DNA of 35,700 bases, taken from positions 1-35,700 of the forward strand of contig JAFQXV010000005.1 in the NCBI GenBank assembly GCA_017406775.1, read 5' to 3'. The notes beneath the pieces were generated by a model, which worked only from the letters and a program-made list of their open reading frames with translations, had not been told where the DNA came from and did not search any database. Origin of the DNA: Candidatus Saccharimonadota bacterium (lineage in GTDB: Bacteria > Patescibacteriota > Saccharimonadia > Saccharimonadales > Saccharimonadaceae). Position numbers and translations under genes: made by a program. Shown piece after piece: positions 1-35,700 of this stretch (positions within the stretch are counted from its first letter, which is position 1; each line of letters begins with the position of its first letter).

Positions 1-254
1 ATAATGTTACTATCTGATGCGGTGCCAGGAACTAGATTATTTATCCTAAGATCTGCAGAGGAGAGCGTAAGAATGATAGAAGAATTAAAGGTGAATGAGA
101 CTGGAATATCTTGTTGGTAGGTGAGGGCGGAGGAGTGGGGAGTATTAAAAAAACATAACGTTAAGGTTATAAAACATAATGTTATGATTTTTCTAGCCCC
201 TGTTAAATGGCCGGTTATGTTTTTTAATCTTAATGTTATGTTGTTTTGCTTCAT
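1..254 (-). CDS. Secreted surface protein, N-terminal part only (runs off window start)
   Basis: This reading frame starts at the ATG at 254-252 and stays open for 84 codons to the window edge. It is too short for a routine ORF cut-off but is well supported. A GAGGT Shine-Dalgarno lies 6 bases upstream. The product begins with a basic region, a hydrophobic stretch (IITLCFITLTLCFF) and a likely signal-peptidase site after SSA, at about residue 43. The mature start, YQQDIPVSFTFNSSIILTLS and then LVPGTASDSN, resembles the N-terminal module I recall from many Saccharibacteria secreted proteins, including ones that continue into BspA/DUF285 repeats. The function of the missing remainder is unknown. 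It is preceded by an unusually long structured leader. Confidence 0.75.
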   Translation of the reverse strand, partial: MKQNNITLRLKNITGHLTGARKIITLCFITLTLCFFNTPHSSALTYQQDIPVSFTFNSSIILTLSSADLRINNLVPGTASDSNI

Positions 255-458
255 GTAACGACCTCACTTAAATCTTCTAATCTTGTGGTGCCATCTTATT
301 TAAAGGCATGCATAAAAATGACGCCACAAGGTGCCATACCCAATCATTCTGCGTCAGCTTTTAACCGTTCGCAAAAGACGGTTCCTCATGGTGCCATCCT
401 TTCTAACGATCGGCTCGGGAAGACTGACGCAAAACGGAATGATTGAATATAGCACCTT
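255..458 (-). promoter_or_regulatory. Long structured 5' leader, possible cis-regulatory RNA
   Basis: About 200 nt separate the likely transcription start (near 453) from the ATG at 254. The RNA 5' end (458-437) can pair with 349-328 over 22 consecutive base pairs, three of them G-U. After a 5-nt bulge there are 8 more pairs (431-424 with 357-350). The enclosed region holds a further hairpin (AACCGT/ACGGTT). The 3' strand of the long helix can instead form TGACGC/GCGTCA (356-351 with 324-319) followed by five U, a weak attenuator-like alternative. TGGCACC occurs three times in the leader. The pairing is seen directly; a regulatory role is inference. Confidence 0.55.
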
Positions 459-459
459 A

Positions 460-489
460 ATTATAACACGTTTTTACAATTAGCAACAA
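460..489 (-). promoter_or_regulatory. Promoter for the secreted-protein leader
   Basis: On the minus strand there is an extended -10, TGTTATAAT, with the hexamer at 465-460. A TTGTTG -35-like hexamer (489-484) lies 18 bases upstream. The predicted start, near 453, falls at the beginning of the long leader helix. Confidence 0.6.
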
Positions 490-518
490 AAAAATAGCCC
501 CAAATGGGGCTATTTTTT
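489..518 (-). terminator. Intrinsic terminator after tig
   Basis: The hairpin AATAGCCCC/GGGGCTATT has a short loop and is flanked by A and T runs. It overlaps the tig stop codon and is followed by U on the minus strand. Its symmetry means it could act in both directions. Confidence 0.8.
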
Positions 519-1794
519 AACTATTTTCTTTTACTAGGAAGTCCAGCGTAGCTTCTAAAATCATCCGATTCTTAATATCCATCTTAACATTAGGATCTTT
601 AAGGCTTTTTAAGGCCTCTGGCGATTTTTTGTATACATCGCGTAGTTCGGCGATTTTTGCATTTACAAGATCGTCCGAAACGGTGATTTTTTGCTCTACT
701 GCCAAAGTCTGTAGTGCTAGCGAAGCCTTTACGCGGGTCTCGGCGATTTTTCTGGCCTCTTTCTCCCAGCTTTCTTCGGTTTCTTGGTTTTGCTTTAGAA
801 AATCTTCAAAGCTCATACCTCTAGAGGCGGCATTACGAGTCATATCTTCGCGGATTGCTTTAACTTGATCTTCGATCAAAATTTCTGGTGCTGGCACCTT
901 GGAGGCTTTAACTAGGGCCTCCACTAGCTGATCTTTAAACTTTTCCTCGGCCCGGTGAGCATTTTGAGCTTCTAAGTTTTTCTTGATATCAGCTTTAAGC
1001 TCTTCTAGCGTCTTAAACGGACCGCATTTTTTGGCCATTTCGTCATCAATCTTAGCCTTTGTGACCTCGTTAACCTGTTTCAATAAGACTTCAAATACGG
1101 TTTTGGCGCCTGCCAAATCCTTTACTCCGTAATCTTTAGGGAAAGTTAGTTTTAAATCAAATTTATCACCAAATTCATGGCCTACAATACCATCCTCAAA
1201 GCCAGGAATAAACGAATTAGAGCCCAGTACTAGGTGATAATCCTTGGCGGAACCACCCTTAAAGGCTTTACCGTCCTTTTTGCCTACAAAATCAATGATT
1301 ACTTCGTCGCCGAGTTTAGCTGCACGCTTGACTACCTTTTTCTCGGCAAAAGAGCTGGAAAGATTTTCCAGAACTTCCGTAATATCTTTAGCAGCAACTT
1401 TTGCAACCTCCTTCTTTACGCCCAGTTTTTTGAAATTACCTAATTTTACCTCTGGCACAATATCGGCAGCAGCGATGTATTCCGCCATTTCGCCTGGTAC
1501 ATATTTAGTAACATTTACGCTAGGCAGCACTAGTGGCGATTTTTCTTCCTTACGAAAAGCCTCAATTACGGTAGTTCTTACTGCTAGATCGATAGTTTCG
1601 GCATTTAAATCATTCTCGGGGATAAATTTAGCCGCTACTTCTGCGGGTACTTTCCCTTTTCTAAAGCCTTCTACGTTTACTTCTTTGGCTAATTTTGCTA
1701 AAGCCTTTTCTCTGGCTACGCTTAAATCGTTTTTGTCTAGAGTGACAGTTATTTCGACACGCGAATCAGAAACTTTTTTTGACTTGGTTTTCAT
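517..1794 (-). CDS. tig: Trigger factor, ribosome-associated chaperone and prolyl isomerase
   Basis: The product is 425 residues, the normal size for trigger factor. The N-terminal ribosome-binding domain (about 1-145) carries the signature loop GFRKGKVP (about 43-50), which docks on ribosomal protein L23. A FKBP-type isomerase domain follows (about 155-245), with GDEVIIDFVGKKDG and FIPGFEDGIVG. The rest is the Lys/Glu-rich helical C-terminal domain that cradles nascent chains. It acts in the cytoplasm on newly made proteins. The ATG has an AGGAG Shine-Dalgarno nearby. An extended -10, TGATATAAT, sits just upstream, overlapping the 3' end of the oxidase gene, so tig can be transcribed on its own. 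Confidence 0.95.
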   Translation of the reverse strand: MKTKSKKVSDSRVEITVTLDKNDLSVAREKALAKLAKEVNVEGFRKGKVPAEVAAKFIPENDLNAETIDLAVRTTVIEAFRKEEKSPLVLPSVNVTKYVPGEMAEYIAAADIVPEVKLGNFKKLGVKKEVAKVAAKDITEVLENLSSSFAEKKVVKRAAKLGDEVIIDFVGKKDGKAFKGGSAKDYHLVLGSNSFIPGFEDGIVGHEFGDKFDLKLTFPKDYGVKDLAGAKTVFEVLLKQVNEVTKAKIDDEMAKKCGPFKTLEELKADIKKNLEAQNAHRAEEKFKDQLVEALVKASKVPAPEILIEDQVKAIREDMTRNAASRGMSFEDFLKQNQETEESWEKEARKIAETRVKASLALQTLAVEQKITVSDDLVNAKIAELRDVYKKSPEALKSLKDPNVKMDIKNRMILEATLDFLVKENS

Positions 1795-1816
1795 ATATAA
1801 CTCCTATTTACTGATT

Positions 1817-1825
1817 ATTATATCA
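1817..1825 (-). promoter_or_regulatory. Extended -10 promoter of tig
   Basis: TGATATAAT is read on the minus strand. The predicted start near 1810 gives a short leader that contains the AGGAG site. No convincing -35 was seen. Confidence 0.6.
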
Positions 1826-3404
1826 TAATCTTTGGTTGATTGGTATTCCTAAAGTGGGTCAGCGTAAATTTTGAATTGGCTCCCAGTTTAACGTCTGGAT
1901 TCAATAGCTCACTTGGATCAAAAATCTTTTTAACTTCTGTATAGAGATTGAGCTCTGCTTCGGGCATTTTTAGGTTGGTTACGATGGCTTTTAATCTGCC
2001 TTCTGGCGCCCCGCCAGCTAATTCCCCTCCCTGGCGCTCGATAATAAATGCCCCAGCTTTTAAGAAAGTGGTGGCTTTTTTATTGAATTCCTCATCTTCT
2101 AAATCAAACTTAGGCCTTAAATTATAAATACTAGTAGAAAAAGAGCCGTAGACTTCTAAATCAATGTCTAGTTTTTCGCCAAGCACCTTCAAATCGCGCA
2201 AAAAGTTTTCCAAATTATAATTCGGTAAGTAAAAATCGGTTAGTATAGGTACGCGTTCGCCGTGACGCACATAGCTTAAATAATTAATCAGGGAATTTTC
2301 AAACTCGTCGAAGATGTTTTTGTTATCATCTTTTTCAATCATTATTTTAGTGTTGCGCGGCAGCGACTCTTGCATAGCAGCAACCTTTTTAAGATTACTG
2401 GCTGGTTTTTCGTCGAAACTTGCAAAAACTACAAAACCGTCTTCTAATCTACGAATAATTCCGTCGAGATTTTTACCAGTTTCTTTGGCTTCCATGATGA
2501 TTTTTAAATCGTATAAGTCTAGGACGCGTGGATTCAAGTCGCGAATTTTATTGGCAAATTCTGTAGCGGGACCGATCTCTTTAAAGGTTGCAATCACGCG
2601 AGAAGCTTGCTTTGTTAATGGTACGGCGCGCATAATCACTTCTGAAATAATACCAAATGTGCCTTGCGCACCAAAGAAAAGCGGCATCAAATCTACCGAT
2701 TCACGTACCGGTACATCTACAATTTTAGGATATCCAGCAAGCCCGTGGCTCTTCTTTTTGAGCTCATTTAGGAAATCTTTGTTTTTATTTAAAACTTTAG
2801 CTATTTTGCGGTAAATTTCTCCTTCGGTAGTTTTTTCTACAGCTTTTTTAGCTAAGGCGTATTTACGATAGCGTTCGGTTTGTAAGCAATCGCCATTTGG
2901 TAGGACTACTTCTACGCGCTCTACAAAGTTCTTGATTCCGCCGTACTTACCTGCACAACGATCAATAGTGCAGTTAGAGATTAATCCACCGATGGACTCA
3001 TCATCGTGTCCCTCAATTGGTACCGTAAGTCCAGATACGGACAAAGCAGTATTTAATTCCTTAAGCGTAATGCCAGACTGGACTCTTACCAAACGCTCGC
3101 GCGGGTCAATTTCTAACATTTTATTGAGCTTTTGCGTAGAAATCACAATCCCATTAGTTAAGCATGCGCCACCCTCGCTACGACCACCGCCGCGTGGCGT
3201 AATTGCAACTTTGATGTCTTTAGCGGCTAATTGACTAAAAAATCGCATTAATTTTTGAATATCTTCCGTAGACTCCGGAAAAGCCACAAACTTTGGCTTG
3301 ATTTTAAGTGCCGAACGATCCGTGGAATAAGCCTCCAGAATTTCTGGACCATCAAAAACATTACCAATAGTAAGCTGATTTAGGTACTTTGCGATTTTGC
3401 CCAT
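1818..3404 (-). CDS. FAD-linked oxidase, GlcD/FAD_binding_4 family
   Basis: This 528-residue protein belongs to the PCMH/vanillyl-alcohol-oxidase flavoprotein fold. The FAD-binding half (about 35-260) has the typical ITPRGGGRSEGGACLTNG phosphate-binding loop near residues 70-90 and EGHDDESIGGLISN near 130. A substrate-domain half follows. Homologues oxidise hydroxy acids or related alcohols, but the substrate cannot be told here. No CCG or iron-sulfur cysteine cluster of the GlcF type is visible. It sits upstream of tig with little space. A TGTTATAAT box lies 10 bases before the ATG, so the leader would be only a few bases and no Shine-Dalgarno is visible. Confidence 0.8.
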   Translation of the reverse strand: MGKIAKYLNQLTIGNVFDGPEILEAYSTDRSALKIKPKFVAFPESTEDIQKLMRFFSQLAAKDIKVAITPRGGGRSEGGACLTNGIVISTQKLNKMLEIDPRERLVRVQSGITLKELNTALSVSGLTVPIEGHDDESIGGLISNCTIDRCAGKYGGIKNFVERVEVVLPNGDCLQTERYRKYALAKKAVEKTTEGEIYRKIAKVLNKNKDFLNELKKKSHGLAGYPKIVDVPVRESVDLMPLFFGAQGTFGIISEVIMRAVPLTKQASRVIATFKEIGPATEFANKIRDLNPRVLDLYDLKIIMEAKETGKNLDGIIRRLEDGFVVFASFDEKPASNLKKVAAMQESLPRNTKIMIEKDDNKNIFDEFENSLINYLSYVRHGERVPILTDFYLPNYNLENFLRDLKVLGEKLDIDLEVYGSFSTSIYNLRPKFDLEDEEFNKKATTFLKAGAFIIERQGGELAGGAPEGRLKAIVTNLKMPEAELNLYTEVKKIFDPSELLNPDVKLGANSKFTLTHFRNTNQPKIMI

Positions 3405-3414
3405 ACTGCTTAAG

Positions 3415-3423
3415 ATTATAACA
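3415..3423 (-). promoter_or_regulatory. Extended -10 promoter of the FAD oxidase gene
   Basis: TGTTATAAT on the minus strand, 10 bases upstream of the start codon. The implied leader is about 3 nt. Confidence 0.55.
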
Positions 3424-3431
3424 CGAAAAAA

Positions 3432-3644
3432 TCACTTTTTGTTTTTTTGCGTTTTTTCCGTATCGGATGCTTTAAAAATTAAATCAATTTCTAGCATCTT
3501 GCCACTAGGTCCAAACAAGACTGGCACAAAACCCACGTAGGTATACCCCTTCTTTTGCACGTACTCATTAATAACGTCGCGATGTTCTTTAATATCCGCA
3601 TTAATTAATTTGTTGTTTGCGTACTTAAGCCTTACAAACTCCAT
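3432..3644 (-). CDS. Small conserved-looking protein, possibly DUF4177-like
   Basis: This 70-residue protein has a strong AAAGGAGG Shine-Dalgarno 4 bases before the ATG, and a TATAAT box (without TG) about 18 bases upstream, so it is probably real. The central pattern (INEYVQKKGYTYVGFVPV, then a Gly/Pro turn, then EIDLIFKAS) is like small DUF4177-type proteins that alternate a helix with beta strands. This match is from memory and weak. There is no signal peptide or membrane segment. The C-terminus is Lys-rich (KTQKNKK). Function unknown. Confidence 0.65.
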   Translation of the reverse strand: MEFVRLKYANNKLINADIKEHRDVINEYVQKKGYTYVGFVPVLFGPSGKMLEIDLIFKASDTEKTQKNKK

Positions 3645-3689
3645 AAACCTCCTTTTCTACCATTATAATATATATAGGCAGTTTTTACT

Positions 3690-4331
3690 TTATTTATATA
3701 CCCAGCCGATGGATTCATAAAAATTCATCGCCGTGGGGAGCCCTAGATTTTTTAAAGTTAAGTTGGCGACATCGTCCGTGATTACCAACACAAAAAGCGT
3801 GATACTTAAAATCAAGAATTCACGTCGCGACATTTTTTTGGCAAGATGGATACAAAAAGGCAACAATCCATAGATTAACAATAAGGAACCCAAACCAAAA
3901 ACTGTTACACTAAGCGGACATACAAAGCCATTAATGCTGCCAAAACCCCACCAGTCCTTGGTATAATCCCAGTACCTGGTGCCATCACCAAAGGTATACA
4001 CGAGCCATCCCGCCAACCATTCCAATAGGCCGCAAGCAATCGCCGATATAATAAACACCGCCCACGGCTTTTGACGGAATTTATAAGTAATCACCATAAC
4101 TAGTAATGCTCCGTAAGCGTAAATATTAATCCAAGGCAAAAAGTTGCCACCTTTAATATATAAATGTTTAAAACCGCCGCTAATTTCGTTAAGGCCAAAC
4201 TCCCATACCCAACCAATAAATCCAGAAAAAACCACCACCAACATCAAAATACCAATTTTTTGATAAGTACTTAGTTTAAGTTTTCCATCAATATATTTTT
4301 GTATTGTATTAGAGAACTTCCACCGCTTCAT
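3690..4331 (-). CDS. Multi-pass membrane protein, CmpB-like (putative ABC-transporter type IV family)
   Basis: The 213-residue protein has about five hydrophobic segments: near residues 28-48, 70-85, 92-112, 130-160 and 170-190. The features GWVWEFG, GGNFLPWINIYAYGALL and TRYWDYTKDWWGFGSINGFVCP match the pattern of the PF06541-type family, which has conserved Trp/Asp-Tyr and an NGxxC-like motif. No ATP-binding partner is encoded nearby, so a transporter role is not established. The ATG lies 7 bases downstream of TATAAT, so the mRNA is probably leaderless. It is transcribed divergently from the next gene. Confidence 0.65.
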   Translation of the reverse strand: MKRWKFSNTIQKYIDGKLKLSTYQKIGILMLVVVFSGFIGWVWEFGLNEISGGFKHLYIKGGNFLPWINIYAYGALLVMVITYKFRQKPWAVFIISAIACGLLEWLAGWLVYTFGDGTRYWDYTKDWWGFGSINGFVCPLSVTVFGLGSLLLIYGLLPFCIHLAKKMSRREFLILSITLFVLVITDDVANLTLKNLGLPTAMNFYESIGWVYK

Positions 4332-4338
4332 ATCCTAT

Positions 4339-4393
4339 ATTATATAACAAAAACAATTTAATCCAAAATGGTTAAAAGCAGCTATGATATAAT
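4339..4393. promoter_or_regulatory. Divergent promoter pair, both nearly leaderless
   Basis: Minus strand: TATAAT at 4344-4339, 7 bases from the ATG at 4331. Plus strand: extended -10 TGATATAAT at 4385-4393, exactly 6 bases from the ATG at 4400. Neither gene has room for a Shine-Dalgarno in its mRNA. Confidence 0.65.
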
Positions 4394-4399
4394 TAAAAA

Positions 4400-5332
4400 A
4401 TGCGGAAGATCTGGCTTTTGGGATTACTAACTTTGTGTCTGTCTTTTTTCATTACTAAAAATACTTTCGCAGAAAAAAGTACTTATCAAATAAGCATAAC
4501 TCCAGTCGTTGAGCGGATTCATTTAGTGCAAAATTCAGAAGCCGAAAAAAAGTTTCAAGTTAAAAACGAAAGTGATCAAGAGCTAAAAATTAAAGTTTAC
4601 GTCGCACCATATTCAGCTTCGGGAGATAAGGATAAAGTTAATTTGGAATCCGAAACAAAATATACGGCCATTCATAATTGGATTAGTTTTAAAGGTACAG
4701 ATGGTATATATAGCGGTACCCAGATTTATAATCTTGGAGCTAAAAGTTCAGCTGAAATAAAATACAAAATTGCGGTCCCAGCAGAAGTGGCAACCGGCGG
4801 CCAGTACGCCGTAATCTTTGCAGAAACCATAGGCGCTAGTGAATCTGCTGGCATCAAGAATCAATCGCGCGTTGCACTAAAAATACAGGGGGTTTTTGAT
4901 GAATTACAGAAATTTGGCGCCGAGATTAGTGAAATAAAATCAAGCGGATTCTTGCTTGGAGGTAAACTTGGTCTAAAAACCGAAGTTAAAAACACCGGAA
5001 ATATCGACATCTCAGTCGGGGTGCGCGCATCCCTCTCTTCCCTTTCTGGTGAAACAATTTTTGAAAAAGACTATGCCACCTCGGTTTATCCCGAGGTCAC
5101 TAAGACGCTTGAATACGCTTTTGATGAGACCCCAGGTTTTGGCATTTACAAATTACATGCATTGGTATCGGCAGCCGGCGAGAAGAAAGAAATTGACAAA
5201 ACCATAATCATTTTGCCTGCATATATTATTATTCCAGTTATTATCGTTGGAATCGTAGCTATATATATTATATATCGTCGTATTTCACTCAGGCGCGCAA
5301 GAGGCGCACGCAAAAAAGCAAAAAAACTTTAA
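4400..5332 (+). CDS. Secreted, C-terminally membrane-anchored Ig-like protein (DUF916-like)
   Basis: The 310-residue protein starts with a signal peptide (MRKIWLLGLLTLCLSFFITK, cleavage probably after TFA). Beta-rich domains follow: ISITPVVERIHLVQNSEAEK..VKNESDQELKIKVYV, then a second domain near 165-265 with GFLLGGKLGLKTEVKNTGN. A transmembrane helix at about 272-292 and a basic cytoplasmic tail (RRARGARKKAKKL) end the chain. The layout resembles DUF916/WxL-interacting proteins, which bridge peptidoglycan and surface proteins; that assignment is tentative. It lies directly upstream of the giant surface protein, so a shared role in the envelope is plausible. An extended -10 exactly 6 bases before the ATG predicts a leaderless transcript. 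Confidence 0.7.
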   Translation: MRKIWLLGLLTLCLSFFITKNTFAEKSTYQISITPVVERIHLVQNSEAEKKFQVKNESDQELKIKVYVAPYSASGDKDKVNLESETKYTAIHNWISFKGTDGIYSGTQIYNLGAKSSAEIKYKIAVPAEVATGGQYAVIFAETIGASESAGIKNQSRVALKIQGVFDELQKFGAEISEIKSSGFLLGGKLGLKTEVKNTGNIDISVGVRASLSSLSGETIFEKDYATSVYPEVTKTLEYAFDETPGFGIYKLHALVSAAGEKKEIDKTIIILPAYIIIPVIIVGIVAIYIIYRRISLRRARGARKKAKKL

Positions 5333-5360
5333 AAAACTCTTCCATTTTTTATTGCAGTTA

Positions 5361-5369
5361 TGTTAAAAT
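5361..5369 (+). promoter_or_regulatory. Extended -10 promoter of the giant surface-protein gene
   Basis: TGTTAAAAT with no good -35. The predicted start near 5376 gives a short leader carrying TGGAG, which is suitably placed for the ATG at 5391. Confidence 0.5.
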
Positions 5370-5390
5370 CTAATTGTGGAGTTTATAAAA

Positions 5391-5435
5391 ATGCGAGATT
5401 TTTTTGGGAGAAAGAGATATTTTTTTCCTGGTTAG
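5391..5435 (+). other. Apparent native start and frameshift site of the surface-protein gene
   Basis: ATG 5391 has a GGAG Shine-Dalgarno 9 bases upstream. It encodes a basic signal-peptide start (MRDFFGRKRYFF), then hits TAG at 5433-5435. Losing one T from the seven-T run at 5420-5426 joins this start to the hydrophobic core FLVSQILAIAFLYSI of the long frame. Another seven-T run lies at 5399-5405. The long frame alone has only a TTG (5404) with no Shine-Dalgarno. Confidence 0.6.
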
Positions 5436-8400
5436 TCAAATCCTAGCCATCGCGTTTTTATATTCAATCGATTCTTTATTATTTGGTAGTCCGAGCAATG
5501 TCTACGCGGAAGATTACACAATTAGCATTACCGGCGCTACGGAAACCGTAATGTCTGGAAATCCCGGGCAAACTGTTACCGGAGTAAATAATCTAACTGC
5601 TACTTCTACCTGTCCAGCTGGCTACTCTGTCTATATTAGTGGTACCAACTCCGCAGAAAATAATGATGATTATAATTTGTATTTGAATGGTGATAACACG
5701 GAAGACTCTTACCTGGTAAATTCTAACGGAACTATTGAAGCCGCTACGACTCTTAGTGAAAATGTATGGGGGGTTCTTGCAGATGAAGGTGTTTATTATG
5801 GAATTTCAAATAATCTTGTAAGCGTTTATAACTCTAATAGCGCAGAGGAGAATAAGTTACTGCCTATGACCTACGGTGCCAATCTTGGAGCTAACCTAGA
5901 GGCCGGCACTTATAAAATGGCTAACGAGGGCGGAGTTTTATACACTTTACTCGCAGATGATACTTGCTATAATCGTACGCTCACCTATGATATTAATAAT
6001 GGTGACGGCGGAGCCGTGCCAGAACCCCAATCTGTTCCTTATGGCCAAACAGCCCTAGTCGCAGCTGGTACCCAAACTAAAACCAATCACGGTTTTCTTG
6101 GCTGGTCAGAAGATCAAGCAGCAACAGAGCCAACTTATATCGCGGGCGACTCAATTACTATGGATGAAGACAAAACTCTTTATGCCGTTTGGGACGAAAA
6201 TTATGCAGTAACCTATAATTCAGAAAACGGCACAGGTGCGACTAATACTGTCACCTACCAGCGCAGCTGCGCCCGTCAGCAAGTCCAAAATGTCATTCAG
6301 ACCAACGACTCCGTTACTCAGCTTCTAAATTCGAGCGATTACACACTTGTCTCCATGACCGGAAATGTCGCTTCGGCTACTGGTGGGGCAATTAATACTA
6401 TCGGCTCAAACTATAATGACAACATGCTTGAATTTGATGTCATGCAATTCCCCGGCGCAACGGCAGTTCGTGTATTATTGCTATACGATATTGGCGAAGC
6501 GACTTATGACCTCAATACTCTATCTGGCGACGGCGTGATGGTGTATGCTGGAGCCGCCACAAATGTTCAGACAATTTTAGGAGATTCTGGCAATATCAAA
6601 ACAGCACACACCAACCAAACCAATCTATATGAAGATAATGATGTAGATGGTGGAGAGATTATAGATATAACGGGCGATACAGTAACTATCGCAATCCAAA
6701 CTGACGGTTCCGAAGGCGGAGCTGGCTACCTCGCTTTCGCAATCGGCGTTGATGAAAATGGCAACTTTGTCCATGGTTCACATATTTCAACGGTCTCACC
6801 AGCAACTTCAGAGATTGTCTGCACCGCAACGGCACTTAGTGGATCATACTCAGAACCAACTCGAACCGGTTATACCTTTTCGGGGTGGTCGAAGAATAAT
6901 CCTGCTAGTCGCGGCGAATATGCCTCTGAAGGCGTAGTAAAAAGCGAACTCGGCAAGACCATCACTACTAATCCCGAAGACTTGTATGCTACCTGGGCAA
7001 TTACTCACGTAGACTACAATTTAATTCTCGATTCAATCTTCCCAGAAGCTGGATATGACGGCGTAGAGATCTATGATATCTGTACAGCCACATACGGTGG
7101 AACCTGTACAATAAATCTGCCATCCGAAACCTTATCTCACGATGACTGGACTTTCCTCGGCTGGTCTACCAGTGAAAGTAGTACTACGGCTGACTATATG
7201 CCTGGCGATAGCGTGTGGCTCTCAAACAATCTTACCCTTTATGCTGTCTGGGAAAAACAAATCGCATTAGACTATAGTACGGAGTATGGCGAAACTCCAA
7301 CCTCCGGAACATGCACAATTCATCCAACCGAAGAATCATGTGATTTTACGGTAGCAAGCATCGAAGATGTCGAGGGGTATACTTTCAATAGTTGGATGGG
7401 AAGCGATGGCATGACTTACTACCCAGGAGACACGGTAACTACTTCCACTAATTTCATGTTAACGGCAGATTGGACAGAAGACCAGCCAGATATCTACACA
7501 AACAACATTATCTACGATGTAAACGGCGGCAATGAAGCTACTGCGCCTGGGTCCACCGCTTGCAATACCACGGAGCCAGGCGGATGTATGGTCCCTATCA
7601 CAGATGATATCCCAACTCGAACTGATTATGTCTTTGATGGTTGGAGTACGGATCCAGATGCCGATGTTGCAACTTACGCCGATGAAGGAATTAAATATAA
7701 TCCAGGAGAAGAAATCAACGTAGAGGGAGACTTACCGCTTTATGCGATTTGGCGAGATTACTACATCATCACCTACGAAACGAATGATCCAGAAACACCT
7801 GATACATACGTGAATTACTCTGATCCTATTTCTGACGGAAGCGCAACTATTATGATAGATACTTGTGGCGGCACAGAAGAAAATATATTCGAGGGTTGGA
7901 CAGACGACCCCGCGGCCGAAACTGCAGATACCGCGACCTACCCCCTCAGCGAGGAAATCACCATTTCTTCCGATCTTACCCTCTACGGAGTCTGGACCTA
8001 TCAACCAATTACCGAGTATAGCTATCGTGTCACCGTGACCTACGACATGGACGGCGGGACTGGCGGCCCAGAAGGTTGGACAGAAGAAGGCTCTACGAGG
8101 GATAACTATATTATGAATACTTATTGCCCAGAGACTACCGGATATGAAGAAAAAGAAGGCTACGAGTTTATGGGTTGGCTTGATGAAAGCGGAAACATGG
8201 TGACTAGCTGTGACGGAATGAGCCAGCTTGATCTTTGGGACGACACCAACGTGAATGAATTCACGTTCGAATACACCGCCGCTTGGGGTGCACCGTATAC
8301 GGTAACCTTCGACGCCAATGGCGGCACTGGGGCACCAGAGCCTATGCAAACCGCAGCAGCTATCCCGGAAGATTATGTAGAGTTCATGATTAGCGACACA

Positions 8401-11400
8401 TCAAGCGGGATGGAAAAAGAAAATACCAACTTCCTCGGCTGGGATACCGACCCTAACGCCGCAACACCTGGCTACACAGACAACAGTACAATCTATATTA
8501 ATGAAGATACTATACTTTACGCTATCTGGGGCGATGCGGATCTTAACTTAATCTATAACGCTAACGGCGGTAGCGGCGCACCTACTTACCAAACCGAGAC
8601 CGCATCAGGTGGCGTAGCTACCTTTACAGTCTCTGACCAAGCCCCATATTACCAAGGTAAAGATTTCCTCGGCTGGAGCATAGACCAAAACGCTACGGAT
8701 CCAAGTTATTTTGGTAATGACACTATTAAGATTCATCGTGATACTACCCTGTACGCCGTTTGGGCAGATCCAATTCAGATTGTTTACCACGGAGATTTCA
8801 ATAATGACGGCGACGATTCTGATACTAATGCCGTAACTTACGACAAGATTTGCTCAAAAGTCACCAATGCGGACGTTATCGCAGGGCCAGACTATGAAAG
8901 TACCACGCTTCATTCGCTAACCTCAAATCTAGCCAGAGCTGTAGCATATGGTAACCCAGAATATATTACGTCTAATTACAATAATAATATTCAGGAACTC
9001 GATGTAATGTACTTCCCAGGCGCCATTAATATCAATGTCCAAGTTGTTTATGATTTAACTGGCGCATTCGACTTAAGTAATGGTACTGGCGATGCCTTAA
9101 TCATCCATCCTGGTATCCCGTCTGATGTTCAAGATATTGTTGATGGTTATACTGCTGGTACTACCACTATTATCTCAGATGCCAGTAACCTCGCAAACTA
9201 CATCAACACTGGCACCATGGCCGAGTATAATATCTCTGGCGAATATGTCACCCTCGCTATGTATACGGACGACACGGATACTGCACTTGGCTATTATGCC
9301 ATCATTACCGCAACCGATGCAAACGGCAACGAAGTATTCGGCACCCACACCGTCACTCCTTCCTCAACTTCAGAAATTGTTTGCAATTACTCGGCGACAT
9401 ACGGGACTTACACTCTCCCAACAAAAGATTACGCAGACTTCCTTGGCTGGAATACTAATGAATTTGCCTCCAGCGGAACCTACGCGGACGAGCAAGCAAT
9501 TATCGCTGCGTTGGGCGACACTATTACGACTTCGTCTTACGATGTTTACGCGATTTGGGATCAAACTTATACTGTACACTATGACGAAAACGGAGCTTCT
9601 GGTGGAGATATGTCTGATGTTACTACTAAGAGCGTCAGGATAGCCGAAGGCAGCACGATGATGTTAAGTAGTCCACGCTTTTACCGAGATGGCTATGGCC
9701 TCGCAGGCTGGTCGGCCGATCCAAATGCCGTGCCTGGCGGTACTTCCAAGATTTACGGTCCAAACGAATGGGTCATGGTAGATGGTGATTTTGTGGCAGC
9801 CGATACCGACCACGACCGTAATGTCACGCTTTATGCTATATGGGTCCAAGTTTCCGACTCTATGCAGGGCTTTGATCCAAATAGGTCTATCTATGCCTCT
9901 GCGCCAACTGGCTCGGTCGTAGCTATGCTCGATGTACGAGACAACAATGTTTACACTGTAGCAAAATTAGATGATGGCAACTGGTGGATGGCTGAGAATT
10001 TGAGGTTGGATCCAAACAATCTCGCAAATAATACGGTAATTAGTGCGAGTAATACTAACAATCCAACTAGTGAGTTTATTACTAAACTCGAGAGTTGGCC
10101 AACCACAAGTTACAATAAATGTAACAATTACACAGATGCATGTGTCGATTCTCTCTCTATTAGTGTCGAAAATCTAGACAAATCAAATAATGCTAAATAT
10201 TGGGACGGAGCTCTTTATAACTGGTATACGGTTACAGCTGGAAATGGCCTCAATAATATGGGCAGAGATGCTACTGCTACGGGTGATATCTGCCCAGCTG
10301 GTTGGCACTTACCAAAAGGCACAACAAATGGTGATTTTGTCACGCTCTCTACATCAATCGGAGGCCTGGCCACAAATATGGATTATAACACCACCCCAAC
10401 TGGTCACGAAATCAGCAACAAGCTCCATAGTTTCCCCTACAATCACAGCGATGTCGATGTATTAGATGGACCATATACAAGTGGCAATTACAACGAATAT
10501 TGGACCTCCACGGCTTACAGTACGCTTGTTGCTTCAACTATGGCTACGAGCTATGAGGAAGCCAGAGTTTCAAGTGCCATCAATAAGAGTAACGGTGCTC
10601 CGGCCAGATGTATGATGACGGTGCCCAAATATAATATTACCTACGACGGTAACGGAGCTGACTTTGGTGATATGTCTAGTGTATCACACGCAAATATCAA
10701 AGCGGGCGACTCAATTTATCTTCGCGTACCAAATTACCTTAAATCATATTATGGGTTTGCCGGTTGGTCAACCGATCCAAATGCTACTCCTGGCGGCACT
10801 TCCAAAATATATGGACCCGAAGAATCGCTTGTCATAGATTCTAATTTCCTAGCTGCAGATACCGACCGCGACAATGACATCACTCTCTACGCCGTTTGGG
10901 TTGAAGTCGAGAGTGCTGGTTCCCTGCAAGATTTCGACCCAACATCCTCTAAGTATTCTTCACTCCCAGTTGGTTCGATGATCGCCCTGATCGATAACCG
11001 CGATCTCGAGAGTTACACAGTCGCCAAACTCGCCGACGGCAACTGGTGGATGACGGAAAACCTAAGGTTCGACCCGAATTCTGACTTTGCAAACGGCGTT
11101 GATGCCGAATACACCAATAATCCAACTAGTGATTTCGTTACCGCCGTGAGTAATTGGACAACTACCAGCTTTAACTCCTGCACCTACATAAACGAAGAAT
11201 GCGTCGAGTCTCTTTCGATTGGTAATTGGCACATTGATACAAGTTCCACAGCAACCGCTTCGCAGTCAGGTCAAAACCAATGGTTTGGCTACGGCGCCCT
11301 TTACAACTGGTACACTGCCACAGCCGGACATGGATTGCGTAGTCTTGCCGAGGATGACACTGCCGCTGGCGACATCTGTCCAGCCGGCTGGCGCCTACCG

Positions 11401-11712
11401 ACTGGAGCATCCACAGGCGGCGACTACACCAACCTCATAGCCTCGCTCGGTGGCCTCACTACCGATATGGACGAGAACACGACTCCGACCGGCAACGAAA
11501 TCTACGGTGTCCTAACAAGATTCCCGAATAACTTTGTACGGTCAGGAGCTTATTCTGGCGATGGCTTTAAGACGCCTGGTGCTTACTATTGGACTTCAAC
11601 TGCCCGGGCAACTGTGAGTGGAGGTACCATGGAGTTTAATCCATACGAAGTTATCCCTCGCGGCGCAGAAATGAAACACACCGGCATGCCAGTCCGATGT
11701 ATGAAGAAGTAA
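5404..11712 (+). CDS. Giant secreted surface protein with InlB-type repeats and two FISUMP domains
   Basis: The long open frame encodes about 2100 residues. A signal-peptide core (about 8-30) ends at VYAED. An N-terminal module with GYSVYISGTNSAENN follows, similar in style to that of the Hint protein at 15931. Then come 12 Listeria-Bacteroides (InlB B-type) repeats, each ending in a LYAVW-like strand after GYTFSGWS-type motifs. A roughly 200-residue Thr/Asn-rich module occurs twice between them (from about 270 and 1125). Two Fibrobacter-succinogenes-type (FISUMP) domains lie near 1484-1740 and 1837-2102, with DGNWWM(A/T)ENLR and GDICPAGW(H/R)LP. There is no C-terminal membrane anchor. Such proteins are usually adhesins or cell-surface display proteins; the partner is unknown. 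The start is uncertain because the likely ATG (5391) is out of frame. Confidence 0.85.
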   Translation: MGERDIFFLVSQILAIAFLYSIDSLLFGSPSNVYAEDYTISITGATETVMSGNPGQTVTGVNNLTATSTCPAGYSVYISGTNSAENNDDYNLYLNGDNTEDSYLVNSNGTIEAATTLSENVWGVLADEGVYYGISNNLVSVYNSNSAEENKLLPMTYGANLGANLEAGTYKMANEGGVLYTLLADDTCYNRTLTYDINNGDGGAVPEPQSVPYGQTALVAAGTQTKTNHGFLGWSEDQAATEPTYIAGDSITMDEDKTLYAVWDENYAVTYNSENGTGATNTVTYQRSCARQQVQNVIQTNDSVTQLLNSSDYTLVSMTGNVASATGGAINTIGSNYNDNMLEFDVMQFPGATAVRVLLLYDIGEATYDLNTLSGDGVMVYAGAATNVQTILGDSGNIKTAHTNQTNLYEDNDVDGGEIIDITGDTVTIAIQTDGSEGGAGYLAFAIGVDENGNFVHGSHISTVSPATSEIVCTATALSGSYSEPTRTGYTFSGWSKNNPASRGEYASEGVVKSELGKTITTNPEDLYATWAITHVDYNLILDSIFPEAGYDGVEIYDICTATYGGTCTINLPSETLSHDDWTFLGWSTSESSTTADYMPGDSVWLSNNLTLYAVWEKQIALDYSTEYGETPTSGTCTIHPTEESCDFTVASIEDVEGYTFNSWMGSDGMTYYPGDTVTTSTNFMLTADWTEDQPDIYTNNIIYDVNGGNEATAPGSTACNTTEPGGCMVPITDDIPTRTDYVFDGWSTDPDADVATYADEGIKYNPGEEINVEGDLPLYAIWRDYYIITYETNDPETPDTYVNYSDPISDGSATIMIDTCGGTEENIFEGWTDDPAAETADTATYPLSEEITISSDLTLYGVWTYQPITEYSYRVTVTYDMDGGTGGPEGWTEEGSTRDNYIMNTYCPETTGYEEKEGYEFMGWLDESGNMVTSCDGMSQLDLWDDTNVNEFTFEYTAAWGAPYTVTFDANGGTGAPEPMQTAAAIPEDYVEFMISDTSSGMEKENTNFLGWDTDPNAATPGYTDNSTIYINEDTILYAIWGDADLNLIYNANGGSGAPTYQTETASGGVATFTVSDQAPYYQGKDFLGWSIDQNATDPSYFGNDTIKIHRDTTLYAVWADPIQIVYHGDFNNDGDDSDTNAVTYDKICSKVTNADVIAGPDYESTTLHSLTSNLARAVAYGNPEYITSNYNNNIQELDVMYFPGAININVQVVYDLTGAFDLSNGTGDALIIHPGIPSDVQDIVDGYTAGTTTIISDASNLANYINTGTMAEYNISGEYVTLAMYTDDTDTALGYYAIITATDANGNEVFGTHTVTPSSTSEIVCNYSATYGTYTLPTKDYADFLGWNTNEFASSGTYADEQAIIAALGDTITTSSYDVYAIWDQTYTVHYDENGASGGDMSDVTTKSVRIAEGSTMMLSSPRFYRDGYGLAGWSADPNAVPGGTSKIYGPNEWVMVDGDFVAADTDHDRNVTLYAIWVQVSDSMQGFDPNRSIYASAPTGSVVAMLDVRDNNVYTVAKLDDGNWWMAENLRLDPNNLANNTVISASNTNNPTSEFITKLESWPTTSYNKCNNYTDACVDSLSISVENLDKSNNAKYWDGALYNWYTVTAGNGLNNMGRDATATGDICPAGWHLPKGTTNGDFVTLSTSIGGLATNMDYNTTPTGHEISNKLHSFPYNHSDVDVLDGPYTSGNYNEYWTSTAYSTLVASTMATSYEEARVSSAINKSNGAPARCMMTVPKYNITYDGNGADFGDMSSVSHANIKAGDSIYLRVPNYLKSYYGFAGWSTDPNATPGGTSKIYGPEESLVIDSNFLAADTDRDNDITLYAVWVEVESAGSLQDFDPTSSKYSSLPVGSMIALIDNRDLESYTVAKLADGNWWMTENLRFDPNSDFANGVDAEYTNNPTSDFVTAVSNWTTTSFNSCTYINEECVESLSIGNWHIDTSSTATASQSGQNQWFGYGALYNWYTATAGHGLRSLAEDDTAAGDICPAGWRLPTGASTGGDYTNLIASLGGLTTDMDENTTPTGNEIYGVLTRFPNNFVRSGAYSGDGFKTPGAYYWTSTARATVSGGTMEFNPYEVIPRGAEMKHTGMPVRCMKK
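9570..11712 (+). repeat. Tandem duplication of an InlB-plus-FISUMP module inside the giant gene
   Basis: Two successive blocks (about 9570-10620 and 10625-11712) encode the same order: an InlB repeat with FAGWSTDPNA / LAGWSADPNA and GGTSKIYGP, then a FISUMP domain. The protein copies are clearly related but the DNA has diverged, so the duplication is old. An earlier pair of modules (about 6210-6840 and 8778-9400) is also duplicated. Confidence 0.75.
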
Positions 11713-11737
11713 AGGTTAAACTTACAGTTGGTGACAG

Positions 11738-11805
11738 GACAGGAAGACGCTCGCGTTCGCTCGCTATCCGCCTTCGGCGGGCGAACCTACGGTTCGTTTC
11801 CTGTC
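11738..11805. repeat. GC-rich palindrome downstream of the giant gene
   Basis: The outer arms GACAGGAA/TTCCTGTC enclose a CGAACC/GGTTCG hairpin and a CCGCC/GGCGG hairpin. It begins 25 bases after the stop codon. There is no U run after it on the plus strand, so it is not a classical terminator. It has the style of the in-frame palindromes elsewhere in the window, but I could not align it to them. Confidence 0.6.
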
Positions 11806-11814
11806 TGAGTAATA

Positions 11815-11855
11815 GTAAAATAAAAAAATCCCCAAAAGGGATTATTTTATTTTAC
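11815..11855 (-). terminator. Intrinsic terminator downstream of tRNA-Leu
   Basis: AATCCC/GGGGATT with a TTTT loop is followed by seven T on the minus strand. An AT-rich outer stem (GTAAAATAAA/TTTATTTTAC) extends it. It could also stop plus-strand transcripts of the giant gene. Confidence 0.7.
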
Positions 11856-11940
11856 TGGTGCCCGGGACAGGAATCGAACCTGCAAGCCGTGAGGCACATG
11901 CTCCTAAGGCATGCGTGTCTACCAGTTCCACCACCCGGGC
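11856..11940 (-). tRNA. tRNA-Leu, anticodon UAG
   Basis: The 85-nt gene folds as a class II tRNA. The acceptor stem is GCCCGGG/CCCGGGC, discriminator A, and the 3' CCA is encoded. The anticodon arm is CATGC-CTTAGGA-GCATG, so the anticodon is TAG, reading CUA leucine codons. The long variable arm (around CCTCACGG) and the T loop GTTCGATTC fit tRNA-Leu. Confidence 0.95.
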
Positions 11941-11948
11941 GTAATGCT

Positions 11949-11957
11949 ATTATAACA
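11949..11957 (-). promoter_or_regulatory. Extended -10 promoter of tRNA-Leu
   Basis: TGTTATAAT on the minus strand ends 8 bases before the tRNA 5' end. The tRNA transcript therefore has almost no 5' extension. It lies immediately downstream of the terminator of the neighbouring gene. Confidence 0.6.
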
Positions 11958-11958
11958 C

Positions 11959-11984
11959 AAAAATGAGCCCTTAGGGCTCATTTT
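11959..11984 (-). terminator. Intrinsic terminator after the Ser-rich protein gene
   Basis: AATGAGCCC/GGGCTCATT with a TAA loop, followed by T's on the minus strand, a few bases after the stop codon at 11993. Confidence 0.8.
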
Positions 11985-11992
11985 CGCTATTT

Positions 11993-12490
11993 TTAGGCTT
12001 CTCTTTTAGCTAATCTGCGTGAACCAAGATAAGCAACCAATGCGCCCGCAATTAAAGCGATTGGCAGGGCATCCTCCGGGCCGGTGCTTGGGATCGAACC
12101 GCTAGCGGAGTTGCTAGTGGTGCTACTACCGGCACTAGCATTGCTGCTTTCGGTTTTTGTGCTAGAGTTTGAATTAGAGCTGCTAGACTTCTCGGAACTA
12201 CTAGTTTTCTCAGAACTACTAGAGCTTGATTTATTGCTGGAATCGCTCGTAGTGCTCTTTTCGGAACTATTATCCGACTTATTCTCAGTGGTCTTCCCAT
12301 TTTTGGAAGCCTCTGTACTGCTGATTTGTACCGTCTCATTACCATTAGAAGTAGTGGTTACGCGAGCGGATTTTTTGGTGGCAACCACAATGATCGCTAC
12401 AATCAAAATCAAAATCAAAATCGCGACAATGGTTGCAACGGTAATGATTTTACGGCGTTCTTTGCGGTCTGCATCATCTTGATAATACAT
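11993..12490 (-). CDS. Ser-rich surface protein with N-terminal membrane helix and sorting-like C-terminus
   Basis: The 165-residue protein has a charged N-terminus (DDADRKERRK), a long transmembrane helix at about 18-40, and a low-complexity Ser/Thr/Lys/Glu region (about 45-125). The tail (about 131-165) has IPSTGPED, then a hydrophobic stretch ALPIALIAGALVAYLG, then basic SRRLAKREA. That tail copies the layout of an LPXTG sorting signal with Ile in place of Leu, although no sortase gene is in this window. The presence of both an N-terminal helix and a C-terminal sorting-type tail is odd. AAGGAG precedes the ATG by 7 bases. Function unknown; probably cell-wall associated. Confidence 0.75.
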   Translation of the reverse strand: MYYQDDADRKERRKIITVATIVAILILILIVAIIVVATKKSARVTTTSNGNETVQISSTEASKNGKTTENKSDNSSEKSTTSDSSNKSSSSSSEKTSSSEKSSSSNSNSSTKTESSNASAGSSTTSNSASGSIPSTGPEDALPIALIAGALVAYLGSRRLAKREA

Positions 12491-12511
12491 AATAAAACTC
12501 CTTATGCCCTA

Positions 12512-12520
12512 ATTATATCA
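12512..12520 (-). promoter_or_regulatory. Extended -10 promoter of the Ser-rich protein gene
   Basis: TGATATAAT on the minus strand. The short leader holds the AAGGAG ribosome-binding site. Confidence 0.6.
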
Positions 12521-12542
12521 CACTTTTGCTAAAAAGGCAATA

Positions 12543-13073
12543 TTATTTTGCGTAAGCGGATAGGTGAGCGGCTGCGTATTGATGAGTTTTTAAGAGCCTT
12601 AACCCGGGGATTTCTGGAGCAGACTCTGGGTGCGACAAAATTAATACCCCATCATCGCTCAGGAAGCTAACTAAATTTACGACCCCATCGACTGCGAATT
12701 TATCGTATGGTGGATCTGCTACTATTAATTGAAATTTGCGATTCGTAGAATAATGGGCTACATCATCAGTAGCGATATCGTATCCGGCGACACATTTGAC
12801 TGATTTTAAGTTGTCATTAATTAACTTTACCGCACGAGGCGATTTTTCGACAAAGTAAACCTCCTCTGCGCCTCTGGATAATGCCTCAATCCCGAGCGTT
12901 CCGCCTCCGGCATAGGCGTCTAAAACAAACTTTCCAGTTAAATTATTCCCCGCCATATTAAAAAGCGCTATCCGCTCACGTTCTCCCATAGGATGGGTTC
13001 CGGCGCCAGGAGTTTTGAGCTTGGCCCCCTTAAAAGCGCCCGCAGTAACTCTAACAAAATTTTGTGCACGCAT
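12543..13073 (-). CDS. rsmD: 16S rRNA (guanine966-N2)-methyltransferase RsmD
   Basis: The 176-residue protein is the usual length for RsmD. It has the start RVTAGAFKGAKLKTP, the SAM-binding motif DAYAGGGTLGIEALSRGA (near 60-78), VEKS as the acidic ribose-binding loop, and the catalytic IVADPPYDKF (near 118-127), the (N/D)PPY motif of exocyclic amino methyltransferases. It modifies 16S rRNA during 30S assembly. The gene starts 4 bases after the recG stop, so the two form an operon, a common pairing in bacteria. Confidence 0.92.
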   Translation of the reverse strand: MRAQNFVRVTAGAFKGAKLKTPGAGTHPMGERERIALFNMAGNNLTGKFVLDAYAGGGTLGIEALSRGAEEVYFVEKSPRAVKLINDNLKSVKCVAGYDIATDDVAHYSTNRKFQLIVADPPYDKFAVDGVVNLVSFLSDDGVLILSHPESAPEIPGLRLLKTHQYAAAHLSAYAK

Positions 13074-13077
13074 TTCA

Positions 13078-15093
13078 TTAATTCAGCGTAGTAATCTGTT
13101 GATAACGCTTGATTCCTTGCATTAGTTCTTTATATTTTAACATATTATCAGGATTTTGCAAGAATTTGTCTACATCGATTTGGGCTTGGTGTATTAACTT
13201 TGTGTCGGATAAAGTAGCAATTCTAAGATCAAGCGCACCATGTTGCAAAGCTCCGTATATTTCTCCTGGACCTCTTAATTTTAAATCCACTTCTGCAAGA
13301 TAAAAACCGTCAGAAGACTTTTCTAGCTCGCGTAGTCTCCTGGAGGGCTGATTGTCGCTAGCGGTCAAAAGAAAACAAAAAGACGCTTCCTTGCCTCTGC
13401 CTACTCGTCCTCTTAATTGGTGCAATTGCGCCAAGCCATAACTTTCGGAATTTTCTATGGCAATCATGGTAGCATTGGGTACGTCCACTCCTACTTCTAC
13501 TACTGTTGTAGAAACCAGAATTTGTATTTTCCCCGCTGCGAACTGCTCCATAATGACATCCTTTTCGGCCTGTTTCATGCGTCCATGCAAGATTTCTATT
13601 TTAAGCTTTGGAAAAATTTCCCGCAGTTTTTCGCATCTTGTTTTTACCGATGTGGTTTCGGCGCGTGGGTTATCGTCGATCGCCTTGCAAATCCAATACA
13701 CCTGTTGTTTCTTAGAAACAGTTTCTTGAATCTTAGGGTAAAGCTTTTCTCTGGCCTCTATTTCTTGCAGAATCTGCGTAGTGATTGGTTGCCTTCCTTT
13801 AGGCAACTCATTTAAAATAGAAACATCTAAATCGCCAAAAATCGTTAGCTGCAAAGAGCGTGGAATTGGCGTGGCGGTCATGGCTAGAAGATGCGGGGCT
13901 AACCCAGACGGAGATTTGAGCATTAGCTTTTGGCGTTGCTCCACGCCAAATCTATGCTGCTCGTCAATAATCACTAGGGCTAGATTTTTAAACTCAGTAT
14001 CGTCAGTTAGTAGGGCGTGCGTACCAATAATTAAATCAATCTTGCCGCTGGCAATCTGTTTTTTGAGTTCTGGCTTATTTTTAGTTGCGCCAGTAAGCAA
14101 GGCAACGCTTACTCCGAATTGATTAAGTAGTGATTTTAAGCCTTCATAATGCTGCATAGCTAAGATTGCAGTTGGTGCAAGCAGTGCAACTTGCCCGTCA
14201 TTTATTGCTACTTCGTAGGCGCTTAAGGCGGCCACCATTGTTTTTCCAGAGCCTACATCGCCTTGAAGTAGGCGGTTCATTGGGGTAGGTTTTTCTAGGT
14301 CTTGAAATATTTCCCAAGCGGCTTTTTTCTGTGCCCCAGTTAATTTAAATGGTAATTTTTCTAAAAAATCCTGAATTTTAGGCAAACTAAAAGGGATTTT
14401 TACGGCCTGTAATTTTTCGTTCTCCCTGCGATTAAGTTTGGCGGCCAAAATTAATGCAAAAAGCTCTTCGTAGGCCAGATAATCCCTAGACCTCTTAATT
14501 TCTTCCATCGAAGTTGGAAAATGCACTTTAAATAGCGAGTCTCTTCTTAGGCCGGGAGTAATGTTTGGCAACAAATCTGGAATTTTAGCAAATTTATCGC
14601 GCGAATTATTAATCAAACGTCTAAAATCTGCAGACTTTAATGCTCCGTGGGCCACGTAGATGGGCGCCAGACCCGCCGAGGTGTCGACATCGGATACTAA
14701 GGCTGCCGAAGGCGAAATCAGGCTATAACGGCCATTTTTGAGCTCAAAATTACCTGTAAAGTAATATTCTTTATTGGGGTCAAATTGTTTGGCTCGGTAA
14801 CTTTGGTTAAACCATACAGTCTTTATCGAGCCAGTCTTGTCGCTGATTACTCCCTCCGTAACAGAGAGGTTACGGCGCCTAGCTCTCCGGGTCGAAATTT
14901 TGTCAATTTTACCCCTTATCACAATTTTACCTGGCTGAATTTCACTGATAGAGGTAGGTGCAGCAAAATTTTCGTAATCACGCGGTATATTATAAAAAAA
15001 ATCCCTAAGCGTGCGGATGCCATATTTTTTGAGGGTTTCAGCAGTTTTAGGGCCTATCCCCTTTAATTCCTCCACTGGTTGCGCTAAATCCAT
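13078..15093 (-). CDS. recG: ATP-dependent DNA helicase RecG
   Basis: RecG reverses stalled replication forks and migrates Holliday junctions. The start used here is ATG 15093 (MDLAQPVEELKGIGPKTAE), giving 671 residues. A longer frame exists upstream, but it would span the TGGTATAAT promoter. The product has the N-terminal wedge/OB domain (about 50-150), Walker A GDVGSGKT (about 278-285), IIDEQHRFG (the DEAH-like motif), MTATPIPRSL, and the C-terminal helicase motifs VEVGVDVPNA and QLRGRVGRG. All helicase motifs appear intact. The ATG sits 7 bases after the -10, predicting a leaderless mRNA. rsmD follows. Confidence 0.95.
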   Translation of the reverse strand: MDLAQPVEELKGIGPKTAETLKKYGIRTLRDFFYNIPRDYENFAAPTSISEIQPGKIVIRGKIDKISTRRARRRNLSVTEGVISDKTGSIKTVWFNQSYRAKQFDPNKEYYFTGNFELKNGRYSLISPSAALVSDVDTSAGLAPIYVAHGALKSADFRRLINNSRDKFAKIPDLLPNITPGLRRDSLFKVHFPTSMEEIKRSRDYLAYEELFALILAAKLNRRENEKLQAVKIPFSLPKIQDFLEKLPFKLTGAQKKAAWEIFQDLEKPTPMNRLLQGDVGSGKTMVAALSAYEVAINDGQVALLAPTAILAMQHYEGLKSLLNQFGVSVALLTGATKNKPELKKQIASGKIDLIIGTHALLTDDTEFKNLALVIIDEQHRFGVEQRQKLMLKSPSGLAPHLLAMTATPIPRSLQLTIFGDLDVSILNELPKGRQPITTQILQEIEAREKLYPKIQETVSKKQQVYWICKAIDDNPRAETTSVKTRCEKLREIFPKLKIEILHGRMKQAEKDVIMEQFAAGKIQILVSTTVVEVGVDVPNATMIAIENSESYGLAQLHQLRGRVGRGKEASFCFLLTASDNQPSRRLRELEKSSDGFYLAEVDLKLRGPGEIYGALQHGALDLRIATLSDTKLIHQAQIDVDKFLQNPDNMLKYKELMQGIKRYQQITTLN

Positions 15094-15100
15094 ACCAATA

Positions 15101-15109
15101 ATTATACCA
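15101..15109 (-). promoter_or_regulatory. Extended -10 promoter of recG-rsmD
   Basis: TGGTATAAT on the minus strand, 7 bases from the RecG start codon. It supports ATG 15093 over the longer frame. Confidence 0.65.
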
Positions 15110-15122
15110 GATAAACCTGAAG

Positions 15123-15151
15123 TTGACAAAAACACAAAATAATGATATTAT
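15123..15151 (+). promoter_or_regulatory. Strong promoter of hexapeptide gene 1
   Basis: TTGACA at 15123-15128, a 17-bp spacer, then TATTAT at 15146-15151 preceded by TGA (extended -10). The leader of about 45 nt carries TAGCC-GATAC-GGGCTA, which can form a small hairpin. Confidence 0.8.
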
Positions 15152-15203
15152 TCTAATAATAGCCGATACGGGCTAGTACTTTTATTCCTAGGAAGGGGGC
15201 AAA

Positions 15204-15797
15204 ATGCAACAGCCAGGCGAGAAAGGGTTAGAACCAACAATTCTAGAGGTGAACGAAGGCAAGAAGTATAAGCTAACGGAAGAAACTATCGAAATCGCGG
15301 GCATCACGCTTTATCGAATTCAGGCAATTCGTGACTTCGGGGATGTGTATGCTGGCGACCTCGGCGGTTTCATCGCGGACGAGAACAATCTCTCACATGA
15401 AGGCGAGTGTTGGGTTTACGATTTTGCTCAGGTGTATCAGAATGCAGTAGTTCTAGACGACGCCAGGGTTACTGGCCGTGCTCGTGTCTACGGACATGCC
15501 AAGGTTTGTGAGCGGGCATCTGTAAACCACGATGCTGTTGTGCGCGGAAGAGCTAGGATTTGCGGAAATTCAGTCGTTACCCGCAATGCGCAGGTATCCG
15601 GCAACGCTTGTACTGCCGATTACGCATTGGTTGGCACCAATGCCAAGGTTCATGGTAGTGCTAGAATTTACGAGTTTGCACAGGCCCGTGGTAATGTCAT
15701 CGTTTCTGGCCACGCCAAGCTATACGGGTTTGCCCAGGTCGTCGGAAATGCTAAAATTTCTGGCTACGCAGAAGTATCTGGGTATACCAGTTACTAG
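15204..15797 (+). CDS. YdcK-like hexapeptide-repeat (left-handed beta-helix) protein, paralogue 1
   Basis: The 197-residue protein has two parts. The N-terminal cap (about 15-70) has YKLTEETIEIAGITLYRIQA, then RDFGDVYAGDLGGFIADENN, then LSHEGECWVYD. About 20 hexapeptide turns follow, such as ARVTGR, ARVYGH and AKVCER. The cap plus turns match the pattern I recall from Escherichia coli YdcK and from phage hexapeptide proteins. The transferase-type catalytic histidine loops are not apparent, so enzyme activity is doubtful and a structural role is more likely. There is no signal peptide. An AGGAAGGGGG Shine-Dalgarno and a full promoter precede it, and a terminator follows, so it is a single-gene unit. 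Confidence 0.8.
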   Translation: MQQPGEKGLEPTILEVNEGKKYKLTEETIEIAGITLYRIQAIRDFGDVYAGDLGGFIADENNLSHEGECWVYDFAQVYQNAVVLDDARVTGRARVYGHAKVCERASVNHDAVVRGRARICGNSVVTRNAQVSGNACTADYALVGTNAKVHGSARIYEFAQARGNVIVSGHAKLYGFAQVVGNAKISGYAEVSGYTSY

Positions 15798-15804
15798 GAT
15801 TAAG

Positions 15805-15832
15805 AAGCGCCACTTTTAAAGTGGCGCTTTTT
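15805..15832 (+). terminator. Intrinsic terminator of hexapeptide gene 1
   Basis: AAGCGCCACTTT/AAAGTGGCGCTT stem followed by T's. Confidence 0.85.
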
Positions 15833-15866
15833 CATTCAAAAAGTCATGTTTTTTTTGCAAAAAACA

Positions 15867-15895
15867 TTGCACAAGCGCAATAAAATTGTTATACT
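15867..15895 (+). promoter_or_regulatory. Promoter of the Hint surface-protein gene
   Basis: TTGCAC, 17-bp spacer, TATACT with an upstream TGT (extended -10). The roughly 30-nt leader ends with TTGGAGGTAA directly before the ATG at 15931. Confidence 0.75.
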
Positions 15896-15930
15896 TAATA
15901 TCAGGAGAAGTGTAGAGTTTTTGGAGGTAA

Positions 15931-18900
15931 ATGAGGCATTTTGGTTTAATTACTAGAACTGTGAAACGCCTTGCCACGCTCTGGTTATTGGTTTTGATTG
16001 CAAACGGTGGGTGTAATGTTTTTGCCACCATCGATCCAAACAGCTACTCAGTTAGTATGAGTATGCAAAACCAAAACCAGGGCATAGAAGTTATGGGCGG
16101 GAGCACTACCGAACAGTACGTCGGAACCAGACGTACGCTTTCTGTTAGCACTAACGCCCCATCCGGTTACCATGTATATGTTTACGTTCCGGCCGATGAA
16201 GCCTCTGCTGGCAACTTAGTCTTATCTGGTGGTGATTCCTCTAGTCCCATAATCAGCACACTAAGCTCTAATCCATCCACTGCAACCACCCTCAGCCCAG
16301 ACACTTGGGGCTTCGGGATTCCTAACTCTACTTCGGGGCTACCCACTAATAACTTTAGCCCGTCATACAATGCTACTTCCCCCTCTGCTGGTAGTAATTA
16401 TTCTGGGGTAAAAATTAGCCCAAACTATACTTTAATTCGTAATTACACGGGCGCAGTTTCCGGGACGGATAGTTTCGATATCTATTATGGCATGAGATTA
16501 GCTTCCGACGTATTATCTACGCCAGGCACCTATCAAACTAACATTTCTTATCATGCTATGATTGATGCTACTGATATTGTAGGAGGAGAAGCTACGATTT
16601 CGCCTGTATCCGGTCCTAAATCTGGCTACGAAAACGTTACTATTACTACTTCTTTAATGACAGATTTTGTGCCAAACGATATTTCTGTGACTATCGGCGG
16701 TCAAGAGTGCCTAACTCCCAGGGGTAACATCAGTACTGGCGTGCTACGCATCAACTGTACAACACAGGCACATACACCAGACACCTTAGATGTTTCTATC
16801 AATATAGCATCCCTAGGTATTAGTTATTTGATTCAAGATGGTTATGAATATCTAGAAACTGGCGATGTCAAAATCACCAATGTAGCATATGTGTCTGGCA
16901 CTAACGTTAATGGCACACCTCATCCATCTGTGGATGAAAATAATGATGTAGATTTTGATCTTACTTTTAAGAGCGGTGTCACCGAAAACGACAATACCTT
17001 TACCGCAACATATCGTTTTACCATGGCTAATACTACATCCAGTGATTACATCTTTACGGCTCCAGTTTCAAACTTGGTTCTGCGTTTGTCGTCTACCACC
17101 ACTAGCGAAGTCTATTACGAGCTGGACGGTATTTCCGTTGGCGACACAATTCCTGCAAATAGCACAGTCTCATTTAATATTATCCTGTCCGCAGATTATG
17201 CATCTGGTACGCACGGCGTTGAAGGTGGCATAGAGATTGAACCAGTAGAGGATAAAACTGGTGCGCTGATTGGATCCATCCATGGAACTAACGAAGGAGA
17301 TTTGTCTGGCAACCATGAATTGGCCATGTTCCAGGTTAGTGTCCAAAATACGTTTTCTTCCGACAAAATCTTTACAATCGACGTAATCGGAAATGATTTT
17401 GTGGTGGCTAATTCGTCGGGAGGCTATTTGGATGCACAGACAATCGCAGCGGGTAGTACCTCGGTATATACTTTCTACTTAAAGAAGGCCTCGGGCGCTA
17501 CTTACGGCAGCGATTTTGTAAATGCCGCCATCGTACTTTCCTATGACGGGATCGAAACCAATAGTGGCACTGTTAAACTAGCCGTAGATAAAGATGCGTC
17601 ATTTGTTGATACCGAAGCTCCGTACATCAGCGGTGTTTCGGTTGTACGGAATGATACAATTGGCTCTGCTACAGTTTCTTGGTCTGGCACAGACAATGTT
17701 GGTGTGGCAAGCTACGCCATTTATCCATGTACAAAAGCTAACGATATCTACACTTGTGGCACACCAGTAACCGGCATCAGCGGTAACGCCACTTCCTATA
17801 CTTTAACCGGCCTAGGTGACGGCAATTATGGCATAGTCGTGGTGGGCTTTGACGATGAGGGTAACACCGCCACGCAAGGCGAAATAGATACGGCCACTAC
17901 AGATACTGGCCACGCTTCAAGAAGTGAAGATACCGAGCTTAGATGGACCTTTAACATTACTGGCAGAATTACCAACGGCACGCTTAGCAATAATGGCCAA
18001 ACTATTCAGATGGGCGGGAGCTACACTGGCACTATTAGGGCAAATAGTGGCTATAATACACCTGGCTCAGTCACGGTAGAAATGAACGGAAGGACCTTGA
18101 CTGGTAGTCAATACTCCTATAACAATGGCTCAATTGCTATCAATATCCCAGTAGATGGCGATATAGAAATTACAGCCAACTGTCCTTGGGACTGGTGTAT
18201 TATCGAGGGCACATTAATTGCCCTAGCAGACGGGACCTCTATCCCAATCGAACAGGTCAATTATGACACATTGCTCAAAGTTTGGAATTATGAAACTGGT
18301 AGCGTAGGCGCCGAGTACCCAGCTTGGATCGAGAAAAAAGCCACCACCCATGCCTATCAACTAACGAAATTTGATGACGGTACTGAACTTAAGACTGCTG
18401 GTTGGCACGGCGTGTTCGATGTAGACGCCAACGCATTCATATCGATAGATGATCCTAACTTTGACGTAGGCTCTAGGGTTTACAAAGTCAACGAGAATGA
18501 CGAGCTCGAAATCGTCACCGTGGTAAGTATAGAAAGAGTAGAAGAGGAAGTCAACTATTATCATGTTGTATCCAGCCAATATTATAATATTATTGCTAAT
18601 AATATTATTACAACGGATGGCGCCGTATATCTATCTAATCTTTATGGCTTTGATGAGAATCTCAAATGGCCAGCCATTAGAGAAGAAATTATGTCCGACC
18701 CGAATAATCTTTATACCTATGCCGACTTCCAGGACATCGGTATGCCGGAACGCATGTTTAATGAGCTTCGCGTAAGGGAGGGCAAGTATCTAGCTACCAA
18801 GTATGGCATTAGCCTCGAGATATTTAAGGGCTACCTCCTCTCTAATCAACTCAATACCGATATCTGGCTGCCATACTGCGATGCTTCGCCAATCCGCACG

Positions 18901-19209
18901 GAATACTGCGCTTCGGAGGAGTCGAATTTAGTTACTCCAACAAATAATTCTTATATGTCGCAAGAACAAGTTCGTCCTGGTAGCAATGAGACGCATAACA
19001 ATTCCGACGAAGAATCGCCAGAAGCCTCTAGCCTGTATAGTAATCCGCTAGGCGTTAAGGACGATTCCATTACAACGTCAGACGTAATTGAATACCAGGA
19101 TTGGACTTCAGCCGAAAACTTAGCCTTACTAAGCGTAGTTGCAGCAACTACTTCTGGACTAATTTATGGATTAGCAAAAAACATCAAAAAAGATCGAGAA
19201 GACAGCTAG
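15931..19209 (+). CDS. Large secreted surface protein with Ig-like/FN3 modules, a Hint domain and a C-terminal membrane anchor
   Basis: The 1092-residue product has a signal peptide (about 1-33, ending VFA). An N-terminal module (about 35-210) contains SGYHVYVYVPAD. Then come an IPT/TIG-like domain (about 215-310), further beta domains, and a FN3-like domain (about 565-665). A Hint (Hedgehog/intein) domain spans about 756-898: candidate nucleophile Cys756 in WCIIEGTLIALADGTSIPIE, block B TAGWHGVF with His826, and a block-F-like YYHVVSSQYYNIIANNI. The usual C-terminal His-Asn is absent (TTDG follows), so cleavage or a degenerate structural domain is more likely than splicing. A transmembrane helix (about 1062-1082) and a basic tail end the chain. 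It lies amid hexapeptide genes and has its own promoter. Self-processing is inference. Confidence 0.85.
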   Translation: MRHFGLITRTVKRLATLWLLVLIANGGCNVFATIDPNSYSVSMSMQNQNQGIEVMGGSTTEQYVGTRRTLSVSTNAPSGYHVYVYVPADEASAGNLVLSGGDSSSPIISTLSSNPSTATTLSPDTWGFGIPNSTSGLPTNNFSPSYNATSPSAGSNYSGVKISPNYTLIRNYTGAVSGTDSFDIYYGMRLASDVLSTPGTYQTNISYHAMIDATDIVGGEATISPVSGPKSGYENVTITTSLMTDFVPNDISVTIGGQECLTPRGNISTGVLRINCTTQAHTPDTLDVSINIASLGISYLIQDGYEYLETGDVKITNVAYVSGTNVNGTPHPSVDENNDVDFDLTFKSGVTENDNTFTATYRFTMANTTSSDYIFTAPVSNLVLRLSSTTTSEVYYELDGISVGDTIPANSTVSFNIILSADYASGTHGVEGGIEIEPVEDKTGALIGSIHGTNEGDLSGNHELAMFQVSVQNTFSSDKIFTIDVIGNDFVVANSSGGYLDAQTIAAGSTSVYTFYLKKASGATYGSDFVNAAIVLSYDGIETNSGTVKLAVDKDASFVDTEAPYISGVSVVRNDTIGSATVSWSGTDNVGVASYAIYPCTKANDIYTCGTPVTGISGNATSYTLTGLGDGNYGIVVVGFDDEGNTATQGEIDTATTDTGHASRSEDTELRWTFNITGRITNGTLSNNGQTIQMGGSYTGTIRANSGYNTPGSVTVEMNGRTLTGSQYSYNNGSIAINIPVDGDIEITANCPWDWCIIEGTLIALADGTSIPIEQVNYDTLLKVWNYETGSVGAEYPAWIEKKATTHAYQLTKFDDGTELKTAGWHGVFDVDANAFISIDDPNFDVGSRVYKVNENDELEIVTVVSIERVEEEVNYYHVVSSQYYNIIANNIITTDGAVYLSNLYGFDENLKWPAIREEIMSDPNNLYTYADFQDIGMPERMFNELRVREGKYLATKYGISLEIFKGYLLSNQLNTDIWLPYCDASPIRTEYCASEESNLVTPTNNSYMSQEQVRPGSNETHNNSDEESPEASSLYSNPLGVKDDSITTSDVIEYQDWTSAENLALLSVVAATTSGLIYGLAKNIKKDREDS

Positions 19210-19214
19210 CCACT

Positions 19215-19243
19215 TTGACAAACTTCGTCTTTTAGATTAAAAT
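19215..19243 (+). promoter_or_regulatory. Promoter of the hexapeptide gene pair 2-3
   Basis: TTGACA, 17-bp spacer, TAAAAT. The leader of about 55 nt can fold as GCTAA..CACC-GATA-GGTG..TTAGC and ends in GGGGGG, 4 bases before the ATG at 19305. Confidence 0.8.
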
Positions 19244-19304
19244 GGCTAAACAACCACCGATAGGTGATTAGCAACTTAAGGCCATTAAATGATTGGGGGG
19301 ATTT

Positions 19305-19892
19305 ATGGACAAAAAGTACGGTTTTACAGGCGAAACGTTAACGATGGCGGATGGGACGGTACTGCATCAGATCTATGCATTAAGGAGTTTTGGCGATGTA
19401 GAAGCAGGAAGAGTTGGCGGATATGTAGCTTCCGAGAAGAACCTTAGTCACCACTATAGCTGTTGGGTTCACGAAGGCGCTATCGCCTATGGCAACGCCA
19501 AGGTGGCCGGCAACGCACAAGTCTCTGGCGGCGCCAGAGTTTATGGCAATGCGCACGTGTTCGGAAATACGCGAATCAATGGCAATGCACTAGTTTGTGG
19601 TAATGCAGTTGTCTGTGGCGCGTCTAGAATTACTGGCAATGCGATAATTACCGGCAACGCCAGAATCAGTGAATATGCGTACATCGGTGACAATGCCGTG
19701 GTTGACGGCCATGCTAGTGTGTACGACTATGCTCGTATCTGCGGATGCGCAAAGGTGTCTGGTAGCGCCAAAGCTTACGGCTATGCGCAAATTGGCGACA
19801 ACGCCACAGTCCTCGATAACGCCAAAATTTGTGGTTACACACATCTTTCTGGCGATACCGTAGTCTCTTGTTATAAGACGGTTTGCGATTAG
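19305..19892 (+). CDS. YdcK-like hexapeptide-repeat protein, paralogue 2
   Basis: Start chosen at ATG 19305 (MDKKYGFTGETL), which has a GGGGGG Shine-Dalgarno; an upstream in-frame TTG would lie within that site. The 195-residue product has the same cap as the other paralogues (LHQIYALRSFGDVEAGRVGG, LSHHYSCWVHE) and then about 20 hexapeptide turns (AQVSGG, ARVYGN, AHVFGN) predicted to coil into a left-handed beta-helix. It is cytoplasmic by sequence, with no signal or membrane segment. It is followed after 16 bases by paralogue 3, so the two form an operon. Function unknown; a trimeric beta-helix scaffold is the most natural guess. Confidence 0.8.
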   Translation: MDKKYGFTGETLTMADGTVLHQIYALRSFGDVEAGRVGGYVASEKNLSHHYSCWVHEGAIAYGNAKVAGNAQVSGGARVYGNAHVFGNTRINGNALVCGNAVVCGASRITGNAIITGNARISEYAYIGDNAVVDGHASVYDYARICGCAKVSGSAKAYGYAQIGDNATVLDNAKICGYTHLSGDTVVSCYKTVCD

Positions 19893-19908
19893 TGCTAGGG
19901 GGGAGAAA

Positions 19909-20319
19909 ATGGATAACGATAAGTATGATTTTACCGACGATTCCATCGTAATCTGCGGCCATAGACTGCACCGCATCGTAGCAAAGCGTAAGATCGGCTA
20001 CGTTGAGGCGGGTCAGCTGGGTGGCTATATCGAACTGCCCAGTAATCTCGACTCAGAGGGTGATTGCTGGGTTGGCCAAGAGGCCAAGGTGTATGGATAC
20101 CTTGCCACGGTCCAAGACGATGCTCTGGTTTTTGGCAATGCCGTAGTCCATGGCGCCACTAAGGTAATGGATCAAGCCATGATCTGTGACGATAGTCACG
20201 TAAATGGCTATGCCGGAATGGGCAAAATCTCCGTAGTTGGGGGATGTTCTGTTATCTGTGGTGACGCTCATCTATTTGGTGATTTCAACGTCGTTGACGA
20301 AGTAATCATCAGCAAGTAA
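19909..20319 (+). CDS. YdcK-like hexapeptide-repeat protein, short paralogue 3
   Basis: The 136-residue protein has the family cap (YDFTDDSIVICGHRLHRIVA, YVEAGQLGGYIELPSN, CWVGQEAKVYG) but only about ten, less regular, turns. It is the shortest of the four paralogues. Loss of turns or an independent shorter lineage would both explain it. GGGGGGAG precedes the ATG by 4 bases. It is co-transcribed with paralogue 2, and a strong terminator follows. Confidence 0.75.
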   Translation: MDNDKYDFTDDSIVICGHRLHRIVAKRKIGYVEAGQLGGYIELPSNLDSEGDCWVGQEAKVYGYLATVQDDALVFGNAVVHGATKVMDQAMICDDSHVNGYAGMGKISVVGGCSVICGDAHLFGDFNVVDEVIISK

Positions 20320-20331
20320 TGGCCTACTTTA

Positions 20332-20366
20332 GAGGCGCTGCCGTGGCAGCGCCTCATTTCTATTTC
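20332..20366 (+). terminator. Intrinsic terminator of the hexapeptide pair
   Basis: An 11-bp perfect stem GAGGCGCTGCC/GGCAGCGCCTC with a GT loop, followed by ATTTCTATTTC. It lies at the convergent end with trmD. Confidence 0.75.
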
Positions 20367-21109
20367 GCCTCACCAGAATGTTCATTGCGCCACTTGTTGA
20401 TTTCCCCGTGATTACCAGATAAAAGCACGTCTGGCACTTTCATGCCTCTAAAATCCTCCGGGCGTGTATACTGGGGATACTCTAGATTATTTCCATCAGA
20501 AAATGACTCAATCTCTGCGGATTGTTCCCCGCCCAGCACCCCCGGTATCAGCCTTACTATTGAATCAATAATAATCAGCGCCGGTAGTTCTCCGCCAGTC
20601 AAAATATACTTACCTAACGAAATTTTGTAATCTACTATCGAAAGAATCCGCTCGTCGTATCCTTCGTAATGCGGACACAGGATGATGTAATGTGCGAGAG
20701 GTTTTACACTGCATTCGGGGCCGCGTCCGTCCGGCCCATCGCCATGGGCGGACGGCGCTAATTCTCGCGTTGCCACGCTCCGAAATGCCCCGAATTGTAA
20801 CGCGAACTCTCTCGCCATCTCCTGATTCCAAATCTCGCCTACAGGGGTAGGAAGAATCACTTTTGCTTCTGGATCTTTAGCCTTTACAGATTCAATCGCT
20901 TCAAACACCGGCTCACAGCGGAGCAACATTCCGTCGCCACCGCCATATGGTATGTCGTCTACGGATTTGTGTGGCCCCAAGCCAAAATCCCTCAAATTCA
21001 CAAAATTAAACTCAGCGAGCTCCTTGCGGGTGGCTTTTTCCATCATTGAACTTTTTAGATACGGCTCAATCGCTTCCTGAAATAGCGTGATAATTGTGAA
21101 TTTAATCAT
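20360..21109 (-). CDS. trmD: tRNA (guanine37-N1)-methyltransferase TrmD, with an in-frame palindromic insertion
   Basis: The 249-residue product methylates G37 of tRNAs that read CNN/CGG-type codons, preventing +1 frameshifting. Diagnostic pieces are FTIITLFQEAIEPYL, DIPYGGGDGMLLRCEP, then the SAM-knot segments ILCPHYEGYDER and SLGKYILTGGELPALIIID, and PQYTRPEDFRGMKVPDVLLSG. Between ILPTPVGEIWNQ and HYIILCPHYEG lies an extra segment of about 30-40 residues (about 99-138). It is encoded by a palindromic element and is not part of TrmD as I know it from E. coli. The ATG is exactly 6 bases from TGATATAAT, so the mRNA is predicted leaderless. Confidence 0.93.
   Translation of the reverse strand: MIKFTIITLFQEAIEPYLKSSMMEKATRKELAEFNFVNLRDFGLGPHKSVDDIPYGGGDGMLLRCEPVFEAIESVKAKDPEAKVILPTPVGEIWNQEMAREFALQFGAFRSVATRELAPSAHGDGPDGRGPECSVKPLAHYIILCPHYEGYDERILSIVDYKISLGKYILTGGELPALIIIDSIVRLIPGVLGGEQSAEIESFSDGNNLEYPQYTRPEDFRGMKVPDVLLSGNHGEINKWRNEHSGEAK
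20694..20815 (-). repeat. In-frame palindromic element in trmD (family A)
   Basis: An imperfect palindrome of about 122 bp with GCGAGAG/CTCTCGC ends and inner ATTCGGGGC/GCCCCGAAT arms. It is translated as RSVATRELAPSAHGDGPDGR in the TrmD frame. The core aligns at roughly four of five bases, in the same orientation and frame, with the element in the 29768 gene. Confidence 0.8.
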
Positions 21110-21115
21110 ACTATC

Positions 21116-21124
21116 ATTATATCA
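21116..21124 (-). promoter_or_regulatory. Extended -10 promoter of trmD (leaderless)
   Basis: TGATATAAT on the minus strand, with exactly 6 bases to the ATG. Confidence 0.7.
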
Positions 21125-21171
21125 CATAACAGGCCAATGCTTGCTAGCACGATTAAAATATGTCTCTCATA

Positions 21172-21200
21172 TTGACAAAATACCATAAGTATGATACAAT
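21172..21200 (+). promoter_or_regulatory. Strong promoter of hexapeptide gene 4
   Basis: TTGACA, 17-bp spacer, TACAAT preceded by TGA (extended -10). The leader of about 80 nt includes CCGATA close to the predicted start. Confidence 0.8.
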
Positions 21201-21287
21201 TAAGGCATAACCGATATTCCACCACATAAGGGGTGTGTTATATAGTAATTTAATAGTTGGTTCATTTGTCCTTTGAAAGGGGATAAG

Positions 21288-21863
21288 ATGTCCGAGAAGA
21301 AGTACGAGTTCACCGATGAAACTATCGAAGAAGATGGCCACATCCTTCACCGAATCCGTGCCCTGCGCGACTTTGACAGTGTCCATGCTGGCGACCTCGG
21401 CGGTTACATTGAGAACGAGCGTAATCTCTCTCATGATGGAGTCTGCTGGGTCTCCGGCGATGCCTGGGTCTACGGCGAGGCTCAAGTCTCCGGCGATGCC
21501 TTGGTCTACGGCTGGGCTCAAGTCTACGACAGGGCTCAAGTCTCCGGCGATGCCTGGGTCTACGGCTGGGCTCAAGTCTACGACAGGGCTCAAGTCTCCG
21601 GCAATGCCATGGTCTCCGGCGAGGCTCAAGTCTACGGTGACGCTCAGGTCTTCGGCGAGGCTCAAGTCTACGGTGATGCCCTTGTCTTCGACGGCGCCGA
21701 GGTCTACGGCTGCGCCCGCGTCTTCGACCAAGCCCGTGTCTTCGACCAAGCCCGTGTCTTCGACCAAGCCCGTGTCTTTTATCAAGCTCGGGTTTTCTAT
21801 CGAGACGAAGTTGTAGGCGTCCGTGCCGAACGGATGCCGCCAGAAGAGCTTGAGGACAAGTAA
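21288..21863 (+). CDS. YdcK-like hexapeptide-repeat protein, paralogue 4, with recent internal repeats
   Basis: Start chosen at ATG 21288 (MSEKKYEFTDETIEE), with AAAGGGG 5 bases upstream, rather than an in-frame TTG at 21273 inside that region. The 191-residue protein has the family cap (LHRIRALRDFDSVHAGDLGG, LSHDGVCWVSG) and then very regular turns (AQVYGD, ALVYGW, AQVYDR), ending in five near-identical ARVFDQ-type turns. The repeat DNA is much more uniform than in the sister genes, so this copy has expanded recently. Predicted cytoplasmic left-handed beta-helix; function unknown. Its own promoter and terminator make it a single-gene unit. Confidence 0.8.
   Translation: MSEKKYEFTDETIEEDGHILHRIRALRDFDSVHAGDLGGYIENERNLSHDGVCWVSGDAWVYGEAQVSGDALVYGWAQVYDRAQVSGDAWVYGWAQVYDRAQVSGNAMVSGEAQVYGDAQVFGEAQVYGDALVFDGAEVYGCARVFDQARVFDQARVFDQARVFYQARVFYRDEVVGVRAERMPPEELEDK
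21483..21806 (+). repeat. Tandem 54-bp and 18-bp repeats in hexapeptide gene 4
   Basis: A 54-bp unit (three hexapeptide turns) occurs at 21483-21536, again almost identically at 21537-21590, and partly from 21591. Five 18-bp units run from 21717 to 21806; the first three are nearly identical (GTCTTCGACCAAGCCCG core). All keep the frame. Confidence 0.85.
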
Positions 21864-21868
21864 TCGAC

Positions 21869-21902
21869 AAAAAGCACCGCGCTTTTACAGGCGGTGCTTT
21901 TT
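21869..21902 (+). terminator. Intrinsic terminator of hexapeptide gene 4
   Basis: AAAAGCACCGC/GCGGTGCTTTT stem with a 10-nt loop, ending in five T. Confidence 0.85.
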
Positions 21903-21921
21903 CATGATAGAATCTCAAGAT

Positions 21922-23535
<1,614 letters not shown>

Positions 23536-23574
23536 TTAACTCAAGAAGCCATCTTAATAATCCGCTAACCAGGA

Positions 23575-24663
23575 TTAATGGATATAATTGAAGTTTCCTA
23601 CCGAACTAGCTGGGATAGTAGAGCGGATGACGCGCCAAGGAATACCGTAATTCATTTCAGATACTACGATTGAACCATCTGCATTAACGGCCTCTACGTA
23701 ACCCACGTGCCCATACCATCCTGAAGAGGTTTGAATTACAGCCCCGGCTGCAGGTGTCCGGTTTACAAGAAAACCGCGCGCTGCAGCATTACGCGCCCAG
23801 GCGTTAGCATTACCGAGATTAGAAGGTAAATCCTGGCGTTTATACCACGCCCATTGCGTACACTGGCCACCGCCATAAGGACCACCTAGATTATAGAACC
23901 AACCCACGACTTCAATATTCTGACGTTCCGAAGTACTACCCAGATAGGTGTAAGTGTAAGTATATGTAGGCCTTACTACTACCGGTGCTACATATTCTGG
24001 GCGTTCTGTTTCTGGCAAAGAACCATCCTTAATTACAATCTGCATGCCGTCAGAAATACCAGATATCTCTAAATCATTTAGGGCAATGATTTCGGCTGGG
24101 GTCGAACCATACTTGCTAGAAATAGATTCCACTGTATCACCAGATTTTACCGTATAAACGATGCCAGGGGTACTCGGTATTTTTAATACAGTGCCAGCTG
24201 CCACAGCGGTGGTTTTTAAGCCATTAGACCAGCGAATCTGATTAGCGGTAACGTTGTATTTTGCGGCAATTGTGTCAACATTCTCGCCCTCCACTACAGT
24301 ATGTTCTATTACGCCCCTAGAAACAGCAATATCTGTAATGTTAGGCTTCTCTAATTTACCAGTAGAAGTTTGGCCCGAATCGTACATTGTAGTAGTAATG
24401 ACGTAGTTAGAGGCTACGTCTGATGCGCTCGCCAAACTCAGAGCATCAGACAAATCTGCAACGGTATACAATTCTGATAGCTGATCAATTGATACATTGC
24501 TGTAATCATCTGCCGCAAAAGAGCTAAGACTTAGGTTAACATCAGAATTCTTTTTATCGATTGAACCAACAAAAACCAAGCCAAGTGTTAAAACGGCCGT
24601 AATGGCGTAAGGAAGAATACTTCTTACCTTTTGCCAGCTGATTTTTTTATCCTTCTTCGTCAT
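23575..24663 (-). CDS. Cell-wall hydrolase: membrane anchor, two LysM domains and a CHAP domain
   Basis: The 362-residue protein has an N-terminal transmembrane helix or uncleaved signal (about 14-36). Two LysM repeats follow (about 115-160, VVEGENVDTIAAKYNVTANQ; and about 168-212, TVKSGDTVESISSKYGSTPA), which bind peptidoglycan. The C-terminal CHAP domain has Cys268 (GGQCTQWAW), His319 (WYGHVGYV) and a following SEMNY, so the amidase/endopeptidase catalytic set looks complete. It should cut peptidoglycan during growth or division, outside the membrane. Its ATG overlaps the stop of ruvX-mltG by 4 bases (ATGA), indicating translational coupling with that wall enzyme. Confidence 0.9.
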   Translation of the reverse strand: MTKKDKKISWQKVRSILPYAITAVLTLGLVFVGSIDKKNSDVNLSLSSFAADDYSNVSIDQLSELYTVADLSDALSLASASDVASNYVITTTMYDSGQTSTGKLEKPNITDIAVSRGVIEHTVVEGENVDTIAAKYNVTANQIRWSNGLKTTAVAAGTVLKIPSTPGIVYTVKSGDTVESISSKYGSTPAEIIALNDLEISGISDGMQIVIKDGSLPETERPEYVAPVVVRPTYTYTYTYLGSTSERQNIEVVGWFYNLGGPYGGGQCTQWAWYKRQDLPSNLGNANAWARNAAARGFLVNRTPAAGAVIQTSSGWYGHVGYVEAVNADGSIVVSEMNYGIPWRVIRSTIPASSVGNFNYIH

Positions 24664-25988
24664 AATGATATATTACAGAGTTCCTGACAATGAGCGGAAA
24701 TATTTTGTAAATGCTCAGACTCTGTATAACTATAATACATCACACCATCGTCTCCTGTCAAGAAGTATAGATAAGCAGTATCAGTGGGATTAGCTACCGC
24801 CAGTAATGCACTTAAGCCAGGATTAGAGATAGGCCCACAGGGCAGCCCAGCATATAACCTAGTGTTATAGCAAGAATCGACCTTCAGGGCACTCTGATTG
24901 TCGGTATACGTGTGTCTATCAGGATCAATAGTGTCAAGCGCGTATGACACCGTTACGTCGCTTCCAAGGGGTATTCCGCTTTGCAATCGTGATAAAAAAA
25001 CCTGTGCTACAGTGGGCTGATCGGGGGAAGCCGCCTCTTTTTGGACTACAGAGGCTAGCGTAATTCCTTCAAACAGGGATAATCCGCGGGCGTTGTATTT
25101 TTCTTTCAAATTGTTGTTTTTAATTATCTCTTTGGTACCCTCCAAAAAACGATTTATTACATCTTTTGCAGTGTCCGTGGAATAAAATTCATGCGTTTCA
25201 CCAAACAGATATCCCTCTAGAGAGGCTCCCTCTGGACGTTCCTTTAAAAAATCATAATCGTAATTGGCTAACAATGCCCCATCTGTCTCTGATTCGGAAT
25301 ATCCAGCTTCCATCAGAGTTTTCTTGATATCAAAAATAGTTTCTCCCGGTAAAATTGTAACCGAAAACACATCAGGCTGCATCTCGGCTTCAACCTGGGA
25401 AAAATACTCGGCATATTGCTTGTAACGCTGATCTCTAATGATTAACGCTGCCGCCGTGGCCAGAAGCCCTAAAATCACAAAGATGGCGATGCCGGAAATC
25501 CACTTTGTCACTTTTTTGGTCTTAATTTTCACTTTTTTTACTTCTTTCTCTATTTTGTTGGTCTTGGTGTCCGCTTTTTGCTCTGGTTCCGTAAAATTCT
25601 CGATAAAATCTTGCAAGATGATAGAAGCGGCCTCGGCATCAATTTCGCCTTTTTCGTATTTTTTCTTTCTTTTTTTAAGCCTGGATTCGGCCTCAACAGA
25701 GGTAAGAGATTCATCCTGGAATCTAATTTTGGCGCCTGGAAATTTCTCGGTTAGGTTTTTAGCAAAATTTCGCACATACAAGGACTGTTTAGTTTCGTTG
25801 CCTTCATTGCTTCTGGGCAGACCTAGCACAAAGAAATTAGTATTGTTAAGATTGGCGATTCGAGCGATTTCCTGCCATTCTGAGCCATCTGCCAAAATAT
25901 ACCCGACTGGTACCGCAATTCGGGTACTAGAATCAACCTTGGCCACGCCAATACGCTTTTCGCCCACATCCAAACCTATAATTCGCAT
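24660..25988 (-). CDS. Fusion of RuvX/YqgF nuclease-like domain with endolytic transglycosylase MltG
   Basis: The 442-residue chain joins two proteins usually encoded separately. Residues about 1-135 are a YqgF/RuvX RNase-H-like domain (MRIIGLDVGEKRIGVAKVDS, LGLPRSNEGNET, DESLTSVEAE, then DAEAASIILQDF), which acts on pre-16S rRNA or DNA junctions in the cytoplasm. A Lys-rich linker and a transmembrane helix (about 164-186) lead to an MltG/YceG domain outside the cell (about 205-435) with Glu318 in SVVQKEAA, equivalent to the catalytic Glu. MltG cuts nascent glycan strands. Key residues of both halves are present and no frame break is seen. A GGAG site precedes the ATG. Confidence 0.92.
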   Translation of the reverse strand: MRIIGLDVGEKRIGVAKVDSSTRIAVPVGYILADGSEWQEIARIANLNNTNFFVLGLPRSNEGNETKQSLYVRNFAKNLTEKFPGAKIRFQDESLTSVEAESRLKKRKKKYEKGEIDAEAASIILQDFIENFTEPEQKADTKTNKIEKEVKKVKIKTKKVTKWISGIAIFVILGLLATAAALIIRDQRYKQYAEYFSQVEAEMQPDVFSVTILPGETIFDIKKTLMEAGYSESETDGALLANYDYDFLKERPEGASLEGYLFGETHEFYSTDTAKDVINRFLEGTKEIIKNNNLKEKYNARGLSLFEGITLASVVQKEAASPDQPTVAQVFLSRLQSGIPLGSDVTVSYALDTIDPDRHTYTDNQSALKVDSCYNTRLYAGLPCGPISNPGLSALLAVANPTDTAYLYFLTGDDGVMYYSYTESEHLQNISAHCQELCNISL

Positions 25989-26010
25989 TTTTTACTCCAC
26001 ACTCCAATTT

Positions 26011-27789
26011 TTATTCTTTTTTAGTATCTTCAGATGTGTTCTCTTCTGCGCTACCTTCCTCTTTGTCTCCATCTTCGCTTCTATTGAACGTTTGCTCTAC
26101 TTTGTTTCCGTCTTGATCCTTAATCTCGAGATTTACGGTGATCTTATTGGTGTCGCTAGGTATAGAAGTTACCCATGGGAAAGAAGTATCAATTTTAACA
26201 TCGTTCACGCCATTGATATCTTTTAGCAGATGAGTGGCGTCGCCAGTGCCATGGCCTTTAACTAAATCTACGATGCTAGCTACCGTAACCGTAGGACCAG
26301 TCATATAATTAGTTTTTAGTCTACCAGTGTAACCAGCGTCAGTTTTCAGGAAATTCTCTACAAATGGGTTTTGCATTTCGTAAATCTTGTGCCCCGCTTC
26401 AATCTTGGCTTTCTCGGCAATAAATTCTTCCACCTTTGTTTTATCTATTACGTAAACCGAAGTTGTAGTAACGGCTTTTAGTTTGGCTTTTTCACCCTCT
26501 TTTACCTCTTCACCGACGGCAGGGGTAGAGACCGCATCGGCAGTTTCCTGCTTAAAGCTGGAATCAATCACTAGCGCATCATCGCCAAGCCCTTCGTATA
26601 GTTTGGCTTTATTCTCTGATTCATTGGCAGAGCTTAATTCTCCCTTGGCCTTATCAATATCGGATTGCTGTACCACCGTGATTTCTTTATCGGTGCCGCC
26701 AGACATAGCTTTATCAGAATATGCAAAAACCCTTGCGTTAGTATCCCAACCTGTACTTGACGCAGCGATGTTGTATTTATTACCGGATTCGCTCGCAATT
26801 ACGGGAACTGTGCCATTAATTCGGCACCCGTAATCCACTAAGCCCTCGGAATTGTCCTTATTAGCGCATTCGCTTCTGCCTTCTCCACTATAAGTAAGGA
26901 CTACGCCCTTAGTGGCTTTAAACGATAATCCAGAAATAGTAAAGATTTCACCTTCGCTAATTTGCACAGAAGACTTAATATTAAGTGGAAAATATGCGTA
27001 AACGATTAGTTCCCCACTTGCCTTTTCGCCCAGGTTTTTCTTGCCCGTAGCCTCAAATTCCACCTCTTGCACCGATTCAATTTTCTTTTGATCTAGATAA
27101 AACTTACCCTCGCCAGCTTTTTCGTCGGTTAAATTGGTAGTAAAAGTGACGTTTTCAGAAAACGGATAAGAATTAGTCCTAATTCCCACCGTAATAGTAA
27201 CGGAAGGCGCAATCGCAAAGGCCCAAATCAATGCCAAAATTAGAAGTAAAGCCCCAATTCCGCCGCCAATCGTTATTTTCTTATGTTCCTTAATCCAGCC
27301 TATGATTTTATTTCCAGTTTTGGCAGTAGTACCAGATTTGGCTTTCTTGGCTTTTTCTGGCTTTACCGCTGGTTCGGCCTCTTGTGAATCTACCTCTTTG
27401 GTATCCTCAGGCGCCTCTTCGTCTTTTTCCGTCTCGTCCTCTGGCTCCTCAGTCTTTTCCGGTGTCTCTTCTACCACTTCATCGCTTTCTGAATCGTCTA
27501 ATTCTAAATCGTCGGTTGGGACAATGGGTGCAGTCTGCAAATTTTTAGCAACCGGCAGCTTAGTGGCCGCAGCGAGCTTCATAATTGAAGGGTCTGCTGT
27601 TACTAAAACTACTTTTTTATCGGCAGACGCACCAGCCTTGGAGATTAGTTTTATATTAACTACACTCCTAAAAACACCAGCCTTTTTAGGTGGTACCAAA
27701 GCTACAATCTTGGCTTTAGCATTTTCAATTTTAGTAATGATATCGGTAATATCATCTTCTGGCTCAATGTAAATTACATCTTTGTTCAT
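26011..27789 (-). CDS. Single-pass membrane protein with CPR-type N-terminal domain and baseplate-J-like external region
   Basis: Start chosen at ATG 27789 (MNKDVIYIEPEDDITDI), exactly 6 bases after TGGTATATT; a longer frame overlaps the promoter. The 591-residue product has a cytoplasmic alpha/beta domain (about 1-85, with VALVPPKKAGVF and KKVVLVTADPSIMKLA). A highly acidic linker (about 92-145) and a Lys-rich segment follow, then a transmembrane helix (about 170-192) and a beta-rich outer part with repeats like ASGELIVYAYFP. I recall such proteins, often labelled baseplate-J-like, as common in CPR genomes. Role unknown. It heads an operon with ruvX-mltG and the LysM-CHAP gene, so an envelope role is likely. 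Confidence 0.75.
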   Translation of the reverse strand: MNKDVIYIEPEDDITDIITKIENAKAKIVALVPPKKAGVFRSVVNIKLISKAGASADKKVVLVTADPSIMKLAAATKLPVAKNLQTAPIVPTDDLELDDSESDEVVEETPEKTEEPEDETEKDEEAPEDTKEVDSQEAEPAVKPEKAKKAKSGTTAKTGNKIIGWIKEHKKITIGGGIGALLLILALIWAFAIAPSVTITVGIRTNSYPFSENVTFTTNLTDEKAGEGKFYLDQKKIESVQEVEFEATGKKNLGEKASGELIVYAYFPLNIKSSVQISEGEIFTISGLSFKATKGVVLTYSGEGRSECANKDNSEGLVDYGCRINGTVPVIASESGNKYNIAASSTGWDTNARVFAYSDKAMSGGTDKEITVVQQSDIDKAKGELSSANESENKAKLYEGLGDDALVIDSSFKQETADAVSTPAVGEEVKEGEKAKLKAVTTTSVYVIDKTKVEEFIAEKAKIEAGHKIYEMQNPFVENFLKTDAGYTGRLKTNYMTGPTVTVASIVDLVKGHGTGDATHLLKDINGVNDVKIDTSFPWVTSIPSDTNKITVNLEIKDQDGNKVEQTFNRSEDGDKEEGSAEENTSEDTKKE

Positions 27790-27795
27790 ATATAA

Positions 27796-27829
27796 AATAT
27801 ACCACATTTTTTCTCGCTTGTGTTAAAAT
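27796..27829. promoter_or_regulatory. Divergent extended -10 promoters between the envelope operon and the kinase gene
   Basis: Minus: TGGTATATT (27804-27796), 6 bases to ATG 27789. Plus: TGTTAAAAT (27821-27829), 9 bases to ATG 27839. The start codons are only 49 bases apart, so the two polymerase sites overlap and may compete. Confidence 0.6.
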
Positions 27830-27838
27830 ATATGATAG

Positions 27839-29224
27839 ATGAGCCTTTTTAATCGAAGTAATGGTAAAAATACTAACGGCGAGCAATCAGCGCTTGCCGA
27901 GGTTGCTTTGCGCGCCATTCATGACGGCGTAATCATAATTGATAAGTCTGGTGTTATTAAATTTATCAACCCAGCTGCTACCAATATGACTGGTTTTGGC
28001 AATAATGCGCTTGGGCTAGATTACGGTCTGGTTATTAAGTTAGAGTCCAAGGAAGGACGCGAACTTTTCCCTAACGAGAACTTACTGGTAAATGCAATCC
28101 AATCGGGTCAGCCACTAGAGTCTTTTCAAGCCACCATCATCCCAGCTCAGTCCGACAAAAAAATCCCAGTATCGATTTCCGTAATTCCGTCTGAAGGTTT
28201 TTCTCAGGATAAAATTATCACCATTCGCAATATTGCTAAGGAGCTAGAAGGAGAAGGCGAAAAAACTGAGTTTATCTCTACCGCTTCGCACGAAATGCGT
28301 ACGCCAGTTGCCACTATCGACGGCTACCTATCTTTATGTCTCAATCCTAAAACTGCTACCATTGATGCAAGAGCCCAAGGTTATTTAACTGCTGCGCAGG
28401 CCGCCTCCAAGCATTTAGGTAAATTATTCCAAGATCTGTTAGATGTTACTAAATTAGATGATGGGCGCATCCGTCCCACCTTGCAACCAGTTGATCTAGT
28501 AAATCTAGTCAGAACAATCGCAAATGACCATCAAGAGCAAGCTAAAAACGCTAAGCTTGCCTATACGATTGGCGCCGATTCCCCTGCATCTTTTGGCGGC
28601 AACAATCTTAAACAAATCGTGTATGGTTTTGTAGACGTAAACTTTATGCGTGAAATCATGGATAATTTGATCGACAATGCTATAAAATACACGCCAGAAG
28701 GGGGCTCAATCTACGTGAATGTACGTGGCGACGGAGAGCGTGCCCTAGTCAATGTTACTGATACCGGTATCGGGATTTCAGCAGAAGATCTGGGGCATGT
28801 TTTTCAAAAGTTTTACCGAGTAGATAATTCCGATACTCGCACAAACGGTGGCACCGGGCTTGGTCTTTATCTTGTCAAGCAGCGCGCTGAGGCTATGGGC
28901 GGCAAAGTCTGGGCCGAATCGGCCTTTGGTGAAGGCTCAACGTTTTACGTATCTCTGCCACGTCTGTCTAATGACGAATATGAAAAACGTATGATCGCTG
29001 TCCGTAATCTAGAAATGCAAAAACAAGTGATGGCCACTGCACAACCTCAACTACCATCACAGCCACTAATGCAACCTCAATCACAACTACAGTCTCCGGG
29101 ACAACCTCAACCAATAACTCAAGTCACGCCTCAAATAATTCAGCCAACGCCACCCCCGGGGTCGCCTCCCATCCAATCAATGTCAAATCAAACTAATATC
29201 AACCTAAACGGAGGAGTAAAATGA
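27839..29224 (+). CDS. Soluble PAS-domain sensor histidine kinase
   Basis: The 461-residue kinase has no transmembrane segment. A PAS domain (about 22-128; IHDGVIIIDKSGVIKFINPA) senses an unknown internal signal. The HisKA dimerisation helix carries His151 in STASHEMRTP, which contrasts with the more common SHELRTP. The HATPase_c domain shows the N box (MDNLIDNAIKYTPEGG), G1 (DTGIGI) and G2 (GTGLGLYLVKQ). A Gln/Pro-rich tail of about 70 residues (from about 390) follows; its function is unknown. The stop overlaps the response-regulator ATG by 4 bases, so the two proteins are a cognate pair. Confidence 0.93.
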   Translation: MSLFNRSNGKNTNGEQSALAEVALRAIHDGVIIIDKSGVIKFINPAATNMTGFGNNALGLDYGLVIKLESKEGRELFPNENLLVNAIQSGQPLESFQATIIPAQSDKKIPVSISVIPSEGFSQDKIITIRNIAKELEGEGEKTEFISTASHEMRTPVATIDGYLSLCLNPKTATIDARAQGYLTAAQAASKHLGKLFQDLLDVTKLDDGRIRPTLQPVDLVNLVRTIANDHQEQAKNAKLAYTIGADSPASFGGNNLKQIVYGFVDVNFMREIMDNLIDNAIKYTPEGGSIYVNVRGDGERALVNVTDTGIGISAEDLGHVFQKFYRVDNSDTRTNGGTGLGLYLVKQRAEAMGGKVWAESAFGEGSTFYVSLPRLSNDEYEKRMIAVRNLEMQKQVMATAQPQLPSQPLMQPQSQLQSPGQPQPITQVTPQIIQPTPPPGSPPIQSMSNQTNINLNGGVK

Positions 29225-29796
29225 GTAAAATAATGGTAGTAGAAGATGACGCTTCGCTTCGTGAAATTTATAGTATTCGGGTAGCCGCAGAAGGCTACGA
29301 GGTAGTAAGTGCAGGTGATGGCGAGGAGGCCCTAGCTATAGCAGTGCGCGAGAAGCCAGATCTAATCTTATCGGATATTATGATGCCTAAAATTTCTGGT
29401 TTTGATATGCTAGATATTTTGAGATCAACTCCAGAAACCGCGCAAATTAAAGTCGTAATGATGACGGCACTTTCAGCGGACGACCAAAGACAACGTGGCG
29501 AGCGTCTTGGCGCAGATCGCTACTTAGTTAAATCTCAGGTCGGCATAGAAGACGTAATTAACGTTATCCACGAAGTATTGGGTGATAAAGCAGTAAGTGA
29601 GGCTGCTCCACAGCCAAACGAGGCCGCCCCACAACCAGCTGAAGCTACAACCATTCCTCAGCCGGCTGAAGCTATCCCTCAATCGGCCGAAACACCTATT
29701 CCAAACCCAGCGGCTCCCCAAATTACTGCCCCTGCTCAAAGTTTCGCATCAAATCCGCAAGTAGATTATGGACAACCAACTAATCCGGCTCAATAA
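29221..29796 (+). CDS. Receiver-only response regulator with Pro/Ala-rich tail
   Basis: The 191-residue protein has a complete receiver domain (about 1-120): acidic pocket Asp9/Asp10 (VVEDDASL), phospho-acceptor Asp52 (LILSDIMMP), Thr in MMTAL, and Lys104 (YLVKSQ). No DNA-binding or enzyme domain follows. Instead there is a tail of about 65 residues rich in Pro, Ala, Glu and Gln (PQPAEA-type repeats). It probably works by protein contact, like CheY-type regulators. GGAGGAG precedes the ATG. The 3' end overlaps the next gene by 29 bases in another frame. Confidence 0.92.
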   Translation: MSKIMVVEDDASLREIYSIRVAAEGYEVVSAGDGEEALAIAVREKPDLILSDIMMPKISGFDMLDILRSTPETAQIKVVMMTALSADDQRQRGERLGADRYLVKSQVGIEDVINVIHEVLGDKAVSEAAPQPNEAAPQPAEATTIPQPAEAIPQSAETPIPNPAAPQITAPAQSFASNPQVDYGQPTNPAQ

Positions 29797-30553
29797 ATTT
29801 TTAGCCGAGCGTTTAGGAGTTTCGCGGCGCGATGCCGACGAACTAATTTTGGCTGGCAAGATAACAGTAGACGGACGACCAGCTATATTAGGCGACAGAA
29901 TTGACAAAAATAATAAAGTATGCTATAATAATAAAGTAGTACCGCCAGTAGCGGAATTTTCTTATATTGCTTTTAATAAACCAAAAGGATATGTTTGCTC
30001 GCGACGTGCTCAGGGCGCGACTCCTACACTTTACGATTTACTGCCAAAAACTTTTACTCGTCTCAAAACTGTTGGGCGTCTCGATAAAGATTCATCGGGT
30101 CTAATTTTGCTAACCAACGACGGTGATTTTGCGTTTAGGATGACGCATCCCAAATTCCGTAAAAATAAAGTCTACGAGGTAGAATTAGACCATCCCCTGG
30201 CTCCGCTCCATCAACAGATGATTTCGGATTATGGCGTGGAAATCGGCGACGGCATCTCTAAATTTAAGATAATAAAAGATAACTCTGGGTTGCTTCCTTC
30301 GAGGGTAATTCGGAGCGCGGCAGCGCGAGAGTTAGCGCGCTCGCCCCGTGGCGACGGGCGCGAGCGACGCGACCCGAGAAAGGAAGTAACCGAGAGTTGC
30401 TACCTAGTTTTCTTGACTGAGGGTCGCAATCGTCAAATTCGTCGCACTTTTGCTGCGCTTGGTTATCAAGTAACTAAGCTCCACCGTATTCAATTTGGCA
30501 AATATGAGTTAGGAGATTTAAAACCCGGAAAATATGTTATAATAGAACCATGA
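29768..30553 (+). CDS. rRNA pseudouridine synthase (RluB/RsuA family), with an in-frame palindromic insertion
   Basis: The 261-residue enzyme has an N-terminal S4 RNA-binding domain (about 5-60; IRLNKFLAERLGVSRRDADELI). The catalytic domain contains VGRLDKDSSGLILLTNDGDFA, with the catalytic Asp in GRLDKDSSGL, and later LTEGRNRQIRRTFAALGY, a family hallmark. It isomerises a uridine in rRNA; RluB (23S) versus RsuA (16S) cannot be settled here. Residues about 172-210, just before CYLVFLTEGRNRQ, come from a palindromic element and are extra relative to the family. It overlaps the response-regulator gene, so it is translated from the same mRNA. Confidence 0.9.
   Translation: MDNQLIRLNKFLAERLGVSRRDADELILAGKITVDGRPAILGDRIDKNNKVCYNNKVVPPVAEFSYIAFNKPKGYVCSRRAQGATPTLYDLLPKTFTRLKTVGRLDKDSSGLILLTNDGDFAFRMTHPKFRKNKVYEVELDHPLAPLHQQMISDYGVEIGDGISKFKIIKDNSGLLPSRVIRSAAARELARSPRGDGRERRDPRKEVTESCYLVFLTEGRNRQIRRTFAALGYQVTKLHRIQFGKYELGDLKPGKYVIIEP
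30281..30398 (+). repeat. In-frame palindromic element in the pseudouridine synthase gene (family A)
   Basis: About 118 bp. The ends AACTCTGGGTTGCTTCCTT and, inverted, AACTCTCGGTTACTTCCTT match at 17 of 19 bases. The core is translated RSAAARELARSPRGDGRERR, in register with the TrmD insert peptide. CCCCGTGGCGACGGGCGCGA is shared almost exactly with the alaS element. Confidence 0.85.
30535..30543 (+). promoter_or_regulatory. Extended -10 promoter of the FtsA-like gene (leaderless)
   Basis: TGTTATAAT inside the end of the upstream gene, with exactly 6 bases to ATG 30550. It gives the FtsA-like gene its own start besides read-through. Confidence 0.7.
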
Positions 30554-31788
30554 GCACAATCTTAGGGTTAGATATTGGTACGGAATTTGTAAAAGCGGTC
30601 CTAGCTAAACCTACCAAAAAAGGTAAATTAGAAATCCTAGGCGTAGGTAAAGCTAAGCAAACAGATGGCAATATGCATGCTGGTGCCGTAGCAGATATCC
30701 CTGCCGTAGTGGCCGTATGTGAGGAGGCTCTTGTTAAGGCAGAGGAACAAGCCGGCGAGCGCGCCGATCTTACCGTGGTCGGTATTGCTGGAGAGCTGAT
30801 TAAGGGCAACACCACCACCGTAAACTATGCCCGCAAAAACCCTAATAAGCCCATCACTGAATCCGAAATGAACGAAATCGTCAAAAAGGTGCAGCAAAAG
30901 TCCGGTGAAGTTGCCAAAAAAACCGTTGCCCTAGAAACCGGCAATGATAATGTAGAGGTTCGTTTAATTAATTCTGCCATTGTTTCCCTCACGATTGATG
31001 GATACAAAATATCTAATCCCATCGGTTTTAAAGGTTCTGATATTGTCATTCAATTTTATACGGCCTTTGCACCGCTTATTCATGTAGCCGCTATTGAAAA
31101 AGTCTGCGCCGAGCTCAACCTAGATCTTTTAACGGTTGCCGTAGAACCGTTTGCGGTATGCCGTGCTTGCCTCGGTGATGATCTAGAATCTAACTTTTCT
31201 GGTATCGTGATGGATATTGGCGGCGGTACTACCGATATCGCCGTAGTAGAAGATGGCGGCGTGGAAGGTACTAAGATGTTTTCTATCGGCGGCCGTAGCT
31301 TCACTCATCAAATCGCCGAATCCCTAGGTGTGGATTTTGATACGGCGGAAACATACAAGCTAGATTTTGACTCTGGCAAGCTAGACGACCGTGTTAAATC
31401 TAAAGTCGAAACCGCTATTTCTCGCAACTTAAGCGTTTGGCTTACCGGCGTGGAAGTTGCTTTGGAGGATTTTGAAAATATGGGTAGCCTACCTCGTAAT
31501 GTGTTACTTTGTGGCGGGGGTGCTAGCCTATCTCTATTGCAAGAAGAATTAGCTATTTCTGATTGGTATACTAATTTGCCGTTTTCGCGTCGTCCTGTAA
31601 TCCATTTGATTGATATTAGCGAATTACCGGATTTAGTCACCGAACATTTAAATATCGAGGGCTTAAGCACTCTAGACCATTCCTTTGCAACAGCACTTGG
31701 GCTTTTGAGGGTTGGCGTAGATACTCTGGCTGGCGCCCCCGAGGAGAACAAACTCAGAGCTAAAATCGCCAAACTTTTACAAAAATAA
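30550..31788 (+). CDS. ftsA: FtsA-like actin-family ATPase (cell division)
   Basis: The 412-residue protein has the actin/HSP70 fold. PHOSPHATE1 is LGLDIGTEFVKAV (about 5-17), followed by an SHS2-like insertion (about 85-165). PHOSPHATE2 is VMDIGGGTTDIAVVEDG (near 218-234), and the adenosine motif is NVLLCGGGASLSLLQEEL (near 316-333). The C-terminus (NKLRAKIAKLLQK) looks like the amphipathic membrane-binding helix of FtsA, which tethers FtsZ filaments to the membrane. PilM of type IV pili is the main alternative, but the C-terminal helix favours FtsA. ftsZ is not in view. The ATG is 6 bases after TGTTATAAT, so the mRNA is leaderless. Confidence 0.8.
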   Translation: MSTILGLDIGTEFVKAVLAKPTKKGKLEILGVGKAKQTDGNMHAGAVADIPAVVAVCEEALVKAEEQAGERADLTVVGIAGELIKGNTTTVNYARKNPNKPITESEMNEIVKKVQQKSGEVAKKTVALETGNDNVEVRLINSAIVSLTIDGYKISNPIGFKGSDIVIQFYTAFAPLIHVAAIEKVCAELNLDLLTVAVEPFAVCRACLGDDLESNFSGIVMDIGGGTTDIAVVEDGGVEGTKMFSIGGRSFTHQIAESLGVDFDTAETYKLDFDSGKLDDRVKSKVETAISRNLSVWLTGVEVALEDFENMGSLPRNVLLCGGGASLSLLQEELAISDWYTNLPFSRRPVIHLIDISELPDLVTEHLNIEGLSTLDHSFATALGLLRVGVDTLAGAPEENKLRAKIAKLLQK

Positions 31789-31808
31789 TCTAAATACTAC
31801 CTTCAATT

Positions 31809-31838
31809 AAAAATAGCCCCACGGGGCTATTTTTTTAA
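31809..31838. terminator. Bidirectional intrinsic terminator between ftsA-like and alaS
   Basis: AAAAATAGCCCC/GGGGCTATTTTT with an AC loop and runs of A and T on both sides. It serves both convergent genes and overlaps the alaS stop. It is nearly the same sequence as the tig terminator. Confidence 0.85.
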
Positions 31839-33817
31839 TCTATTACAGCCTTTATCCTGCGTACGCCAGCCGAAGAGGATTCCTCTTTTTTAATCGTAAA
31901 ATGCCCAATTACGCCAGTATGCTCTACGTGTGGACCGCCACAAACTTCGCGAGAAATTGGCTGGTCAAAATCGCCAATCGTATAGACCTTTAATTTCTCT
32001 GGATATTTATCCCAAAATTGACCATGTGCATGGAGTTCGTTACGGGCGTAGTTCTTATCATACTCATCGTAAACTACCGGCAAGTCGGCCTTAATCCATT
32101 CATTTACTTGATCTTCGACGGCCTTTTTCTCCTCATCAGTCATTTTATGGTCTAGATTAAAGTCAAAACGTAAACGCTCAGACGTAGTATTAGAGCCCTT
32201 CTGGACAATATCAGGCGAAATTAATTTTTGCAAAGCTGCGAGTAATAAATGTGTAGCAGTATGATATTTAATGGTTGTCTCGCCGTGGTCTTCTAGTCCG
32301 CCTTTAAACATGCCTTTGGACGCAGTCTGAGAGCGCTCGCGCTGTTCCTTTAGGGCAGATTCAAATTCGGTCCGGTAATTGTCAGATAATTTAATTCCCT
32401 GGCGATAACATTCCTCAACCGATAGTTCCATCGGGAACCCATATGTATCTTGGAGTTTAAATAAATCATAGCCATTAAGGTCAAAATTAACCTCGTACGA
32501 CCCCGTTCCCTCGCGCCCGTCGTTACGGGGCTCGGTCACTTCGCTCGGGTCGTGACCCTCGCGGGGCACGGTCTCACGAGGTTTATTTTGACCTTGCGAC
32601 AATTTATGCAGTTCCCTTAACCCACGATTTAAGGTTTTTCGGAAAGCTTTTTCTTCACGGAGCATTACATCAAGTGCCATTTCGCGGTGCGTCAAAATCG
32701 AATCCGGAAGTTCCCAGTAATTCTCTGCCACAATTGGCACAATTTCGGCCAAGAAGTTATCCGAGATACCAAGATCTAGCGCGCGCAAAATTGCTCGGCG
32801 GAGTAATCTCCTCATGGCATATCCTTGAGTCTTATTGGAAGGCACTAAACCTTGTGCTGCCAGTAGATACGCTCCACGGATGTGGTCGGCAATTACCCGC
32901 ATTTCATCGGTATTATTATCATATTTTTTACCAGAAATCTCCTCTAGCTTATCAATAATCGGTTTCATCAAAGAAATCTTAAATACGTCATACGAGCCGA
33001 TTGAAGCGGCGGTAATCCTTTCTAATCCAGCACCAAAATCTACGTTTTTCTTCTGGAGTTCAGAGAACGAACCATCCTTATTGCGGCGATACTGCATAAA
33101 TACTTGGTTACCAATTTCCATAAAACGTGCGCCATCGGATGCTGGATGTGCCTTGCCATATTTAGCTTCGTCCTGTAATTCTTCGCCAAAATCATAAAAT
33201 ACTTCCGAATCTGGCCCGCAAGGATCACCAATCGGCGTAGTTTCGCAGCCACCGCCACGACTCCACCAGTTTTCATGATCATCGTAAAAGAAAATTCGCT
33301 CGCCTGGCTTAATTCCCCGTTTGTCGCCAACAGTAGCCTCGCCAATCTCAGCGATTTTGGCTTCTACGCCAGCCTCTTTAAATACTTTTTGCCAAATTTC
33401 GGCCGCTTCCGTATCTTTAGGAATGCCGTATTTTTTGTTACCGATAAAACAAGTTACGTAAATTTTATTTGGGTCTAGCCCTACTTCTTCGGTTAAAAAT
33501 TTAAAGAAATTGCGGATTTGTTCTTCTTTAAAGTAATCCCCTAGTGACCAGTTGCCAAGCATCTCAAACACTGTAGTGTGACGCGGATCACCAACATCCT
33601 CAATATCTTGCAGTCTCATCGATGGCTGCGAATCGCAGAGTCTAGTACCTAGCGGATGTTCTTTACCAAGTAAGTACGGTAAAAGCGGCTGCATTCCGGA
33701 ACCAGTAAATAGGGTAGTTGGGTCCCCCTCCAGCACTAACGGCGCCGGCTGAATCACTTTGTGCCCATTTTTTTCCTGAAAATCTAGAAATTTTTGTCTA
33801 ATCGTATTTGCATCCAT
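31835..33817 (-). CDS. alaS: Alanyl-tRNA synthetase, short form without C-Ala, with an in-frame palindromic insertion
   Basis: Start chosen at ATG 33817 (MDANTIRQKFLDFQEKNGHKV), 7 bases after TATAAT; the longer frame would include the promoter. The 660-residue enzyme charges tRNA-Ala. It has the class II core (VFEMLGNWSLGDYFKEE, GGCETTPIGDPCGPDSE, ENFGAGLER-like VDFGAGLERI), then the helical tRNA-binding region. The editing domain has HTATHLLLAAL and CGGPHVEHTG, the metal-binding His and Cys/His sites. It ends there, so the usual C-terminal DHHA1/C-Ala domain (full-length enzymes are near 875 residues) is missing. An extra segment (about 409-446) before NFDLNGYDLFKL is encoded by a palindromic element. 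Confidence 0.93.
   Translation of the reverse strand: MDANTIRQKFLDFQEKNGHKVIQPAPLVLEGDPTTLFTGSGMQPLLPYLLGKEHPLGTRLCDSQPSMRLQDIEDVGDPRHTTVFEMLGNWSLGDYFKEEQIRNFFKFLTEEVGLDPNKIYVTCFIGNKKYGIPKDTEAAEIWQKVFKEAGVEAKIAEIGEATVGDKRGIKPGERIFFYDDHENWWSRGGGCETTPIGDPCGPDSEVFYDFGEELQDEAKYGKAHPASDGARFMEIGNQVFMQYRRNKDGSFSELQKKNVDFGAGLERITAASIGSYDVFKISLMKPIIDKLEEISGKKYDNNTDEMRVIADHIRGAYLLAAQGLVPSNKTQGYAMRRLLRRAILRALDLGISDNFLAEIVPIVAENYWELPDSILTHREMALDVMLREEKAFRKTLNRGLRELHKLSQGQNKPRETVPREGHDPSEVTEPRNDGREGTGSYEVNFDLNGYDLFKLQDTYGFPMELSVEECYRQGIKLSDNYRTEFESALKEQRERSQTASKGMFKGGLEDHGETTIKYHTATHLLLAALQKLISPDIVQKGSNTTSERLRFDFNLDHKMTDEEKKAVEDQVNEWIKADLPVVYDEYDKNYARNELHAHGQFWDKYPEKLKVYTIGDFDQPISREVCGGPHVEHTGVIGHFTIKKEESSSAGVRRIKAVID
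32479..32593 (-). repeat. In-frame palindromic element in alaS (family A)
   Basis: About 115 bp. The ends GGTCAAAATTAACCTCGT and inverted GGTCAAAATAAACCTCGT match at 17 of 18 bases. Inner hairpin GGTCAC/GTGACC. Sense strand CCCCGTAACGACGGGCGCGA differs from the 29768-gene element by two bases and is read in the same frame (PRNDGRE versus PRGDGRE). Confidence 0.85.
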
Positions 33818-33824
33818 AGGCTCA

Positions 33825-33830
33825 ATTATA
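33825..33830 (-). promoter_or_regulatory. -10 element of alaS
   Basis: TATAAT on the minus strand, 7 bases from ATG 33817. It lacks the TG extension. Confidence 0.55.
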
Positions 33831-33909
33831 CTATTTTCTGCCTGTTTCCGCAAACCACACCAGCAAATTGAGGGTTGCTCAAAACTATTCCGTTTTTCGC
33901 CACATTGTC

Positions 33910-35700
33910 CTAATCCGCTAAGGTAAAGGACTTACCGGAAAGTGGAGTGGCGTAATATGACGTAGTTTTACCATAAAACCTAGAAGTAGTATTGGAAATT
34001 GGCGAGGCAGCTCCATTAGTTCTTGGAATCTTTACAGACCAGGTGGTGGCGCTATTGCCAGCATAGGAGAACATGCCAGACATATTCGTCACGTTAGCAG
34101 TGTTCCAGGAGGAGAGATCTAGATTGAAGGTAGTGGCGCTGTAGCCAGCACCGGAGAACATACTACCCATACTCGTCACGCTAGCAGTGTTCCAGGAGGA
34201 GAGATTGCCAATAGACCAGGCAGTGGCGTTGTGGCCGGCATCAGAGAACATGCCATACATTTCCGTCACACTAGAAGTGTTCCAGGAGGAGAGATCACCT
34301 ACGGACCAGGTGGTAGCGCTATTGCCAGCATAGGAGAACATGTTAAACATACTCGTCACGCTAGCAGTGTTCCAGGAGGAGAGATCTAGGTTGAAGGTAG
34401 TGGCGCTGCGGCCGGCAGAGGAGAACATGGTAGACATACTCGTCACGCTAGCAGTGTTCCAAGAGGAGAGATCGCCTACAGACCAGGTGGTGGCGCTATT
34501 GCCAGCATAGGAGAACATGCCAGACATACTCGTCACGCTAGCAGTGTTCCAAGAGGAGAGATCGCCTACAGACCAGGTGGTGGCGCTGTAGCCGGCAGAG
34601 GAGAACATGCCAGACATATTCGTCACGTTAGCAGTGTTCCAGGAGGAGAGATCGCCTACAGACCAGGTAGTGGCGTTGTGGCCGGTGTCTCGGAACATGC
34701 TAGTCATATCCGTCACGCTAGCAGTGTTCCAGGAGGAGAGATCGCCTACAGACCAGGTAGTGGCGCTGCGGCCGGCAGAGTAGAACATGTTAACCATATC
34801 CGTCACACTAGAAGTGTTCCAGGAAGAGAGATCTAGATTGAAGGTGGTGGCGTTGTAGCCGGTGTCTCGGAACATGTAAGCCATACTCGTCACGCTAGCA
34901 GTGTTCCAGGAGGAGAGATCGCCTACAGACCAGGTAGTGGCGCTATGGCCGGCATAGTAGAACATGCTTCGCATAGTCGTCACGCTAGCAGTGTTCCAGA
35001 AGGAGAGATTGCCAATAGACCAGGTAGTGGCGCTGTAGCCGGCAGAGGAGAACATGGTAGACATACTCGTCACGCTAGCAGTGTTCCAGGAGGAGAGATC
35101 TAGATTGAAGGTGGTGGCGCTGTAGCCGGCAAAGAGGAACATGCCAGACATATTCGTCACCTTAGAAGTATTCCAGGCAGCAATGGTAGATAAATCAGAA
35201 ATGGCACGCATTTGGTTAAAGAAATAACTAGAATTCTCGTTCATATAAATCCTATTTGCCTCAGAGTAATAATAAATAGTAGTGTCACCAGAATCATACC
35301 AAGCATAAATAGGTAGTGTTGAATCACTAGTGGAAACAGTATTTGCAGTGGATGCAGTAAAGCCACTAGGTAAAGCATTAGCACGTTTTAGGGCAGTAAT
35401 AGTATTGTCTTGGGTACTAGTAGTAGGGTTAGTGGCTCCAGCTAGAGCTTTAAGTTTTTTGTTTACATTCTGCCCAGTATCTAACTTAGCAATAAATCTC
35501 GGGTCTTCAGGGGCATCGGCGTCACTAGGATACACTAGCGTATAGCGTACCTTGCCAACATAAGTATCAGCCATTTGGTCTGATGAGATATAAGCAGCAT
35601 AAGTAGATTGTAGTTTAGCTCCAATCGTAGCATCAGTAGAAGCATTATATGTGGCTACTTTAGTATATGCATCTGGTACAGTATGGTAGCTAGAGAATGA
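33910..35700 (-). CDS. DUF285/BspA-like repeat surface protein, C-terminal part (5' end beyond window)
   Basis: The frame is open from the window edge through an internal Met at 35574 (preceded in frame by YHTVPDAYTKVATYNAST) to TAG at 33910. At least 596 residues are present. A non-repeat part (VGKVRYTLVYPSDADAPEDP, a tract common before BspA repeats in Saccharibacteria proteins as I recall) leads to 13 repeats of about 29-30 residues. Each has the form SSWNTASVTSMSGMFSYAGN plus SATT, and they alternate between WSVGDL and FNLDL linkers. These are BspA/DUF285 leucine-rich-like repeats typical of adhesins. The chain ends GKSFTLAD with no membrane anchor. No clear terminator was seen. The signal peptide must lie outside the window. 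Confidence 0.85.
   Translation of the reverse strand, partial: SFSSYHTVPDAYTKVATYNASTDATIGAKLQSTYAAYISSDQMADTYVGKVRYTLVYPSDADAPEDPRFIAKLDTGQNVNKKLKALAGATNPTTSTQDNTITALKRANALPSGFTASTANTVSTSDSTLPIYAWYDSGDTTIYYYSEANRIYMNENSSYFFNQMRAISDLSTIAAWNTSKVTNMSGMFLFAGYSATTFNLDLSSWNTASVTSMSTMFSSAGYSATTWSIGNLSFWNTASVTTMRSMFYYAGHSATTWSVGDLSSWNTASVTSMAYMFRDTGYNATTFNLDLSSWNTSSVTDMVNMFYSAGRSATTWSVGDLSSWNTASVTDMTSMFRDTGHNATTWSVGDLSSWNTANVTNMSGMFSSAGYSATTWSVGDLSSWNTASVTSMSGMFSYAGNSATTWSVGDLSSWNTASVTSMSTMFSSAGRSATTFNLDLSSWNTASVTSMFNMFSYAGNSATTWSVGDLSSWNTSSVTEMYGMFSDAGHNATAWSIGNLSSWNTASVTSMGSMFSGAGYSATTFNLDLSSWNTANVTNMSGMFSYAGNSATTWSVKIPRTNGAASPISNTTSRFYGKTTSYYATPLSGKSFTLAD
34030..35190 (-). repeat. Thirteen coding tandem repeats of 87-90 bp (DUF285)
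   Basis: Units share GTGTTCCAGGAGGAGAGAT (as read on the plus strand) and differ in a short linker: one version encodes FNLDL, the other WS(V/I)G(D/N)L. DNA identity between units is high, so the array is prone to recombination. Confidence 0.85.

Follow-up and report, generated by a model that had tools for sequence, protein, structure and literature searches.

Structured leader RNAs with locus-specific stems precede surface-protein genes in a Saccharibacteria genus

Saccharibacteria are tiny episymbionts living on other bacteria. The stretch of DNA analysed here, called the window, comprises the first 35,700 nucleotides of contig JAFQXV010000005.1 of Candidatus Saccharimonadota bacterium, and close to its start a leader of about 200 nt lies between tig (517-1794, minus strand), with a terminator, and the ATG at 254 (minus strand) of a gene whose product has a signal-peptide-like start. 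Is this leader a maintained RNA structure, and what could it do in front of such a gene? A preliminary description had drawn a helix of 22 + 8 bp with one bulge in it; the helix is present, but only when the sequence is read on the minus strand, which had been left unstated. The leader RNA runs from 458 to 282, and the following features can be placed around it:

1-254, minus: secreted surface-protein gene, 5' part (84 aa read; the contig end cuts the gene)
261-265, minus: Shine-Dalgarno sequence GAGGT (from sequence; GAGG(T/C) in the same place in relatives)
282-294, minus: motif 3, ATGGCACCACAAG, forming P4 with motif 2; missing or degraded in some relatives
282-458, minus: structured leader RNA element (P1-P3, motif 1, motif 2, P4), from covariance models and fold z
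314-318, minus: U5 tract behind motif 2, within ATTTTTATG (311-319)
320-331, minus: motif 2, CCTTGTGGCGTC, the hub strand, whose partner is motif 1 or motif 3
330-349, minus: P1 3' strand (arm complementarity; pairing kept in relatives)
350-357, minus: P2 3' strand, CTGACGCA, overlapping an arm of the alternative hairpin of the preliminary description
363-372, minus: P3 3' strand (pairing kept in relatives)
384-397, minus: motif 1, ATGGCACCATGAGG, in the apical hairpin, complement of motif 2
405-415, minus: P3 5' strand (pairing kept in relatives)
424-431, minus: P2 5' strand, TGCGTCAG (pairing kept in relatives)
437-456, minus: P1 5' strand, predicted transcript 5' end (among relatives, both sides have changed in 18 of 19 P1 model pairs)
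460-468, minus: extended -10 promoter box, TGTTATAAT (from sequence; a TATAAT-like box equally spaced in nearly all relatives)
489-518, no strand assigned: bidirectional terminator, parting tig from the leader

The two 22-nt arms (437-458 and 328-349) are 86% Watson-Crick complementary and, with G-U pairs included, nearly fully paired; beyond them come one 5-nt bulge and the 8-bp helix 424-431/350-357, enclosing a further stem and the apical hairpin. The minus-strand RNA of 282-458 has a folding energy of -82.3 kcal/mol (z about -10 in relation to dinucleotide shuffles), and the element scores 195 bits with R1, a covariance model made from three sequences including the window copy, and 149 bits with R2, made from 30 copies. 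From the position of TGTTATAAT (468-460) transcription is predicted to start at about 457-453, at the first pairs of P1. A TATAAT-like box stands directly upstream of nearly all copies and abuts the 5' arm, which disfavours a start downstream of that arm.

The leader is not peculiar to this contig. A plain DNA search recovered it, at 84% and 74%, from two further genomes of the genus, each time between tig and a secreted-protein gene; one of these relatives is Candidatus Saccharibacteria contig CAMNGP010000001.1 (the same sequence as genome G039), and the G039 protein behind the same leader is 76% identical to that of the window. With R1, 52 of 174 genomes of one Saccharibacteria genus were matched, many with numerous copies, while R2 at E<=1 gave 75, 63, 70 and 85 matches in genomes G055, G195, G190 and G115, respectively, counts in which weak matches may be antisense echoes; about 150 of the listed matches have E below about 1e-16. 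The window's genome (G000) has one confident copy, and beyond the genus matches are few and weaker. What family members share, a -10 box directly followed by the P1-P3 hairpin, motif 1 and motif 2 with U5, is found in the window as well. Distant leaders of the same plan were observed in a sister genus (L162, L164) and in other families of the order (L165, L166, L167), with a clean local hairpin GACACC-UUGC-GGUGUC-(G)UUUUU and before unrelated genes (methyltransferase-like in L165).

Among 4227 Rfam models only tRNAs reach the gathering score, and the element has no credible match at relaxed thresholds either, which agrees with the earlier statement that no known riboswitch class is recognised. 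The phage collection searched gave no match, and no description of the leader was found in the open-access literature. When GTDB contigs were scanned with the conserved P1 string, most matches were unrelated and due to chance, and the motif 2 pattern occurs near chance level outside the family in 379 genomes of the phylum. One contig filed as viral (IMGVR_UViG_3300029305_004784, L278, 11272-11293) has exact motif 2 with U5 and may be a Saccharibacteria chromosome or mobile element. Apparently this is a genus-wide, multi-copy family of leader RNAs, larger than first noted and undescribed.

Maintenance of the structure is seen in 30 sense copies, in which 92.3% of cells are paired compared to 34.7-45.5% in slid controls, 48 of 63 pairs have changed on both sides and doubly changed cells number 391, against 106 in shuffles. 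Since three of these 30 had served to build the model to which the alignment was fitted, each copy was also folded alone: in this model-free examination P1 forms in the minimum-energy fold of 57 out of 61 elements, with a mean z of -9.4. G-U pairs (175) far exceed A-C pairs (26) among the non-Watson-Crick ones, which indicates that selection acts on the transcribed minus-strand RNA rather than on DNA hairpins or the other strand. An RNA of the plus strand, convergent to tig, is ruled out by this bias and by gene context. The compensatory changes in relatives on which the preliminary description had staked its proposal are abundant, and its view of a cis-regulatory type of leader with mutually exclusive pairings in front of secreted-protein genes is supported. 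We regard it as nearly certain that the element is a conserved leader RNA of surface genes.

From 5' to 3' the parts follow in the order P1, P2, internal loop, P3, motif 1, the 3' strands, motif 2, U5, usually motif 3, Shine-Dalgarno sequence and ATG. P1 (about 20 bp, starting with GUGC or similar), P2 (about 9 bp) and P3 are all variable. Motif 1 is GGCACCGUAAGG with variants, usually after A's; motif 2 is CCUUGCGGUGCC, at once behind the 3' strands and followed by U5; motif 3 is GGCACCGCAAGG, usually downstream of U5. The threefold TGGCACC noticed earlier does occur in three minus-strand copies, in motif 1 (384-397), at the P1 end (330-349) and in motif 3 (282-294), but it is really one motif present twice, in motifs 1 and 3, the P1-end copy being specific to the window; most relatives have TAGCACC or similar there. 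Likewise, the TGACGC/GCGTCA hairpin followed by UUUUU can be found at about 351-356/320-326, but it is not conserved as an alternative hairpin because one of its arms lies in P2, a helix with a different sequence in almost all relatives. It is therefore a feature of the window only; the alternative pairing that relatives do conserve joins motif 2, with its U5, to motif 1 in the apical hairpin.

The pairing of motifs 1 and 2 is kept in 292 of 300 pairs, in 25 distinct combinations, compared to 279 when shuffled (p<5e-5), and in a larger set in 97.1% against 93.9%, with 87% against 71% at the flanking position. Position 7 shows G-C/A-U exchanges, position 9 is A-U, G-C, C-G, U-A or G-U, and the pair flanking the helix is U-A, C-G, A-U or G-C among copies. 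The helix is kept where motif 3 is degraded (L151, L152, L156-L158, L161) and is less perfect in distant relatives; in the window it is weaker, with 11 of 12 pairs formed, 8 of them Watson-Crick. Spacing between the two motifs is nearly constant (41-59 nt), and all 55 RNAs that were folded after truncation 5' of motif 1 form the motif 1:2 helix. Nearly every copy that has a gene retains U5, whereas the tract is broken in L155, which has no surface gene behind it. Pairing of the A tract with the U tract was no better than shuffled. That motif 1 is constrained mainly by a GNRA tetraloop was rejected, as loops such as AUCA and GUUA break GNRA with the pairing to motif 2 kept. Rejected as well was a local hairpin of the P1 end (GCACC) with motif 2 (GGUGC), which within the genus is lost when P1 ends in GACACC; in distant relatives it is good (GACACC/GGUGUC; L162, L164, L165, L167).

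Both pairings are conserved, as in the alternative leader helices of an attenuator. With a linker of 0-2 nt between P1 and motif 2, geometry suggests that the full P1-P3 rod and the motif 1:2 helix would be mutually exclusive. If P2-P3 are kept, the two states lie on average 5.6 +/- 5.1 kcal/mol apart before any pseudoknot penalty, and about 24 kcal/mol in the window, favouring P1-P3.

The structures, their maintenance on the minus strand, the motif 1:2 pairing and the gene context were demonstrated by computation, and the model that we favour, with a probability of about one half, is a bistable, attenuator-like leader of shuffled surface genes. The leader would act as a switch in cis, with transcription starting at the first pairs of P1. 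In one state, here state A, the long P1-P3 hairpin would hide motif 1 in its tip and leave motif 2 free to form P4 with motif 3, so that polymerase would continue into the gene (ON). In the other, state B, P1 would be open, and motifs 1 and 2 would form a GC-rich helix ending on five U, with an early stop of transcription, i.e. attenuation. Which state is taken would presumably depend on some factor, perhaps an RNA or protein acting in trans or the loss of the 5' strand. A terminator-like helix and the U5 can be seen, but several findings speak against an attenuator: the nested motif 1:2 loop, of about 50 nt, is poor for an intrinsic terminator, and P1-P3 is the first to form during transcription and usually the more stable, so that without a factor opening P1 the leader would stay in state A. 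The shuffle-like pairing of the A and U tracts and the weaker motif 1:2 helix of the window count against it as well.

The genes behind the leaders are of one general kind. In 27 of 30 leaders from different genomes the leader runs into the start of an ORF, most with an SD-like GAGG, and these ORFs look like signal-peptide proteins where the contig continues; the three exceptions are L139 (contig end), L155 (rpsL is next) and L159 (a terminator-like hairpin, then ileS). In G055, 30 of 31 long genes behind leaders carry an RC(V/L/I)-type, C-type-lectin-like tail, and the Pfam family Fib_succ_major (PF09603) is matched by one G055 protein with E 1.8e-7, just under the cut-off, and by the G039 protein with 5.8e-4. 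The best reading is that the leader family belongs to C-type-lectin-like (FISUMP) surface genes. Orphan leaders, with no surface gene, were observed at L155 1501-1656 (G166:C5), adjoining rpsL, at L159 1501-1671 (G107:C6) and at L175 1501-1682, the latter two with a terminator-like hairpin downstream; the tig-rpsL interval of G039 holds a leader plus gene. Such orphans may have been left behind by cassettes since lost, or may be small RNAs in their own right. In the window, the signal-peptide coding region of the leader-controlled gene contains a 33-nt inverted repeat (147-179/215-247, minus strand, 88% complementary), and a similar arrangement, AACATAAC...GTTATGTT, is present in the G039 gene (L009 5245-5350).

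Leaders and genes do not always travel together. We compared G055 and G195 at loci with near-identical upstream DNA, and at these orthologous loci P1-P3 is 74-100% identical (unrelated P1-P3 pairs score about 0.67) while the gene is often different. Between L186 and L229 the upstream DNA and P1-P3 are fully shared and the genes 58% identical, and the counterpart of the L186 gene (80%, identical from motif 2 to the gene start) is found at another locus, L240. Similarly, P1-P3 and gene identities are 1.00 and 0.45 for L247/L236 and 0.90 and 0.32 for L260/L243, while the L179 gene is 0.39 identical to that of L228 and 0.90 to that of L233 elsewhere. In other alignments (L187/L233, L246/L232, L248/L265) new or strongly altered sequence fills the hairpin tips and pairs again, while the flanks have hardly changed and motifs 1 and 2 are kept. 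Judging from these, the divergence of the stems between sister species seems to outpace that of the DNA around them; diversifying selection, recombination among leaders or template-switch correction may be the cause. All copies of a genome have nearly identical motifs 1 and 2, and each locus has a P1-P3 of its own.

Contig breaks frequently fall at the motif 2-gene start that copies share, several of them exactly at the 3' end of the element; in the window's genome, three contigs, the window's among them, stop at one and the same residue of a gene start that they have in common. Three surface genes of G000 have an identical mature N-terminus (PHSSALTYQQDIPVSFTFNSS...TASDSNI), at the C1 start, C9:6554-6748 (L272) and C10:47437-47640 (L273), with the leader seen only before the window copy, and the C10 start (C10:2-1027, L266) holds a matching C-terminal part.

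Reverse transcriptases with adenine-rich template repeats next to them also occur in these genomes. The G055 element (C3:21067-21660, L202) is a textbook diversity-generating retroelement (DGR): between the template and the adjacent variable repeat, 23 of 57 A and 0 of 141 other positions are changed; in another gene, of G000, the changes affect 28 of 50 A and 1 of 139 other positions. G000 has three reverse transcriptases, with DGR sites at C13:136450-137067 (L203), C13:138418-138900 (L267), C12:125651-126346 (L196) and C2:50124-50732. Leader-preceded genes of G055 and G195 are at most 69% identical to the G055 template, with differences enriched at A (27/57 vs 35/141), and appear on sequence grounds to be related to it; as current targets they are only candidates. 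Elsewhere in the window, the plus strand encodes a 1092-aa secreted protein (15931-19209) with, by eye, a Hint (hedgehog/intein)-like stretch near the C-terminus (CIIEGTLIALADG...IIANNIITTDG), and small paralogous repeat proteins of V-x-G-x-A-x-V type, hexapeptide-like (15204-15797, 19293-20319, 21273-21863).

Could the leader be something other than such a switch? P1 forms a near-perfect duplex of about 20 bp from the predicted +1 in nearly all copies, as would suit a 5'-end stabiliser or RNase III substrate that protects or processes the mRNA while its stem sequence drifts freely. We consider this unlikely, since it leaves the covariation of motifs 1 and 2, their near-constant spacing and the kept U5 unexplained. 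Quite improbable is a ligand riboswitch with the U-rich P2/P3 bulge and the apical hairpin as aptamer and motif 2 as expression platform: a U-run does recur in the 5' strand of the internal loop between P2 and P3, and the apical hairpin does not vary, but the constant parts are only motifs 1-3 and that U-run, the strongly conserved residues are engaged in pairing among themselves, an unpaired conserved core was not observed, and dozens of copies per genome serve a single class of genes. There is a similarly small chance of pairing in trans, in which motif 2 of one surface mRNA would bind motif 1 left exposed in a second one, so that members of the family would regulate or exclude each other. 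The genome-wide uniformity of the motifs, next to locus-private stems, fits this idea, but in L138, L143, L163 and L174 a rare variant of motif 1 has its matching motif 2 within the same leader, as one would expect if the two pair in cis.

The exchange of genes behind identical upstream DNA and P1-P3, and contigs ending exactly at the 3' end of the element, might also bring to mind a DNA recombination site, an integron attC-like hairpin exchanging surface-gene cassettes. This we hold to be very improbable: the excess of G-U over A-C pairs shows that the RNA strand is what selection acts on, almost all copies directly adjoin a promoter-like box, and shared gene starts suffice for homologous recombination. 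A leader-peptide attenuator is hardly credible, for although motif 1 reads AUG GCA CCG UAA (Met-Ala-Pro-stop) in many copies and ATG GCA CCA TGA in the window, a substantial minority starts with ACG and several lose the stop (GCAA, GAAA, ACAA, ACGA, AUCA, GUUA) with motif 2 pairing mostly kept, so that a conserved Met-Ala-Pro mini-ORF was rejected.

The bistable leader stays our preferred reading, and within it the locus-private stems would hold pairing in cis among dozens of similar transcripts. A bolder version, tentative and rather doubtful, is that each genome has 60-85 orthogonal RNA switches whose private hairpins, quick to diversify but always paired anew, set expression of the surface-protein cassette currently behind them. 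If true, an episymbiont would possess an address system made of structured RNA with which to vary its antigens or host range, in addition to the diversification of related proteins by retroelements. The leader is in any case a concrete cis-regulatory candidate on dozens of surface-protein genes per genome, which bears on surface-protein switching, and an unusual RNA family, in which fast-diverging stems stay paired and the same leader precedes different genes at one locus. The R2 model is a means to find the surface regulon, and the pairing of a hairpin tip with the strand behind it is a case open to mutation and rescue.

Several known systems resemble these leaders in part. By eye, UGGCACCGC resembles the T-box core UGGNACCGCG, but there is no constant specifier stem here, the genes encode surface proteins and the conserved partner of the motif is motif 2; a T-box was rejected, RF00230 giving no match even under relaxed conditions and a tRNA-related context being absent (in L159 a terminator-like hairpin stands before an ileS-like gene). 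Integron attC sites likewise conserve structure with free stem sequence and are linked to exchanged gene cassettes, but here selection is on the transcribed RNA strand and the element lies upstream of the gene, with a promoter. Transcription attenuators and antiterminators, for example the RAT sites bound by LicT/SacY or trp-type attenuators, share with our leaders the 5' position and mutually exclusive helices, one of which ends on a U tract. They differ from the situation in these genomes, where a very long antiterminator-like hairpin begins at +1, is hypervariable and locus-specific, has its own apical loop as the alternative strand, is accompanied by no conserved leader peptide and occurs with 63-85 matches per genome in some species. 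vlhA of Mycoplasma gallisepticum is a family for phase and antigenic variation with many surface genes. Like vlhA-type families, the genes described here are dozens of paralogous surface genes in a small genome, with their own promoter regions and shuffling of cassettes; what sets them apart is a regulatory element that is a structured RNA rather than a promoter repeat or invertible DNA.

Follow-up and report, generated by a model that had tools for sequence, protein, structure and literature searches.

The three palindromes carried by trmD, an rluB-type pseudouridine synthase gene and alaS in the window, a stretch of 35,700 nucleotides of Candidatus Saccharimonadota DNA, belong to one family of dispersed elements (Table 1). 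In the 720-kb genome (G000) this family numbers 34 copies, 25 of them in frame within genes, inside long host frames that stay open, and 9 intergenic. That the three are related, as an earlier note on this DNA had proposed, is confirmed by one covariance model and one core pattern that unite them across unrelated genes; they lie, as indicated there, at about 20693-20816 in trmD, 30281-30398 in the pseudouridine synthase gene and 32477-32595 in alaS. We propose that this is a multi-copy palindromic insertion family that tolerates coding sequence and whose arms would be made and kept by template switching in replication, a reading drawn from sequence comparison to which we give a probability of about 0.55.

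Table 1. Host genes, element cores and arms of the three palindromes in the window
Feature	Position	Strand	Remarks
trmD, host gene	20360..21109	-	Pfam PF01746, E 6.7e-47
trmD element core, two hairpins, gene orientation	20715..20793	-	R1 match 77.8 bits; fold z -5.5
gene-5' arm, trmD copy	20794..20816	-	encodes AREFA; pairing with the other arm has become degenerate (score 16; the 95% level is 17)
gene-3' arm, trmD copy	20693..20714	-	repeats the 5' arm in part, inverted; degenerate in this copy
rluB-type pseudouridine synthase gene, host	29768..30553	+	Pfam PF00849, PF01479
element core in rluB-type gene	30300..30378	+	R1 match 79.2 bits; fold z -8.3
5' arm, rluB-type copy (AACTCTGGGTTGCTTCCTT)	30281..30299	+	17/19 bases complementary to 3' arm
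3' arm, rluB-type copy	30379..30398	+	pairs with 5' arm
alaS, host gene	31835..33853	-	Pfam PF01411, E 2.1e-105
alaS element core, second subtype (first hairpin longer, second unchanged)	32498..32569	-	R1 match 32.9 bits, E 1.2e-05; fold z -6.1
gene-5' arm, alaS copy	32570..32595	-	26-nt arms 88% complementary; score 35
gene-3' arm, alaS copy	32477..32497	-	complementary to gene-5' arm

The core of the element, about 75 nt long, consists of two hairpins with a short terminal stem closing them. In an alignment that had been fitted to the model, 92.6% of the cells were paired against 74.4% in shuffles, with 265 double changes against 105, over 66 distinct rows. RNAalifold, applied to a first 25-copy alignment, returned the second hairpin only, probably because the subtypes were misaligned. 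None of 200 dinucleotide shuffles equalled the fold of any of the three palindromes in the window. The alaS copy represents a second subtype, in which the model stops inside the element, so that a few element bases are scored as arm. Palindrome lengths determined automatically for 30 copies range from 91 to 231 nt, the longest ones reflecting a fold that extends into flanking sequence.

The covariance model combined 13 main-subtype copies with a hand-written structure. Searching the whole genome and its relatives with such a model, as the earlier note had suggested, brought out many further copies: 33 of the 34 in G000 are matches at E<=1, and one more was recovered through the core pattern. 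This pattern of 15 bases, with up to 2 mismatches allowed, matched 26 times, at 23 places, whereas its reversed control matched 4 times. The model matches 35 of 36 genomes of the same genus and, at E<=0.01, none of 24 genomes from other families of the order. Class-wide, 79 of 294 genomes have matches, all 79 in a single Saccharibacteria family (ruminant gut, with Ca. Nanosyncoccus), and the matches come from records of several sequencing projects. A general inverted-repeat scan, which is supportive only, found 14 coding repeats (score at least 14) in 383 kb drawn from 5 genus genomes, compared with 1 in 180 kb drawn from two control genomes. Among the literature matches listed, titles and the starts of abstracts describe no such family in Saccharibacteria or Patescibacteria.

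Comparison with orthologues in sister genomes reveals empty sites, about 96 nt being missing at the element site of trmD and about 108 nt at that of the rluB-type gene. The alignment of orthologues proposed earlier thus gave the expected outcome for these two genes and not for alaS, for which no empty orthologue was found among three relatives; two of them have a model match in the gap, and in the third the segment went unmatched. In a solved AlaRS, 12 residues take the place of 44 in the G000 enzyme, a positioning that depends on a weak downstream stretch (7.5 bits). A 67-kb alignment of G060 and G061 contained no usable presence/absence difference. In all 17 re-examined filled/empty pairs, most of them at trmD or obg, the length difference (69-132 nt) is divisible by three.

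The earlier note was right that the host frame is kept, since it is open in all three window genes; the peptides it quoted are correct and the three copies do share orientation and frame. However, the frame is not fixed across the family as had been supposed: among the 23 coding copies to which an anchor motif assigns a frame (2 more were not assignable), 11 share that of the window copies, 7 fall in one of the other sense frames, of which there are two, and 5 are antisense. Nor is the core unusually stop-free: in coding copies 0.56 of the other frames are open (shuffles 0.62), in non-coding copies 0.50 (shuffles 0.58), and the idea that the element is pre-adapted to coding was dropped for this reason. 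We infer that the inserts are translated and would be placed in a surface loop. In an AlphaFold model of TrmD, itself weak as a whole (mean pLDDT 63.7), the insert (residues 106-136) is a low-confidence segment between a helix and a strand. Several different inserts occur in the trmD loop among 80 loci, and the C-terminal site of obg carries the element family in L240 and L244 and another palindrome in the window, as judged by the neighbouring protein sequence.

The outer half of the palindrome has another status. The whole palindrome had been taken as the related element; this is true of the core, and the outer half turns out to consist of copy-specific arms that are not family sequence. In most copies an outer arm of about 11-45 nt, different in each copy, surrounds the core. 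In 24 of the 34 copies, the left and right arms of the same copy score higher together than any of 1122 mismatched pairings, and in 31 their score lies above the 95% level. Arms also change together between species: own arms score 23.9 and crossed arms 11.9 at trmD (n=17), and 25.6 and 11.3 at obg (n=15), with 0 of 20,000 permutations in each case. Subsets of 5 and 8 in the trmD test gave 157 and 5 of 20,000 permutations; L192 and L202 were excluded from it because their insert is another subtype.

The palindrome is absent from the 17 empty alleles re-examined, whose best inverted repeats score 6-16; the arms of the filled allele reach 19-35 in 16 of these pairs and 10 in the remaining one. 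The clearest cases have one arm that is host sequence and a second arm that is an inverted copy of it. Thus, when filled obg of L192 is compared with empty obg of L234, 19 of 20 bases of one arm are present in the empty allele and 3 of 20 of the other; for L224 and L215 the figures are 14 of 19 and 0 of 19. The gene-5' arm of the trmD copy in the window is probably host sequence too, since empty TrmD orthologues keep the AREFA that it encodes, and its 3' arm has no counterpart in the aligned empty orthologues. More generally, when 43 filled copies were set against empty relatives, 18 favoured one arm by 7 bases or more in their best pair, a difference that is often small when averaged across all empty relatives, and the other 25 have no clear side. 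The favoured side is inconsistent within sites (L174 and L178 disagree at obg, L177 and L184 at trmD). The empty allele lacks both arms in filled/empty pairs of G065/G063 with G064, at tlyA (95% flanks) and obg (94.8% flanks), and likewise in an intergenic pair (83.8%). At tlyA, G064 may have undergone allele replacement, as the identity of one flank is down to 81% and G000 carries a copy at roughly this position. Finally, the argS and valS copies of G000 share much of their arms, their left arms being alike at 20 of 22 bases, the sole clear case in 1122 comparisons, which suggests that arms may sometimes travel with the element.

The element can also be found turned around at one and the same site. 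The obg regions of L240 and L244 are 94.5% identical over 6.6 kb, and their alignment scores 550 directly and 704 once a segment of 118 nt is inverted; judging from this alignment, the element is inverted in place, and both orientations leave the frame open. The trmD genes of L174 and L178, with flanks 93% identical and a core that is 51% identical directly and 86% when inverted, are probably a second case. All 48 opposite-strand trmD pairs are more alike when inverted, a result that is not counted as evidence because it follows from the strand assignment of the model.

Template switching has been described as producing arm homogenisation together with spacer inversion (PMC8604942), and as creating and maintaining hairpins (PMC8794818). 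It is the mechanism preferred here for the arms; homogenisation and inversion are its published signature. Spacer inversion is seen at obg of L240 and L244 and probably at trmD of L174 and L178; arm homogenisation is seen at two sites, trmD and obg, where repeated insertion could give the same outcome. In the proposed mechanism, a copy that lands in a variable stretch of a protein, with a length that is a multiple of three and no stop in the host frame, would survive and add about 30-40 residues. The 3' end of the element would fold back onto its own 5' end and prime synthesis along the flanking host strand, so that one flank would become an inverted copy of the other. Further template switching would keep the arms matched with time and occasionally flip the element in place. 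Arrival at a new locus may involve a transposase acting in trans or long-range template switching. A bolder version, which we advance tentatively as one possibility, would make the element a selfish, self-templating and invertible coding palindrome that copies the host strand into its outer arm by fold-back on or after insertion, keeps its arms matched, flips between unrelated in-frame peptides in essential proteins with no recombinase dedicated to it, and might need nothing but template switching to spread.

Mobility, put forward as an inference in the earlier note, is backed by the copy number and the empty sites; searches for Y1 and RVT_1 domains did not identify the mobilising enzyme. A reverse transcriptase is not required: although 26 of 40 genomes of the genus, G000 among them, contain RVT_1, it is absent from G003, G004, G018, G041 and G042, which hold 15-19 copies each. 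One alternative is that the elements are MITE-like, moved by a transposase in trans, and either target pre-existing palindromes or carry the arms as part of themselves. This would account for a uniform core with terminal inverted ends, for the arms common to argS and valS and for a nested insert in obg of G065 that, relative to the uninterrupted allele, is bounded by the 5-bp direct repeat GACGG. We consider it possible though doubtful, given that the re-examined empty alleles contain no such palindrome, that the arms are nearly always different from copy to copy and vary jointly between species at one and the same site, and that the RAYT-type Y1 transposase (PF01797), absent from G000, has a single occurrence among 40 genomes of the genus, in an assembly with 7% contamination.

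Matched arms could also stem from selection on the hairpin or from repeated independent insertion at one site. If selection for an RNA function (an mRNA hairpin, processing, removal from the message or skipping within it) maintained the palindromes, the strong covariation of the core would be explained; but the elements stand in both orientations relative to genes, are inverted in place and also lie between genes, and host frames stay open, which removal or ribosome skipping would make needless, so that this is very unlikely. Known invertases act at fixed sites. A recombinase-driven intragenic switch, with the arms as recombination sites and inversion as a regulated event, agrees with the coding copy inverted in place with both orientations open, and with the second probable case; we nevertheless judge it unlikely, as the arms vary by copy and inversion is seen between genomes, not within a strain. 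Nothing was found in favour of native protein-family extensions or an assembly artefact, and this reading is already refuted, with negligible probability left to it, by the empty sites in sister species; a single DNA family in unrelated genes, with model matches from several sequencing projects, also speaks against it.

To our knowledge, how protein-coding palindromes spread is an open question. They are on record in Rickettsia, Wolbachia and one archaeon, Methanocaldococcus jannaschii, whose repeats are likewise stand-alone coding palindromes (as cited in PMC2996958). The Rickettsia palindromic elements (RPEs) and their Wolbachia counterparts are 100-150-bp palindromes of several families, found in genes without loss of frame, with different families recurring at the same loci (PMC3767692). 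The parallel drawn with them earlier is a good one: the Saccharibacteria element is also a dispersed palindrome of about 100-150 bp that enters open reading frames without breaking them, and several families share loci. It differs in belonging to another phylum and in being read in several frames and on both strands; in-place inversion and copy-specific, co-varying arms are not reported for RPEs in the available texts, a comparison made from published descriptions. Palindromes of nematomorph mitochondria are inverted repeats in genes whose arms are kept matched, with template switching discussed as one possible cause; both arms there encode conserved residues and no repeated core family is described in the available text (PMC6649704). 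REP sequences are dispersed palindromes too, but they are 20-40 bp long (PMC3733652), extragenic by name and associated with RAYT, whose Y1 domain is absent from G000. Template-switch mutations at quasipalindromes show the same homogenisation and inversion, but are described for inverted repeats that are scattered and not for a family of dispersed repeats (PMC8604942, PMC8794818).

The genus offers dozens of sequenced species, several of which hold tens of copies per genome; it also provides inversion and alleles both with and without the element, so that the birth, upkeep and loss of coding palindromes become testable. Normally essential enzymes (aminoacyl-tRNA synthetases, TrmD, TopA, Obg) repeatedly accept inserts of 30-40 residues, which give very small genomes a source of new protein sequence. 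A copy upstream of rnpB had been considered as an insertion within RNase P RNA, but Rfam places it outside. Carriage by phages was considered too: the exact core pattern occurs in 4 viral contigs, of which the model matches just one, weakly (19.1 bits).

The palindromes that the earlier note had described in trmD, the rluB-type pseudouridine synthase gene and alaS are indeed present at the positions given; they fold much better than shuffled sequences and leave the host frame open. The window corresponds to all 35.7 kb of contig C1, one of the 14 contigs that make up the 720-kb genome, G000. The covariance-model search for further copies that the note had suggested was fruitful: R1, built from 13 copies, found 33 matches in this genome at E<=1, three of them weak (E 0.08-0.14; the second argS copy, valS and rlmD). 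A core-pattern search hit 23 places with 26 matches, against 4 matches for the reversed pattern used as control, and blastn with the rluB copy gave 23 matches at E<=10, part of them short. Taken together, these matches define a dispersed palindromic family. The working set of 34 copies comprises the 33 R1 matches and one copy from the core pattern (Table).

The core consists of two hairpins and a short closing stem. In an alignment of 66 distinct rows, itself fitted to the model, 92.6% of cells are paired vs 74.4% in shuffles, with 265 double changes vs 105; slid controls reach 31-42% paired. Subtypes differ in the first hairpin, and four copies (ligA, uvrD, RNA methylase and one intergenic) carry an extra hairpin nested in the second. 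No Rfam family was detected at gathering score at the elements of nine intergenic loci and of the window.

Twenty-five of the 34 copies lie inside long open frames, named by inspection of translations, with a database search for the window genes alone. The hosts are truB, the rluB-type gene, trmD, tlyA, dus, an RNA methylase gene, rlmD, mnmA, tsaD, argS, ileS and leuS (two copies each), alaS, valS, topA, a P-type ATPase gene, an nrdG-like gene (N-terminus), lepA, uvrD, ligA, der and uvrB. Of the remaining nine copies, all intergenic, one is upstream of rnpB, another precedes a tRNA gene and a third is close to an L10 leader. The inserts are probably translated. The fixed frame proposed in the earlier note does not hold: where a frame could be assigned (23 of the 25 coding copies), the three sense frames account for 11, 5 and 2 copies and the antisense strand for 5. 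The nrdG-like gene overlaps the end of the preceding gene and carries its copy within the first codons; the element may therefore make up the protein's start region.

Sister-species TrmD orthologues run uninterrupted across the insert site, and empty orthologues also appear in alignments of the rluB-type gene, leuS, ligA and argS. Empty sites were thus recovered for trmD and the rluB-type gene, two of the three genes in which the earlier note had inferred insertions; for alaS, none was found among the three relatives searched, and a solved AlaRS is ~32 residues shorter at the insert position in a weak alignment. The element is tolerated in frame: in 17 of 17 filled/empty pairs, most of them from the trmD and obg sites, the length difference (69-132 nt) is a multiple of three, in contrast to 121 nt in an intergenic pair. 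None of the 17 empty alleles contains the palindrome (best score 6-16), whereas the filled arms score 19-35 in 16 of the 17. Insertions recur in the trmD loop, a hot spot: among 80 loci, taken as the best 80 of 216 hits to a query that itself carries the insert, it is empty or occupied by the main family in either orientation or by one of several other inserts.

The sequences of the outer arms differ across nearly all copies, and the left-right score of a copy exceeds all 1122 mismatched pairings in 24 of 34 cases and the 95% level in 31 (trmD, tsaD and the second argS fall below). As an exception, one argS and one valS copy share much of both arms plus the core, and arms were possibly carried between loci. 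At a single site, arms vary among species yet match inside each species. For trmD (n=17, two rows of another subtype left out), the own mean is 23.9 vs 11.9 across, and for obg (n=15) 25.6 vs 11.3, with 0 of 20,000 permutations as high in either case; for smaller trmD subsets (n=5 and n=8), 157 and 5 of 20,000 permutations were as high.

In the clearest filled/empty comparisons, the sequence of one arm belongs to the host and that of the other is its inverted copy. Arm bases present in the empty allele number 19 vs 3 of 20 (obg, locus L192 vs L234), 14 vs 0 of 19 (obg, L224 vs L215), 17 vs 2 of 27 (a further site, L201 vs L190) and 11 vs 4 of 16 (trmD, L177 vs L218). Such one-sidedness, by at least 7 bases, is seen in 18 of 43 comparisons, the other 25 not settling the side, and the favoured side is inconsistent among copies sharing one site. 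Neither arm occurs in the empty allele of the tlyA and obg pairs (genome G065 or G063 vs G064, ~95%) or of one intergenic pair. For tlyA, G064 may have acquired a different allele, judging from the uneven flank identity and from G000, whose allele is filled.

One in-place inversion is clear. The obg genes of L240 and L244 (94.5% identity over 6.6 kb) carry the same element in opposite orientations in the C-terminal Obg domain, with nearly identical flanks and both proteins open. The alignment scores 550 directly and 704 once 118 nt are inverted, and the best inverted piece takes in the inner arms. In trmD of L174 and L178 (flanks 93%), the cores are 51% alike directly and 86% when inverted; their second hairpins differ, so that two separate insertions are also possible.

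Replication template switching is the preferred explanation for how the arms arise and are maintained; arm homogenisation and spacer inversion are the signature published for it (PMC8604942; PMC8794818). For the spread to new loci, a reverse transcriptase is not needed; at least one such domain occurs in 26 of 40 genomes of the genus. No RAYT was found in G000. In obg of G065, a 75-nt palindrome sits inside the loop of an older element; G063 (93.7% identity) lacks it. A 5-bp direct repeat, GACGG, borders this nested insert, which also has an inverted copy of the repeat inside, a pattern compatible with either a transposase or template switching. Elements would be lost by deletion. A possible scar is seen in the obg gene of G000, which has a short near-palindrome at a place that is filled in a relative; with an inverted-repeat score of 13, it does not rise above the other empty alleles.

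The element behaves like the protein-coding palindromic repeats known from Rickettsia and Wolbachia, for which recurrent insertion of different families at shared loci is also reported (PMC3767692). It is a new family, in a different phylum, that keeps to no fixed frame and shows inversion and co-varying arms. At E<=0.01, R1 has a match in 35 of 36 genomes from the genus and in none of 24 from other families of the order. In a class-wide sample, searched at E<=0.001 with tighter filtering and only a few candidates scored for each genome, 79 of 294 genomes matched, none of them outside this family; they comprise 66 of 75 listed genomes of the genus and 13 from four other genera. TrmD homologues in named records are from Saccharibacteria, mainly of ruminant gut, including Candidatus Nanosyncoccus alces.

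Other palindromes were noticed. A fourth coding palindrome in the window belongs to another family. It lies in obg (Pfam GTP1_OBG), roughly where L240 and L244 have the main family at the C-terminal site; its peptide may be compared with PSTGQHRAQARLGDE in trmD of L189 and L195. Two intergenic palindromes lack an R1 match, and the motifs of one recur in an intergenic region of G063. Another repeated core, CACTCAAGGCCGTTCGGCC, occurs in G000 (mnmA) and in G007 (ligA and argS).

Positions of individual elements, other palindromes and reverse-transcriptase domains (C, contigs of G000; L, loci)
Feature	Position	Remark
Copy added from core pattern	C4:577	
argS and valS copies sharing arms	C12:99844; C12:66601	
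nrdG-like gene copy	L091:1478-1580	
Nested palindrome, obg of G065	L255:17311-17382	
Near-palindrome, obg of G000	window 22446-22473 (L050:3584-3611)	CGAGGATATTCCTCG on other strand
Reverse-transcriptase domains, G000	C12:125651-126346; C13:136450-137067; C2:50124-50732	
Fourth coding palindrome, obg	window 23151-23235	
Intergenic palindrome	window 147-247	
Intergenic palindrome	window 328-458	repeated GGTGCCAT motifs, shared with G063
CACTCAAGGCCGTTCGGCC core copies	L143:1190-1208; L169:1712-1730; L172:1689-1707
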